Below, in pieces: positions 1 through 64,000 of a DNA stretch of 64,000 nucleotides. The stretch comes from Rhodoferax antarcticus ANT.BR (GTDB taxonomy: Bacteria; Pseudomonadota; Gammaproteobacteria; Burkholderiales; Burkholderiaceae_C). Position numbers and translations under genes: made by a program. The notes beneath the pieces were generated by a model, which did not search any database, had not been told where the DNA came from, and worked only from the letters and a program-made list of their open reading frames with translations. Where the stretch lies: positions 186,001 to 250,000 of the forward strand of contig NZ_MSYM01000017.1 in assembly GCF_001938565.1 (NCBI RefSeq). Reading direction: 5' to 3'. The first letter of the stretch is position 1. Each line of letters starts with the position of its first letter.

Positions 1-574
1 CAGTAATATTGCGTTGTGAAACTTTTGCAGTAGGTAGCCAGTAGTCCCAAACCTGTCGCGCCAACATTAACACCCTGTCGGCCGTCTCCAGGGCTCCACG
101 GGCCTCGACTTTTTGTAACACTGCCAACAACTCCATGGGGTGAATCTCCGAGATAGATCGCTCTCCGATCCATGGATATAGGTCGCGTTCCAACTGGCGC
201 AGTGATCTGGCTGCATGGCTTTGGCTCCATTGCGGGGCCTGCTTTGCGTACCACTCGGTCGCTACGGCCTTGAATGTCACCCCGTCCGGCAAGGTGGCCT
301 TGAGCTTATCCACCTTGCGCGCTTGGACTGGATCGGTGCCTGCCGACTTTTGCAGCTTTGCTGCATCGCGGGCTTTTCTCGCCGCCGTGAGGGAGACGAC
401 TGGATAGCTGCCCAGTGCCATTTGCTTTTCAAGACCGGAGATGCGGAATTTCAGAAACCAACGCTTTGAGCCTGCCGGGCTGACTTGCAGGTACATCCCC
501 CCTGAATCAGAAAAGCGAGCGTGCTTCTTGTCTGGTGGGCATGTGGCATTTCGGCATTCAGCATCGGTAAGCAT
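1..574 (-). CDS. P4-type tyrosine recombinase (integrase), N-terminal part, runs off the left edge
   Basis: The reverse strand is open from an ATG at 574 to the window edge, giving 191 residues. Residues 1-80 match the arm-binding DUF4102 domain of P4-like integrases: an SDSGGMYLQV stretch, then SKRWFLKFR, then LGSYPVVSLTAARKAR. Residues 100-190 fit the SAM-like core-binding domain (TFKAVATEWY, then RQLERDLYPWIG). The catalytic Arg-His-Arg-Tyr domain lies outside the window, so activity cannot be judged. The gene begins about 200 bp beyond the 3' end of ssrA and points the same way, the usual layout when an island enters the tmRNA 3' end. Shine-Dalgarno is weak (GGAG about 10 nt upstream). 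The family is sure; whether the gene is intact is unknown. Confidence 0.85.
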   Translation of the reverse strand, partial: MLTDAECRNATCPPDKKHARFSDSGGMYLQVSPAGSKRWFLKFRISGLEKQMALGSYPVVSLTAARKARDAAKLQKSAGTDPVQARKVDKLKATLPDGVTFKAVATEWYAKQAPQWSQSHAARSLRQLERDLYPWIGERSISEIHPMELLAVLQKVEARGALETADRVLMLARQVWDYWLPTAKVSQRNIT

Positions 575-732
575 GTGGGTACGGCTCCAGTGTGGGGGGA
601 TGTTTTTGGGGGTACAAGGTTAAATTCTCCTCCAAATCGTCATTTCTCCCCCCGTTTGTACCCCCTACAAAGCATGGCAGTCAATAGCGGCCCTTATCCT
701 TTGTTGAAATGTATGTGCTTGTTTTACCAATG

Positions 733-768
733 AAAAAGGCCGCTAAGTGTATGTTCTTAGCGGCCTTT
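733..768 (-). terminator. Rho-independent terminator after ssrA
   Basis: A perfect 13-bp inverted repeat (AAAGGCCGCTAAG and its complement, 8-nt loop) is followed on the minus strand by a run of T. It lies 12 nt beyond the ssrA 3' end. The A-run on the other flank would let it work in both directions, so it may also isolate ssrA from the integrase. Confidence 0.8.
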
Positions 769-779
769 GTCGTGCGGTA

Positions 780-1168
780 TGGTGGAGCTGGGGGGATTTG
801 AACCCCCGTCCGCAAACCTTCTTCGAACAGTTCTACATGTGTAGCCGTCTGATTTGGATCTCGCTTTTCACATCGCGCAGTGGCACGCTATGCAAATCGC
901 CAGCAACCTATTTTCTTGACCTGCCCTAAGTTACCCAAGGCAGGCCCAGCCGAATGAAATTACCCCACAGCCTGGATAGCCCGATCTTTCGATCTGACCA
1001 CCCTTGCCCAGCCTATCGGCTTGCTGTTGTGAGGCTCACTAGCAATTAAGCAGCGAGTGCGAAACGTTCGTCGTTTGCAGTTAGTTTTTTTGAATCAGTT
1101 TTACGAGCACATTCAGCTCGACATGCCCTGCTACGCGTCCGAATCCACGTCGAAACCAGTGCAGCCCC
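780..1168 (-). ncRNA. ssrA: tmRNA (one-piece)
   Basis: This RNA rescues stalled ribosomes and tags the unfinished protein for proteolysis. The 5' end GGGGCTG pairs with CAGCTCC before the terminal CCA, forming the alanine-tRNA-like acceptor. The T arm is seen as GGGGTTCAAATCCCC. The reading frame at 1046-1078 (minus) encodes ANDERFALAA and a TAA stop, preceded by the resume alanine GCA. The molecule is continuous, not the permuted two-piece form found in some bacteria. Its 3' end is next to an integrase gene and is probably an island attachment site. Confidence 0.95.
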
Positions 1169-1177
1169 AAGCCGTTG

Positions 1178-1204
1178 ATTTTAGGGCTAAGCGATCAATT
1201 GCAA
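1178..1204 (-). promoter_or_regulatory. Probable ssrA promoter
   Basis: On the minus strand TTGCAA (1199-1204) and TAAAAT (1178-1183) are separated by 15 nt, and the -10 box ends 10 nt before the tmRNA 5' end. The -35 box overlaps the end of gph. The spacer is shorter than ideal, so the -10 box is the better-supported half. Confidence 0.45.
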
Positions 1205-1864
1205 GAGCTCTCTTGCAGAATTAATCGTGGCGTGGGCGCCCCACTGGCTAGTATCTGACTTCTGCCCCAGATAACCGTAGGTGACAGCCACCGTTGCCAT
1301 ACCTGCCGCCAGGCCGGCCACGATGTCGCGCTCGTCGTCGCCAACGTAGACACAGCGCCCGGGCTCAACATTCAAACGCCGCGCTGCCTCAAGCAAAGGC
1401 AGCGGGTGCGGCTTGGCGTGCGAAGTGGTGTCGCCGCTGATGATGGTACCAGCCGTTGCAAACAAAGGCATGGCGCCAGTAAGAGGTATTGTGAAACGCG
1501 ATGCCTTGTTAGTGACCACGCCCCATGGCGTTCCGCGCTGTACCAGATCACTCAGCAATTCAGCTACACCCGGAAAGATCAGGGTGTTCTGCGTCAGGCG
1601 CTGCTCGTAGTTGGCAAAAAATTCTTCGCGCAGCACCTCATAGTCCATATGGTCTGGCTTTATACCAAAGGCAATACCCAACATGCCGCGCGCGCCAGCA
1701 CCCGCCATGGGGCGATAAGTTGACATTTCAATGGAAGGCAGCCCGCGGATGGTGCGCATGGCGTCAGCCGCAGCACCCAGGTCAGGAGCGCTGTCGATCA
1801 GCGTGCCGTCCAGATCGAACAGCACCGCCTGAACATCGGTAAAGCACGCGTTACAGCTCAACAC
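1187..1864 (-). CDS. gph: Phosphoglycolate phosphatase (HAD superfamily)
   Basis: It hydrolyses 2-phosphoglycolate, a toxic by-product of DNA repair and oxygenase reactions. The 225-residue protein has all HAD motifs: nucleophile DLDGT at 17-21, TNK at 118-120, KPHP at 151-154 and GDDERD at 175-180. The start is GTG at 1864; no ATG gives a complete motif I. It begins 10 bp after ubiG ends, and the ubiG-gph pair recurs in Comamonadaceae. HAD enzymes vary in substrate, but the ubiG context and the length fit Gph well. Confidence 0.85.
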   Translation of the reverse strand: MLSCNACFTDVQAVLFDLDGTLIDSAPDLGAAADAMRTIRGLPSIEMSTYRPMAGAGARGMLGIAFGIKPDHMDYEVLREEFFANYEQRLTQNTLIFPGVAELLSDLVQRGTPWGVVTNKASRFTIPLTGAMPLFATAGTIISGDTTSHAKPHPLPLLEAARRLNVEPGRCVYVGDDERDIVAGLAAGMATVAVTYGYLGQKSDTSQWGAHATINSARELLQLIA

Positions 1865-1874
1865 GTTCCAGCAA

Positions 1875-2585
1875 TCAGGTTGGTTTCTGGACCGCCAGCA
1901 TGTAATTGACGCTGGTGTCTGCGTTGAGCCAGAACCGCTTGGTAAACGGGTTGTAAGACAAGCCCTTGCTGTGCGACACCGTTAGCCCGGCAGTGCGGCA
2001 AAAGCCAGCCAGTTCGCTGGGGCGGATCAACTTGGCGTATTCATGGGTACCGCGCGGCACCATGTTGAGCACATACTCGGCGCCAAAAATAGCCATCACA
2101 AAAGACTTTGGACTGCGGTTGATGGTGGAGAAAAATACCCAGCCGCCCGGTTTGACCAGTGCCGCGCACGCGCTCACCACCGATGCGGGGTCGGGCACGT
2201 GTTCCAGCATTTCCATGCAGGTGACCGCATCAAAACTCTCGGGGCTTTCCGCTGCCAAGGCCTCGGCGCTGATTTCGCGGTACTGGACGTTTTGGGTTTG
2301 CGCGTCAAGGGCGTGCAATTGCGCCATACGCAACACCTTGGTGGACAAATCAATACCCGTGGCAGTAGCCCCAGACCGGGCAATGGCGTCAGTCAGAATG
2401 CCGCCGCCACAACCCACATCCAGCACAGTCATACCCTTCAGGGGGCACAGGCTGTTGATCCAGCCGAGCCGCAGCGGGTTGATCTTGTGCAGGGCGTGCA
2501 TTTCACCTTCAGGGTCCCACCAGTGGAGCGCTAGTTCGGAAAATCGGGCCAGTTCAGCCGCGTCAGCATTGAGTGTCGTATTCAT
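1875..2585 (-). CDS. ubiG: Ubiquinone biosynthesis O-methyltransferase
   Basis: It carries out both SAM-dependent O-methylations in ubiquinone synthesis. The 236-residue length is usual. SAM motif I, VLDVGCGGG, is at 54-62. The N-terminus (ELARFSELALHWWDPEGEM, then LHKINPLRLGWI) is the typical UbiG signature. The gene is followed at once by gph. No own terminator is seen between them, so they are probably co-transcribed. Confidence 0.95.
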   Translation of the reverse strand: MNTTLNADAAELARFSELALHWWDPEGEMHALHKINPLRLGWINSLCPLKGMTVLDVGCGGGILTDAIARSGATATGIDLSTKVLRMAQLHALDAQTQNVQYREISAEALAAESPESFDAVTCMEMLEHVPDPASVVSACAALVKPGGWVFFSTINRSPKSFVMAIFGAEYVLNMVPRGTHEYAKLIRPSELAGFCRTAGLTVSHSKGLSYNPFTKRFWLNADTSVNYMLAVQKPT

Positions 2586-2648
2586 AGACGAATTATCGGA
2601 AATTTACGCTGAAAAACTCTTAAGGGGGTCTTTGAACCCTTAAAAAAC

Positions 2649-2673
2649 AAAACCCACCGCAAGGGTGGGTTTT
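2649..2673 (-). terminator. Terminator after the HiPIP gene
   Basis: A 10-bp inverted repeat, AAAACCCACC and its complement, has a short GCAAG loop. On the minus strand it runs into a T-rich stretch. It lies 19 bp beyond the HiPIP stop and before ubiG, so ubiG probably has its own promoter. Confidence 0.75.
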
Positions 2674-2691
2674 GGCGTCAGGAGAACTGAC

Positions 2692-2994
2692 TTACGCAGC
2701 TTTCTTGGCGTAAGCGCTACACCAGCCTTTAGCTGTTACGTCTTTGCCGGGAAACAGCGGGCAGCCGCCTTGAGGAGCGGTTTTACCTTGGTACAAAGCG
2801 CAGTTGCTGCACATTTGGTCCTTGGTGTGCTTGGGATATTTTTTTGAATCTGCCTGCGTGGTATCGGCAACATAGCCCAAGCTCTTGGCGGTGGCGTCTG
2901 TTTCAGCAACCATAGGAGCAGCCATGGCCACACCAGATGCCAGTGCGCTGGTACCGATAACTGATTGCAAAATGAATACGCGACGATTTGTCAT
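2692..2994 (-). CDS. High-potential iron-sulfur protein (HiPIP), periplasmic
   Basis: This is a small [4Fe-4S](3+/2+) electron carrier. The 100-residue precursor has a Tat-type signal with twin arginines at 4-5 and a hydrophobic stretch, with probable cleavage after the Ala-rich AMA near residue 26. The four cluster cysteines are C62, C65, C78 and C92 in the typical order CSNC, GGCPLFPG, GWC. HiPIPs carry electrons between the bc1 complex and reaction centres or oxidases in purple bacteria and relatives; the partner here cannot be read from this window. The gene is a single unit with its own terminator. Confidence 0.93.
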   Translation of the reverse strand: MTNRRVFILQSVIGTSALASGVAMAAPMVAETDATAKSLGYVADTTQADSKKYPKHTKDQMCSNCALYQGKTAPQGGCPLFPGKDVTAKGWCSAYAKKAA

Positions 2995-3235
2995 GGAGAT
3001 ATTTCCTTTGTTGTTGAAAAGACTGCGGCTGTGACACCTAATTTTCAGCTGCGGGGAGCATTGTCAGTCTTGTTGGGCTGGCTGTCATTGCAATTTGTCA
3101 AATAACCAATTAATTAAGTCGATTGTTAACTGATCCGCACACTATTGGGCTGTCTGCGAGACGCCTGTTTTTTGATGCGTTGAAGCGAAACAAGTTCAAT
3201 CGCTTGGTGACATACACACAAAAATCCGACAAAGG

Positions 3236-4255
3236 TCAGGCCAGCAGTTGCTGCTCAAAAGCCGCCTTCAACTCGTTGACAGCAGGCTGAGCCAGCCGGT
3301 TACCCACTTGCGATACCACGCGGCCTGAGCACTGGTTGGCAAGCCAAGCCGCCTGCAAATGACTGTGACCATGCGTCACAGCATACAAAAAGGCACCCGC
3401 GAACATGTCGCCTGCGCCATTGGTGTCAATGGCTTTGACCTGGGCTGCGGGAACTTCGGTGCGCTGGTCGCCTTCGATCACGATGCAGCCTTTGGCACTG
3501 CGTGTAAGGCACGCCACCCGCGCTTGGCGGCTGAGCTGCTGGCAGATTTGTGTCAGATCCTGAAAACCGCACCACACTTGGGCTTCCTCTTCGTTGCAGA
3601 ACAGATAGTCAACCATGCCGGTCTCTGCGGTGCCCACCATCGCGTCCAGCCCGGCCCGGCAGAAGTTGATCATGGTCATGTCGCTCAGCGTGGTGGCCAA
3701 TGCCGCGCCGGCTTCGCGGGCGATTTGACGGCCTTTGAGGGCTGCGGCCAGACCCGTCTTTGATGCGGCCAGGTAGCCTTCCATGTAATAGACCTTGGAC
3801 TTGGCGATGTCATGCGGGTGCAGCGCAGTGACGTCAATGTCGGCTGTGGCCCCCAGAAAAGTGCTCATGCTGCGTTCGGCATCAGGGGTCACCATCACAA
3901 TGCAACTGCCTGTCTGCCCTTCTGGTGCGCGGGTATGGGTCAAGTTGGTGGCTACGCCATGGCAGAGCAAATCCTGGGCATAAAAAGCGCCCAATTCGTC
4001 GTCGGCCACGCGGCAAGAGTAAAAAGCCTTACCGCCAAGTTGGGCCAATGCCACCACGGTGTTACCTGCTGAGCCGCCGCCTGTGCGGTGTACCGGCAAA
4101 CCGGAAACGTGGCTGAGCAGTTCGGCACGACGGGCAGAGTCAATCAGCGTCATGTGGCGTTTTTCGACGCCGGCGGTCAGCAACTGCGCCTCAGACACGT
4201 CGTACTGCGAGTCCACCAGCGCATTGCCAATGGCATAAATGTCGTAGTGGCTCAT
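3236..4255 (-). CDS. PfkB-family carbohydrate/nucleoside kinase (adenosine kinase-like)
   Basis: This 339-residue ribokinase-fold enzyme has the sugar-binding GGGSAGN at 59-65 and the anion-hole DTNGAGD at 277-283, D283 being the expected catalytic base. The frame is open further upstream into fpr, but ATG 4255 gives the standard N-terminus (MSHYDIYAIGNALVD) and begins 3 bp after the fpr stop. Proteins of this type are often named adenosine kinase, yet the substrate is unproved. It is tightly coupled to fpr, with no obvious pathway link. Confidence 0.8.
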   Translation of the reverse strand: MSHYDIYAIGNALVDSQYDVSEAQLLTAGVEKRHMTLIDSARRAELLSHVSGLPVHRTGGGSAGNTVVALAQLGGKAFYSCRVADDELGAFYAQDLLCHGVATNLTHTRAPEGQTGSCIVMVTPDAERSMSTFLGATADIDVTALHPHDIAKSKVYYMEGYLAASKTGLAAALKGRQIAREAGAALATTLSDMTMINFCRAGLDAMVGTAETGMVDYLFCNEEEAQVWCGFQDLTQICQQLSRQARVACLTRSAKGCIVIEGDQRTEVPAAQVKAIDTNGAGDMFAGAFLYAVTHGHSHLQAAWLANQCSGRVVSQVGNRLAQPAVNELKAAFEQQLLA

Positions 4256-4257
4256 GC

Positions 4258-5031
4258 TTATTGCTCCACAAAAGCGCGTTCCACCACAAAGTCGCCCGGC
4301 TTGGTGGTATTGCCTTCCAGAAAGCCACGGCTTTCCAGCAGATGTTTCATGTCTTTCAGCAGCGCCGGGCTGCCGCAAAGCATGGCGCGGTCATGTTCGG
4401 GGTCAAACTGGGGCATGCCCAAATCTGTTTGCAGCTTGCCTGACTCGAGCAGTGCGGTGATACGACCTTGGTTTTTGAACAGTTGGCGGGTCACTGTGGG
4501 GTAATACAGCATTTGCGCGGTGACCATCTCACCTAGGAACTCATGATCAGGCAATTCTTGGGTCAAGTAATCGTGATAGGCCAGCTCGGCGATCTCACGC
4601 ACACCATGAACCAAAATGACTTTTTCAAACTTTTCGTAAGTTTCCGGGTCGCGAATGATGCTCAGAAATGGTGCCAAGCCAGTGCCAGTTCCAAACAAGT
4701 ACAGGTTTTTGCCAGGGAGCAGGTAGTCAATCAGCAACGTGCCTGTGGGTTTTTTGCCGACGACAATTTTGTCACCCACCTGAATGTGCTGCAGCCGGGA
4801 GGTGAGTGGCCCGTCTTGCACCTTGATGCTCAAAAACTCCAGATGATCTTCGTAATTGGCGCTGACGATGCTGTAGGCGCGCAGCAGAGGTTTGCCGTCC
4901 ACTCGCAGGCCGATCATGGTGAAGTGGCCGTTTGAGAAACGCAACGCCTGGTCTCGCGTGGTGGTAAAGCTGAACAGCCGGTCGGTCCAATGGTGAACGC
5001 TTAAAACGGTTTCATTCAAAAATGCACTCAT
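4258..5031 (-). CDS. fpr: Ferredoxin/flavodoxin-NADP+ reductase
   Basis: It moves electrons between NADPH and ferredoxin or flavodoxin using FAD. The 257-residue length is that of the bacterial subclass. FAD-binding RAYS is at 51-54 and the NADP-binding GTGTGLAPF at 114-122. The C-terminus FVVERAFVEQ, continuing beyond the FAD-stacking aromatic, fits this subclass. It is first in a two-gene unit with the PfkB kinase. Confidence 0.93.
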   Translation of the reverse strand: MSAFLNETVLSVHHWTDRLFSFTTTRDQALRFSNGHFTMIGLRVDGKPLLRAYSIVSANYEDHLEFLSIKVQDGPLTSRLQHIQVGDKIVVGKKPTGTLLIDYLLPGKNLYLFGTGTGLAPFLSIIRDPETYEKFEKVILVHGVREIAELAYHDYLTQELPDHEFLGEMVTAQMLYYPTVTRQLFKNQGRITALLESGKLQTDLGMPQFDPEHDRAMLCGSPALLKDMKHLLESRGFLEGNTTKPGDFVVERAFVEQ

Positions 5032-5129
5032 GGATCGCCTTCAAGTGTGGGTAAACAAAAGTTTGCGAGTTTATAAGGCCAGGCCATGTGGGGCCTGACA
5101 CAAATCAACTCAGCACGAAAATTAGTTGA

Positions 5130-5178
5130 TAAATTGACCTATAGCCCTTACATCATAAGGGCTATTAGCTATTAGGTT
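5130..5178 (-). repeat. Dispersed repeat A, copy between alaS and fpr
   Basis: Read on the minus strand it is AATAGCTAATAGCCC, then TTATGATG, then TAAGGGCTATAGGTC. The inner part is a near-perfect palindrome (TAGCCCTTA and TAAGGGCTA). It lies just after the alaS stop and may act as its terminator, though no long T-run follows. Confidence 0.7.
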
Positions 5179-5186
5179 AGTAGCAT

Positions 5187-7817
5187 TTAAAGCTTTGACT
5201 CGACCCAAGCGGTGACGCTGGCCAGTGCCTCATTCAGTTTGGCAGGCTCGGTGCCGCCAGCCATGGCCATGTCTGGCTTGCCGCCGCCCTTGCCGCCAAC
5301 TTGTGCCGCAACAAAGTTCACCAACTCACCCGCCTTGACGCGCGCAGTGGTATCAGCGGTCACGCCCACGGCGATCTGCACCTTGGCACCGTCGACAACG
5401 CCGAGCACGATGACTGCGGTTTTCAGCTTGTCTTTGAGCTTGTCCATGGTGTCGCGCAGGGTTTTCACGTCAGCACCGTCAAGCTTAGCCACCAGCAGCT
5501 TCACGCCCTTGATGTCCTGCGCTTGGTTCACCAGCTCGTCGCCCTGGGCGCTGGCCAGCCGGCCTTTGAGGGCGGCCAGCTCCTTGTCCAGGGATTTGAT
5601 GTGCTCCAGCACCGAGGTGATGCGCTCATTCACCTCAGCCACCGGGGCTTTCAGCATACCAGCGGCCTGGCCCACCGTGTCTTCCAGATGCTGCAGGTAA
5701 TGCAGCGCGTTTTCACCGGTGACGGCCTCAATGCGGCGCACCCCAGAGGCAACGCCACTCTCTGCTATCACTTTAAACAAGCCGATGTCGCCGGTGCGCT
5801 GCACATGGGTGCCGCCGCACAGCTCGCGGCTGCTGCCGATGTCGAGCACACGCACGGTTTCGCCGTACTTTTCGCCAAACAGCATCATCGCGCCAGTCTG
5901 CTGGGCAGACTCAATGTCCATCACGCGGGCTTGCGTCGCCGCGTTGCTCCAAATTTCAGCGTTAACGCGGGCTTCAATCTCGCGGATTTCGGCATCCGTC
6001 ACTGGGGCGTTGTGGGCAAAGTCAAAACGCGTGCGCTCCGGGTTCACCAAACTGCCCTTTTGCTGAACGTGGCCGCCCAGCACCTCGCGCAGCGCTTTGT
6101 GCATCAGGTGCGTGACCGAATGGTTGCGCACAGTGGCCGCGCGCAGACTGGCGTTGACGTGGGCGGTGACACCATCGCCCACTTTCAGGCTACCGGACTT
6201 CAGGGTGCCGTGGTGCGCAAATACATCCGACTTGATTTTTTGGGTGTCCTGCACATCAAACAAGGCGTGGTCGGAAAAGATCGCACCGGTATCGCCCACC
6301 TGCCCGCCACTCTCGCCATAAAACGGCGTGGTGGCCAAGACGACCACGCCAGATTGACCTTCTTTTAGGGCCTCAGCCCTTATACCGTCTGCGTAGATAG
6401 CTACAACTTCTGTAGTGGTAGTGAGGTGCTCGTAGCCGACAAATTCATTGCCCGCACCGGTGTATTCCAGCGCCTTGTCTTGCTTGAACTTGCCTGCCGC
6501 GCGGCCCTTGGCTTTTTGCGCTTGCATGGCGGCGTGGAAACCGGCTTCGTTCACCGTCAACCCGCGCTCGCGGCACACGTCGGCAGACAGGTCCAGCGGG
6601 AAGCCAAACGTGTCGTGCAGCTTGAAAGCCACATCGCCCGGCAGCACCTTGACATCCCCCGCCAGGGCTTCGTCCAGAATCTGCATGCCGATTTCCAGCG
6701 TTTCATAGAACCGCTCTTCTTCCACCCGCAGCACATCCATGATGCGCACCGCTTGCGCGGCCAGGCTCGGGTAGGCATCGCCCATCTGCGTCACCAGGTC
6801 TGGCACCAGCTTGTGGAAAAACGGCGTCTTTTGGCCCAACTTGTAGCCGTGGCGAATGGCGCGGCGGATGATGCGGCGCTGCACATAGCCCCTGCCCTCG
6901 TTGCTGGGCAATACGCCGTCGCTCACCAAAAATGCGGTGGCACGGATGTGGTCGGCAATGACTTTGAGCGATGGATTCTTCAGATCTGCAGTGTGGGTTT
7001 CATGCGCAGCAGCCTTGATCAACGCGTCAAAAATGTCGATGTCGTAGTTGCTGTGCACATGCTGCAGAATAGCCGCCAGGCGCTCCAGGCCCATGCCGGT
7101 ATCCACACAGGGTGCGGGCAGCGGCGTGACTGTGCCGTCTTCGGCCATGTCGAACTGCATGAACACGTTGTTCCAGATCTCGATAAACCGGTCGCCGTCT
7201 TCGTCCGGGCTGCCGGGCGGGCCGCCAGGAATGTGGTCGCCATGGTCGTAAAAGATTTCGGAGCATGGGCCACACGGGCCGGTGTCAGCCATCATCCAGA
7301 AGTTGTCCGACTTGTAGCGTGCGCCCTTGTTGTCGCCGATGCGGATCACGCGGTCAGCAGGCAAGCCAATTTCCTTGGTCCAGATGTCATAGGCTTCATC
7401 ATCTTCGGCATACACCGTGGCCAGCAGGCGCTCTTTGGGGAGTTTGTAGACCTCGGTCAGCAGTTCCCAGGCCCACTTGAGCGACTCACGCTTGAAATAG
7501 TCACCAAAGCTCCAGTTACCCAGCATCTCAAAAAACGTGTGGTGGCGGGCGGTGTAGCCGACGTTTTCCAGATCGTTGTGCTTGCCACCGGCGCGCAGGC
7601 AGGCCTGCACAGACGCCGCGCGAACGTAGCTGCGTTTGTCGGTGCCCAAAAACACGTCCTTGAACTGCACCATGCCCGAGTTGGTGAACATCAGCGTCGG
7701 GTCGTTGCCGGGCACCAGCGGGCTCGACGCCACCACGGTGTGACTTTTGGAGGCAAAGAAGTCGAGGAAGGTCTTGCGGATATCAGCAACGCTGATCGGG
7801 GCGGCAGTGGAATGCAT
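5187..7817 (-). CDS. alaS: Alanine-tRNA ligase
   Basis: It charges tRNA-Ala and edits mischarged Ser and Gly. At 876 residues it matches E. coli AlaS. The class II core occupies residues 1-250, with [18 protein letters not shown] at 91-108. The editing-site zinc ligands are at HSVTH 566-570 and CGGTH 667-671. The C-terminal C-Ala domain is complete ([14 protein letters not shown] near the end). Oddity: codons 471-486 ([12 protein letters not shown]) are encoded by an in-frame copy of the dispersed repeat A. The gene stands alone, divergent from gabT. Confidence 0.97.
6363..6410 (-). repeat. Dispersed repeat A inside alaS
   Basis: On the coding strand it reads GTAGCTATCTACGCAGACGG, then TATAAGGGCTGAGGCC, close to the intergenic copies. 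It is in frame and adds about 14 codons between the aminoacylation and editing regions. Confidence 0.6.
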
Positions 7818-7952
7818 GGATTTAATCTAAAGATGAAATAGCGCCATAAACAGCATGGCTTTGAGGGCGTTGCAGCGCTGGGCAACGGGCTATTTTAGGC
7901 GCACAGGCACCCGGCAACAGCCGCACCCGCTTGCCAGTGGCCCCAAGGTGGT

Positions 7953-7974
7953 AACGACAACGACAACGACAACG
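7953..7974. repeat. AACGAC hexamer repeat, 3.7 units
   Basis: A short perfect tandem of AACGAC lies in the 229-bp divergent spacer between alaS and gabT, about 75 bp upstream of the gabT start. It could vary in length by slippage; no function is shown. Confidence 0.7.
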
Positions 7975-8046
7975 CGATCATGCGGCAGCGGCCAAGCGCT
8001 CTATAGTTCAGCCTGCAATAGACACCACCGTCACAGGAGAAGCAAA

Positions 8047-9336
8047 TTGACTACCCACCCAAGCACCAACGCCGCCCTGATGGCCCGCCGCCGCGCCGCC
8101 ATTCCCCGAGGCGTCGGCCAAAGCCATGAAATCTTCATCGCCCGTGGCGAGAACGCCGAGGTGTGGGACGTGGAAGGCCGCCGCTACATCGACTTTGCCG
8201 GGGGCATTGCGGTGCTCAACACCGGCCACTGCCGCCCCGAGATCGTCGAGGCGGTCAAAAAGCAGCTTGACCTCTTCACCCACACTTGCTTTCAAGTACT
8301 GGCCTACGAGCCTTATGTGGAACTGGCCGAGCGCATCAACGCGCTGGCACCGGGCAGCTTTGACAAAAAAACGCTGTTTTTGTCAACCGGGGCGGAAGCC
8401 GTGGAAAACGCCATCAAGATCGCCCGCGCTCACACCAAACGTAGCGCGGTGATTGCGTTCACCAGCGGTTACCACGGCCGCACCCTGCTCACCTTGGGGC
8501 TCACCGGCAAGGTGGCGCCCTACAAGCTGGGTTTTGGGCCTTTTCCCAACGAAATCTTCCACGCCCAATTCCCGAACGCCCTGCACGGCGTGAGCGTGGA
8601 CGACGCCATCGCCTCCATCGAGCTGATCTTCAAAAACGACGTGGAAGCCAGCCGTGTGGCGGCCATCATCGTCGAGCCGGTGCAGGGTGAAGGCGGCTTC
8701 AACGTAGCCCCGTTTGACTTTTTGCAGCGGCTGCGCGCCTTGTGCGACCAGCACGGTATTTTGCTGATTGCTGACGAAATCCAGACCGGCGCAGGCCGCA
8801 CCGGCACCTGGTTTGCCATCGAACAAAGCGGTGTCGCGCCCGACATGATCACCATGGCCAAATCCATGGGCGGGGGTTACCCGATTTCTGGCGTGGTGGG
8901 CCGTGCCGAGGTGATGGACGCCCCCGCTGCCGGTGGCCTGGGCGGCACCTACGCTGGCAGCCCCGTTGCTTGTGCTGCGGCGCTGGCGGTGCTGGAGGTG
9001 TTTGAAAAAGACCAACTACTGGCGCGCAGCCGCAATCTGGGTAACCATCTGATGCGCAGTTTGCAAGCCATGGCGGCCAAAGACGCGCGCATTTGCGAGG
9101 TACGCGGTCTGGGGGCGATGGTCGCCATTGAGCTCTGCAAAGCGGGTGACGCCCACCAGCCCGATGCAGATTTGGCCAAAGCGCTGGCTGCCGAGGCCAC
9201 CAAGCGGGGTCTGATCCTGCTGACTTGCGGCACCTATGGCAACGTGGTGCGTATCCTGGTGCCGCTCACCGCCAGCGATGCCATCGTCAACGAAGGCCTG
9301 GACATCATCCAAGCCAGCCTGACTGCCTTGTGCTGA
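8047..9336 (+). CDS. gabT: 4-aminobutyrate aminotransferase
   Basis: This PLP enzyme converts GABA and 2-oxoglutarate to succinate semialdehyde and glutamate. It has 429 residues. The PLP lysine is K272 in TMAKSMGGGYP, the cofactor aspartate D243 in IADEIQTGAGRTG, and the phosphate site STGAEA at 113-118. The frame is open from 7855, but AGGAG seven bases before TTG 8047 gives the standard N-terminus (MTTHPSTNAALMARR). It is followed by gabD, with a repeat A copy in the 103-bp gap. Confidence 0.93.
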   Translation: MTTHPSTNAALMARRRAAIPRGVGQSHEIFIARGENAEVWDVEGRRYIDFAGGIAVLNTGHCRPEIVEAVKKQLDLFTHTCFQVLAYEPYVELAERINALAPGSFDKKTLFLSTGAEAVENAIKIARAHTKRSAVIAFTSGYHGRTLLTLGLTGKVAPYKLGFGPFPNEIFHAQFPNALHGVSVDDAIASIELIFKNDVEASRVAAIIVEPVQGEGGFNVAPFDFLQRLRALCDQHGILLIADEIQTGAGRTGTWFAIEQSGVAPDMITMAKSMGGGYPISGVVGRAEVMDAPAAGGLGGTYAGSPVACAAALAVLEVFEKDQLLARSRNLGNHLMRSLQAMAAKDARICEVRGLGAMVAIELCKAGDAHQPDADLAKALAAEATKRGLILLTCGTYGNVVRILVPLTASDAIVNEGLDIIQASLTALC

Positions 9337-9370
9337 ACTGACCTGACCTGAATTGCTCTTAATCAGTATC

Positions 9371-9428
9371 AACTTAATAGCTACTCGCGCTTTATCTATA
9401 AGGGCTAGAGTCACATTTCTTATATATT
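9371..9428 (+). repeat. Dispersed repeat A between gabT and gabD
   Basis: It reads TAGCTACTCGCGCTTTATC, then TATAAGGGCTAGAG, then ATTTCTTATATA. It is almost identical to the copy at 45081-45148. Its 3' edge directly precedes the gabD ribosome-binding site GGAG. Confidence 0.85.
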
Positions 9429-9439
9429 TTGGAGACAAC

Positions 9440-10924
9440 ATGGCCGCTTCCCCCCTCTCCCTGCTCAAAGACCCTACCCTGCTTAAAACTGATGCGTTGA
9501 TCAACGGCGAGTGGCTATCAGGCAGCAGCCGCTTCGCCGTGACTGACCCGGCCACGGGTGAGCATCTGGCTGATGTGGCCAACCTGGGCGCAGCCGATGC
9601 TGAAGTGGCAATCGCTGCGGCCAACGCCGCCTGGCCAGCCTGGCGCGCCAAAACTGCAAAAGAGCGCAGCATCATTCTGCGCAAATGGTTTGACCTGATC
9701 ATGGCGAATCAGGACGATCTGGGCCGCATCATGACGGCTGAGCAAGGCAAACCGCTGGCCGAGGCCAAGGGCGAAGTCGCTTACGGTGCCAGTTTTGTCG
9801 AGTGGTTTGCCGAGCAAGCCAAGCGTGTCAACGGTGAGACCCTGCCGCAGTTTGACAACAACCGCCGCCTGCTGGTGCTGCGCCAGCCGATTGGCGTGTG
9901 CGCGGCGATCACGCCGTGGAACTTTCCGATTGCCATGATCACCCGCAAGGTGGCACCAGCGCTGGCTGCAGGCTGCACCGTGGTCATCAAACCCGCAGAA
10001 CTCACGCCGCTCACTGCGCTGGCTGCGGCGGAGTTGGCGATTCGTGCCGGCATTCCGGCAGGCGTGTTGAACATGATCACCGCAGATGCCAACAACTCTA
10101 TTGCCGTGGGCAAGCGCATCTGCGCCAGCGACATCGTCCGCCACATCAGCTTTACCGGCAGCACCGAGGTGGGCCGCATTCTGATGGCACAGTCGGCACC
10201 CACCGTCAAAAAAATGTCACTCGAACTCGGCGGCAACGCCCCCTTCCTCGTGTTTGACGACGCCGACATCGACAGCGCGGTCGAAGGTGCGTTTGCCAGC
10301 AAATACCGCAACGCCGGGCAAACTTGCGTCTGTACCAACCGCTTTTATGTGCAAGCCGGGGTGTACGACGAGTTTGTGACGAAATTCGCGGCCAAGGTCA
10401 GCACCGCCAAAGTGGGTAACGGCTTCGATGCGGATGTCAATCAGGGCCCGCTGATCGAAGAAGCAGCACTGCAAAAAGTAGAGCGCCATGTGCAGGACGC
10501 ACTTGGGCTCGGGGCTCGTTTGTTATGCGGCGGCCAGCGCCTGACGGGCACCGGCAGCGGCCAGTTTTACGCGCCCACTGTGGTGGCCGATGCCACCGCC
10601 GACATGCTTTGCGCGCGTGAAGAAACCTTTGGCCCGTTTGCCCCAGTTTTCAAATTCACCACCGAGCAGGAAGCCATTGACGCCGCCAACGCCACCGAAT
10701 TTGGCTTGGCCAGCTACTTCTACAGCCGCGATATCGGCCGCATCTGGCGCGTGAGCGAGGCGCTGGAATACGGCATGGTCGGCGTCAACGTCGGTATTCT
10801 GGCCACTGAACACGTGCCGTTTGGCGGTGTTAAGCAATCCGGCCTGGGCCGTGAAGGCTCGCACCACGGCATGGACGACTATGTGGAGATCAAATATGTG
10901 TGTATGGGCGACATTCTGAAATAG
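9440..10924 (+). CDS. gabD: Succinate-semialdehyde dehydrogenase (NADP+)
   Basis: It oxidises the product of GabT to succinate, completing the GABA shunt. This aldehyde dehydrogenase has 494 residues with the ITPWNFP signature (N161), general base E262 in LELGGN and nucleophile C296 in NAGQTCVCTNRF. ATG 9440 has GGAG five bases upstream. The TCVC and RFYVQ pattern and the gabT context favour GabD over other aldehyde dehydrogenases. Confidence 0.93.
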   Translation: MAASPLSLLKDPTLLKTDALINGEWLSGSSRFAVTDPATGEHLADVANLGAADAEVAIAAANAAWPAWRAKTAKERSIILRKWFDLIMANQDDLGRIMTAEQGKPLAEAKGEVAYGASFVEWFAEQAKRVNGETLPQFDNNRRLLVLRQPIGVCAAITPWNFPIAMITRKVAPALAAGCTVVIKPAELTPLTALAAAELAIRAGIPAGVLNMITADANNSIAVGKRICASDIVRHISFTGSTEVGRILMAQSAPTVKKMSLELGGNAPFLVFDDADIDSAVEGAFASKYRNAGQTCVCTNRFYVQAGVYDEFVTKFAAKVSTAKVGNGFDADVNQGPLIEEAALQKVERHVQDALGLGARLLCGGQRLTGTGSGQFYAPTVVADATADMLCAREETFGPFAPVFKFTTEQEAIDAANATEFGLASYFYSRDIGRIWRVSEALEYGMVGVNVGILATEHVPFGGVKQSGLGREGSHHGMDDYVEIKYVCMGDILK

Positions 10925-10940
10925 GCCCTGAATAGTCTTT

Positions 10941-10990
10941 TTTTCATAGCTACCAGCGCTTTCTGTATAAGGGCTTGAGGCCTAAATCGT
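10941..10990 (+). repeat. Dispersed repeat A after gabD
   Basis: It reads CATAGCTACCAGCGCTTTC, then TGTATAAGGGCTTGAGGCC. It starts 16 bp after the gabD stop and ends shortly before the tRNA-Gly promoter. Confidence 0.8.
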
Positions 10991-11007
10991 GTATAACTTT
11001 GCGCAGG

Positions 11008-11036
11008 TTGGGCCCGTTGATCTGGGCCTCTATAAT
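11008..11036 (+). promoter_or_regulatory. Promoter of tRNA-Gly
   Basis: TTGGGC (11008-11013) and a perfect TATAAT (11031-11036) are separated by exactly 17 nt. The -10 box ends 8 nt before the tRNA 5' end, so the leader is nearly absent. Confidence 0.75.
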
Positions 11037-11044
11037 CACTTCAC

Positions 11045-11118
11045 GCGGGTGTAGTTCAATGGCAGAACTTTTGCTTCCCAAGCAAATAGCGTGGGTTCGA
11101 TTCCCATCACCCGCTCCA
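11045..11118 (+). tRNA. tRNA-Gly (anticodon CCC)
   Basis: This 74-nt cloverleaf has a GCGGGTG/CACCCGC acceptor, TTTGC/GCAAA anticodon stem with loop TTCCCAA, T arm GTGGG-TTCGATT-CCCAT, and an encoded CCA. It closely resembles E. coli glyU. Degenerate copies of its 3' half occur at 12748-12777 and 12861-12887. Confidence 0.96.
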
Positions 11119-11747
11119 CATCTCACCAAGCTATTAATTTAAATACATAAATCGAAAATCGCTTGGCCTGACACAGCACACGCGTTCAAAGGTGTGCCGT
11201 GCAAAATCTTTTTCGCCGCCCTTCAGACATCTACGTTCTTCGCATTTCCGTCCCTGCCCTACTTCCCGCGTCTATCAACAATGGGCGGTCATCGCATTAA
11301 CTGGAATTCGTGAGTTGGCTTTGGGAAAGATCGTTGCCGGCAGCTAGGCTGCACAATGGCGGCAAAAAATCTTTGAAGCGATACGACTGTTATTCGGCGC
11401 AAACCAAAAGAGAATGCATCACAAGAGCTTCTGAATATCGGGCAAGAGCGCCCTGTCTTTCTGAGTTCGGGCCACAAGTCAACTTCATGTGCTGAGGCGG
11501 CATCTGGTAATGTGCAGGCGTTGGTGCCAGTCGCGTAACAGCCAGCAAACGTGAAGGAAAAACTGAACAAACCTTGCGTTTTACTTATCTTTTTCATGAC
11601 CCGAAAAAAGACTATATTGAAGTCGTCCATGCACTCGCGGTCTATTCAACCCATTTTCAAATGAACAAACTCAGAAACGAAAACATTCAGATCCACGGCC
11701 CTCATCAAGCCGGATTCGGATCAGTCCTTTAGCGGATCGGGCTAACG
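11119..11747. other. AT-richer stretch without a recognisable gene, left part of a decayed islet
   Basis: These 629 bp follow the tRNA. No frame gives a protein I recognise. A 113-codon open frame exists on the minus strand (11289-11630), but its composition is not protein-like. By eye the base composition is richer in A and T than the neighbours. It may hold remains of an integrase that entered at the tRNA. Confidence 0.5.
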
Positions 11748-12599
11748 ATGACGGTTTTCGATACCCCTAACCCGACAAAGACCGAGCGCAGCACGTTGCA
11801 GCGGTTCCTTGACCGGGCAGCCGTCCGGCACACGGTGCTCGCCCTGATCATTCTCAACGCGGTGGTTCTCGGGCTGGAGACCTCGGACGCGCTAATGGCG
11901 CGCCACGGCGACTGGCTGTGGCTCCTCGACCAGGCGTTGCTTTCGGTGTTCGTGCTGGAGATCGGTCTGCGGATCGTCGCTTGGCGCGGCGCGTTTTTTC
12001 GCGACCCTTGGAGCGTGTTCGACTTCGTTGTCGTCGCGATCGCGCTGATTCCCGCCAGTGGTCCATTTGCGGTGTTGCGTGCTTTGCGCGTGCTGCGCGT
12101 ATTACGCGTGCTGACCATCGTGCCGTCGATGCGCCGGGTCGTCGGCGGACTGCTCGCGGCCCTGCCCGGCCTGTCGTCGATAGCGCTGGTGCTACTGCTC
12201 GTGTTCTACGTGTTTGGCGTGATCGCAACCCAGATCTTCGGCGACAGTTTTCCGGACTGGTTCGGCACGCTGGGCCGCTCGTTGTACACGCTGTTCCAAG
12301 TGATGACGCTCGAAAGCTGGTCGATGGGCATCGTGCGACCGCTGATGGAGGTTTTTCCGTACGCTTGGACGTTCTTTATACCGTTTATTCTCGTCGCGAC
12401 GTTCACGATGCTGAACCTGTTCATCGGCGTCATCGTGAGCGCGATGCAGAGTTTCACGACAGCCGAAACCGAAGCTACCGTCAGTGCTGTGGACAACGCG
12501 CGCGAGCACATCGAGGCCGACCTGCACTCTGAGATGCGCGGGTTGCGCGCCGAACTGGCGGAACTCAAGGCAATGCTGCGCGCACAAGGACCACGTTAA
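11748..12599 (+). CDS. Bacterial voltage-gated sodium channel (NaChBac/NavAb family)
   Basis: This 283-residue subunit has one six-helix domain: S1 28-46, S2 57-77, S3 88-103, S4 107-129, S5 144-165, S6 205-235. S4 has gating arginines every third residue (R111, R114, R117, R120). The selectivity filter TLESWSM at 187-193 is the same as in NavAb, with E189 forming the high-field site. A C-terminal coiled coil at 250-280 (HIEADLHSEMRGLRAELAEL) fits the tetramer bundle. The channel acts as a homotetramer in the inner membrane; physiological roles in bacteria relate to sodium, pH and motility. It is the only gene in an islet between tRNA-Gly and degraded tRNA copies, so transfer is likely. Confidence 0.93.
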   Translation: MTVFDTPNPTKTERSTLQRFLDRAAVRHTVLALIILNAVVLGLETSDALMARHGDWLWLLDQALLSVFVLEIGLRIVAWRGAFFRDPWSVFDFVVVAIALIPASGPFAVLRALRVLRVLRVLTIVPSMRRVVGGLLAALPGLSSIALVLLLVFYVFGVIATQIFGDSFPDWFGTLGRSLYTLFQVMTLESWSMGIVRPLMEVFPYAWTFFIPFILVATFTMLNLFIGVIVSAMQSFTTAETEATVSAVDNAREHIEADLHSEMRGLRAELAELKAMLRAQGPR

Positions 12600-12747
12600 G
12601 CTACTACGGGATGGGGCTGCAACGTCGGGATTTGTAGCTTTGGGTTTGAGTGCGGGGTCGATGCAGGTCGCTTGGGGCGGTCATTTGCGATGCGGGGAAG
12701 GAAGTTTTTGGGCGATTCGATTCCTGGCGTAGTTAGAAAAGGCATTT

Positions 12748-12777
12748 AGCAAATAAGAACGCCCGGTGGGTTCGATT
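12748..12777 (+). repeat. Degraded tRNA-Gly fragment 1 (anticodon-stem side plus T arm)
   Basis: AGCAAATA (12748-12755) equals the 3' anticodon stem and variable region of the tRNA at 11045-11118. GTGGGTTCGATT (12766-12777) equals its T stem and loop. About 10 bases lie between the two blocks in place of 2 in the tRNA. Likely an old attachment-site copy. Confidence 0.6.
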
Positions 12778-12860
12778 GGGCCGATGGATGTCAATGCGCA
12801 AGTAGCTACGGGGCGAATCGGCTATGAGGTCGGTTGTGGCTTTTCCGCCGAATTGGCAAC

Positions 12861-12887
12861 TGGGTTTGATATCCGTCACCCGCTCCA
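12861..12887 (+). repeat. Degraded tRNA-Gly fragment 2 (T arm to CCA), probable attR
   Basis: These 27 bases match the last 27 bases of tRNA-Gly(CCC) at 24 positions, including the final TCACCCGCTCCA. The match is in direct orientation, as expected for the far end of an element inserted at a tRNA 3' end. Confidence 0.75.
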
Positions 12888-12960
12888 GTCGATGCGTTTT
12901 GTGTTCTTCCGACGAAAAACCCGCCAAAATCAAATCGTTAGACTGAATACTTGATTCAGT

Positions 12961-13167
12961 TTATGCGGATTTTTGGTCTCGGGTTACATCCACCCAGGTT
13001 TTCCAGTCTTGCTCCAGAACCTCGGGAACGGGCAAGGGCCGCGGGAAGCTGCGCCGCTCTTTGTAGCCCTGCTCATGGGTGTTGGCTGGTTTGGACTGTG
13101 CGACCACTGCCTTGGCCGCTGGGGTTGGCACGGGTTCAGGTCGTTTGAAAAGTTTTCGGATCAGCAT
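12961..13167 (-). CDS. Small hypothetical protein, 68 residues
   Basis: I do not recognise a family. The sequence is basic at the N-terminus (MLIRKLFKRPEP), then proline/alanine rich, then ends in a more conserved-looking segment (LEQDWKTWVDVTRD). There is no membrane segment. It lies just outside the islet and upstream of no partner. The ribosome-binding site is weak. It is long for a chance frame with such composition, but it could still be spurious. Confidence 0.45.
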   Translation of the reverse strand: MLIRKLFKRPEPVPTPAAKAVVAQSKPANTHEQGYKERRSFPRPLPVPEVLEQDWKTWVDVTRDQKSA

Positions 13168-13254
13168 CTTGATGCCACTTTAATGCCAAAAATCCGTATA
13201 AAGCAAACGCTACCTATCAGAAGAGTTACTTAACCAGACCGTTTTGGATGCATT

Positions 13255-13587
13255 TCACACCTTGGGATGGTCGCTGTGTGAGACGTCGTAGCCGTCTGCC
13301 ACATAGGCCGGCCCTTTCATCAACCAGACGATGACGCAACCGATGCCCACGGTGAGCGTAGCGACCCAGATGAACACCACGACGCCAATCATCAAAAAAT
13401 CAAAGGTTTGGATGCGGCGGTCGAGGTCAATCAGGCTGTCATGGGCAAACACGTAGCGCGCCAACCATGCAGCCATTGCGGACAACACCGTGCCCGCCAG
13501 TGTGATGTGCGGCAAGATGCGCAGCAAACGCCATTCAAAGCCGTAAGGCGTTTGCTGAAAACCGGGGAGTTTGGTGAGCCAGTTCAT
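13255..13587 (-). CDS. Conserved small inner-membrane protein, unknown function
   Basis: This 110-residue protein has two clear membrane segments, about 28-48 (HITLAGTVLSAMAAWLARYVF) and 65-90 (FLMIGVVVFIWVATLTVGIGCVIVWL). A charged 15-residue loop lies between them. It starts 21 bp after the end of the GNAT gene (minus strand), so it may be translated from the same message. I know no function. Confidence 0.7.
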   Translation of the reverse strand: MNWLTKLPGFQQTPYGFEWRLLRILPHITLAGTVLSAMAAWLARYVFAHDSLIDLDRRIQTFDFLMIGVVVFIWVATLTVGIGCVIVWLMKGPAYVADGYDVSHSDHPKV

Positions 13588-13608
13588 CAGAACATTCTAC
13601 ACACGACC

Positions 13609-14106
13609 TTAAAGCCACTTCTGCATAAACAAGGCGTTACCCATGCTAGGCTCCAACTGATAATTGTCAAAGCCGATACGGTGATAAAGGCGCGACGCTG
13701 GTGCGTTGCCAGACAGCACCTCCAGAGTGAGTTTGCAGGCACCCCGCTCACGCGCGATTTGCTCCACCAGTCCCAGCATCTGCTCGCCAATGCCCTGCCC
13801 GCGGTGTGATGCGGCCACCACCACATCGTGAATATTCACCAAAGGGCGGCAGGCGAAGGTTGAAAAACCCTCCACGCAGTTGATCAAGCCCACCGGCTGT
13901 CCGCCTTGAGCGTCGTCAAACGCCAGCACGCTGAACACGTTCGGCCGCGCCTGCAGTGCCGCCGGCAAGTTAGCCTTGGTAAAGTCAGACAAAGGCTCTG
14001 CGCCACCCGAAGGGTCACGCGCGTAGCTATCGAGCAAGTCCACCAAGGCCTGGGCGTGCGCCGGGTTGCTGTAATCGGCGCGGCGCAGGCGCAGGGTGTC
14101 TGTCAT
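13609..14106 (-). CDS. GNAT-family N-acetyltransferase
   Basis: This 165-residue protein has acetyl-CoA motif A at 96-107 (VVVAASHRGQGIG) and the later ASRLYHRIGFDNYQ segment typical of GNAT enzymes. The substrate cannot be predicted. It begins 8 bp after glmM ends and may be co-transcribed with it. Confidence 0.85.
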   Translation of the reverse strand: MTDTLRLRRADYSNPAHAQALVDLLDSYARDPSGGAEPLSDFTKANLPAALQARPNVFSVLAFDDAQGGQPVGLINCVEGFSTFACRPLVNIHDVVVAASHRGQGIGEQMLGLVEQIARERGACKLTLEVLSGNAPASRLYHRIGFDNYQLEPSMGNALFMQKWL

Positions 14107-14114
14107 CGGGCGTC

Positions 14115-15446
14115 CTAGAGGGTGAGCGTTTTGGCAATGCGTTGGGCACAGGCTTTGGCTTGTGCGGCGTCTTGCGCCTCAACCATCACCCGAACCAGTG
14201 GCTCGGTGCCACTGGCGCGGATCAGCACCCGCCCGCGTTCACCCAGCTCAGCTTCTACCGCGCGGGTTTCGGGCTCCAATTGCGGGCTGGCTTTCCAGTC
14301 TTGACCGGGTTGCAGGCGAACATTGATCATGGTCTGAGGGAAAAGCACCACATCCTTGAGCAGGGTGCTGAGACTCTGGCCACTGCGCACCACCGTCTGC
14401 AGCACCTGCAGGGCCGATATGAGACCGTCGCCGGTAGAATGTTTGTCCAGCGCCAACAGATGCCCCGAGCCCTCACCGCCCAGCAACCACTGGCGTTTCT
14501 CCAGTTCTTCCAAGACATAACGGTCACCTACTTTGGCCCGAATAAACTCGATGCCACGTGCCTTCAGGACTAGTTCCACCGCCATATTGGTCATCAGGGT
14601 GCCCACCACGCCGGGCACTGGCTCACCGCGGCGCAGACGGTCGTCCACCATCAGGTACAGCACCTCATCACCGTTGAACAATCGGCCTTGGGCATCCACC
14701 ACCTGAAGACGGTCCGCGTCGCCATCGAGCGCAATGCCCATGTCTGCCCGATGCGCCTTGACCGCATCTACCAGAGCTTGCGGGTGGGTGGCACCAAAGC
14801 CACGATTGATGTTCAGCCCGTCAGGCGAACAACCAATCGAGATCACCTCGGCGCCGAGTTCATGGAACACCATGGGTGCAATCTGGTAAGCCGCACCGTG
14901 CGCGGCATCCACCACGATACGCAAGCCTTTGAGCGTGAGGTTGTTGGCAAATGTGCTCTTGCAAAATTCAATGTAACGGCCATCGGCATCAGCCAGCCGC
15001 CGGGATCTGCCGAGGTTGGCCGAATCCACCCAGACCGGCTTGGTCGCCACCACGGCCTCGACATCGCGTTCCCAGACGTCAGACAATTTGGTGCCTTGAG
15101 CGCTGAAAAACTTGATGCCGTTGTCTTCAAACGCGTTGTGGCTGGCGCTGATCACCACACCCAGCGAGGCGCGCTGGGCCCGCGTAAGGTACGCCACGCC
15201 TGGCGTGGGCAACGGGCCCAGCAGCACCACATCCACGCCAGCAGAATTGAAACCGCTCTCTAACGCACTTTCCAGCATGTAGCCAGAGATGCGCGTGTCC
15301 TTGCCGATCAGCACGGTGGGCCGCTTCTCGGTGCGCTTGAGCACACGCCCCACGGCGTGCGCCAGGTGCAACACAAAATCCGGCGTGATGGGCGCCTGCC
15401 CAACGGTGCCGCGTATACCATCTGTTCCAAAATACTGACGCGTCAT
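14115..15446 (-). CDS. glmM: Phosphoglucosamine mutase
   Basis: It converts glucosamine-6-phosphate to glucosamine-1-phosphate for UDP-GlcNAc, peptidoglycan and lipid A. It has 443 residues. The phospho-serine is S102 in [14 protein letters not shown] and the magnesium loop DGDADR is at 241-246. The frame is open further upstream, but ATG 15446 gives the standard [16 protein letters not shown] start. The ftsH-folP-glmM order is the same as in E. coli. Confidence 0.96.
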
Positions 15447-15459
15447 GACCAATGTGTCC

Positions 15460-16347
15460 TTATGAATAGGGCTGTGCAAGTGGCACGGATCTTATCGTGT
15501 CAAGCACCTTCAACACTTGCACCGTTTCCTTGACGTCATGCACGCGCAGCACCGCAGCGCCCTGCTGAACCGAATACAGGGCAGCCGCCAAACTGGGTGC
15601 CAGACGCTCTTGTGGAGCAAGTTTTTCACCTTGATCCGCATGCGGCGTCATGCCCGCTAGCGAAGATTTGCGCGACCACCCCACCAGCAGCGGGTAGCCG
15701 GCTGCCAGCAACTCAGATTGTCTGGCCAGCAGCGAAAAATTCTGCGCAACGGTCTTGCCAAAACCAATGCCAGGGTCCAGCATGATGCGAGACTTTTCGA
15801 CACCTAGCCCTTGTAATGTCTGAGCAGAATGCTCTAAAAATGAGAGCACCTGCGGGAGCACGTCGCCTTGCATAGGCTGCACCTGCATGGTTTGTGGCTC
15901 CAGATGCATGTGCATCAGACACACGCCGCAGCTTGGATGCCTCGCCACCACACGCGCAGCGTCTGCCAGACCATCCGCATCACGCCAACGCAAGGCCCAC
16001 ACGTCGTTGATGATGTCAGCTCCCAAGTCGAGCACCGCTTGCATGACCTGCGGCTTGTAGGTGTCAACTGACACCGGTACACCCAGCGTGACGGCTTCCT
16101 TGACCAAGGGGATGACACGGTCCAGTTCGTCCGCCACATTCAGCGGCATGGCACCTGGCCGGGTGGACTCACCGCCAATATCCAGAATGTCGGCGCCGTC
16201 GCGTAACAACTGTTCACAATGGCGCAGCGCCGTGGCGATGGTGGTGTGCGAGCCGCCGTCTGCAAACGAGTCGGGCGTGATGTTCACAATGCCCATCACC
16301 CGAGTGCGGCTCAGGTCAATCTCAAAGCGGGTGGTTTGCCAGATCAT
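15460..16347 (-). CDS. folP: Dihydropteroate synthase
   Basis: It joins p-aminobenzoate to the pterin pyrophosphate in folate synthesis and is the sulfonamide target. The 295-residue protein has the pterin-binding NITPDSF at 22-28 and GGESTRPG at 58-65. It lies 13 bp before glmM and after the ftsH terminator. Confidence 0.96.
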
Positions 16348-16356
16348 GGGCCATAA

Positions 16357-16380
16357 AAAACGGGGCTCGCGCCCCGTTTT
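16357..16380 (-). terminator. Terminator between ftsH and folP
   Basis: The 10-bp inverted repeat AAAACGGGGC/GCCCCGTTTT has a TCGC loop and a T-run on the minus strand, 19 bp after the ftsH stop. It should limit read-through into folP-glmM and may work in both directions. Confidence 0.8.
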
Positions 16381-16398
16381 GCTTCAGTTGATTGCCGG

Positions 16399-18318
16399 TT
16401 ATGCGGCGTGAGGCGCTGCGTCGGTTTTCACCGGAGGTGTGCCACCGCTACCACTGTCAGAGCCAGCCACGGGCACGCGCGGTGTCCAGTCTTTGGGTGG
16501 ACGCGGCTCTTTGCCGGCCATGATGTCGTCGAGTTGTTCGCTGTCGATGGTTTCCCACTCCAGCAAAGCCTTGGCCATCACGTGCATTTTGCTGCTGTTT
16601 TCTTCGATGAGGCGGCGCGCCAGGGCGTACTGCTCGTCGATGATGCGGCGCACTTCAGCGTCCACCTTTTGCATGGTTTCTTCACTCATGTTGGTGGTTT
16701 TGGTCACCGAGCGGCCCAGAAACACTTCGCCTTCGTTTTCGGCATACACCATTGGGCCCAGCGCCGCCGTCATGCCGTAACGCATGACCATGTCGCGGGC
16801 GATCTGTGTGGCACGCTCAAAGTCGTTGCTGGCACCCGTGGTCATCTGGTTCATGAACACTTCTTCGGCGATCCGCCCACCGAATAACATGCTGATCTGA
16901 TTCAGCATGAAGTCCTTGTCGTAGCTGTAGCGGTCTTGTGCTGGCAAGCTCATCGTCACGCCCAAAGCGCGGCCGCGCGGGATGATGGTGACCTTGTGCA
17001 CAGGATCGCACTTAGGCAGTAGTTTGCCAATCAGCGCGTGGCCAGACTCGTGGTAGGCCGTGTTGCGGCGTTCTTCCTCGGGCATGACCATGCTCTTGCG
17101 CTCAGGGCCCATCAGGATCTTATCTTTGGCTTTCTCAAAATCTTGCATTTCGACGACCCGCCCATTGCGACGCGCCGCCATCAGAGCCGCTTCGTTACAC
17201 AGGTTGGCCAGGTCAGCGCCGCTCATGCCGGGTGTGCCACGTGCGATCACACTGGGGTTCACGTCTGGGCTCACCGGGATCTTGCGCATGTGCACGTGAA
17301 GGATCTGTTCGCGACCACGAATGTCAGGCAAGGTGACATACACCTGGCGATCGAACCGACCCGGGCGCAGCAAAGCCGCGTCCAAGATGTCGGGGCGGTT
17401 GGTGGCAGCCACCACGATCACGCCCACGTTGGTCTCAAAACCGTCCATCTCGACAAGCATCTGGTTCAAGGTTTGCTCGCGTTCGTCATTGCCGCCGCCC
17501 AAACCAGCACCACGCTGCCGACCGACCGCGTCGATTTCATCAATAAAGATGATGCAGGGGGCATTTTTCTTGGCGTTGTCGAACATGTCGCGCACGCGGC
17601 TGGCGCCGACGCCGACAAACATTTCCACAAAGTCCGAGCCGGAGATGCTGAAAAACGGCACCTTGGCTTCACCCGCAATGCTCTTGGCTAACAAGGTTTT
17701 ACCGGTTCCGGGTGGCCCGACCAACAACAAACCGCGTGGAATACGGCCGCCGAGTTTTTGAAACTTGGATGGATCTTTCAGGAAGTCAACCACTTCCTTA
17801 ACCTCTTCTTTAGCCTCATCGCAGCCAGCCACGTCGGCGAAGGTCACAGTGTTGGTGTTTTCATCCAATAGACGAGCCTTGCTCTTGCCAAAGCTGAACG
17901 CCCCACCCTTGCCGCCACCTTGCATCTGGCGCATGAAATACACCCAGACACCAATCAACAGCAACATCGGGCCCCAGCTGACCAGCAGGGTCATCAACAG
18001 CGAACCTTCTTCCTTGGGGCGCACGTCAAACTTGACGTCGTTGGCAATCAAGTCGCCGATCAGCCCACGGTCAAGATAGGTGGCTGTGGTGCGCACGCGG
18101 CGGTCGTCGTTGGTGACCGCCACGATTTCGGTGCCGCTTTGTCCTTCAAGAATGACAGCGCTCTTGATCCGGCTGTTGCGGACTTCGTCGAGAAACTCTG
18201 AGTAGCCGACATAACCCGCGCCTGCGGCCGGACGGGTGTCAAACTGTTTGAAAACAGTAAACAACACCATCGCGATAACCAGCCAGACCGCAATTTTTGA
18301 AAACCATGGATTGTTCAA
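16399..18318 (-). CDS. ftsH: ATP-dependent zinc metalloprotease FtsH
   Basis: This membrane-anchored AAA+ protease degrades SecY, LpxC-type and damaged membrane proteins. It has 639 residues from the TTG at 18318, chosen because TTTGGAG lies six bases upstream and gives the standard [19 protein letters not shown] start. Membrane segments are at 8-24 and 109-128. Walker A is GPPGTGKT 201-208, Walker B IIFIDEID 256-263, and the zinc site HESGH 423-427. The frame extends 22 codons upstream to an ATG, which gives an atypical N-terminus. Confidence 0.96.
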
Positions 18319-18423
18319 ACGAAGCTCCAAAAAAACGCAAGAAATGAGTGAATAACTCAACAGCAGTGATTCTAGGCTTTTCAACCCAGTGCAACTACCC
18401 CGGCGATTTGATCATCCTCAGCA

Positions 18424-19110
18424 TTAACATGGAAATATGGACGCCTTCTGGACCAGACCCACCAGAAACGTTTCCGATGACCGGTCACGGGACGCTTTGG
18501 GTTTGACACATTTCACGGTGACAAACTGCTGCCGAAAGCGTTTGATCAACAGGTCATAACTGCCGCCGTGGAACACTTTGGCCACCAAGGCGCCTTGCGG
18601 CTTCATATGCAATTGGGAAAACTCTAGGGCGAGTTCGACCAAATGCTCAATCCGGGCCGCGTCAACCGACTCGATACCCGACAGATTGGGCGCCATGTCG
18701 GAGACAACAATATCCGCGAGCTGCCCCTGCATGCAGGCCGCCAGTTCGGCCAAAACGGCATCTTCGCGGATATCGCCCTGAATGAAGATCACATCCTCCA
18801 CGGGCAACATGGGCAAGATATCCAGCGCGATGATGCGGCCGTTCAGTGCGCCCGCAGCAGCCCCGCCACCCTGCGCGGTTTTGGGCGACATCTTGCGGCG
18901 CACATACTGGCTCCACGCACCGGGAGTGCAACCCAGGTCCACCACCAATTGCCCTGGTTTGATCAGATGCAGGGTTTCGTCAATTTCCTTGAGCTTGTAG
19001 GCAGCACGCGCCCGGTAGCCGTCTTTTTTAGCCAATTTGACGTAGGTATCGTTCACATGGTCGTTGAGCCACGCGCGATTGACTTTGCTGCTTTTAACTG
19101 CTGATTTCAT
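18424..19110 (-). CDS. rlmE: 23S rRNA 2'-O-ribose U2552 methyltransferase
   Basis: It methylates U2552 in the A loop of the large subunit, a late 50S assembly step. The 228-residue protein has the SAM motif VDLGCTPGAWSQYV, the active-site VSDMAPNLSG and VAKVFHGG. It lies upstream of ftsH as in E. coli. The start is only 31 bp from the divergent yhbY-like gene, so their promoters must overlap. Confidence 0.95.
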   Translation of the reverse strand: MKSAVKSSKVNRAWLNDHVNDTYVKLAKKDGYRARAAYKLKEIDETLHLIKPGQLVVDLGCTPGAWSQYVRRKMSPKTAQGGGAAAGALNGRIIALDILPMLPVEDVIFIQGDIREDAVLAELAACMQGQLADIVVSDMAPNLSGIESVDAARIEHLVELALEFSQLHMKPQGALVAKVFHGGSYDLLIKRFRQQFVTVKCVKPKASRDRSSETFLVGLVQKASIFPC

Positions 19111-19141
19111 AATTAAAGTGTGTGTGCCCGATAATACGGTG

Positions 19142-19615
19142 ATGCCTCAAATACTACTGACCCCTGCACAGCGCAAAGTTCACCGCGCTGAAGCACACCA
19201 TCTTGACCCTGTGGTCATGATCGGTGGCGACGGCATGACTGCCGCCGTCAAAAAAGAAGCCGACGCCGCCCTGAACGCCCATGGCCTGATCAAGGTACGG
19301 GTGTTTTCCGACGACCGAACAGCCCGTGAAGCCATGTTTGCCACGCTATCCGACGAGCTAAACGCCGCACCCATCCAGCACATTGGCAAACTGCTGGTGC
19401 TCTGGCGGCCCATGCCCGAGCGCGAAAAAACCGTGGACGAGGACCGCATGCCCGGCCCCAAGGACGTGAAAGTACTCAAGTTCAGCAAGCGCGGCGGGCA
19501 GCGTCCCGAAGTAAAAACCCTGCGCGTGCTGGGCAACCAGCGCTTGACGTCGGGGGGCCAGATCAAACGCGCCAAAAAGAAACCCATCAGCATCAAAAAA
19601 CGCAATCAAAACTAA
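19142..19615 (+). CDS. yhbY: YhbY-like CRM-domain RNA-binding protein
   Basis: CRM proteins bind pre-50S particles. Residues 1-95 form the CRM domain (LTPAQRKVHRAEAHHLDPVVMIGGDGM, quoted here only in part by LTPAQRK and IGGDGM; GXXG loop present). ATG 19142 is chosen because upstream codons overlap rlmE. At 157 residues it is about 60 longer than E. coli YhbY; the extra C-terminus is Lys/Arg rich (KRAKKKPISIKKRNQ) and probably binds RNA. It is divergent from rlmE, another 50S factor. Confidence 0.85.
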   Translation: MPQILLTPAQRKVHRAEAHHLDPVVMIGGDGMTAAVKKEADAALNAHGLIKVRVFSDDRTAREAMFATLSDELNAAPIQHIGKLLVLWRPMPEREKTVDEDRMPGPKDVKVLKFSKRGGQRPEVKTLRVLGNQRLTSGGQIKRAKKKPISIKKRNQN

Positions 19616-19708
19616 TAACTTTGCGAGACAGACCAAGATTTACACGAAGTGAAGTTTGCTCTGTCCCCAACTGATTGTCAGATGTTCATCTAGCGGCGCT
19701 GACCGCCT

Positions 19709-20131
19709 CTAGGCCACTTTTGGCTGCAGCTTCCTGAACGTTAGTCCAGCGCACACCCATTGCGCAATGTAGAGCGCCATGCCAACGCTGTGCCACAGCG
19801 GTAAATTTTGCCGGGCAACGATGCGCGGTGCCACCGCAAACTCGCCCAGCAGCGCCAACAACATCCCCAAAATGATAAAAACTGTAGCTGCCTGCGCAAG
19901 CTCTACCTGGGCTAGAGGCTGATTTGACCTTGAAACCAGCAGCAGCAACAGTCCGCACGCCACCGCGATCCAGGTCTGCACAGCAAACAATTTCGCCGCC
20001 ATGTTGCCAGCGATGGCCGGGCTTGGCAGGTTGGCAAACAGCATTGGCACCACATAAAAACCCACTGTGGTCAAGCTGCCCCACCACAGGGCCGCGACCC
20101 AGACCGACAACTTGGGCAGCAGCGAACCCAC
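19709..20131 (-). CDS. DUF4149 membrane protein
   Basis: This 140-residue protein has four membrane helices, about 10-32, 44-65, 80-100 and 112-132. The N-terminal LSVWVAALWWGSLTTVGFYV, the MLFANLP motif and the C-terminal helix fit DUF4149. The function is unknown. It follows greA on the same strand with a 1-bp gap. A repeat A copy lies inside it in frame, in the loop between helices 2 and 3 (SNQPLAQVELAQAAT). Confidence 0.8.
   Translation of the reverse strand: MGSLLPKLSVWVAALWWGSLTTVGFYVVPMLFANLPSPAIAGNMAAKLFAVQTWIAVACGLLLLLVSRSNQPLAQVELAQAATVFIILGMLLALLGEFAVAPRIVARQNLPLWHSVGMALYIAQWVCAGLTFRKLQPKVA
19880..19926 (+). repeat. Dispersed repeat A inside the DUF4149 gene
   Basis: The plus strand reads TGTAGCTGCCTGCGCAAGC, then CTGGGCTAGAGGCTGATTTG. 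It is antisense to the coding strand and open in that frame. Confidence 0.6.
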
Positions 20132-20132
20132 T

Positions 20133-20609
20133 TTAGAGGTAATGGACGCTGATCACTTCCCAGCGGCGCAAACCGCCAGGGGCCTGCACCTCGGCCACAT
20201 CGCCTTGTTCCTTGCCAATCAGGGCGCGGGCAATCGGGCTATTGATGTTGACCAGGCTGAGCTTGATGTCGGCTTCATCCTCGCCGACGATCTGGTAGGT
20301 CACCTTGTCGCCGGTGTCTTCGTCTTGCAGTGCCACGGTGGCACCAAACACCACCCGTCCTTCGGCATGAAGTTCGGTCGGGTCGATGATTTGTGCGGCG
20401 GACAGCTTGCCTTCAATTTCCTGAATGCGCCCTTCCACAAACCCCTGCTTGTCCTTGGCCGCGTCGTATTCGGCGTTTTCGCTCAGGTCGCCCTGCGCAC
20501 GCGCCTCGGCAATGGCCATGATGACTGCAGGGCGCTCAAACGCTTTGAGCTGATGCAACTCTGCTTTGAGTTTGTCTGCGCCACGTTTGGTAATGGGAAG
20601 AGTCGGCAC
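20133..20609 (-). CDS. greA: Transcription elongation factor GreA
   Basis: It rescues backtracked RNA polymerase by stimulating transcript cleavage. The GTG at 20609, with GGAG about seven bases upstream, gives exactly 158 residues, the standard GreA length. The N-terminal coiled coil carries the acidic tip in the [18 protein letters not shown] segment. The frame continues 37 codons upstream through the hairpin before the gene. It follows carB, an order known in this family. Confidence 0.95.
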
Positions 20610-20645
20610 GAGAAGCTCCGTCAAATAAAGATGATCCAAAATGAA

Positions 20646-20671
20646 ACCGCCGAACGTTGCCGTTCGGCGGT
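20646..20671 (-). terminator. Hairpin between carB and greA
   Basis: A perfect 11-bp inverted repeat, ACCGCCGAACG and its complement with a 4-base loop, lies 37 bp before the greA start. It is followed on the minus strand by TTCATTTTGG, only a modest T-run, so it may be a weak terminator or attenuator. Confidence 0.6.
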
Positions 20672-20747
20672 GTTGTGGGATTATGCCGCGAAACTCGGTG
20701 CTTGCCGCTTTAAAGCGCACGTTCGCGCCCGACGGTCAAAACCGCTA

Positions 20748-24047
<3,300 letters not shown>

Positions 24048-24061
24048 TTTCAGTACCAAAT

Positions 24062-24108
24062 TGGCCTGTATCCCTTATAAATAGGGCGTCAGGCGCTATC
24101 AAAATCAA
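24062..24108 (-). repeat. Dispersed repeat A between leuE and carB
   Basis: On the minus strand it reads TGATAGCGCCTGACGCCC, then TATTTATAAGGGATACAGGCC. It fills the 57-bp gap between the two genes. Confidence 0.7.
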
Positions 24109-24785
24109 TTCAAATTCGCGGTAGCCAATTTGCCACCAAACCACAGGAACAAAGCCCCTACCCCGCCGGATAAACCGGCCGAGAGACGTTTGCGCCGCGC
24201 AAAACCCTGCGCCAGACGGGCACCCGCCAGAATCAGCGCCGACAGATACAGCGCGCTGAAAAACATCAAAATCACGCTGAGGATCAAAAACGGCAGTTCA
24301 GGGTGCGCGTAGCCGGGCTCAATGAACTGCACAAAGAACGACAGCAAAAACAAAATCGCTTTCGGGTTGAGCAGACTGATCACCAGCGCACGCTGGAAGG
24401 GGCGCCGCATCGAGGCGCGGTCCTGGCTGGCTTCCTCCGACGAACGCGGTGCCACTTGCACCTCGGCAGAGGCTGATGTGCGCCATGCCTTCCAGGCGGC
24501 GCGCAGCAGTTGCAGACCAATCCAGCCCAGGTAAGCAGCGCCTACCACCTTGACCAACATAAACATCGCCGGGTAGGTGCGCAACATGCCCGCCGCCCCC
24601 AATGCCGTGAGCATCAGCAGCACGCAGTCACCCACAAACACACCAAACGCCCCCTGAAAACCAGCCTTGACGCCGCGCGCGGTGGCCACCGACAGCACAT
24701 ACATGGAATTTGGCCCGGGCAGCAAAATGATGCCGAACGCGCCAATCACGTAGGTCCAGATGTCGGTAACACCGTAAAAACTCAC
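24105..24785 (-). CDS. leuE: LysE/RhtB-family amino-acid exporter, LeuE-like
   Basis: This 226-residue inner-membrane exporter has about six helices. The N-terminus [20 protein letters not shown] is the RhtB signature, and [14 protein letters not shown] is the second family motif. The GTG start overlaps the carA stop by 4 bases (GTGA), so translation is coupled. LeuE exports leucine and similar residues; the substrate here is by homology. Its place inside the carA-carB operon is typical of Comamonadaceae. Confidence 0.85.
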
Positions 24786-25969
24786 GCGCGCGCTTCCATC
24801 GAGGTGATAAACCGGTCAAACAGATAACCAATGTCATGCGGACCAGGCGAAGCTTCCGGGTGGCCCTGGAAGCAAAATGCGGGCTTGTCGGTGCGCGCCA
24901 GGCCTTGCAGGGTGCCGTCAAACAGGCTCACATGGGTGGCACGCAGATTGGCGGGCAGCGTGGTTTCATCCACTGCAAAACCATGGTTCTGGCTGGTGAT
25001 GCTGACGCGACCCGTATCAAGGTCTTTGACCGGATGGTTGGCACCGTGGTGGCCAAACTTCATCTTGAAGGTTTTGGCACCGGACGCCAACGCCATGATC
25101 TGGTGACCCAAGCAGATGCCAAAGGTGGGGATACCAGACTCCAGGAGTTCTGCCACAGCCGAAATCGCGTAGTCACAAGGCTGCGGATCGCCGGGGCCGT
25201 TGCTAAGGAAAATGCCGTCAGGCTGGTATTTGAGAACCTCAGCGGCAGAGGTTTGTGCCGGCACCACCGTCACCCGGCAGCCGCGCTGGGCCAGCATACG
25301 CAAGATGTTTTTCTTGATGCCAAAGTCATAGGCCACCACCGAGAAACGCGGCTGGACCAAGTCGCCATAACCGGGGCCACCGTCAAGTGCCGGATTGAAC
25401 AGTTCCCATTCGGTCTCTGTCCAGACGTAAGGCGTGGTGCAGGACACCACTTTGGCCAGATCAGTGCCCGCCATGCTGGGCGATGCTTTGGCCAATGCCA
25501 CCGCCTTCTCAATCACGGAAGGTGTGACCTTCTCGCCATCTGCCAGAGCCAAAATGCAGCCGTTCTGGTTGCCTTGGGTGCGCAGCTGGCGGGTCAACTG
25601 GCGGGTGTCGATGTTGGCAATGGCCACCGTGCCTTCGGCCACCAGGTACTCGCTGAGCGTCTGGGTGGCGCGAAAGTTGGAGGCCAGCAACGGCAAATCT
25701 TTGATGACCAGCCCCGCCGCCTGAATCTTGACAGATTCAACGTCTTGCGGGTTGACACCGTAGTTACCGATGTGCGGGTACGTGAGGGTGACAATTTGCT
25801 GGCAGTAGCTGGGGTCGGTCAGGATTTCCTGGTAGCCGGTCATGGCGGTGTTGAAGACCACCTCTCCCACCGTGGCGCCAACAGCACCAATGGAATGACC
25901 GATGTAGACCGTGCCGTCTGCGAGCGCCAAAATGGCGGGTGGGGTGTTTCCCTTGAGAGACAAAAGCAC
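24782..25969 (-). CDS. carA: Carbamoyl-phosphate synthase, small (glutaminase) subunit
   Basis: It releases ammonia from glutamine for CarB. The 395-residue protein has the triad C286 (GICLGHQ), H370 and E372 ([11 protein letters not shown]). GTG 25969 is chosen because GGAG lies six bases upstream and the product begins [19 protein letters not shown], the standard start. An in-frame ATG at 26002 would add 11 residues. The end overlaps leuE by 4 bases. Confidence 0.96.
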
Positions 25970-26009
25970 TGGGTTCTCCGAAATAGTTGCGGGTACGCCC
26001 ATGCACACT

Positions 26010-26025
26010 CAGGAGTGGCCTCCTG
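26010..26025 (-). other. Hairpin in the carA leader
   Basis: CAGGAG and CTCCTG form a 6-bp stem with a 4-base loop about 40 nt before the carA start, within a leader of about 115 nt. It might sequester a Shine-Dalgarno-like GGAG. No known riboswitch pattern is seen. Confidence 0.4.
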
Positions 26026-26089
26026 GCTTGCTTTTTGTGTGGGGATGGGGCTTGTGCGCAGAGCGTACGCGGATGCAAAAAAGCTCTAA

Positions 26090-26095
26090 ATTATA
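26090..26095 (-). promoter_or_regulatory. Probable -10 box of the car operon
   Basis: A perfect TATAAT lies on the minus strand, about 120 bp before the carA start. No good -35 box is seen at 16-18 bp spacing, so the site may need an activator or be wrongly assigned. Confidence 0.45.
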
Positions 26096-26154
26096 GCCGA
26101 CACACCTCGTTTTGAGACGACTTTTGAACCGCCTAGTCCGCATTCACTTAGGGT

Positions 26155-26958
26155 TTACCCGAGGTTTATCGTGGCGCTGGCGTGCAGGCAAATGGCCGCG
26201 GCGGTGGCCACATTCAAAGACTCTTCACCACCCGGCTGGGCGATGCGCACATGGTACGCTGCACGCGCCTGCAGCGCCGCACAAACACCCTGCCCTTCAT
26301 GCCCCAGCGCCCAGACACAGGGCATGGGTAGCTCTCTTTTTTGAAGCATCTGGTGCAAAAAACTGCCTTGGTGTGAGCTGGTTACAAGCAGCGGCAAAGA
26401 GAGTGGTTCCAGCACCGCCAGGTCTGCGCCCTCCAGTAGTTGCAGGCCCCAGTGCGCGCCCATGCCAGCGCGCAAAACTTTCGGGCTCCAAAGCGCCGCC
26501 GTGCCTTTGAGGGCAATCACCTGTTTGAAACCAAACGCCGAGGCGCTGCGCAAAATGGCGCCTACATTGCCAGCGTCCTGCACCCGGTCCAGGATCACGC
26601 TGGCAACGTCTGCCTGCACCGGGGTGTTGGGCGGCAGATCAAACACAAACCCCATACGTGCGGGTGATTCCAGGGTACTGATGGTGTCAAACAGCATATC
26701 TGAAAGTACTATGTTTTTTGTAGCTAGTTGCGCATATTCTGTATGGGCTAGAGGCTTGGACTTGGGGTTCTGCCAAAAAGACTCTGAAAAAATACCCAGT
26801 GCTGGATGCACACCACGCAGCACCGCAGCGCGTACCAGATGGTCGCCCTCGGTCCAGAAGCGACCTTGCTTGCGGTAGTCAGTGCTGCCGTGGGCCAGGC
26901 GTTTGAGCTCCTTGAGCAAGGGGTTGTCGCGCGAGGTAATGAGCAGCGGGGTTGTCAT
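26155..26958 (-). CDS. TrmH/SpoU-family RNA 2'-O-methyltransferase
   Basis: This 267-residue SPOUT enzyme has a substrate-binding N-terminal domain (TSRDNPLLKELKRLA start) and a C-terminal trefoil-knot domain with NVGAILRSASAFG, GHEGQG and EESLNVATAAAI. These three motifs bind SAM and form the knot. The RNA target could be 23S rRNA (RlmB-like) or other. ATG 26958 starts 8 bp after rnhB ends; the open frame upstream is shadow. A repeat A copy lies within the gene, around residues 66-82. Confidence 0.85.
   Translation of the reverse strand: MTTPLLITSRDNPLLKELKRLAHGSTDYRKQGRFWTEGDHLVRAAVLRGVHPALGIFSESFWQNPKSKPLAHTEYAQLATKNIVLSDMLFDTISTLESPARMGFVFDLPPNTPVQADVASVILDRVQDAGNVGAILRSASAFGFKQVIALKGTAALWSPKVLRAGMGAHWGLQLLEGADLAVLEPLSLPLLVTSSHQGSFLHQMLQKRELPMPCVWALGHEGQGVCAALQARAAYHVRIAQPGGEESLNVATAAAICLHASATINLG
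26711..26762 (+). repeat. Dispersed repeat A inside the TrmH-family gene
   Basis: The plus strand reads TTGTAGCTAGTTGCGCATA, then CTGTATGGGCTAGAGGCTTG. It is antisense and in frame, encoding KPLAHTEYAQLATKN, between the two domains. Confidence 0.65.
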
Positions 26959-26965
26959 GCGGCGC

Positions 26966-27727
26966 TCACAGCAAGGCAAGTGGGGGCGGGTTTTTAACAC
27001 ACGCAACGGTCGTCGAACCAGACACAACCTGCAGGTCGGCAGCGCCAAGAGCAGATGCCAGTGCGGCGCGCACTGGCGCAAAGGTCTTGCGGTGCAAGGG
27101 GCTAGCCCCTGCAGACTGCAAAGCCGCCAGATGCTGCGCTGTGCCATAGCCCTTGTGCTGTGCAAAACCGTAGGCCGGGTAAGCGGTCGCCACCTCATCA
27201 CACCAGCGGTCGCGCGACACCTTGGCCAAGATGGACGCGGCTGAAATTGCCGCAATCAGCGCGTCGCCCTTGACGATGGCCTGCGCGCGCATGGGCAGCA
27301 CCGGCAGACGGTTGCCGTCGACCAGCACCAGCTTGGGTGCCAGGCGCAACCCTTCCACGGCGCGGCGCATGGCCAGCAGCGTGGCTTGCAGAATGTTGAG
27401 CTGGTCAATCTCCTCCACGCTCGCCTGGGCCACCGCAAAACACAGGGCTTTGGCACGAATTTCGTCAAACAGGCGCTCACGTTTAAGAGCGGAGAGTTGT
27501 TTGGAATCCGCCAAACCCGCAATCGGGTGCAGGTCGTCCAGAATCACCGCTGCGGCCATCACCGGCCCGGCCAGCGGACCACGACCCGCCTCGTCCACCC
27601 CAGCAACCAAGCCATTGACACCCCATTGCAGGGCTACCTGCTGCATGCTGGCTTGCCTGGCGCGCCGCGCTTTCACGGATTTGCCCAGCGCACGCGGCTT
27701 AAGCTTGGAGGACGGTAGCGATGGCAT
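26966..27727 (-). CDS. rnhB: Ribonuclease HII
   Basis: It cleaves RNA in RNA-DNA hybrids and single ribonucleotides in DNA. The [11 protein letters not shown] signature is at 45-55 (D45, E46), and later acidic residues lie in VDGNR and [10 protein letters not shown]. From ATG 27727 the product has 253 residues and overlaps the end of lpxB by 29 bp. ATG 27646 is an alternative and gives 226 residues. Order lpxA-lpxB-rnhB is as in E. coli. Confidence 0.92.
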
Positions 27728-28865
27728 GGGCGGCAAGGGTCGGGGTGTCGCGCTGCAACTCGGCGTGCAGCGCGGTAAAACGTTGTTCAAGCCGCTGTAT
27801 TTTCGCAGGGTCTTGGGCAGATGCATCCAGCCAGGCCAACACTTCTTTAGCCAGCGCCTGCGGTGTGGCGGCATCCTGCAACAGTTCGGGTACCACAAAG
27901 TCGCGGCACAAGATGTTGGGCAGGCCCACCCAGGGCTGCAGCTTCTTGCGCCGCATGATTTGCCACGACATGGCGCTCATGCGGTAGGCAATCACCATCG
28001 GCCGCTTGAACAGCGCCGCCTCCAACGTGGCGGTGCCGCTGGCGATGAGCGTGACATCGCACGCGCCCAGCACGGTGTGCGACTGCCCTTGCACCACGCG
28101 CAAGGCAGCGCCCACGCCACTGGCAGCGGCTGCCGCCTCAATGCGCGGGCGTAGCGCCGGTATGGCAGGAACTATGAATTGAATAGCTGGTCGCGCTTGT
28201 CCTATAAGGGCTGCGGCCTGAAATAACACATCAACCAGATGCCTCACTTCAGACTCACGACTGCCGGGCAGGATCGCCACCACCGGGTCATCTGGCCGCA
28301 ATCCCAGCTTGGCACGCGCCTGCGCCCGGTCTGGCTGCATCGGAATCACATTGGCCAGCGGATGCCCCACATAGGTGGCGGCAATGCCATGCTGCGCGAG
28401 CAGCTCAGGCTCAAACGGAAAGATGCACAACACATGGTCAACGCTGCGCTTGATTTTCTCCAGCCGCTCGGGCCGCCAAGCCCAGACGGATGGGCAAACA
28501 AAATGAACAGTCTTGATGCCCTGCGCTTTGAGAGCCGCTTCCAGATCAAGATTGAAATCCGGTGCATCCACGCCAATGAACACGTCGGGCTTGTACGCCA
28601 GCAAGCGGTTTTTCAGCTGGGTGCGTATGCCAACGATCTCACGGTAACGGCGCAGCACCTCCCAGCCAAAACCGTGCACCGACAACTTGTCGTGCGGCCA
28701 CCAGGCCTGAAAGCCGCGCTTGGCCATTTGCGGGCCGCCAATGCCCACACTGTGCAGCTCGGGCCAACGGGTACGCATGCCGTCAAGCAGCAAACCCGCC
28801 AGCAGATCGCCAGAGGTTTCACCTGCGACCAGTGCCGCGTTGAGCACTTTCTCAGCTTTCAACAT
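27699..28865 (-). CDS. lpxB: Lipid-A-disaccharide synthase
   Basis: This glycosyltransferase joins lipid X to UDP-diacylglucosamine to make the lipid A disaccharide. The 388-residue protein contains the [13 protein letters not shown] start, [22 protein letters not shown] and [12 protein letters not shown] 28865 is chosen; the frame continues upstream into a stem-loop element. An in-frame repeat A copy encodes part of the interdomain region near residues 214-232 ([14 protein letters not shown]). Confidence 0.96.
28171..28226 (+). repeat. Dispersed repeat A inside lpxB
   Basis: The plus strand reads AATTGAATAGCTGGTCGCGC, then CCTATAAGGGCTGCGGCC. It is antisense to lpxB and keeps the frame open. 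Confidence 0.65.
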
Positions 28866-28875
28866 GCGTCTAGCG

Positions 28876-28945
28876 AGGTAGGGACTCTGGGCGGCTGACG
28901 ATTTCTGGTACCCCAGTATGAGCAAGCCGCCCAGAGTCCCTGCCT
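28876..28945 (+). repeat. Conserved-loop, variable-stem hairpin, copy 1
   Basis: Arms at 28876-28895 and 28926-28945 are complementary over 20 bases with one mismatch. The 30-base interior (28896-28925) contains TTTCTGGTACCCCAGTATG, shared with the copies at 59376-59436 and 59586-59655, while the outer stem sequence is different in each. It fills most of the 129-bp lpxA-lpxB spacer. Confidence 0.85.
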
Positions 28946-28994
28946 TGCAGGTTCAGAGCGCAAACGCCTGGATCGGCAAAACACGCCAACAACC

Positions 28995-29789
28995 TCACCG
29001 AACAATGCCACGCTGCGGCGATGTCTGCTGCAGGAATGAGAGCATCATCTGCACGTCTGGTATGGACTCAGGGTGGTTTTCGCTTAAACCGGCAATGCGC
29101 TCCATAGCCACCTGTAACGTCAGGTCATCCCGGTACAGCGCCTTGTGCATGGCCTTCACGGCCGCGATTCGCTCCGGCGAAAACCCCCGGCGGCGCAGAC
29201 CCTCAAAATTCATCGAGCGTGCCGCAGCGGGCTGCCCTTGGCACATGACAAACGGTGGCAAGTCGGCAAAAAGCAGCGTACACATGGCGGTCATGCTGTG
29301 CGCACCAATGCGCACAAACTGGTGCACCACGGTAAAGCCGCCAAAAATGGCCCAATCGCCCACATGCACGTGGCCTGCAAGCTGGGTGTTGTTGGCAAAA
29401 ATCGTGTTGTTGCCGACCTGGCAGTCATGCGCCAGATGCACATAAGCCATCAACCAGTTGTCGTCACCGACACGGGTCACGCCCACATCACCGGGCGAGC
29501 CGATGTTGAAGGTACAAAACTCGCGGATGGTGTTGCGGTTGCCAATGACCAGCTCACACGGCTCGCCGGCGTATTTTTTATCTTGCGGAATCGCCCCGAG
29601 TGAGGCGAACTGGAAGATGCGGTTGTCGCAGCCGATGGTGGTGTGGCCTTCAATGACCACATGCGGGCCCACGGTGGTTGCGGCACCAACCTTGACGTTT
29701 GGCCCAATAACGCTATAGGGCCCGACACTGACTGAGCTGTCTAACTCGGCCTGCGGGTCAACGATGGCGGTGGCGTGGATGGCAGTCAC
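28995..29789 (-). CDS. lpxA: UDP-N-acetylglucosamine acyltransferase
   Basis: First step of lipid A synthesis: transfer of a hydroxyacyl chain from ACP to UDP-GlcNAc. The 264-residue protein has a left-handed beta-helix of hexapeptide repeats in its first 190 residues and the catalytic histidine H121 in VHLAHDC. It starts 10 bp after fabZ ends. Confidence 0.97.
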
Positions 29790-29799
29790 GGTGCTGCCC

Positions 29800-30237
29800 T
29801 CAGGTGATTTTGCGCATGGCGCAGGTCAGTTCGGCCTCGACGGCAATGTTGCCATCGACATCCGCACGCGCCTTGAATTTGAAAATGCCTGCTTTCATAC
29901 GCAGCAGCTCCACATGCAAGATGAGCTGGTCGCCCGGCTCCACCGGCTGCTTGAAGCGCGCGTTGTCGATACCAGCAAAGTAATACACCATGTCATCGGT
30001 GGGCGAGGTATCCAGCGCATCAAACGCCAGCAACGCCGCCGCTTGCGCCAGTGCCTCCAACATCAATACGCCGGGCATGACCGGGCGGTTCGGGAAGTGG
30101 CCGCCAAAAAACGGCTCGTTGATGGTGACATTTTTCAGCGCGCGGATGGATTTGCCCTTGTCAATTTCCAGCACCCGGTCCACCAGCAAAAACGGGTAAC
30201 GGTGTGGCAGCTGCTTGAGAATTTGGTGGATGTCCAT
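29800..30237 (-). CDS. fabZ: 3-hydroxyacyl-[ACP] dehydratase
   Basis: It dehydrates hydroxyacyl-ACP in fatty-acid synthesis, competing with LpxA for the shared hydroxymyristoyl-ACP. The 145-residue hotdog-fold protein has catalytic H47 ([12 protein letters not shown]) and E61. ATG 30237 is used; the longer upstream frame overlaps lpxD. Confidence 0.97.
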
Positions 30238-30253
30238 GGATCTGACCTTTTTT

Positions 30254-31252
30254 TTAATTTGAAGAAGGGTTGACGGTAAGCAGCTTGACCTGAGCCTCAA
30301 GCGCGCGGATACGCTCGCGCAGGCTGGCCAGCCGCTTGACGGAGGCAGCATTTTTTTCCCATGCCGCGTTTTCATCAATCGGGAACAGACCGGTGTAATG
30401 CCCGGGCTTGAGGATGGAGCGTGTGGCGACCGATGCGGCCGAGATATTGACACCGTCGGCCAGCGTCAAATGCCCAAGCACCACCGCGCCACCGCCCACC
30501 GTGCAATGCGCGCCAATGTGGGCACTGCCTGCCACACCAGCGCAGCCCGCCATCGCGGTGTGGGCGCCGACAAACACGTTGTGTCCAATCTGGATCAGGT
30601 TGTCGAGCTTGACGCCATCTTCAATGACCGTGTCAGCAAGTGCTCCCCGGTCAATGCAGGTATTGGCACCAATTTCGACATCATTGCCGATGCGCACGCT
30701 GCCTAGCTGCTCAATCTTCACCCAGGTGCCGTTGTCAGGCGCAAAGCCGAAGCCATCGGCGCCAATCACCACGCCGGGGTGTAGCAGGCAGCGTTCGCCT
30801 ACGCTGCAGTTTTCACTGACCGTGACGCGGGATTTAAGGACCGTATCGGCGCCAATGCTGGACCCCGCCTCCACCACGCACAGCGCACCAATCCGGGCGC
30901 TGGGATGCACGCTGGCCAGAGGGTCAATCACCGCAGACGGGTGGATCAGCGTGGTGTCACTATCGCCAAGATGCTGCTTCCAGAGCTGGGTTGCCCGGGC
31001 AAAGTAAAGATACGGGTTGTCAGCAACAATGCAGTCACCACGCGCATTTGCCGCCGCCTGCATTTGCGGGCTAACGATGACACAGCCCGCCTGCGAGCTG
31101 GCCAGCTGTTGCTGGTATTTCGGGTGGCTAAGAAAGCTTAAGTTGTGTGGCTGTGCGCTTTCCAGAGAAGCCAGGCCTTCAATCAGCCGCTCAGGATCAC
31201 CAAAAAGCTCACCTCCCAGCGCTGCAACGAAGGAGCCGACGCGCAACACCAC
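30254..31252 (-). CDS. lpxD: UDP-3-O-acylglucosamine N-acyltransferase
   Basis: Third step of lipid A synthesis. The 332-residue protein has an N-terminal uridine-binding domain (to about 100), a hexapeptide beta-helix with the [13 protein letters not shown] active-site region, and a C-terminal helix ([16 protein letters not shown]). The start appears to be GTG 31252. It lies between ompH and fabZ as in E. coli. Confidence 0.95.
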
Positions 31253-31274
31253 CCGCTACCAAGCTCTCGGTGAA

Positions 31275-31787
31275 TTATTTACCAGCAGGCACGTTCAGTG
31301 CCTTGATGACCTTGTCGGTCATGTCGTGCTTGGGGTTCACATACACGGCATCCTGAAAAATGATGTCGTAGTTTTCTGCCACGGCAATGTCCTTGATGGC
31401 CTTGTTGGCGCGTAGGATGACTTGCTGCAGTTCTTCGTTCTTGCGGGCGTTCAGGTCTTCCTGAAACTCGCGGCGCTTGCGCTGAAACTCGCGGTCTTGG
31501 TCCAGCAACTGCTTCTGGCGGGTGACGCGTTGGGCCTCGGGCAAGGTCGGCGCCTCACGCTCAAACTTGTCGGCCGCAGACTTGATGCCCGCACCCATGT
31601 CGGTCAGGTCTTTTTCACGCTTGGAAAATTCCTGCTCCAGTTTGGTCTGGGCCGCCTTGGCAGCGGCGGCTTCCTTGAGCACACGGTCGGTGCTAACAAA
31701 ACCGATCTTGACTTCCTGGGCCTGGACCGACATCCAGCAGAAACCGGCTACCAACACGATAGCCAAACGACGTAGATAGTGATTCAT
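31275..31787 (-). CDS. ompH: Periplasmic chaperone OmpH/Skp
   Basis: It holds unfolded outer-membrane proteins on the way to the BAM complex. The 170-residue precursor has a signal peptide with probable cleavage after VQA (residue 23), then KIGFVSTDRVLKEA and a long charged coiled coil (about 45-130) forming the tentacles. Its ATG overlaps the bamA stop (TAATG), so translation is coupled. Confidence 0.95.
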   Translation of the reverse strand: MNHYLRRLAIVLVAGFCWMSVQAQEVKIGFVSTDRVLKEAAAAKAAQTKLEQEFSKREKDLTDMGAGIKSAADKFEREAPTLPEAQRVTRQKQLLDQDREFQRKRREFQEDLNARKNEELQQVILRANKAIKDIAVAENYDIIFQDAVYVNPKHDMTDKVIKALNVPAGK

Positions 31788-34087
31788 TAGAAACTCGTTC
31801 CGATTTGAAATTGCATGGTTTGAATTTTATCGCCGTCATACTTCTTGATCGGCTTGGCAATCGCCAGGCGCAGCGGCCCCACTGGGGAGATCCAGCTGAT
31901 GCCCACACCCGTCGACACTCTCAGCGCCGAGGCGTTGGTGTTGATGGCCAGCCCGGCATCGCTACCGCCCACCATGCCCAGGTCGACAAAGCCGTACATG
32001 CGCAGAGAACGGTCGTTACCGGCGCCAGGGAACGGGGCCAAGACCTCCATGTTGACGTTGAGCTTGCGGTCGCCACCAACCACTGTGCCACTCACGTCCT
32101 TCGGACCCAGGCTGCCCTGCTCAAAGCCGCGAACTGAACCCAGACCACCGCCGTAAAAGTTTTTAAACACGGGGTAGGACCGGCTACCCACGGACTTGCC
32201 CCAGCCGGCTTCAGCATTGAAAGCGGCGGTGTATTGCTTGGTCAAAGGAATGTATTGTTGGAACTGGTACGTGGCCCGCAGATAGCGCGCATCGCCAGCA
32301 AACGACCATTCGGCGTTGGCACGCTGGTAGCGGCCGCTGGTGGGCGCCAATGCACTGTCGCGGTTGTCACGTGCCCAGCCTGCGGTCAATGGAAACGCGA
32401 TACTGGTCTTGCCGTATTCTTTCACGTAGTCTTTGTACGATTGCGGCAACAAAGTACCTTCTTCAATGGTCGTTTGCTCAACACCAGCACCAAAAAACAC
32501 GGTGTCAATCTCAGTAAATGGCACGCCAAAGCGTAAGGAGCCACCAGATGTGATCAGCTTGTAGTAGTCCTGATCCTGATACGGGCTGCTGGTCTTGTGG
32601 TAGACGTCAATCGTTCTGGAGACGCCATCTTCCGTGAAATACGGGTCGGTGGTACTGAGCACCACCACGCGATTGATCTTGCTGGTATTGATCTGGATGC
32701 CCAGAGAGTTACCGGAGCCGAAGGCATTTTCCTGCCTCAACCCAAACGACAGGCCCAGACCGTCGCCGCTGGAGAAACCGGCACCCAGACTTAGGCTACC
32801 CGTGGGCTTTTCCGTGACATTCAGCGTCAAGTCAACCTGATCGGGAGCGCCAGCAACTTCCTGTGTTTCCACGGCTACATCGCCAAAGTAACCCAGCCGG
32901 TCAACACGGTCGCGCGATCGGCGGATCTTGTCGCCGTCATACCATGACGACTCCAGTTGGCGGAACTCCCGGCGCACCACCACGTCGCGGGTGCGGGTGT
33001 TGCCCGCCACATTGATCTTGCGTACATACGCCCGGCGCGAAGGGTTGGCCTGCAGGGTAAGCGCCACCAAATTGTTCACGCGATCAATCTCCGGCACCGC
33101 TTCGACGCGGGCAAAAGCGTAGCCAAAGTTACCAAAATAGTCGGTGAATGCTTTGCTGGTCTTGGCGACTTCGTCGGCGTTGTAAGCCTGACCTGGCCGA
33201 ATCGACACGAGGGACTTGAATTCGTCGTCCTTACCCAAATAATTGCCAGCCAGTTTCACGCCGCTGACGACGAATCGCTCGCCCTCAGTGATGTTGATGG
33301 TGATACCGATGTCGGTCTTGTTGGGGTCGATGGCCACCTGGGTGGAGTCCACCTTGAACTCCAAATAACCGCGGGTCAGGTAATAGGAGCGCAGCGTTTC
33401 AATGTCGGCATTGAGCTTAGCGCGCGAGTAACGGTTGGACTTGGTGTACCAGCTCATCCAGCCACCGGTGTCCAGATCAAACAGGCCGCGCAGGGTCGAC
33501 TCACTGAACACTTTGTTGCCCACCAGACGAATCTCGCTGATCTTGGCGGGAGCGCCTTCGGTGACGGTGAAGGTCAGGTTGACACGGTTGCGCTCGATCG
33601 GCGTGACGGTGGTGACAACTTGGGCCGCGTACAGGCTGCGGTTGATGTACTGGCGCTTGAGCTCCTGCTCGGCACGGTCCAACTGCGCCTTATCAAACGG
33701 CCGACCATCTGCCAGCCCGACATCGCGCAGGGACTTCACCAACACGTCCTTGTCAAATTCCTTGGTGCCTACAAATTCAACGCTGCCAACGGTGGGCCGT
33801 TCTTCGACCACCACTACCAGCACATCGCCATTGACCTCAATGCGCACGTCCTTGAACAAGCCTAATGCAAACAACGAGCGGATCGCCGCCGAGCCTTTGT
33901 CGTCGTTGTAGGTGTCGCCAACCTGCACTGGCATGGAGACAAACACGGTGCCCGGCTCCACACGCTGCAGCCCCTCAATGCGGATGTCACGCACCGTGAA
34001 AGGATCCACAGCCCAGGCAACGGGCGCAGCTAAAACCAGAGTGGCAACCGCTGATGCGGCGTTCAGGCGAAATCGATTGAATTGCAT
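31787..34087 (-). CDS. bamA: Outer membrane protein assembly factor BamA
   Basis: Central pore of the BAM complex that folds beta-barrels into the outer membrane. It has 766 residues: signal peptide with cleavage near AWA (30-32), five POTRA domains (about 35-430, starting FTVRDIRIEGLQRVEPGTV), and an Omp85 barrel ending in MQFQIGTSF with the terminal phenylalanine. ATG 34087 is chosen for the signal peptide; the frame extends 28 codons upstream. Confidence 0.97.
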   Translation of the reverse strand: MQFNRFRLNAASAVATLVLAAPVAWAVDPFTVRDIRIEGLQRVEPGTVFVSMPVQVGDTYNDDKGSAAIRSLFALGLFKDVRIEVNGDVLVVVVEERPTVGSVEFVGTKEFDKDVLVKSLRDVGLADGRPFDKAQLDRAEQELKRQYINRSLYAAQVVTTVTPIERNRVNLTFTVTEGAPAKISEIRLVGNKVFSESTLRGLFDLDTGGWMSWYTKSNRYSRAKLNADIETLRSYYLTRGYLEFKVDSTQVAIDPNKTDIGITINITEGERFVVSGVKLAGNYLGKDDEFKSLVSIRPGQAYNADEVAKTSKAFTDYFGNFGYAFARVEAVPEIDRVNNLVALTLQANPSRRAYVRKINVAGNTRTRDVVVRREFRQLESSWYDGDKIRRSRDRVDRLGYFGDVAVETQEVAGAPDQVDLTLNVTEKPTGSLSLGAGFSSGDGLGLSFGLRQENAFGSGNSLGIQINTSKINRVVVLSTTDPYFTEDGVSRTIDVYHKTSSPYQDQDYYKLITSGGSLRFGVPFTEIDTVFFGAGVEQTTIEEGTLLPQSYKDYVKEYGKTSIAFPLTAGWARDNRDSALAPTSGRYQRANAEWSFAGDARYLRATYQFQQYIPLTKQYTAAFNAEAGWGKSVGSRSYPVFKNFYGGGLGSVRGFEQGSLGPKDVSGTVVGGDRKLNVNMEVLAPFPGAGNDRSLRMYGFVDLGMVGGSDAGLAINTNASALRVSTGVGISWISPVGPLRLAIAKPIKKYDGDKIQTMQFQIGTSF

Positions 34088-34133
34088 GGTGAAAATGAAG
34101 AATTTAAGCTTGTGCGAGTTGGCACAATAAGAG

Positions 34134-35496
34134 TTAGCCGAGCAAGCGTGCGATATCGTTAAAAAAAGCAATGGACATTAAGGCGACCAAAAACGCAATG
34201 CCGCCTTGTTGCAGACGTGCCATCCAGCGGTCAGATACCGGTTTTCCGGTCACACCCTCCCAAAGATAATACATCAGGTGTCCTCCGTCCAGAACCGGCA
34301 GCGGCAACAGGTTGAGTACACCCAGACTCACGCTGATCAGCGACTAAAAAAACCATGTATTGCACCACGCCCAGGCCAGCAGACTTGCCCGCATAGTCGG
34401 CAATGGTGAGCGGGCCGCTGATGTTTTTCAACGACGCCTCGCCCACCAGCATCTTGCCCATCATGGTTAGGGTCAGGGCGGAAATATCCCAGGTTTGTGT
34501 CACGCCACGCTGCAGGCCATCCAGCGGGCCGTAGCGCACGGTCACCATGGCGGGTCTGGAGCCGACATAAGCCCCAATTCGGCCCACGCTGTTACTGCCA
34601 TCAGTCACCACCTTGGGCGTCAGCGCAACCTCAAGCGATTGACCGGCACGCAGCACCTGCCAGCGCTGGGGCTGGACTTGTCCGCTGGCACCAGAGGCAC
34701 GGATAAAGCGGCGCAGTTCCTGCCCATCGAGCATGGGCAAGCCGTCTATCGACTGCACCTCGTCACCCTCCTGCAATCCGGCCTGCGCTGCGGCACCGTC
34801 AGCCTGAAGTCCGCCGATGATGGGTTGGGTCAGAGGGCCAGTGATGCCAATGCGGTTGAACATATCAACATCGACCTGGCTGGTCTCCAGCGTCGACAAA
34901 GCCAACACCACCTCGCGTTGCGCCTCACCAGCTTTGGCTACCAGCACCAAACGAACATCCTCGCCGTTGATAGCCCCCTGTGTTAAGGCCCAGCGCAGTT
35001 CTTCAAAAGAGGCAACCTCTGACAAATCACCTTCGACAGCACCCACTTGCAGCACACGCTCGCCACCCAGGATACCCGCCGTGCCCGCCAGAGAGGTTGC
35101 TGCGGGTGGACTCAGAATAGCCTCAGGTTGCTCGACACCAATCCAGTTCACACAGGCGTACAGCACAACTGCAAGCAGCAGATTTGCCGCCGGCCCGGCC
35201 ACCACAATCGCAGCACGCCGACTTAAGGGCTGGGTGTTAAAGGCCATGTGTCGCTGCTCTGGCGCAACCGGGGCTTCACGCTCATCGAGCATCTTGACAA
35301 AGCCGCCAAGGGGAAACAGTGCCAGAACAAATTCTGTTGAAGTAGGGTTGGCCTGCCAGCGCAACAGTGGCTTGCCAAACCCGATGGAAAAGCGCAAAAC
35401 CTTGACCCCACACGCCACCGCCATCCGGTAATGCCCGTACTCATGAATGGCGATCAGCAGCGCAATGGCCACCAAAAAGGCAGGCAGGGTCAGCAT
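34134..35496 (-). CDS. rseP: Site-2 membrane protease RseP, interrupted by a +1 shift
   Basis: It cleaves the anti-sigma factor in the membrane during envelope stress. From ATG 35496 the frame shows the zinc site HEYGH near residue 18, two PDZ regions and then VVQYMVFL. After that it goes out of frame. The expected continuation ISVSLGVLNLLPLPVLDGGH, with the third zinc ligand, is in another frame at 34134-34331. One base too many is present at 34343-34352, beside a run of seven A. Since rseP is normally essential, a sequence error is the simplest reading, but a real mutation cannot be excluded. Confidence 0.85.
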
Positions 35497-35516
35497 GGCA
35501 AGTAGGTCTGCAACAC

Positions 35517-36728
35517 TCAGCGGCCCAGGCGCTGCGCCACGCTCTCAGCAGCGCGGCGCGACAGCGCATCGAGTGCCAACAAGTCTTCCAGAGAGCCAGG
35601 TGGCTCGGGCGTCACGGCGTTCAAGGTCTCCATGTTGACCGTGTGAATCTGGTCAAAGCGGATGCGGCCGTCCAGAAACGCTGCCACTGCGACTTCGTTG
35701 GCCGCATTCAACACGGCGGTGCTGCCGGGCGCGCCAGCCAACACCGACCAGGCCAGTTTCAAGCCTGGAAAGCGTTCCCCATGACCGTTGGAATGGATGG
35801 ATTCAAAGGTCATATCTGCCATGCAGCTGAAATCCAGCGCGGTGGCACCTGAGACCACACGATCGGGCCAGGCCAAACCGTACGCGATTGGAACCTTCAT
35901 GTCAGGTGTACCCAATTGAGCAATAACGGAGTTATCACGGTACTGCACCATGGAGTGGATGACACTTTGTGGGTGGATCACCACATCAATCTGTGCCGAT
36001 TGCACACCAAACAGATAACGCGCCTCAATGACTTCCAGCGCCTTGTTCATCATGGTGGCGGAGTCCACCGAGATCTTGCGGCCCATCACCCAGTTCGGGT
36101 GGGCACAGGCCTGAGCCGGGGTGATCGAGGCAAATTCAGCAGGGTCATGGCGGCGAAACGGTCCACCTGAGGCGGTCAGGATGATTTTGTCGATCTGCGC
36201 GGCCCAGGTCGACGCGTCATCGGGCAGGGACTGAAACACCGCCGAGTGCTCACTGTCGATCGGCAACAGCTTGGCCCCACCTTGCTTTACCGCTTGCAGA
36301 AAATAATCGCCACCCACCACCAGCGCCTCTTTGTTGGCCAGCAGCAAACGCTTGCCAGCGCGCGCCGCTGCCAAGCAGGAAGCCAGCCCAGCCGCGCCCA
36401 CAATGGCCGCCATGACGGTATCGACTTGCGGATGCTCTGCTATTTCTTCAATAGCTTTCGGCGCATACAGAACGCGGGTTAGAAGGCCATTTTGCTTACA
36501 TTTTTCTTCAAGCTCCCAGCCATGCTCAGGGCTCGCCATCACCGCAAAAGTGGGCTTGAACTGCAGGCACTGAGCCAGCATCTTGTCAACCTGGGTGGCT
36601 GCGCTGAGTGCAAAGACTTCATAACGATCCGGGTGCAAGGCGATCACTTCCAGTGTGCTCACGCCGATGGATCCGGTAGAGCCCAAAACCGCTACCCGTT
36701 GCTTTTTCAGTCCAGTGTGTTCCGTCAT
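35517..36728 (-). CDS. dxr: 1-deoxy-D-xylulose-5-phosphate reductoisomerase
   Basis: It makes methylerythritol phosphate in the non-mevalonate isoprenoid pathway. The 403-residue protein has the NADPH-binding GSTGSIG at 16-22, SEHSAVFQ and the metal/substrate region around TASGGPF. ATG 36728 overlaps the end of cdsA. A diverged repeat A copy encodes a segment near residues 76-97 (VLYAPKAIEEIAEH). Confidence 0.96.
   Translation of the reverse strand: MTEHTGLKKQRVAVLGSTGSIGVSTLEVIALHPDRYEVFALSAATQVDKMLAQCLQFKPTFAVMASPEHGWELEEKCKQNGLLTRVLYAPKAIEEIAEHPQVDTVMAAIVGAAGLASCLAAARAGKRLLLANKEALVVGGDYFLQAVKQGGAKLLPIDSEHSAVFQSLPDDASTWAAQIDKIILTASGGPFRRHDPAEFASITPAQACAHPNWVMGRKISVDSATMMNKALEVIEARYLFGVQSAQIDVVIHPQSVIHSMVQYRDNSVIAQLGTPDMKVPIAYGLAWPDRVVSGATALDFSCMADMTFESIHSNGHGERFPGLKLAWSVLAGAPGSTAVLNAANEVAVAAFLDGRIRFDQIHTVNMETLNAVTPEPPGSLEDLLALDALSRRAAESVAQRLGR
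36438..36502 (+). repeat. Dispersed repeat A inside dxr (diverged)
   Basis: The plus strand reads TCAATAGCTTTCGGCGCATA, then GCGGGTTAGAAGGCC and ATTTTGCTTACATTT. It matches the family at the start, middle and tail and is antisense to dxr. Confidence 0.5.
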
Positions 36729-36736
36729 GAGGGTTC

Positions 36737-37582
36737 TCAAAAAGATATCAACATCATCGCCAGTGGCAAAGTGGGCAGCAACGCGTCGACCCGGTCCAGC
36801 ACACCACCGTGGCCGGGCAATAAGGCGCTGCTGTCTTTGACTCCGGCGCTGCGTTTCACCAGGGATTCCACCAGATCACCCACCACGCTCATCGCGGCCA
36901 TAAAAACCACCCCGATCAGCATGAAACTCAAGCCTTTGCTCGCCAGAAGTGTGTAAAAACTGGGGACCCCAGCACCGCTGGCCCCGTCTGCAAAGCGCCA
37001 AACCATGGCCATCAGGACAACGCCCAGCATGCCACCCCAGACGCCCTCCCAGCTTTTGCCGGGGCTGATGGAGGCAGCAAGTTTGCTGCGGGTAAAACGC
37101 CCGCCGAATGCCCGACCAGAAAAGTAGGCTCCAATGTCGGCCATCCAAACCAACGCCAGCACCGACAGCAAAAAATTCACCCCCAGCAAGCGCGCCTGCG
37201 CCACCGCCAGCCAAGTCAGACACAGCGCAACCAGGCCCAACCCCAGTCTCAGTGGCCGCGGAACTTTGGCCCAGGCGGGAACACCTGCTCTGAGAATCCA
37301 AATACCCGCCAACACCCAAACCGAGCCCGCCACCCACCAGACCCGTGGCAAGGCCATCTCCAGAACGCCAGCCCACCAGGCCCAAGCGCAAAATACGGCG
37401 CACACCGCACCTGAGGCTAAAGCTAGCTTGGAGTTCACGCCGTTCACACGCGCCCACTCCCAGCCAGCCGCAGTAATAAACACGCCGGCGACAAAGAAAA
37501 AAGGGCCAGGTCGCGTGTAAAAAAGCGCTGGTAGCAGCACCAGCAACAACGCCAGCGCGGTCAACACACGTTGTTTGAGCAT
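36737..37582 (-). CDS. cdsA: Phosphatidate cytidylyltransferase
   Basis: It makes CDP-diacylglycerol, the precursor of all phospholipids. The 281-residue protein has about eight membrane helices and the C-terminal signature with LVKRSAGVKDSS and LPGHGGVLDRVD. ATG 37582 lies 7 bp after the uppS stop; an upstream start would overlap uppS. Confidence 0.95.
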   Translation of the reverse strand: MLKQRVLTALALLLVLLPALFYTRPGPFFFVAGVFITAAGWEWARVNGVNSKLALASGAVCAVFCAWAWWAGVLEMALPRVWWVAGSVWVLAGIWILRAGVPAWAKVPRPLRLGLGLVALCLTWLAVAQARLLGVNFLLSVLALVWMADIGAYFSGRAFGGRFTRSKLAASISPGKSWEGVWGGMLGVVLMAMVWRFADGASGAGVPSFYTLLASKGLSFMLIGVVFMAAMSVVGDLVESLVKRSAGVKDSSALLPGHGGVLDRVDALLPTLPLAMMLISF

Positions 37583-37589
37583 GGCTGCG

Positions 37590-38318
37590 CTAGGTGCCGT
37601 CGGCCAAGTTTGGCTCACCGTCAAGCTGATCAGAGGTCATGCCAAAGCGTCGCTCCCGCTGAGCAAAAGAGTCGATCGCCAGATCAAGCGCCGCCTCATC
37701 AAAATCTGGCCAAAGTACGTCGGTGAAAAAAAACTCGGAGTAGGCAGCTTGCCACAGCAAAAAGTTGCTCAGCCGGTGTTCCCCACCGGTACGAATAACC
37801 AGGTCGGGGTCAGGTACGTGGGCCAAAGACATGGCGCGGTTCAGGTGAGTCTCGATGATGGGCAAGCCCTGATCGAGCACCTTTTGGGCTGCCTGAGCAA
37901 TGTCCCAGCGCCCGCCGTAATTGAAACAGGCGTTGAGCGTGAGTCGAGTGTTGTGTGCGGTGGCCGATTCCCCCTCCTCCATACTGCGCAGAACACGCGG
38001 CGACAAACTGCGACGATCACCCACAAAACGCAGTTGAACACCATCCGCTTGAAGCTGTTTCACCTCACGGGTCAGGGCCATGGCAAACAAATCCATCAAA
38101 CCAGAGACTTCCTCGGTAGGACGCTTCCAGTTTTCAGAAGAGAAGGCAAACACGGTCAGCACCCGGATGCCCCGGGCATCGCAAGCCTTGGCACAGCGCT
38201 TGAGAGACTCGACGCCCTGGCGATGGCCAGCGATCCGAGGCAGAAAACGCTTGTTCGCCCAGCGCCCATTGCCGTCCATCACGATAGCAATGTGGTGGGG
38301 AACATGATCGTAGGCCAT
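37590..38318 (-). CDS. uppS: Undecaprenyl diphosphate synthase
   Basis: It makes the C55 lipid carrier for peptidoglycan and O-antigen. The 242-residue protein has the IVMDGNGRWA motif at 12-21, FSSENW, and RTGGEHRLSNFLLWQ. It lies 6 bp after frr ends. Confidence 0.96.
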   Translation of the reverse strand: MAYDHVPHHIAIVMDGNGRWANKRFLPRIAGHRQGVESLKRCAKACDARGIRVLTVFAFSSENWKRPTEEVSGLMDLFAMALTREVKQLQADGVQLRFVGDRRSLSPRVLRSMEEGESATAHNTRLTLNACFNYGGRWDIAQAAQKVLDQGLPIIETHLNRAMSLAHVPDPDLVIRTGGEHRLSNFLLWQAAYSEFFFTDVLWPDFDEAALDLAIDSFAQRERRFGMTSDQLDGEPNLADGT

Positions 38319-38324
38319 GGTCGA

Positions 38325-38885
38325 TCAAACCGCCATGATGTCTTGCTCTTTACCAGCCACCATCTGATCGATGACCACAATGTGTTTGTCGGTGACTTTT
38401 TGAATATCGGTCTCACAACGTTTTTGCTCGTCTTCAGAAGCCAGTTTGTCTTTGACCAGTTTTTTGACCGCCTCATTCGCATCGCGACGCAGGTTGCGTA
38501 CAGCGATCTTGGCTGATTCACCTTCCACGCGCACGAGTTTGGTGAGTTCCTTGCGACGCTCTTCCGACATGGCCGGCATGGGGACGCGAATTAAATCACC
38601 CATAGAGGAAGGATTCAGGCCCAAGTCACTGTCGCGAATGGCCTTTTCAATTTTGGCACCCAGGCCTTTTTCCCAAGGCTGCACGCTCACCGTGCGGGAA
38701 TCGATCAAAGACACATTGGCCACTTGGCTGATAGGCACCAAAGCGCCGTAATAATCGACATGCACCGTGTCGAGAATCGCCGGATTAGCACGGCCAGTAC
38801 GGATTTTGGTCAGGTTATGTTGGAACGCGGCGATAGACTGGTCCATCTTCGCCTCAGCGGTCTGCTTGACATCTGCAATTGGCAT
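38325..38885 (-). CDS. frr: Ribosome recycling factor
   Basis: With EF-G it splits post-termination ribosomes. The 186-residue length is standard, with the three-helix-bundle sequence [12 protein letters not shown] and [16 protein letters not shown]. It is the fourth gene of the rpsB-tsf-pyrH-frr series. Confidence 0.97.
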
Positions 38886-38937
38886 CTTCTACTCCTCACT
38901 CCACAGTCATGAATTCAGCGAAAAAACTGTTGCTCGC

Positions 38938-39660
38938 TCACGCAAACACCAGCGTACCTTCATCTTCACCCATAACCACCCGCTTGAGCGCACCATGTTT
39001 GAAAATGGAGAAAACCTTGATGGGCAACTTTTGATCGCGGCACAACGCAAAGGCTGTCGCATCCATGATGCCCAGGTTTTGCGAAATCGCATTGTCAAAA
39101 GAAATCGTGCTGTAACGTGTTGCGGTGGGGTCTTTTTTGGGGTCGGCTGTGTAGACGCCATCCACCTTGGTGGCCTTGAGCACGATTTCTGCGCCAATTT
39201 CTGCACCACGCAAAGCGGCAGCGGTGTCCGTCGTGAAAAACGGGTTGCCGGTACCCGCAGCAAAAATCACCACTTTGCCCTCTTCCAGATACTGCAAGGC
39301 TTTTGGGCGCACATAGGGCTCTACAACCTGCTCGATCCCAATGGCTGACATCACGCGGGCCGTCAATCCCGCCTTGTTCATGGTGTCACCCAAAGCCAGA
39401 GAGTTCATGACCGTGGCCAGCATGCCCATGTAGTCGGCAGTCGCCCGGTCCATACCCACCGATCCACCCGCAACGCCCCGGAAAATATTGCCACCACCAA
39501 TCACCACTGCCACCTCAACACCTAAGCGGGTCACTTCAACAATTTCGTTGACCATGCGCACAATGGTGTCACGGTTGATGCCGAATTGATCGTCGCCCAT
39601 GAGCGCTTCGCCTGACAGCTTGAGCAGGATTCGCTTATAGGCGGGCTTGGCGGTGGTCAT
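38938..39660 (-). CDS. pyrH: UMP kinase
   Basis: It phosphorylates UMP to UDP and is regulated by GTP and UTP. The 240-residue protein of the amino-acid-kinase fold has [11 protein letters not shown] near residue 10 and [14 protein letters not shown] 39660 has GGAG six bases upstream; the earlier ATG in frame lacks one. Confidence 0.97.
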
Positions 39661-39723
39661 AAAGGTCTCCGGGAAATGATGAAATCGGAGCAATAAGCCC
39701 CGATAGTACTGAAACGCGTCAAC

Positions 39724-40647
39724 TCAAGCCGCTCGCTGCGAAGCTGCTACCTGGGCAGCTACTTCGGCAGCGAAGTCATCGACCTTCTTTTCAATGCCTT
39801 CACCCACCACATACAAGGTGAATGCTTTCACCATGGTGCCCGATGCCTTGAGCATCTGCTCAACCGTTTGCTTGTCATTTTTGACAAACGGCTGGTTGAA
39901 TAAAGACACTTCCTTCAAGTACTTCTGCACACCACCCTCGATGCGCTTAGCGACAATTTCAGCCGACTGCACGGGTTTACCCGCTGCTGTTGCCACCGCG
40001 GCATCTTCAGCCGCCTTGGCAGCTGCCACCGAACGCTCACGCGCCACCAAGTCAGCGGGCACATCGTCGCTGGACAGGGCCACTGGCTTCATGGCAGCTA
40101 CATGCATCGCCACGTCCTTGGCAGCAACTTCATCGCCATCGAACTCAATGACCACACCAATGCGGGTGCCGTGCAGATAAGAGGCGAGCTTGCTGCCATT
40201 GGCAAAACGCTTGAAGCGCCGGAAACTCATGTTCTCACCGATCTTGCCAATCAGACCCTTGCGCACATCTTCCAGAGTCGGGCCAAAACCTTCTTGAGCG
40301 TAAGCACAAGCACCCAGGGCAGCCATGTCAGCCGGGTTATTTTTGGCAATCAGCGACGCGGCGGCGTTAGCCAGCGCGAGAAAGCTGTCATTCTTGGTCA
40401 CAAAGTCAGTTTCGCAGTTGACTTCAAGCAGGGCACCCACACCCTCTTCGACGGCGTAAGTCACCACACCCTCAGCGGTCACTCGGCTGGAGGCCTTGCC
40501 AGCCTTGCTGCCGAGACGAACGCGCAAAATCTCTTCGGCGTTGGCCATATCGCCTTCGGCTTCGGTCAGCGCGCGTTTGCACTCCATCATGGGCGCATCA
40601 GTTTTGCCACGCAGTTCAGCCACCATGCTTGCGGTAATTGCAGCCAT
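39724..40647 (-). CDS. tsf: Elongation factor Ts
   Basis: Nucleotide exchange factor for EF-Tu. The 307-residue protein has the N-terminal UBA-like domain with [19 protein letters not shown] and the [11 protein letters not shown] motif. It follows rpsB across an 87-bp gap with a terminator-like hairpin. Confidence 0.97.
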
Positions 40648-40691
40648 TTTTAGTCTCCGAAAATCAGTTCAGTTAATGAAAAAAAATTAAA

Positions 40692-40718
40692 AAAAAGGGG
40701 CACCAAAGCCCCCTTTTT
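40692..40718 (-). terminator. Terminator/attenuator between rpsB and tsf
   Basis: On the minus strand, AAAAAGGGGGC pairs with GCCCCTTTTT around a short loop, with one bulged base, and a long T-rich run follows. E. coli has a partial terminator at the same place, so tsf is probably reached by read-through. Confidence 0.75.
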
Positions 40719-40734
40719 CAGGGTCGTGGGAATC

Positions 40735-41486
40735 TCAGGCAGCCGCCTCGTCCACTTCCACAAATTCGTCAGCGCTCTCGGCAGACACTGCTTTAACCAC
40801 GTCATCCATCGCGTTGGAGCGGCCTTCAATGATGGCATCAGCAATAGCACGAGCGTACAACACGACTGCTTTTGAAGAGTCATCATTGCCCGGAATCACA
40901 TAGTCGATACCTTCGGGCGAGTGATTCGTGTCAACCACTGCTACCAACGGAATACCAAGTTTTTTCGCCTCAGCGATGGCAATCTTGTGGTAACCCACGT
41001 CAATCACAAAAATGGCGTCGGGCAATGCTGCCATGTCCTGAATGCCACCGATGCTTTTTCGAGCTTTTCCAACTCGCGGGAAAACATCAGCTGCTCCTTT
41101 TTGCTCATTGCATCCAGACCCGCTTCTTGCTGGATCTTCATGTCTTTGAGGCGCTTGATCGATGTCTTGACCGTCTTGAAGTTGGTCAACATGCCGCCCA
41201 GCCAACGCTGATCAACATAGGGCACGCCAGCGCGTTGCGCTTCGACAGCCACGGTTTCACGCGCTTGACGCTTGGTACCCACCATCAGAACGGTGCCGCG
41301 TTTGGCTGTAATCTGGCGCACAAATTTAGCGGCCTCCTGGAGCATCGGGAGGGATTTTTCCAGGTTGATGATGTGAATTTTGTTGCGATGGCCAAAAATG
41401 AAGGGGGCCATCTTGGGATTCCAGAAGCGGGTTTGGTGTCCAAAATGGACGCCGGCTTCCAGCATTTCGCGCATAGTTACTGCCAT
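40735..41486 (-). CDS. rpsB: 30S ribosomal protein S2, interrupted by a one-base deletion
   Basis: S2 is essential for translation initiation. ATG 41486 has GGAG upstream and begins [20 protein letters not shown]. The frame is normal up to ELEKLEK, then is lost. The rest ([19 protein letters not shown] to the acidic end) lies in another frame from 41060 down. Restoring one A to the run of five at 41055-41059 (T on the plus strand) rebuilds the gene. A functional cell cannot lack S2, so this is most likely a homopolymer sequence error. Confidence 0.93.
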
Positions 41487-41636
41487 GTGTACAACTCCAA
41501 AGGTTAAATCTAAAATCCAGCTCGTTTTGTCTACCGTTGCACGTTTGAGCGCAGAATAAAACAACACCTTGATGAAACTGGTTTGCTATTTGCTTTGCAT
41601 CACATCACCGAGCGGTACGTACTGCAAAGCCGCACA

Positions 41637-41645
41637 AGTATAGCA
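41637..41645 (-). promoter_or_regulatory. Extended -10 promoter of the rpsB operon
   Basis: The minus strand reads TGCTATACT, an extended -10 element, about 150 bp before rpsB. No good -35 box is seen, as is common with extended -10 promoters. Confidence 0.5.
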
Positions 41646-41778
41646 TCGACCGTGTTTGAATCGGGTTTTGGCGACCTAGCTGACTCGCCCCCACTGCCTG
41701 CCAAATGCCATAGACTTATGCTTTGACAGCAGTATCGATTGAATGCAGCCACACGACGCCCTGCGCGAGCACGACAAC

Positions 41779-42630
41779 ATGCCGACCCTGCCATCGGATC
41801 TTTCCCAAAAACTCGCCAATGCGGTGGACAAAATGCCCGCGTTTCCCAAAAGCGTTGAGAAAATTCTGGAACTCACCCGAGATGTGAACTGCACCCCTAA
41901 AGACATTGTTCAGGTGATCGACAAAGATCCGGTGGTGACCGTCAAAATCCTTAAGGTGGTGAATTCAGCGTATTACAGCCTGCCCCGTCAAATCACCTCT
42001 GTGAATCACGCGGTGGTTTACCTGGGTTTTAACACCATCAAAAATTTGGCGTTGAGTATTGCTGCCATCGGCATCATGCCCAAACGTAACGCCGCTGGAT
42101 TCGATGTGGATCAGTACCTGCTGCACTCGCTGTCTACTGCTGGCATCGCCAGAAAGCTGGCGATGCAGTTGGGCGACACGGACCCGATGGACTGCTTCAT
42201 TGCCGGCTTGCTCCACGATTTTGGCAAAGTCGTCTTTGCCCAGTTTTTGCCTCAGGAGTTTCGTCAGGCCTTGGTCCTGTGCCAGTCCGATGGCTCATCT
42301 CTGCATGAGGCACTGCGAAAAATTGCAGGCGTGGACCATGCTGTGGTGGGTGGCATGCTGGTAGAAAAGTGGCGTTTTGCCCCTGATTTGATCAGTACGA
42401 TTTCGCATCAGTACAACACTGACCAGCTCGACACCGGCCTGTTTGCCTGCGTTTTCACCGCTAACCAGATCAGTAAGCAACTCGGTTTTGGTTTCGGCGG
42501 CAACCCATACATTCACCCGTTGCCTGACAAGGTGATGCAACGCATGGGTGGTACGCTTGAGGACATCATCGCCGCGTCAGACACGTGGAATGCCGCGTTT
42601 GAGGACGCAAAATCATTTGCCAAGATATGA
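41779..42630 (+). CDS. HDOD-domain protein
   Basis: HDOD domains are inactive relatives of HD phosphohydrolases and act in signalling, often with cyclic-di-GMP or stress control. The domain covers most of the 283 residues: MPAFPKSVEKILELTRD, VNSAYYSLPRQI, then GLLHDFGKVVFAQF where an HD-like pair remains. The start is ATG 41779 by similarity of the N-terminus; ATG 41743 is 12 codons upstream in frame. It ends 10 bp before the MBL-fold gene, so the two form a likely operon. Confidence 0.85.
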   Translation: MPTLPSDLSQKLANAVDKMPAFPKSVEKILELTRDVNCTPKDIVQVIDKDPVVTVKILKVVNSAYYSLPRQITSVNHAVVYLGFNTIKNLALSIAAIGIMPKRNAAGFDVDQYLLHSLSTAGIARKLAMQLGDTDPMDCFIAGLLHDFGKVVFAQFLPQEFRQALVLCQSDGSSLHEALRKIAGVDHAVVGGMLVEKWRFAPDLISTISHQYNTDQLDTGLFACVFTANQISKQLGFGFGGNPYIHPLPDKVMQRMGGTLEDIIAASDTWNAAFEDAKSFAKI

Positions 42631-42640
42631 CACACACACC

Positions 42641-43528
42641 ATGAAAGTGAAATTTTGGGGCGTTAGGGGGTCGATTGCTTCGCCAGGCCCGTCCACCGTG
42701 CGCTACGGTGGCAACACCACCTGCATTGAGGTGCGCACCGACAATAACGAGCTCATCATCATTGATGCTGGCACAGGCATATTCCCCTTGTCGCAATCCT
42801 TGCTATGCGAGTTACCGTTGACCGCTAACGTACTGATCTCCCATTCGCACTGGGATCACATTCAAGGGCTGCCGTTTTTCATCCCCAATTTCATTCCCGG
42901 CAACACCCTGCGTTTGCATGGTGCGTTTGACCCGGTATCGGGCAAAGGTGTGGAGCAAGTGATGTCGGTGCAACTGCAATACAGCTACTTTCCGGTGCGA
43001 GAGGCCGAGATGAAGGCACGCATTGAATACATCACCTTGACGCCCAACGAGAGCTTCCAGATCGGCTCAGCCACTATCACGCCATACATGATGAACCATC
43101 CGGTGATTGATTTTGGCTACCGCATCGAAGCCAACGGCAAGTCGGTCTTTTTCACTGGTGACCATGAGCCACCGCCCAACATCTACGAACCGCACGACGA
43201 TGAATACGCCGAATACCAGTCGTTTGTCGATGCGAAAACCGCTGACATCTTGCGGGCCATGGCTAACGTAGACGTGTTGATTGCCGACAGCTCGTACACC
43301 AGCGCCGAATACCCCGCCAAGAAAGGCTGGGGCCACGGCACATTCGACACCAGTATTCAATACGCCAAAGAGGCCGGTGCCAAGATGCTGTTTTGCACCC
43401 ACCATGAGCCCACCCGCAGCGACGATGCGCTGGAAAAAGTGTTCGAGCAAGTGCTACATGAGCACCCACGCCAGCCTGGTGACCCGCAATATCGGCTGGC
43501 TCGCGAAGGCGAAAGCTACGAGTTTTGA
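42641..43528 (+). CDS. MBL-fold metal-dependent hydrolase
   Basis: This 295-residue metallo-beta-lactamase-fold protein has the metal site HSHWDH at 68-73 and later ligands in FTGDHEPPP and FCTHHEP. The first line MKVKFWGVRGSIASPGP, then VRYGGNTTCIEV, is typical of a group annotated as phosphodiesterase-like or TaR3-like. The substrate is not known; a cyclic nucleotide is one possibility. The pairing with an HDOD protein 10 bp upstream hints at a signalling role (inference). Confidence 0.85.
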   Translation: MKVKFWGVRGSIASPGPSTVRYGGNTTCIEVRTDNNELIIIDAGTGIFPLSQSLLCELPLTANVLISHSHWDHIQGLPFFIPNFIPGNTLRLHGAFDPVSGKGVEQVMSVQLQYSYFPVREAEMKARIEYITLTPNESFQIGSATITPYMMNHPVIDFGYRIEANGKSVFFTGDHEPPPNIYEPHDDEYAEYQSFVDAKTADILRAMANVDVLIADSSYTSAEYPAKKGWGHGTFDTSIQYAKEAGAKMLFCTHHEPTRSDDALEKVFEQVLHEHPRQPGDPQYRLAREGESYEF

Positions 43529-43566
43529 CGCTCGGCTAGCCTCAGCTACCCAGCTTAAGCTTAGTC

Positions 43567-45033
43567 ATGAACAAGACCATCCCAGGTACACGCCATCCGC
43601 TGCACGGGGTTGATCAAACCCGGCGTATCGAGCAGACCGCTGCGCAGGCACTTCCCGCCCACACCCTAATGCAACGCGCCGGTCTTGCCGTGGCGCGTCT
43701 GGCACTGGCCATTGCGCCGCACGCGCAGCGCATCTGGATTGCCTGTGGCCCCGGCAACAACGGCGGCGATGGCCTAGAGGCCGCCATTCATCTGCAGCGC
43801 TGGGGCAAACAAGTGGTGGTGACCTGGCTGGGTCAAACTGAATCAGCCCCCGCCGACACGGTTGCAGCCCGTTTGCGGCTGCAGGATGCTGGAATATTGG
43901 TCGAATCTATGCCCAGCGGCGACTTCGATCTGTGCATTGACGCGCTGCTGGGCATTGGCAGCCAACTGCGCGAGCCGCAGGGCCTCATGGCCGATTGGAT
44001 CCGGCAGATCAACGCCAGCGGCGCGCCAATCTTGTCAGTGGACTTGCCCACCGGGCTGCATGCTGACACTGGCCAGGCCACTGCTGTGCACGTGCAGGCC
44101 AGTCATACCCTAAACCTGCTGACACTCAAGCCCGGACTTTTCACCGCCCAGGGGCGCGACGCGGCGGGTACCGTCTGGTGCGACACATTGGGGCTTGAGC
44201 TCAACGTGCTGACGGCGCTTGCGCCCACTGCTTATCTGAATGCCCAGCCGATCAAGACGCGCCGGCCACATGCCTCCCACAAAGGCAGTTATGGCGACGT
44301 GGCGGTGATTGGTGGCGCACACGGCATGACGGGTGCTGCTCTGCTGGCAGCTGGTGCCGCGCTGTACGCCGGTACAGGCCGGGTTTTTGTGGGTTTGCTC
44401 AATGACCAATCCGTGACAGTTGATGTGCGCCACCCAGAGCTGATGTTCCGACCAATCCAATCGCTGGACTTCTCCGCCATGACGGTCGTTTGTGGCTGCG
44501 GCGGTGGGCAGGCGGTGCAGCCCGTTTTGTGTGACGTTTTGTCCTCACCAGCCCCCGTTGTGCTTGATGCAGATGCTTTAAATGTCATAGCAACCGACAA
44601 TGTTTTACAGACCGAATTGCTCGCCCGATGCGCCCGCCAGGCCGTGACGGTACTAACGCCGCACCCTCTCGAGGCTGCGCGCTTACTCGGCCAGACCGCG
44701 CAACAGGTGCAAAGCGATCGCCTGACCGCCGCCCAAACTCTGGCGCAGCGTTTTGCCTGTACCGTGGTGCTAAAGGGCTCAGGCAGCATCATTGCCAGCC
44801 CGGATCACCTACCGGTGATCAACCCCACCGGCAATGGCCGCCTGGCCAGCGCTGGCACCGGCGATGTGCTGGCGGGCATGGTGGGTGCGGAACTGGCAGC
44901 AGGCAAGACCGGGTTCGAAGCAGCTTGCCGGGCGGTTTATCGGCATGGTGCGTTGGCAGACACCTGGCCGCCGGGGGCGCCGCTAACCGCGCAACTGCTG
45001 GTCCTTGGCGGCTGTGACACCGCTTGCCGCTGA
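43567..45033 (+). CDS. nnr: Bifunctional NAD(P)H-hydrate epimerase / ADP-dependent dehydratase
   Basis: It repairs hydrated NAD(P)H: an N-terminal YjeF epimerase (about 1-210, with GPGNNGGDGLEAA) and a C-terminal ribokinase-like dehydratase (about 225-485, with NPTGNGRLASAGTGDVLAG). The 488-residue fused form is common in proteobacteria. It lies 38 bp after the MBL-fold gene. Confidence 0.93.
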   Translation: MNKTIPGTRHPLHGVDQTRRIEQTAAQALPAHTLMQRAGLAVARLALAIAPHAQRIWIACGPGNNGGDGLEAAIHLQRWGKQVVVTWLGQTESAPADTVAARLRLQDAGILVESMPSGDFDLCIDALLGIGSQLREPQGLMADWIRQINASGAPILSVDLPTGLHADTGQATAVHVQASHTLNLLTLKPGLFTAQGRDAAGTVWCDTLGLELNVLTALAPTAYLNAQPIKTRRPHASHKGSYGDVAVIGGAHGMTGAALLAAGAALYAGTGRVFVGLLNDQSVTVDVRHPELMFRPIQSLDFSAMTVVCGCGGGQAVQPVLCDVLSSPAPVVLDADALNVIATDNVLQTELLARCARQAVTVLTPHPLEAARLLGQTAQQVQSDRLTAAQTLAQRFACTVVLKGSGSIIASPDHLPVINPTGNGRLASAGTGDVLAGMVGAELAAGKTGFEAACRAVYRHGALADTWPPGAPLTAQLLVLGGCDTACR

Positions 45034-45080
45034 CGTCAGCGCGCAGCACAAAACGCCAGAAGCGCTGCTTGCGCTCAGTT

Positions 45081-45148
45081 AGAAACTATTATTAATGTAG
45101 CTACTAGCGCTTTATCTATAAGGGCTAGAGGCCTATTTCTTATATAAA
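45081..45148 (+). repeat. Dispersed repeat A, reference copy
   Basis: It reads TGTAGCTACTAGCGCTTTA, then TATAAGGGCTAGAGGCC, then TATTTCTTATATAAA. It fills the gap between the convergent nnr and SDR genes and is the most complete copy in the window. Confidence 0.85.
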
Positions 45149-45916
45149 CTAGCCACGCCCGGCAAACGGCATCTGGGTCGCCATTACGGTGTGGAACATC
45201 ACATTGGCACTCAGCGGCAGATTGGCCATGTACAGCACGGACTGCCCAACGATGGCCACGTCCATCACCGCCTCCACGGCAATCTGCCCGCTGGCTTGCA
45301 AGATGCCTGCTTGCATCTTCTGCGTCATCTCGGTAGCGGCGTTGCCAATATCGATCTGCCCCACGGCAATGTTGTACTTGCGGCCATCGAGCGAGGCAGA
45401 TTTGGTCAGGCCAGTCACCGCATGCTTGGTCGAGGTATAAGGCGCCGAGTTGGGCCGCGGTGTGGTGGCTGAAATCGAGCCATTGTTGATGATGCGCCCG
45501 CCCCGTGGCGTCTGTGCCTTCATCGCCCGAAATGCCTGGCGCAGGCACAAAAACATGCCAGTCAGGTTCACATTCACCACGTCTTGCCACTGGCCGAGCG
45601 TCAGGTCTTCCAGCAACACGCCTGGCGCGCTGGTGCCTGCATTGTTGAAAAGCAAGTCAACCCGGCCGAAAGCGCGCACCGCCGCATCGAACAGCGCTAT
45701 TACCGACGCTTCATCTGATACATCGGTCACCACGACCAAGGCTCGCTCAGCCGCGCCGCTCAACGCAGCCACTTCTAGTAGCGCCTGCTCGCGCCGCCCG
45801 GCCAAGACCACCTGGTAGCCCGCTTGCAGCAAGGTAAGCGCTGCCGCTTTGCCAATACCAGAACCCGCGCCGGTGACGATGGCCACAATGGATCTTTGGT
45901 TCATATGAACTTTCAT
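45149..45916 (-). CDS. Short-chain dehydrogenase/reductase
   Basis: This 255-residue Rossmann enzyme has the cofactor loop TGAGSGIG at 15-22, NNAG at 91-94, and the catalytic S147, Y160 and K164. The R41-R42 after the second strand suggests NADP(H) preference (inference). The substrate is unknown. ATG 45904 is an alternative start. It is the only gene between two repeat A copies. Confidence 0.85.
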
Positions 45917-45986
45917 TGAAGGATAAGCCAACCCAAAAGATGAAAAGCAGCGTCAATGCGTTCGCAATGATGGCTGCCTTCAACTT

Positions 45987-46037
45987 TAATTTTTATAGCA
46001 CTATCCCCTTTATCAATAAGGTCTATCGCCTTTTTTT
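45987..46037 (+). repeat. Dispersed repeat A between the SDR gene and rnr
   Basis: It reads TTTATAGCACTATCCCCTTT, then ATCAATAAGGTCTATCGCC and a T-run that enters the rnr stop region. It is a diverged copy. Confidence 0.5.
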
Positions 46038-48296
46038 ACCACTTTTTTCCTTGGGCTTAGTTGCAGCAGGCGTGCGCCGTGAAGACTTGCCACCGGGTGC
46101 GGCAGGCTTCGGCGCGCGCGCCAGTGGCTCAGATATCTTGTGGCTGCGTCGCCCGGGTGGCAGGGCGTCTGAATCTGCATCAAAACCCGCCGACTGGTCA
46201 TCTTCACGCAGAGACTCTTTGTCTTTGACAGGCCGAGGCGAAAGCGCTTCACCCTCTTGCACCAGCCGAAAATCAATACGCCGCCCGTCCAGGTCAACGC
46301 GGCTGACCTGCACGCGCACCCGGCTACCCAGCGCATAGCGAATGCCGGTGCGCTCGCCGCGCAGTTCTTGGCGTACCTCGTCAAAACGGAAATACTCGCC
46401 GCCCAGTTCGGTGATGTGCACCAGGCCTTCCACGTACATCGCGTCCAGCGTGATGAACAAGCCAAAACTGGTGACCGAACTGACCACGCCAGAGAACTCT
46501 TCACCGAGATGCTCGCGCATGTACTTGCACTTGAGCCAGGCCTCCACGTCGCGGCTGGCTTCGTCGGCGCGGCGCTCGTTGGCACTGCAATGCAGTCCGG
46601 CCGACTGCCAGGCCAACATGTCAGCACTGAGTTTGCGCGGCTTCTGGCCAGGCTCAGCCACCTTGGCGGCCAGATTCTTCTCCAACCGTTTTGACAGCTT
46701 GGCATGCGCCTCACCCGGTGTGGGCAACACCGGCAAGACATATTTGGTTTTGGCCAGAATTGCCTTGATGACCCGATGCACCAGTAAATCGGGGTAGCGC
46801 CGGATCGGGCTGGTGAAGTGGGTGTAAGCCTCAAACGCCAGACCAAAGTGGCCGTTGTTCACCGGGGTGTACATCGCCTGCTGCATGGCGCGTAGCAGCA
46901 TCATGTGGATTTGGGCAGCGTCCGGGCGCTCTTTGGTAGCGTTGGCGATGGCCTGAAAGTCGCCTGGAGACGGGTTATCGCTGATGCTCAGACCAACGCC
47001 AGTCACCTTCAGGTAGTTGCGCAGCACCTCGATTTTTTCTGGCGTAGGGCCTTCGTGCACACGGTACAGGCCCGCATGCTTGCTTTGGGCAATGAAGTCG
47101 GCGCTGCACACGTTGGCCGCCAGCATGGCTTCTTCAATCAGCTTGTGGGCATCGTTGCGGGTGCGCGGCACAATTTTTTCGATGTGCCCAGCTTCGTCGC
47201 AAACAATCTGTGTCTCGACCGTCTCAAAATCCACTGCACCCCGGCGCGCGCGGGATTTGAGCAGGGCGTGGTACACGTCGTGCAGGTTGATCAAATCGTC
47301 AATGCGCTCCTTGCGTTTGAGCGCCTCCGGGCCACGCGTGTTGGCCAAAATAGCCGCCACTTCGGTGTAAGTGAAGCGCGCGTGGCTGAACATCACGGCC
47401 GGGTAGAACTGGTAGGCCGAGACCTCGCCGTCCTCTGACACCAGCATGTCGCAGACCATGCACAGGCGCTCTACATCGGGGTTCAGTGAACACAAGCCGT
47501 TGGAAAGCTTCTCGGGCAGCATCGGGATGACGCGGCGCGGGAAATACACACTGGTGGCGCGGTCATACGCGTCCACGTCGATCGCTGAACCGTTTTCCAC
47601 GTAGTTGCTCACATCGGCAATGGCCACCAGCAAGCGCCAGCCAGATGTAGCCGCCCTGCCCTTACCGATCTTGGTGGGTTCGCAATAGACGGCATCGTCA
47701 AAGTCACGCGCGTCTTCGCCGTCGATGGTGACCAGCGGCACATCGGTCAGGTCCACGCGTTGGCGCTTGTCTTGCGGGCGAACTTGGTCGGGCAAGGTGC
47801 GCGATTGGGCAATACACGCCTCAGAAAACTCGTGCGGCACGCTGTACTTGCGCACCGCGATCTCAATCTCCATGCCGGGGTCGTCAATTTCGCCAAGCAC
47901 TTCTTTGACGCGACCGATCGGTTGACCAAACAGTGATGGCGGCTCGGTGAGTTCCACTACCACCACCTGACCGGCCCGCGCTGCGCCTGTGGCGGCTTTA
48001 GGGATCATGATGTCCTGGCCATAACGCTTGTCTTCAGGCGCCACGATCCAGATGCCGCTCTCGTGCAGCAGGCGGCCAATAATGACTTGGCTGCCGCGCT
48101 CGACAATCTCCAGCACCCGACCTTCGGGCCTGCCCTTGCGGTCGCTGCGCACGACGCGTACTTTGACGCGATCCTTGTGCAGCACGGCGCGCATTTCGTT
48201 GGGCGGCAGATAGATATCTGACTCGCCATCGTCGCGAATAACGAAGCCATGGCCATCACGATGACCTTGAACAACTCCTTCAACTTCTTCCAGCAA
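46023..48296 (-). CDS. rnr: Ribonuclease R
   Basis: This processive 3'-5' exonuclease degrades structured RNA and works in trans-translation. The product has cold-shock domains (VEGVVQGHRDGHGF and the following), the RNB domain with DGEDARDFDDAVYCEP, an S1 domain and a basic Lys/Arg-rich tail. The N-terminal winged-helix of about 80 residues seen in E. coli and Burkholderia is absent. The start is uncertain: the frame is open to 48374 but that part is tRNA-Leu on the other strand. TTG 48296 is the first usual start below it. Confidence 0.88.
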   Translation of the reverse strand: MLEEVEGVVQGHRDGHGFVIRDDGESDIYLPPNEMRAVLHKDRVKVRVVRSDRKGRPEGRVLEIVERGSQVIIGRLLHESGIWIVAPEDKRYGQDIMIPKAATGAARAGQVVVVELTEPPSLFGQPIGRVKEVLGEIDDPGMEIEIAVRKYSVPHEFSEACIAQSRTLPDQVRPQDKRQRVDLTDVPLVTIDGEDARDFDDAVYCEPTKIGKGRAATSGWRLLVAIADVSNYVENGSAIDVDAYDRATSVYFPRRVIPMLPEKLSNGLCSLNPDVERLCMVCDMLVSEDGEVSAYQFYPAVMFSHARFTYTEVAAILANTRGPEALKRKERIDDLINLHDVYHALLKSRARRGAVDFETVETQIVCDEAGHIEKIVPRTRNDAHKLIEEAMLAANVCSADFIAQSKHAGLYRVHEGPTPEKIEVLRNYLKVTGVGLSISDNPSPGDFQAIANATKERPDAAQIHMMLLRAMQQAMYTPVNNGHFGLAFEAYTHFTSPIRRYPDLLVHRVIKAILAKTKYVLPVLPTPGEAHAKLSKRLEKNLAAKVAEPGQKPRKLSADMLAWQSAGLHCSANERRADEASRDVEAWLKCKYMREHLGEEFSGVVSSVTSFGLFITLDAMYVEGLVHITELGGEYFRFDEVRQELRGERTGIRYALGSRVRVQVSRVDLDGRRIDFRLVQEGEALSPRPVKDKESLREDDQSAGFDADSDALPPGRRSHKISEPLARAPKPAAPGGKSSRRTPAATKPKEKSGKKRR

Positions 48297-48319
48297 GGCG
48301 CTGGTTTGCTTAATATTTT

Positions 48320-48328
48320 TGATATACT
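48320..48328 (+). promoter_or_regulatory. Extended -10 promoter of tRNA-Leu
   Basis: TGATATACT is an extended -10 box ending 19 bp before the tRNA 5' end. It lies over the 5' region of the divergent rnr gene. Confidence 0.5.
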
Positions 48329-48346
48329 GCCTTTCTTTCCTGAAAT

Positions 48347-48431
<85 letters not shown>

Positions 48432-48483
48432 ATATAAATGAAATTGGGTTGTTTTTAATACCAACAACCCGATGGTTTTGAAT

Positions 48484-48515
48484 AAAAGGCCGCTGTGACA
48501 ACAGTGGCCTTTTTG
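48484..48515 (+). terminator. Terminator after tRNA-Leu, also facing rimO
   Basis: AAAAGGCCGCTGT and ACAGTGGCCTTTT form a 13-bp stem (one G-T pair) with a GACA loop and a T-run. It sits between the convergent tRNA-Leu and rimO and can serve both. Confidence 0.8.
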
Positions 48516-48542
48516 TTTGGGAAAAGGCTGTCAACGTGTGCG

Positions 48543-49952
48543 TCAAAACGGTTGGGCAACGAGGTCGTGGCCTTGAGCCTGAACAATTCTCGCCTTGGTG
48601 AATTCGCCCACCTTGAGTGTTTTGCTGATTTTCTCGGGTGCCAACAAGCGCACCACACCATCAATCTCAGGCGCATCCGCATAAGAGCGGCCCAAGCCAC
48701 CTTTTTTACCGAGGCCCGGCGCCTGGTCCACCAGAATCTGCAGGGTGGCACCCACTTGCTGCTGGAGTTTGGCGGCGGACAATTCCTCGGCAACTGCCAT
48801 GAACGCGGCACGACGCTCTTCACGCACCGCCGCGGGCAACATGCCTGGCAAATCGTTGGCAGCAGCGCCTTTGACAGGGCTGTACGCAAAACAACCGGCG
48901 CGGTCAATTTTTGCTGCCCGCATGAAATTCAGCAGATGCGCAAACTCGTCTTCCGTCTCGCCCGGAAAACCCGCAATGAAAGTGCTGCGAATGACGATAT
49001 CGGGGCAGGCCTCGCGCCAGCGCTGGATCCGCTCGAGATTTTTTTCGCCACTGGCGGGGCGTTTCATGCGTTTGAGCACGTCCGGGTGGCTGTGTTGAAA
49101 CGGTACGTCCAGATACGGCAACACCAGACCAGAAGCCATCAGTGGCAGGATGTCGTCCACGCTCGGGTACGGGTACACATAGTGCAAACGCACCCAGGCA
49201 CCATAAGTTTGCGCCATCTCGCCCAGCGTTTGCGTCAGCTCAAACAGCCGTGTCTTGATCGGCTTGCCATTCCAGAACCCGGTGCGGTACTGCACATCCA
49301 CCCCATAGGCCGAGGTATCTTGGCTGATTACCAGTAACTCTTTAACGCCGCCTTCAAACAGTGCCTGCGCTTCTTTGAGCACATCGCCAATCGGCCTTGA
49401 CACCAGATCGCCCCGCATGGAGGGAATGATGCAAAAGGTGCAGCGGTGGTTGCAACCTTCGCTGATCTTGATGTAGGCGTAATGCCTGGGTGTCAGTTTG
49501 ATGCCCGCGCTGCCAAACGCATTGGGTACTAGGTCCATGAAGGGGTCATGTGGCTTGGGCAGGTGCGCGTGCACGGCGTCCATCACTTCCTGGGTGGCTT
49601 GCGGGCCGGTCACGGCCAGCACGCTGGGGTGCATCTGGCGCACCAGGTTACCGCCTGCATCACCTGTCTGGGCACCCAGGCAGCCGGTCACGATGACCTT
49701 GCCGTTTTCAGCCAACGCTTCGCCGATGGTGTCCAGGCTTTCCTTGACGGCGTCGTCAATGAAGCCACAGGTGTTGACGATCACCAGATCAGCGCCTTGA
49801 AAGGTCTTGACGGTTTGGTACCCCTCTGCGCTGAGTCGCGTCAGAATCAACTCGGAGTCAGTCAGTGCCTTCGCACAACCCAGGCTGACGAAACCAACTT
49901 TGGGCGCTTGCGCCCCACTCGAAGTCACACTATTCATGCGTTGATTGTTCAA
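48543..49952 (-). CDS. rimO: Ribosomal protein S12 methylthiotransferase
   Basis: It adds a methylthio group to an aspartate of S12 using two [4Fe-4S] clusters. The 469-residue protein has C26, C62 and C91 for the first cluster, and radical-SAM C167, C171, C174 ([10 protein letters not shown]). A TRAM domain ends it. ATG 49937 is an alternative, five codons in. It begins 3 bp after phaR ends. Confidence 0.95.
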
Positions 49953-49955
49953 ATA

Positions 49956-50495
49956 TCAGGGACTGCTTTTGATGCCAAACGCGCCCAACAACTGCCCGGT
50001 TTGCTTTTGCATCTGCTCTTGCATTTGCGCCAGCATGGTTTTCGACTGTTCCAGGCTGCCGCCCATCATGGCTTGCAGAACCGGTGGCTGCAAAGACAAA
50101 TACTGCGTCCACATTTCAGGGGTAAAACCCTTGGACTGTTCTGCAAAGCGCGTCTGCACGTCGATCACCGACTGAATATTTTTTTCCAGATAACCGCCCA
50201 ACATGCCCTGCATGGCGTTGCCATAAAAGCGAATCAAACTCTCAAGCACCGGCGCGGTAAACATCGGTGAACCGCTGGCTTCTGCTTCCAGAATAATCTG
50301 CAACAAAATGCTGCGGGTGATGTTTTCGCCAGTTTTGACGTCCAGCACTTCAAACGGCTCATGCTTCATCACCAGCGTTTTCACTTCAGACAGCGTGATA
50401 TAGCTGGAAGTCACCGTGTCATAGAGACGCCGGTTAGGATATTTTTTGATGATGCGCTGTGGTTCTGGCGCCTGCGCTGCGGTGGCGTTATTCAT
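49956..50495 (-). CDS. phaR: Polyhydroxyalkanoate synthesis repressor
   Basis: It represses phasin genes and binds PHB granules. The 179-residue protein has the DNA-binding N-terminal domain (IIKKYPNRRLYDTVTSSYIT at about 15-34) and the PHB-accumulation domains, and ends in a glutamine/methionine-rich tail (MLAQMQEQMQKQTGQL). It shows that the organism is likely to store PHB; no PHB genes are in the window. Confidence 0.95.
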   Translation of the reverse strand: MNNATAAQAPEPQRIIKKYPNRRLYDTVTSSYITLSEVKTLVMKHEPFEVLDVKTGENITRSILLQIILEAEASGSPMFTAPVLESLIRFYGNAMQGMLGGYLEKNIQSVIDVQTRFAEQSKGFTPEMWTQYLSLQPPVLQAMMGGSLEQSKTMLAQMQEQMQKQTGQLLGAFGIKSSP

Positions 50496-50702
50496 GGGTC
50501 ATCCTGGGGGCTGGGCTAGAGCAAGGTTAAATCACTTGGGACTGATATCGTTTTAAAGACCAACCATGGACCAGACGTCAAGATTTACCCCTGTCTGCAT
50601 CCCGTTACACGCACGACGAGCGCCAGTTGAACCAGATAAACAAAAATACTAGGATTACGTCAAGGTTTGTTGACTCTGAATCTGGTCACATTCAGAAAAC
50701 CT

Positions 50703-50779
50703 TGGTAGGCGCGATTGGACTCGAACCAACGACCCCCACCATGTCAAGGTGGTGCTCTAACCAGCTGAGCTACGCGCCT
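50703..50779 (-). tRNA. tRNA-Val (anticodon GAC)
   Basis: This 77-nt cloverleaf has acceptor AGGCGCG/CGCGCCT, anticodon loop TTGACAT, T arm with GGTTCGAGTCC, and encoded CCA. It is read on the minus strand. Confidence 0.96.
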
Positions 50780-50869
50780 GAGGAAATCAGGAAAACCGCA
50801 AGTATAGCGTCAATATTTTGCACAACTGCCACGTATTGCCAGATTTTTCTGTCTCTACTCGCTTCATAA

Positions 50870-50891
50870 TTGACGTTTACGTTAACGTCAA
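50870..50891 (+). promoter_or_regulatory. Palindromic operator upstream of the SDR gene
   Basis: Half-sites TTGACGTT and AACGTCAA flank the centre TACGTT, giving a 22-bp near-perfect palindrome 23 bp before the start codon. It resembles the motif of LiuR, the MerR-type repressor of branched-chain amino-acid breakdown genes in proteobacteria (from memory). Confidence 0.6.
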
Positions 50892-50913
50892 CGATTTTTT
50901 TGGAGACTTTCAC

Positions 50914-51672
50914 ATGGATATCGCAGGCAAGGTTTTTATTGTGACTGGTGGCGCATCGGGTCTGGGCGAAGGCACGGCCCGTGCGCTCGCGGCCAAGTGC
51001 GCCACTGTGGTGATCGCTGACATGCAAACAGAAAAAGGGCAAGCCGTGGCCAGCGAGATTGGTGGCGCGTTTGTCAAATGCGATGTTAGCAACGAGGCAG
51101 ATGCGCAGGCGGTGGTGGCCCAAGCCACCGCGCTGGGCAAGTTGATGGGGCTGGTGAACTGCGCCGGCATTGCGCCTGCCGAAAAAACTATTGGCAAGAA
51201 CGGCCCGCACACGCTGGCGGGCTTTCAGAAATGCATCACCGTGAACCTGATCGGCAGCTTCAACATGATTCGTCTGTGTGCCGATGCGATGAGTAAAAAC
51301 GAACCCGAGGCCACAGGCGAGCGTGGGGTGCTGATCTCTACCGCCTCAATCGCTGCCTATGACGGCCAAATGGGGCAAGCTGCCTACGCCGCGTCCAAAG
51401 GCGGCATTGTGGGTATGACGCTGCCGATTGCCCGCGATCTGGCGCGCAACGGCATCCGCAACATGACGATTGCCCCGGGTATTTTCGGCACGCCCATGTT
51501 GTTTGGCATGCCGCAAGAGGTGCAGGACGCGCTGGCCGCCAACGTGCCCTTCCCCTCCCGCCTGGGCACGCCGCAGGACTATGCCAAGCTTGCAGTCCAT
51601 ATTTTCGAGAACGACATGCTCAATGGCGAGGTGATCCGTCTGGACGGTGCCATCCGCCTGGCGCCGCGTTAA
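50914..51672 (+). CDS. 3-hydroxyacyl-CoA dehydrogenase, SDR type (HSD17B10-like)
   Basis: This 252-residue SDR has TGGASGLG at 11-18, D36 after the second strand (NAD preference), S145, Y158 and K162. The sequence closely follows type-2 3-hydroxyacyl-CoA / 2-methyl-3-hydroxybutyryl-CoA dehydrogenases used in isoleucine and fatty-acid breakdown ([17 protein letters not shown], then [10 protein letters not shown]). ATG 50914 has GGAG eight bases upstream. The operator upstream fits the same pathway. Confidence 0.88.
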
Positions 51673-51762
51673 GCGCTTGGGGCGGCGGTCAGCGCCGCCA
51701 GCGGTTGACCACCCAACCGTGCGCTCTGGTCAGCGAGAAACGGGCATTCCTACAATCGAGCC

Positions 51763-53631
51763 ATGTCCATCCCACATACCTTTGTTCAGGAGTTACTCGC
51801 GCGCGCCGACGTGGTGGAGATCGTTGGCCGCTATGTGCAGCTCAAAAAGGGCGGCGCCAATTTCATGGGGCTGTGCCCGTTTCACAGCGAAAAGTCGCCG
51901 TCTTTCTCGGTCAGCCCGACCAAGCAGTTCTACCACTGCTTTGGCTGCGGCAAAAGCGGAGACGCCATCAGTTTCTTGACGGAACACGCGGGCATGACTT
52001 TCGTTGAAGCAGTAGAAGATTTAGCCCAACAGTTTGGCATGCAGGTGCCCGAAGACGACGCCAGCCCGCAGGACCGCGCCCGCGCCGCCGAACAGCGACA
52101 AAAACAGCACACCCTGAACGACGTGCTGGAAAAAGCCTGCCATGCCTACCAAAAAAACCTGAAAGTCTCGCCACGGGCGGTGAGCTACTTCAAGGGCCGG
52201 GGTTTGTCGGGCGTGGTGGCCAAACAGTTTGGCCTGGGCTACGCACCCGAGGGCTGGCGCAGCCTGGCCAGTGTCTTCCCGGCCTATGACGATCCACTGC
52301 TGGTCGAAAGCGGTCTGGTGATCCTGAACGAGGAAGACGGCGGAGAAGCCAAACGCTACGACCGCTTTCGCGACCGTGTGATGTTCCCGATCCGCAACAT
52401 CAAGGGTGAATGCATCGGTTTTGGTGGGCGCGTGCTGGGGGACGACAAACCCAAGTACCTCAACTCCCCCGAAACCCCGGTGTTCAGCAAAGGCCGCGAA
52501 CTCTACGGCCTGTTTGAAGCCCGGGGCGCTTTGCGCGAACACGGCTACGCGCTGGTCACCGAAGGCTACATGGACGTGGTGGCGCTCGCTCAACTGGGTT
52601 TTCCCAACGCAGTGGCAACCCTGGGCACCGCCTGCACGGCTGAGCATGTGCACAAGCTGTTTCGATTTACCGATTCGGTGGTGTTCAGTTTTGATGGGGA
52701 CAGCGCAGGCCGACGTGCTGCACGCAAGGCGCTGGACGCCGCCCTGCCATTGGCCAGCGATGTGCGCAGCATCAAGTTCCTCTTTTTGCCGCCCGAGCAC
52801 GACCCCGACAGCTTTATCCGCGAACATGGCAAGGAGGCATTTGCCCGCTATGTCAGCGAAGCCGTGCCCTTGAGCCGCTTTTTGCTGGACGCTGCCCGTG
52901 ACGGCTGTGATCTGCACACCGCCGAGGGGCGCTCGCACCTGTCCAGCAATGCCAAACCGCTGTGGGAGTTGTTGCCGGCTGGTGCCCTGAAGCAGCAGTT
53001 GCTGACTGAGATCGCCGATCTGGTGCAACTCTCCAGCCGCGAACTCACCGACGTGTGGTACCCGGCACAAACCAAAGCCAAGTCGCAACGCGCACGCAGG
53101 GAAAACTATCAAAATGATAGTGACTACCGCAACAAGGACGGTGGCTACAGCCCTAAATCATATAAATCCAAAAGCAATCCACGCCCCATCGGCAATAGCC
53201 GCCTGCCCGCCAGCCGCGCCGATCACGCCGCCCGTATCCTGCTGGACAACATGGCCGCACTCGATGCCCTGTCTGGCGAAGACCACGGCCTGCTGTGTGG
53301 CCTGGAGGCGCCTTACGGGCCGCTGTTTGCCTGGCTGGAAGCGCAGTTTCATGAGCACGGCGCGCAACCCTGGGTGGCGCTGCGCGAAGGGCTGCAAGGC
53401 CACGAGAGTGAGGCCTTTGCCTTGAAGCTGATGGCCGGCCATGAACTGGGTGTGGACGACGACGCGGCTGAAGCGGCCAACGAATTGCGCCGGTTGCTCA
53501 ACCTGATGTTGATTGACCAGCTCAAAGTGGCAGAGACCGAGGCGCTTGAAGCCTCCAAGGCCGATCCCTCTGCGCTGCAGCGTTACCGAGAATTTCTGAT
53601 CAGACGCAAGGCCTTGAAACCTGCGGCATAG
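51763..53631 (+). CDS. dnaG: DNA primase
   Basis: It makes RNA primers for replication. The 622-residue protein has the zinc finger C38, H41, C59, C62, the TOPRIM core (VTEGYMDVVALAQLG and SFDGDSAGRRAA), and a C-terminal helicase-binding domain from about 480. The linker near residues 446-472 (ENYQNDSDYRNKDGGYSPKS) is low complexity, and its DNA faintly resembles repeat A. Confidence 0.96.
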   Translation: MSIPHTFVQELLARADVVEIVGRYVQLKKGGANFMGLCPFHSEKSPSFSVSPTKQFYHCFGCGKSGDAISFLTEHAGMTFVEAVEDLAQQFGMQVPEDDASPQDRARAAEQRQKQHTLNDVLEKACHAYQKNLKVSPRAVSYFKGRGLSGVVAKQFGLGYAPEGWRSLASVFPAYDDPLLVESGLVILNEEDGGEAKRYDRFRDRVMFPIRNIKGECIGFGGRVLGDDKPKYLNSPETPVFSKGRELYGLFEARGALREHGYALVTEGYMDVVALAQLGFPNAVATLGTACTAEHVHKLFRFTDSVVFSFDGDSAGRRAARKALDAALPLASDVRSIKFLFLPPEHDPDSFIREHGKEAFARYVSEAVPLSRFLLDAARDGCDLHTAEGRSHLSSNAKPLWELLPAGALKQQLLTEIADLVQLSSRELTDVWYPAQTKAKSQRARRENYQNDSDYRNKDGGYSPKSYKSKSNPRPIGNSRLPASRADHAARILLDNMAALDALSGEDHGLLCGLEAPYGPLFAWLEAQFHEHGAQPWVALREGLQGHESEAFALKLMAGHELGVDDDAAEAANELRRLLNLMLIDQLKVAETEALEASKADPSALQRYREFLIRRKALKPAA

Positions 53632-53664
53632 GCACCATCTCAGAAGCTCACACCGCCGAAAAGG

Positions 53665-53670
53665 TATAAT
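53665..53670 (+). promoter_or_regulatory. Possible -10 box of rpoD
   Basis: A perfect TATAAT is located 34 bp after dnaG, about 210 bp before rpoD. No clear -35 box is found, so it is only a candidate. The rest of the 247-bp dnaG-rpoD spacer shows no gene. Confidence 0.35.
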
Positions 53671-53878
53671 CCGGCGCTTTCGCTCAGGCAAGCGCGACAG
53701 CAGCACCTCCGGACCCGGCCAACATGATGCGTACAGATGCATCTGGTCACTTTGCCGCAAGGACTGCATACCAAATGTTCGCCCACCCGTCTTGCCGGAC
53801 ATTGCCCATTTTTTGCGATGTTTTTCCAGCCGCTGGTCCGCCCGCAGCGTTTCACTTTCTTCGTTTTAAGGTTTCTAC

Positions 53879-56224
53879 ATGCCTGCTTCCAAGTCAAAGA
53901 CGCCTGCCGCACCTGCAGCCAAGACCAGCGCTGTCAAAAAAACAGCCAGCAAACCTACTACACCGAAAGAGCCCGTCGTGCCCGTATCCAAGTCCAAAGT
54001 CAAAGCTGTCGTTGAAGAAATCAAGGTCGAGCCTGTTGCCAAACCGGTTGTGAAGACCAAAGCCGCCAAGGCACCCAAGGCACCCAAGGCTGCCGCTGCC
54101 ACAACCGCAGGCGTGCCCACCGCTGCCACCGCCGGTGCCAAGCGCGGTCGCAAACCCAAGGCTGGCAAAGATGCTGCCTCGGTCGATGACATGGACATGT
54201 CCGACATTGAGGAAGACTTGGCGGGTGAACCCGTTGCAGAAACCCCAGAAGTTGTCGAGACAGTAGAAAAAGTCAAACCCTTGCGCATGAAGATTAGCAA
54301 GGCCAAAGAGCGCGCCTTGATGAAAGAATTTGGCCTGGACGAGACCGTCCTGTCAGAAGAAGAAGTCGTCAAACGCCGCCTGAGCCTCAAAGCCCTGCTC
54401 AAGCTCGGCAAAACACGCGGCTACCTGACCCACGGCGAAATTTCCGATCACCTGCCCGACAAGCTGGTGGATGCGGAAACCCTAGAAGTGGTGATCTCAA
54501 TGCTCAATGACATGGGTGTCGCCGTCTACGAGCACACGCCGGATGCCGAAACGCTGTTGTTGAACCAGAACGGCCCCACCGCTGCCACCGAAGAAGAAGC
54601 TGAGGAAGAAGCCGAAGCGGCGCTGTCCACGGTGGACAGCGAGTTTGGCCGCACCACCGACCCGGTGCGCATGTACATGCGCGAGATGGGCACGGTCGAG
54701 TTGCTCACCCGCGAGGGCGAGATCGAGATTGCCAAGCGCATCGAAGGCGGCCTGATGGCGATGATGGAAGCTATTTCCGCCTCGCCCGCCACCATTGAGG
54801 TCATCCTGGCGCTTGGCGAAGACATCCGCAGTGACAAGGTGGTGATCACCACCATCGTTGACGGTTTCACCAACCCCAACGAGGCCGACGACTATGTGGC
54901 CGAAGAAGACTTTGACGAATTTGACGCGGACGACGACGACGACGGCAAGGGTGGCTCAAAAGCGCTGACGAAAAAGCTTGAAGAATTGAAAAAAGAAGCC
55001 ATGAGCCGCTTCGATCGGATGCGCGATTATTTCGGTCAGATCCACACCATCAACGACAAGGAAGGCTACGGCAGCCCTAGCTACCTGAAGACCCAGCGCG
55101 CCTTGTCCGATGAGCTGATGTCGATCCGCTTCACCGCCAAGACCATCGAAAAACTCTGCGACATGGTGCGTGGCCAGGTCGATGACGTGCGCAAGAAAGA
55201 ACGCGAACTGCGCCGCATCATCGTGGACAAATGCGGCTACCCGCAAGCCAGTTTCATTGCCGACTTCAGCGGTCGTGACAAGCACCACAACAAGGTGGCC
55301 AGCCATTTGCTCGACCAGAAATGGATCGAGAAGCATGCGGCGACCGGCAAGCTATGGAGCGCAACCATGGGCCGCAACATTCCGCCGGTTCAGGAGTTGC
55401 AGCAGCGTCTGACGGACATGCAGGCCAAAGTGGTGGTGCCGCTGGACAAGCTCAAAGACATCAACAAGCGCATGAATGAAGGCGAATACGCCTCACGCGC
55501 CGCCAAAAAAGAAATGATCGAGGCCAACTTGCGCCTGGTCATCTCGATTGCCAAAAAGTACACCAACCGCGGCCTGCAGTTCCTGGATCTGATCCAGGAG
55601 GGCAACATTGGGCTGATGAAGGCAGTGGACAAATTTGAATACCGTCGCGGCTACAAATTCAGTACCTACGCCACCTGGTGGATACGCCAGGCGATCACTC
55701 GCTCCATTGCGGACCAGGCGCGCACCATCCGCATTCCGGTGCACATGATCGAAACCATTAACAAGATGAACCGCATCAGCCGCCAGCACCTGCAGGAATT
55801 TGGTTACGAGCCCGATGCCTCCGTGTTGGCCGAGCGCATGGAAATCCCCGAGGACAAGATCCGCAAGATCATGAAAATCGCCAAGGAACCCATTTCGATG
55901 GAAACCCCGATTGGCGACGATGACGACAGCCACTTAGGTGACTTCATCGAAGACGGTGCTAACACCGCGCCGATGGAAGCGGCCATGCAAGCCGGCCTGC
56001 GCGATGTGGTCAAAGACATCCTCGACAGCCTGACCCCGCGCGAAGCCAAAGTGCTGCGCATGCGTTTTGGTATCGAGATGACCAACGACCACACGCTCGA
56101 AGAAGTCGGCAAACAATTTGACGTGACGCGTGAACGCATCCGCCAGATTGAGGCTAAGGCGCTGCGCAAGCTCAAACACCCCAGCCGCTCCGACAAGCTG
56201 CGCAGCTTTACTGACAACCTGTAA
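53879..56224 (+). CDS. rpoD: RNA polymerase primary sigma factor (sigma-70)
   Basis: Main sigma factor. It has 781 residues against 613 in E. coli. The first 85 are Lys/Ala/Pro rich ([20 protein letters not shown]) with tandem repeats, then region 1.1, a non-conserved acidic insert ([14 protein letters not shown]), region 2.4 ([17 protein letters not shown]) and region 4.2 ([18 protein letters not shown]). The dnaG-rpoD order is standard. A long N-terminal extension is usual in Comamonadaceae as far as I recall. Confidence 0.97.
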
Positions 56225-56342
56225 AGCGTCTGCAGTCACAAGCCACAAAGTGCATCAACACGGCGCTGTGGCTCAGTTCAGGCGACTACACGTCGACCCA
56301 TTTTTTAAATTTTTCTGATTTTTTTCAATGAAGGAGTTACCC

Positions 56343-56696
56343 ATGCACACATTCGAAGCCAAAAACCTGATGCAAGGCATTAACGAGCACTTGGGCCCGT
56401 TTCGCAAAACCCAAAGCGAAACCATGCTGGGATTCGGCCAGATGGCCAAAGCGGCCATGGCTGAAGGCGCTGTGAGTGCCAAGCAAAAGGAACTGATTGC
56501 GCTGGCCATTGGCATCACCTCGCATTGCGGGGGTTGCATCGCCTTTCACATCAAGGCACTGCAGCGCTTGGGTTGCACCCGCGCCGAGTTCGAGGAAACT
56601 TTGAACGTGTGCATTTACATGGCAGGCGGCCCCGGACTGATGATGGTGGCAGACGCTCTGAGCGCCTGGGACGAGATCACCGGCCCGGCTGCCTGA
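56343..56696 (+). CDS. Carboxymuconolactone decarboxylase-family (AhpD-like) protein
   Basis: This 117-residue protein has the AhpD-type redox motif SHCGGCIAFH (C62, C65, H69) and the general base region KQKELIALAIGI. Such proteins have thiol-dependent peroxidase or reductase activity. AAGGAG lies six bases before ATG 56343; an in-frame ATG at 56328 lies inside that signal. It stands alone after rpoD. Confidence 0.88.
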   Translation: MHTFEAKNLMQGINEHLGPFRKTQSETMLGFGQMAKAAMAEGAVSAKQKELIALAIGITSHCGGCIAFHIKALQRLGCTRAEFEETLNVCIYMAGGPGLMMVADALSAWDEITGPAA

Positions 56697-56771
56697 GCTT
56701 GAAGTCGGTCGCCTAAAAACCGCCTGCCGCATCGCACCGGGCAAGAGCCAAGTCTCTTGCCATCAAGCACA

Positions 56772-56826
56772 AAAAGAGCTTCTAGCCCTTATAAAATAAG
56801 GATTAGAAGCTCTTTTATTTGTAGCA
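56772..56826 (+). repeat. Repeat A copy that forms a terminator hairpin
   Basis: AAAAGAGCTTCTA and TAGAAGCTCTTTT make a perfect 13-bp stem; inside it CCTTAT and ATAAGG pair again. The inner sequence TTCTAGCCCTTATA matches repeat A. It lies between the convergent AhpD-like gene and parC and probably ends both transcripts. Confidence 0.75.
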
Positions 56827-56838
56827 ATGAGATCGCTT

Positions 56839-59241
56839 TTACAGCACCCGACTCACGCGCTGCGGCTTAAAGCCCAGGTCGGCGAGCTTGCCTTTACGGC
56901 CACGCACCGCGCGGGCATTGTTCAGGCTGCGGATCTCCAGGGTTTCCTCGCGCGGTTTGCCGCTTCTGCCCAGCCCTTCGATGCTGACGCTGCGGATGTA
57001 GGCGCAAGCCCCCGCCAGCGTGTCTTTGTCTTCCAGGTCAATCAGCATCAGGCCACGCCCGCCGTTGGGCATGGTGCGCAACTCACTGAGCTCAAAGCTC
57101 AGAATGCGCCCACCGGTTGACGCACAGGCCACATGGCTGGCTGCGGGCAGCGGCACCGAGCCAGCGTCGCAAACCACCACCGAAGGCGCGCACAGGGTTT
57201 CGCCCGCATTGACCGTCACAAATGCCTTGCCCGCCTTGAACTTGGATGTCATCTGCTCGACCGTTGCCATGAAGCCATAGCCGCCCGAACTGCACAGCAG
57301 CAAGCTGGCACTGGCTGGACCGGCAAAGTAGTAGAGCAGTTGTGTCCCGGCCTCCAGCTCGATCAGGCTGGTGATGGGTTGACCGTCGCCGCGGCCACCG
57401 GGCAGCAGTGACAGCGGCACCGAATACACCCGTCCGTTGGAGCCAAAGGCCAGCAGGGTGTCCACGGTGCGGCATTCAAAGCTGCCGTACAGCGCGTCGC
57501 CGGCCTTGAAGGTGAAGTCGGCAGGTGTGGCGCTGCTGGTGCCATTGGTTGCGGCTGCGGCGACCTTGTCCTTGGCCCAGCCTTTTTGCGCACGCACCCA
57601 GCCTTTTTGACTGACGACCACGGTGACGGGCTCGTCCACCACTTTGACTTCAAGAACCACTTTCTTTTCAGCCTGGATCAACGTGCGGCGCGGGTCGGCA
57701 AAGGTTTTGGCATCAAGCTCGATTTCCTTGATCATCAGGCGGCGCAATGTGGCCGGGCTGCCCAGAATCTCTTCCAGCTTTTGCCGCTCAGTGCGCAGCG
57801 TGCTAAGTTCCTGCTCAATCTTGATGGCTTCCAGCCGGGCCAATTGGCGCAGGCGGATTTCGAGAATGTCTTCAGCTTGGGCGGAGGACAGCTTGAAGCG
57901 CTCGATCAGCGCCGCCTTCGGGTCGTCCGCCTGGCGGATGATGGCGATCACCTCGTCAATATTGAGCAGCACCAGCGCCCGGCCCTCCAGGATGTGGATG
58001 CGCTCCAGCACCTTGTTCAGCCGATGGCGCGAACGCCGCTCAATGGTGGTTTGGCGAAACGCAATCCACTCGGTGAACATCTGGCGCAGCGACTTTTGCG
58101 TGGGCCGGCCATCCAGACCGATCATGGTCAGGTTGATTGGGCTGCTGGTCTCCAGGCTGGTATGGGCCAGCAGTGTATTGATCAGCTCCTGCTGGCTGAT
58201 GCGGCTGGTTTTGGGCTCACACACCAAGCGCACAGCCGCGTCCTTGCTGGACTCGTCGCGCACGCCGTCCAGCACCGACAGCAGCGTGGCCTTGAGCTGG
58301 TTTTGCTCCAGGCTCAAGGCCTTCTTGCCCGCCTTCACCTTGGGGTTGCTGATGTCTTCGATTTCTTCGAGCACGCGCTGGGTGCTGACGCCGGGCGGCA
58401 ATTCGGTCACCACCAGTTGCCACTGGCCGCGCGCCAGGTCTTCAATCTTCCAGCGCGCACGGCATTTGAGGGAGCCGCGACCGCTGCGGTAGGCATCGGC
58501 AATGTCGCCCGCGCTGCTGATGATCTGGCCGCCGCCGGGGTAGTCCGGGCCGGGCACCAACGCGAACAACTCGTCTTCAGTGAGCGTGGGTGACTTGATC
58601 AGCGCCACGCAGGCATCGGCCACTTCGCGCAGGTTGTGGCTGGGGATTTCAGTGGCCAAACCGACTGCAATGCCGCTGGCACCGTTAAGCAGCGCAAACG
58701 GCAGGCGTGCGGGTAACCGGCGCGGTTCTTCGGTTGAGCCATCGTAATTGGGGGTGAAATCGACCGTGCCTTCGTCGATTTCGTCGAGCAGCAGGCTGGT
58801 GATTTTCGCCAGCCGTGCTTCGGTGTAACGCATGGCAGCAGCACCGTCGCCGTCCCGGGAGCCAAAGTTGCCCTGGCCGTCAATCAGCGGGTAGCGCTGC
58901 GAAAAGTCCTGCGCCATGCGCACCAGCGCGTCATACGCGGCGCTGTCGCCGTGCGGGTGGTAGCGCCCCAGCACATCGCCCACCACGCGCGCACACTTGA
59001 CCGGCTTGGCGCCGACGTTGCCATTGGTCCCGCCAAAGCCCAGGCCCATGCGCGACATGGCGTAAAGAATGCGCCGCTGCACCGGCTTTTGGCCGTCGCA
59101 CACATCGGGCAAGGCGCGGCCCTTGACCACGCTCAGGGCGTACTCAAGGTAGGCGCGCTGGGCATAGCTGGCCAGATTCAGCTCGTCGTCACTGCCTGGT
59201 TCTGAAGGCGTCAGCAAATCAATGATGGGTTGGTCGGTCAT
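56839..59241 (-). CDS. parC: DNA topoisomerase IV, subunit A
   Basis: It decatenates chromosomes with ParE. The 800-residue protein has the catalytic Y139 ([10 protein letters not shown]). The quinolone region [18 protein letters not shown] keeps the usual Ser (S100) and Asp (D104). The N-terminus [22 protein letters not shown], quoted here in part, favours ParC over GyrA, and parE follows on the same strand side. The C-terminal pinwheel is present. Confidence 0.94.
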
Positions 59242-59375
59242 AAGTCAGTCGATTGAATTTTTTTGAATAGTTGGGGCTAGACGCTGCTTCGGTGACGGTC
59301 GTCAGTTAGCGAGTTGCTGTCGGTGTACTTCTGAATGTTCTTTGTCTGGTGGCCTGTTGGTCAGCGCTACGCCGC

Positions 59376-59436
59376 AAGGGGTATGGGGGCTTTCTCATAC
59401 TGGAGTACCAGAAATCGTCAGCCGCCCATACCCCTT
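59376..59436 (-). repeat. Conserved-loop, variable-stem hairpin, copy 2
   Basis: Arms AAGGGGTATGGGGGC (59376-59390) and GCCGCCCATACCCCTT (59421-59436) are complementary apart from one extra base. On the minus strand the loop reads TGACGATTTCTGGTACTCC, then AGTATGAGAA, as in copy 1 with few changes. Confidence 0.85.
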
Positions 59437-59585
59437 ACTGCTTCGAGTGTGTGGTGGGCATAGTCTCAATGCACTGAAGGCACGACCCGAAAAACATGCT
59501 TGAAGTGCCTGCGCTGGAAGGTGCTGGTCTTTGGAAACTATTAAATGTCTTGGCTTTAGAGGCACGTCGCAAACCGATCGTCGCG

Positions 59586-59655
59586 CAGTGGCCGGATTTG
59601 GCGGGCGACAATTTCTGGTACCCCAGTATGCGGAGCCCGCCAAATCCGGCCGCTG
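59586..59655 (+). repeat. Conserved-loop, variable-stem hairpin, copy 3
   Basis: Arms at 59586-59605 and 59635-59655 pair over about 20 bases with one G-T. The stem sequence (GGCCGGATTTGGCGGGC) is unrelated to the other copies except next to the loop. The loop holds TTTCTGGTACCCCAGTATG. Confidence 0.85.
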
Positions 59656-59755
59656 TGCAGCGCACACCAAAACCGTACCCAAGCGTTCCAGCAGCTCAAG
59701 CAACGCGAAAAGCACCACCCTCTCAAACATCAAACGCCACCCAGCCAAAACAAAA

Positions 59756-59821
59756 TTTCATATAAGAAATAAGCCTCTAGCCCTTATGCAATAAGCGCAA
59801 GCAGCTATAAAAATAGAAGCT
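59756..59821 (-). repeat. Dispersed repeat A after parE
   Basis: On the minus strand it reads ATAGCTGCTTGCGCTTATT, then GCATAAGGGCTAGAGGC, then TTATTTCTTATATGAAA. It is very close to the copy at 45081-45148. Confidence 0.85.
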
Positions 59822-61790
59822 AAATATCCACCTCTACTGAATCCCCATGCAGTTCCATCAACTCGCGCCGGGCAGCGGCTTCCCCCTTGCCCATCAGTTT
59901 GGTCATCAGCGCCGAGGTCTGCGCAAAATCTATCGCACCCAAGTGCACTGGCAGCAAACGGCGGGTGTCGGGGTTCAGCGTGGTGTCCCACAACTGCTCG
60001 GCGTTCATCTCACCCAGGCCCTTGAAGCGGCTGATGCTCCAGGCGCCCTCGCGCACACCTTCCTTGCGCAGTTTGTCCAGAATCGCCGTCAACTCACCGT
60101 CATCCAGCGCATAGGCCTTGGACGCGGGCTTCTTGCCACGCGCCGGCGCGTCCACCCGAAACAGCGGCGGACGCGCCACAAAAATGTGCCCCGCATCCAC
60201 CAGCTTGGGAAAGTGTTTGAAAAATAGCGTGAGCAGCAGCACCTGAATGTGCGAGCCATCCACATCAGCATCACTCAGGATACAAATCTTGCCGTAACGC
60301 AGGCCGCTCAGGTCGGGCGTGTCATTGGGGCCATGCGGGTCCACACCGATAGCCACAGAAATATCGTGAATTTCGTTGTTGGCAAACAGCCGGTCGCGCT
60401 CGACCTCCCAGGTGTTGAGCACTTTGCCGCGCAACGGCAGCACCGCCTGGCTTTCCTTGTTGCGACCCATCTTGGCGCTGCCACCGGCGGAGTCGCCTTC
60501 TACCAGAAACACCTCGTTCTCGGTGATGTCGCGGCTTTCGCAGTCGGTCAGCTTGCCTGGCAACACCGCCACACCCGAGCCCTTGCGCTTTTCGACCTTC
60601 TGGCCGGCTTTCTGACGGCTTTGCGCGGCTTTGATAGCGAGTTCGGCCAGTTTTTTGCCGTGCTCCACGTTCTGGTTCAGCCACAACTCCAGCGCTGGGC
60701 GCACAAAGCTCGACACCAGCCGCACCGCGTCACGCGAATTGAGGCGCTCCTTGATCTGGCCCTGAAACTGCGGGTCCAGCACCTTGGTGGACAGCACATA
60801 GCTGGCGCGCGCAAACACATCATCGGGCAACAGCTTGACGCCTTTGGGCAGCAGCGAATGGAGTTCCACAAAACTTTTCACCGCCGTAAACAGCCCGTCA
60901 CGCAGACCGGACTCATGCGTGCCGCCCGCGGTGGTGGGAATCAGGTTGACATAGCTTTCCCGCACTGGCTGGCCGTCTTCGGTGAAGGCCACGCACCAGG
61001 CAGCGCCTTCTCCGTCGGCAAAACTGTCGTGCTGGGCATCGGCAAAACCTTCGCCTTCCAGCACCGGAATGATCGGCTCACCCGCCAGGGTTTGCGTCAG
61101 GTAGTCACGCAGGCCGCCCTTGAACACCCAGGTTTGGGCTTCTTTGGTCTTTTCCTGTAGCAGCGACACCGTCACACCAGGCATCAGCACCGCCTTGCTG
61201 CGCAGCAGGTGTTCCAAATGGGCCATCGGCAAGGTCATCGACTCGAAATATTTGGCGTCTGGCCAGACGCGCACCAGCGTGCCGCTACGGCGCTCGCCGT
61301 CGCCTGCAGGGCGCACGGTCAGGGGCTCAATCACATCACCGCCCGAAAACACCAGCCGCGCCACCTGGTTTTCACGGTAAGTGGTGGCTTCGAGCCGGGT
61401 GCTCAACGCGTTGGTCACACTCACACCCACGCCATGCAAGCCGCCAGAAAAGCTGTAGGCACCGCCCTTGCCCTTGTCAAACTTGCCACCGGCGTGCAAC
61501 TGGGTAAACACCAGTTCGATCACCGGCGCGTTCTCGGTCGGGTGCAGGCCAAACGGGATGCCGCGGCCATCGTCTTCGATGCTGACTGAGCCATCAACGT
61601 GCACCGTCACCTTGATTTTTTTGCCATGACCAGCCAGGGCTTCATCGGCGGCGTTGTCGAGCACTTCCTGGATGATGTGCATCGGGTTATCAGTGCGGGT
61701 GTACATGCCCGGGCGCTGTTTGACGGGCTCCAGCCCTTTCAACACGCGGATCGAGCCTTCAGAGTATTCGAGATTGGGTTTGGTTGCCAT
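59820..61790 (-). CDS. parE: DNA topoisomerase IV, subunit B
   Basis: The ATPase subunit. It has 656 residues: GHKL ATP site (EDDGRGIPFG), transducer domain, and TOPRIM with EGDSAGGSAKMGRNKESQA, PLRGKVLNTWE and ILSDADVDGSHIQ. The length and the PLRGKVLNTWEV variant fit ParE rather than GyrB. It lies upstream of parC on the same strand. Confidence 0.95.
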   Translation of the reverse strand: MATKPNLEYSEGSIRVLKGLEPVKQRPGMYTRTDNPMHIIQEVLDNAADEALAGHGKKIKVTVHVDGSVSIEDDGRGIPFGLHPTENAPVIELVFTQLHAGGKFDKGKGGAYSFSGGLHGVGVSVTNALSTRLEATTYRENQVARLVFSGGDVIEPLTVRPAGDGERRSGTLVRVWPDAKYFESMTLPMAHLEHLLRSKAVLMPGVTVSLLQEKTKEAQTWVFKGGLRDYLTQTLAGEPIIPVLEGEGFADAQHDSFADGEGAAWCVAFTEDGQPVRESYVNLIPTTAGGTHESGLRDGLFTAVKSFVELHSLLPKGVKLLPDDVFARASYVLSTKVLDPQFQGQIKERLNSRDAVRLVSSFVRPALELWLNQNVEHGKKLAELAIKAAQSRQKAGQKVEKRKGSGVAVLPGKLTDCESRDITENEVFLVEGDSAGGSAKMGRNKESQAVLPLRGKVLNTWEVERDRLFANNEIHDISVAIGVDPHGPNDTPDLSGLRYGKICILSDADVDGSHIQVLLLTLFFKHFPKLVDAGHIFVARPPLFRVDAPARGKKPASKAYALDDGELTAILDKLRKEGVREGAWSISRFKGLGEMNAEQLWDTTLNPDTRRLLPVHLGAIDFAQTSALMTKLMGKGEAAARRELMELHGDSVEVDI

Positions 61791-61958
61791 GGCGGGCGAT
61801 TGTAGTGACGGGCCGCTTTTTCACTGGATGCAACCCCAGTTAACCAAAGAAAATAGGCGTGCCAGCCAGCTCGGAGCCGCCCAACCATCCCTGCAAACAC
61901 CGTCCTGATCACCATCCCTTGCTGCAAAACTTGTGTGCTGATTCGCTATATTCGCACC

Positions 61959-63179
61959 ATGCCTCTTAGCGCCCGAAAACTCTCTTTAAACCAGATTCTG
62001 ATCTGCAGTGCCGCCATCGTGACCGTCTCTATGGGCATTCGCCACGGTTTTGGCTTGTGGCTGCAGCCCATCACCCAAGACCAAGACTGGAGCCGCGAAA
62101 CCTTTGCCTTTGCCCTGGCATTACAGAATCTGACTTGGGGGATTGCGGGCATTTTTGCCGGCATGTTGGCGGATCGCTTTGGCGCGTTTCGGGTGATTGT
62201 GACCGGCACGGTTTTTTACGCGCTGGGGTTGGTAGGCATGGCCTACGCCACTACAGCTTTTGGGTTCGCCCTCACCGCTGGGGTGCTGATCGGACTGGCG
62301 CAAGCGGGCACCACCTATGCCATTGTGTACGGCGTGATTGGCCGTAATGTGCCCGCCAGCAAGCGCTCCTGGGCTATGGGCATTGCGGCTGCGGCAGGCT
62401 CGTTTGGCCAGTTTCTGATGGTGCCCACCGAGGGTTTTCTGATTGACCGTCTGGGCTGGCAAGAGGCGCTGGTGGCACTGGCGCTGGGTGCGCTGCTGAT
62501 GGCGCCGCTGGCCTGGTGGCTGCGCGAGCCTGATTTCAGAGGCGGTGCCGGGCACTTTCGCGAGCAGTCCATCATGCAGGCGCTGCGCGAGGCCCTTGGC
62601 TACCGCAGTTTTCAGTTGCTGATGGCGGGCTATTTTGTTTGCGGCTTTCAGGTGGTGTTCATCGGCGTGCACATGCCCAGCTACCTGAAAGACCACGGTC
62701 TGTCACCCCAGGTGGCGAGCTATTCACTGGCGCTGATTGGGCTGTTCAACGTGTTTGGCACTTACATTGCAGGCACTCTGGGGCAGCGCCTGCCGAAGAA
62801 AAACATTCTGGCGTTCATTTACTTCACCCGTGCGGTGGTGATCAGCGTCTTTTTGCTGGTGCCACTGTCGCCGGTGAGCGTCTACGTCTTCTCAGCGGTG
62901 ATGGGCTTGCTGTGGCTGTCAACCGTCCCACTCACCAATGCGGCAGTGGCGCAAATATTCGGCGTAGCGCATTTGTCGATGCTTGGCGGGTTTGTGTTTT
63001 TCGGCCACCAGGTCGGCTCATTTCTTGGGGTCTGGCTGGGCGGTGTGCTGTATGACCGCACCGGCAGTTACGACATCGTCTGGTACATCGCCATCGCCTT
63101 GGGTGTGCTGGCGGCGCTGCTGAACTTGCCGATCAAAGAGGCTGCCATTTTCCGCAGCCCGGCACCCCAGGCTGCCTGA
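61959..63179 (+). CDS. Major facilitator superfamily transporter
   Basis: This 406-residue protein has 12 predicted membrane helices. The first line (SMGIRHGFGLWLQPITQD) and FAGMLADRFGAFRV fit the monocarboxylate/oxalate-formate-like branch. The substrate is not predictable. ATG 61959 is preferred to an in-frame start eight codons upstream. Confidence 0.85.
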   Translation: MPLSARKLSLNQILICSAAIVTVSMGIRHGFGLWLQPITQDQDWSRETFAFALALQNLTWGIAGIFAGMLADRFGAFRVIVTGTVFYALGLVGMAYATTAFGFALTAGVLIGLAQAGTTYAIVYGVIGRNVPASKRSWAMGIAAAAGSFGQFLMVPTEGFLIDRLGWQEALVALALGALLMAPLAWWLREPDFRGGAGHFREQSIMQALREALGYRSFQLLMAGYFVCGFQVVFIGVHMPSYLKDHGLSPQVASYSLALIGLFNVFGTYIAGTLGQRLPKKNILAFIYFTRAVVISVFLLVPLSPVSVYVFSAVMGLLWLSTVPLTNAAVAQIFGVAHLSMLGGFVFFGHQVGSFLGVWLGGVLYDRTGSYDIVWYIAIALGVLAALLNLPIKEAAIFRSPAPQAA

Positions 63180-63192
63180 AAGCACTGTGTTC

Positions 63193-63318
63193 ATGCGCAT
63201 TTTCACCAAACTCATGCTGACGGCCGCCGCCCTAGGGGTGCTGGCTGCGGTGTTCAGTTTTTACGGGCATGGCGATTTTGTGATGAGCATGGCCAACCAG
63301 GTGTGGGGCTGCTTTTGA
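63193..63318 (+). CDS. Small membrane-anchored protein, 41 residues
   Basis: The product starts MRIFTKLMLTAAALGVLAAV, one membrane segment, followed by FSFYGHGDF and a short MANQVWGCF tail. It lies 13 bp after the MFS gene and overlaps the start of the methyltransferase gene. I think similar peptides occur in related genomes, but I cannot check. The C-terminal WGCF is unusual for a chance frame. Confidence 0.55.
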   Translation: MRIFTKLMLTAAALGVLAAVFSFYGHGDFVMSMANQVWGCF

Positions 63319-64000
63319 GCGGCGCACGCGAACCCTCAGCCTGGGTCAGGCGCTGGTCGCATCTGGTCAAAGCGGGCAGCAGCGTGCTGGATGTGGCCTG
63401 CGGCTCGGGGCGGCACATGGCTTGGTTTGCTGGGCTCGGCTGCCAAGTCACCGGGCTGGACAGCTCCCCGGAGGCTGTCGTTGCCGCCAGCGCTTACGGC
63501 ACTTGCCTGAAAGCAGACATCGAAAACGCCGCCTGGCCGCTGTTGGACGCGGGTCAGCCCAGGAAATTTGATGTCGTCGTCGTCACCAACTACCTGTGGC
63601 GGCCGCTGTTTCCGACCTTGCTGGCCAGTCTGGCACCCGGTGGTTTGCTGCTGTATGAAACCTTTGCCATGGGCAACGAGACACTGGGAAAGCCGACGCG
63701 ACCCGACTTTTTGCTGCAACCTGGCGAACTGCTGCGTGTCTGCGCCGGTCTGGAGGTGGTGGCGTATGAAGCCGGTTTTTTGTCGAATCCGGCGCGCGTT
63801 GTTCAGCGCATTGGCGCTGCAAGCCCCTTAATAGCGTTCGCCCCTCACTCGCTAGAATATCGGGCTAACCCTGGAGCCAGCGCACAAGATGACCTCTCTG
63901 ACCCGCCCCATTACCGGCAGCATTGTTGCCCTGATCACCCCAATGTTGCCCAGCGGCGACGTGGATTACCCGGCATTGCGACAATTCATCGACTGGCACA
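63315..64000 (+). CDS. Class I SAM-dependent methyltransferase, no stop found in the window
   Basis: From TTG 63315 the product reads [16 protein letters not shown] motif [16 protein letters not shown], then GLDSSPEAV and [16 protein letters not shown]. The methyltransferase fold ends near VVQRIGAAS (about 63824). The frame then stays open through the dapA start to the window edge, which is odd; stops in another frame occur at 63829-63834. Either there is a base error near the end, or the two genes overlap. The TTG start overlaps the stop of the 41-residue gene. The substrate is unknown. Confidence 0.75.
63889..64000 (+). CDS. dapA: 4-hydroxy-tetrahydrodipicolinate synthase, N-terminal part
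   Basis: The first 37 residues begin [20 protein letters not shown] and continue [17 protein letters not shown], the standard start of DapA, which condenses pyruvate with aspartate semialdehyde for lysine and diaminopimelate. The rest is beyond the window. GGAG lies 12 bases before the ATG. Confidence 0.9.

Follow-up and report, generated by a model that had tools for sequence, protein, structure and literature searches.

A REPIN-like family of dispersed hairpins with sequence-free stems in the Comamonadaceae

Three hairpins in two intergenic gaps

The window, by which we mean the whole 64-kb stretch analyzed here (Rhodoferax antarcticus ANT.BR, contig NZ_MSYM01000017.1, positions 186,001 to 250,000), contains three hairpins that share a tip and differ in their stems. 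One lies between 2 genes of lipid A synthesis, and the other 2 lie together between the genes for topoisomerase IV. The hairpins and their neighbor genes are as follows.

27699..28865, minus strand: lpxB (lipid-A-disaccharide synthase); TIGR00215, over cut-off
28873..28948, plus strand: hairpin 1, a single copy; 24-bp stem; 100.8 bits with the covariance model
28900..28921, plus strand: conserved tip of hairpin 1, GATTT / CTGG TACC CCAG / TATGA
28995..29789, minus strand: lpxA (acyl-ACP--UDP-GlcNAc O-acyltransferase); TIGR01852 and NF003657, over cut-off
56839..59241, minus strand: parC (topoisomerase IV subunit A); TIGR01062, over cut-off
59374..59438, minus strand: hairpin 2, left half of an inverted pair; 82.4 bits
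59374..59658, no strand assigned: inverted-pair unit (hairpin 2, spacer, and hairpin 3) in the parC-parE gap
59583..59658, plus strand: hairpin 3, right half of the inverted pair; 24-bp stem; 96.8 bits
59820..61790, minus strand: parE-like (topoisomerase IV subunit B); TIGR01055 at 690 bits, under the cut-off of 723

Hairpin 1 sits inside the 129-bp gap between lpxA and lpxB, a placement made in the first-pass annotation and borne out by open reading frames and family profiles. Its foot lies 7 bp away from the start codon of lpxB, and its tip strand is opposite to both genes. The 578-bp parC-parE gap holds hairpins 2 and 3, which together make up one inverted pair. Allowing up to 3 mismatches, the core TTTCTGGTACCCCAGTATG appears 3 times across the window, against 0.01 occurrences expected from shuffling. 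Folding is likewise far from that of shuffled sequences: RNA z-scores are -8.1 (minus strand) and -10.3 (plus strand) for hairpin 1, -6.4 (minus strand) for hairpin 2, and -7.9 (minus strand) and -8.8 (plus strand) for hairpin 3, and DNA z-scores are -8.8, -5.0, and -7.1 for hairpins 1, 2, and 3. By core count and folding, the initial observation of a shared tip on separate self-complementary stems holds far beyond chance. The stem had been put at 15 to 20 bp; it is about 24 bp, and copies are nearly equal in length. Hairpin 3 reads CAATTT in its tip, where most copies have GATTT.

The parC-parE gap also holds a second dispersed repeat of about 60 bp (59756-59822, ...AAGCCTCTAGCCCTTATGCAATAAGCGC...AGCTAT...), which adjoins the end of parE. 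It has matches at many places across the genus, and in the relative G055 repeats resembling it lie on both sides of the hairpin pair.

A conserved tip on a variable stem

In most copies, a 24-bp stem carries the nearly invariant tip GATTT-CTGG-TACC-CCAG-TATGA, where GATTT and TATGA form an internal loop around a CTGG/CCAG mini-hairpin; the tip reads GATTTCTG...CAGTATGAGG. Just below the tip, 118 of 238 hairpins have tandem G·A mismatches, 74 are paired, and 46 are mixed, and 30 of 72 neighboring pairs combine one tip of the G·A type with one of the paired type. The first reading held that only the loop and the adjoining bases are kept. The tip is indeed the conserved part, but the stem foot (GCG...CGC) is also partly conserved, and weak conservation extends past the foot for about 11 nt 5' of the stem and about 19 nt 3' of it (118 genus hairpins). 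Two subfamilies retain both GATTT and TATGA: one carries an insertion of 22 nt alongside the tip (3 copies from G055 and the lpx copy of G045; L255, L158), and the other has a different apical loop, CTG-GGCCTTTGA-CAG or CTG-CGCATTTGG-CAG (L258-L262).

The claim that the stems vary and stay complementary came through a comparison of 18 copies from the same genome: 22 of 29 predicted pairs show, in at least 1 copy, a change on both sides with pairing kept. One of these copies (L003) has lost its right arm. Across 227 hairpins, 4831 of 5448 stem cells are Watson-Crick despite widely varying pair types. Among nearest-neighbor pairs of hairpins at most 4 nucleotides apart (n = 68), one-sided changes number 115 and two-sided changes 26, of which 13 are transversions. 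Stems change in single steps, often re-matched afterwards.

Occurrence in the Comamonadaceae

A letter-pattern search of the R. antarcticus genome, allowing up to 2 mismatches, gave 20 matches: 18 hairpins and 2 places without one (L017 and L018). The covariance model was built on these 18 hairpins. In the same 4.0-Mb genome it finds 24 hairpins at 19 places, as 5 pairs and 14 singles (32 rows, 8 of them being antisense hits to hairpins counted before). Hairpins are present in 45 of the 60 genomes of the genus, this one included. The covariance-model search over family genomes that had been proposed returned hairpins in 44 of 299 genomes, spread over 28 of the 141 genera sampled in the family (E <= 1e-6), and none of 40 genomes from other families of the order has a hairpin. 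An order-wide scan of 399 genomes, of low sensitivity with 9 candidates scored per genome, found 3 carriers, all in the same family. A pattern scan of named genomes gave at least 119 stretches; among the 80 matches listed, most belong to Rhodoferax, Limnohabitans, Polaromonas, and other Comamonadaceae or Betaproteobacteria, and a minority are chance-like matches in unrelated bacteria. The 3 window hairpins are thus members of a Comamonadaceae family of dispersed hairpins. This family keeps just its tip, length, and pairing, and ordinary similarity searches therefore detect little of it. Plasmids and phages gave no match to hairpin 1 as query, and viral contigs gave none to one exact pattern.

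The hairpins lie mostly between co-directional genes (25 of 34 places; 4 divergent, 4 convergent, and 1 possibly inside an open reading frame). Gene context was assigned by a simple rule of open reading frames and GC3 for 18 of the 19 places in the R. antarcticus genome and 16 chosen pair loci of relatives.

Inverted pairs

Distinct hairpins within 500 bp of each other have one arrangement: 72 of 72 are in the order -/+, with the 5' flanks facing the spacer, although many of these loci were chosen because two matches lay together. Loci not chosen as pairs agree in 31 of 31 cases (sets of 3, 11, and 17), as do the 5 of 5 pairs in the R. antarcticus genome. Core distances within pairs are 107 to 283 bp (median 162), and at both ends the tip strand runs outward, with its 3' end outside. 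Of 65 listed pairs, 2 (L104 and L105) arise where a single hairpin overlaps its own antisense match. The spacer shows no conservation within the genus, unlike a freshly copied unit, which counts against the mechanism that we propose below.

Larger units occur in a Polaromonas-like genome (G163), where 11 align over about 236 bp, middle palindrome included. Six have unlike flanks on both sides; the other 5 share similarity past the right end, and 2 of these sit in a longer duplication. No target-site duplication was recognized by eye among the 11 units. Copies that stand alone, like the one at 28873-28948, probably represent halves or relics.

Within one genome, some copies of the 236-bp unit have their middle palindrome reversed (L114, L238, L240, L243). 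Separately, a DDE (IS5-like) transposase gene lies between 2 hairpins of G055 (L058, 405-1421). It was considered as the family's own enzyme and rejected, and we read it as an insertion sequence that landed in the spacer.

Presence and absence in relatives

Sites in relatives were compared for empty counterparts, as had been suggested. The lpx region was matched in 57 of the 60 genomes of the genus, and 30 were compared; 25 of these 30 have no hairpin in the lpxA-lpxB gap. The hairpin-free gaps are mostly short, with no palindrome visible by eye. The 5 carriers have one hairpin each (G000, G005, G045) or a pair (G013, G031). The flanking genes yield a tree in which the genomes with a single hairpin fall in a well-supported clade of 6 genomes together with the non-carriers G004, G055, and G024, and the 2 pair carriers are sisters; clustering of carriers on the lpx tree is not above that of shuffled labels (96 and 109 of 500 as low). 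Copies shared at this site differ by two-sided changes that keep pairing (1 for G000-G005, 2 for G000-G045, 2 for G005-G045, and 5 for G013-G031) and also by one-sided changes and by some unpaired ones.

The genomes with the parC-parE pair are G000, G055, and G045 (the pair of G045 being assigned to this gap solely by the parE and parC ends at its 2 sides); G004 has none. By eye, G004 has one copy of another repeat in the gap, where G055 has two, one on each side of its pair. Clean excision was considered for this difference and set aside: ragged losses, remnants, or recombination fit instead.

Hairpins inside REPINs

In Limnohabitans-type genomes, hairpins occupy the center of REPINs whose arms read GGGGTCAGATCAACATTAATTT and its reverse. 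Such nesting, a case of palindromic elements combining, involves 16 hairpins (15 by a stricter rule). The idea that the element enters existing palindromes is not supported at lpxA-lpxB, where no palindrome was seen by eye, but these REPINs do hold the hairpin at the center of another palindromic repeat. REPINs with the same arms and a different center also occur (L295, L314). The one at L314 4059-4140 measures 82 nt and has the shared outer arms around a bare palindromic center; it is either a deletion product or an empty carrier.

The arms match repeats that flank RAYT genes. In each of 9 Limnohabitans-type genomes, the single Y1_Tnp gene found has GGGGTCAGA repeats on both sides (9 of 9; L418-L426), and the longer arm that encloses hairpins flanks the RAYT gene, give or take a base, in 8 of 9. 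Seven of the 9 hold a nested hairpin at the examined locus, and in 7 of 7 that arm flanks the RAYT gene on both sides; the tip itself is near the RAYT gene in 0 of 9. Within the genus of the window, the GGGGTCAGA repeat lies downstream of 12 of 15 RAYT-like genes examined (L022, L023, L202-L214), and the window has none. The two RAYT-like proteins of the R. antarcticus genome score 81 and 71 bits, against an NCBIfam RAYT cut-off of 80. Host Y1_Tnp genes as neighbors of the hairpins were rejected for this genus: 0 of 32 have a hairpin within 1.5 kb. Some genomes have hairpin matches and no Y1_Tnp gene, both among those 69-86% complete (G040 with 26 matches, G042 with 18, G053 with 25) and among those 98% complete (G034 with 5, G054 with 2), and the reverse case also occurs in the genus.

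Nested copies are nearly perfect in pairing and diverse in sequence. Of the 384 stem pairs in these 16 copies, 378 are Watson-Crick and the remainder are 2 G·T, 1 A·C, and 3 other; left-arm identity has a median of 0.62. Among 3 near-identical nested copies at L279, one mismatched state and two matched states are seen. Near-perfect arms with few intermediates point to copying from arm to arm, as the sequences of the REPIN-nested copies suggest, and the early proposal that one arm is copied from the other fits them. Older copies in the genus would then lose pairing slowly, with G·T tolerated.

Relation to known elements

REP palindromes have a conserved sequence, and REP-like repeats are usually recognized by that fixed sequence. 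The present hairpins differ: the stem of about 24 bp is not conserved in sequence, and the internal loop and tip are conserved instead. Their resemblance to the REPIN/RAYT system lies in the inverted doublets of short palindromes with a spacer, the intergenic location, the non-autonomous character, the predicted single-stranded DNA fold, and, in Limnohabitans-type genomes, the location inside REPINs whose arms flank a RAYT gene; the hairpins of the genus itself lack a link to a RAYT gene. REPINs are defined as doublets of repeats arranged as inverted repeats (PMC3116915), and canonical REPs have 5' GT[AG]G at the foot (PMC6006769). Base frequencies of 118 genus hairpins show no GT[AG]G at or outside the foot. 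A widespread REPIN-like hairpin family with sequence-free stems is real.

Likeness to miniature inverted-repeat transposable elements (MITEs) consists in short, dispersed, non-autonomous units with inverted ends, and inverted hairpins bound the unit in the 11 copies of G163. The differences are that the ends are themselves hairpins, that target duplication was not seen, and that the spacer is unconserved in the genus.

Integron attC sites are recombination sites read as a folded single strand, with a variable stem sequence and few fixed features. The variable stem and few fixed features of the hairpin family, with the proposed reading as a folded single strand, are alike.

The first-pass annotation knew no named family with this pattern. 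At gathering and E-value level, Rfam gave only weak matches, mostly to miRNA models and far below threshold, so that no Rfam family passes; there may, however, be an earlier description, the Beta-proteobacterial repeat element (BRE; Hot et al. 2011, PMC3110155). The hairpin family may overlap BRE. Full identity would be a matter of naming, compatible with any mechanism, and we hold it as a tentative idea. BRE is described as about 90 bp, GC-rich, and usually intergenic, with counts of 4 in Rhodoferax ferrireducens and 29 in Polaromonas JS666 and further counts in Delftia and Acidovorax (PMC3110155). Against identity, BRE copies are reported to be tandem in Bordetella (PMC3110155) and neighbors in the hairpin family are inverted in 72 of 72 cases; in addition, the model finds nothing outside the Comamonadaceae in the 399 genomes of the order, a low-sensitivity scan with uncertain coverage of Bordetella. 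A literature search for described repeats gave no candidate beyond BRE and a MITE described from Polaromonas JS666 (cited in PMC10969869), and 6 spellings of the core or its complement are not printed in the papers searched.

Wobble pairs suggest which strand folds

Each G·T pair on one strand corresponds to A·C on its complement, and equal numbers are therefore expected if the double strand is kept matched or a cruciform is selected. Counting both on one strand is a simple test of whether a palindrome is used as host RNA, as one of the two strands, or as duplex DNA, and it is applicable to other dispersed hairpins. On the tip strand of 227 hairpins we count 402 G·T, 35 A·C, 180 other mismatches, and 4831 Watson-Crick pairs; these 227 were kept of 256 by a selection that counted G·T as pairing, which favors G·T, and since copies are related the counts are not independent events. 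Hairpins found by letters alone give G·T:A·C ratios of 28:1 (14 hairpins) and 105:10 (66 hairpins) under a Watson-Crick-only rule that dropped 2 of 16 hairpins from the genome itself and 21 of 87 found by pattern. With none dropped, the letter-found set of the R. antarcticus genome has 31 G·T and 3 A·C; the letter rule misses 2 of its 18 hairpins, window hairpin 3 included, as well as 3 of the 36 that enter the sense/antisense comparison below. Recent one-sided differences between near neighbors are biased as well (159 G·T, 10 A·C, and 60 other). Mutation bias should not produce the excess, because hairpins lie in both orientations.

Pairs between co-directional genes separate the tip strand from the host transcript. 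Their G·T:A·C counts are 38:0 in 17 sense members and 25:0 in 16 antisense members. The bias is present in antisense members too, and the selected fold therefore seems to be that of the tip strand in single-stranded form, not that of the host mRNA. We read the tip strand as folding single-stranded regardless of host transcription, as single-stranded DNA during movement or replication; an outward small RNA is less likely. The early suggestion of strong selection on RNA structure is half sustained: the strand-biased wobble supports selection on a folded structure, and mRNA structure in the lpx operon is probably not its object.

Proposed mechanism and alternatives

We propose that the family is a non-autonomous mobile hairpin, REPIN-like, recognized as folded single-stranded DNA by a putative enzyme, and we give this reading a probability of roughly 55%. 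The enzyme would bind the tip within the folded strand and move the unit. The stem would drift because only its shape is read, and its arms may stay matched because non-pairing copies are lost and because each arm can serve as template for its partner. We are less confident that the enzyme is a RAYT-type (HUH, Y1) transposase working in trans, though this appears likely for hairpins carried within RAYT REPINs. Several results weigh against the proposal: Y1_Tnp genes of the genus have no hairpin and RAYT genes of Limnohabitans-type genomes no tip close by, 5 hairpin-bearing genomes of the genus show no Y1_Tnp gene, spacers are unconserved, no target-site duplication was recognized by eye, the losses in G004 are ragged, and carriers do not cluster on the lpx tree beyond shuffled labels.

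A bolder version is conceivable, though we would sooner bet against it. Here the tip would be a self-contained single-stranded DNA address label, moved by a putative enzyme among palindromic carriers, and a stem read for shape alone would be rewritten arm to arm at each move. The carriers would be paired hairpins in Rhodoferax, three-armed 236-bp units in Polaromonas, and RAYT REPINs in Limnohabitans.

Among alternatives to mobile single-stranded DNA, one holds that each hairpin has its own promoter and yields an outward small RNA whose fold is selected. Such RNAs would account for a strand bias independent of host genes, and an 80-nt transcript, BprJ1, is described at a Bordetella BRE copy (PMC3110155), a precedent conditional on BRE being the hairpin family. 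Upstream, however, there is no conserved promoter-like block, and information is near zero more than about 11 nt outside the 5' foot (118 hairpins); we regard small RNAs as improbable.

Slightly less probable still is a structured mRNA element (an attenuator, terminator, or processing or stability element) selected in each operon. The prevalence of places between co-directional genes, the very stable RNA folds, and the strong covariation all suit it. The orientation of the hairpins does not: members of a pair point opposite ways, so that one is always antisense, and antisense members show the same bias (G·T:A·C 25:0). Among unpaired copies of the R. antarcticus genome between co-directional genes, 3 of 7 are antisense, the lpx copy included, and the lpx operon lacks the element in 25 of the 30 genomes compared.

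The least credible alternative dispenses with selection and has the arms identical solely through DNA-level correction (template switching at quasipalindromes), which the near-perfect nested arms, the matched and mismatched states at L279, and the 13 two-sided transversions between close neighbors would suit, but which predicts equal G·T and A·C against the observed 402:35, 105:10, and 28:1 and sits poorly with the excess of one-sided over two-sided changes at short distance (115 vs 26).
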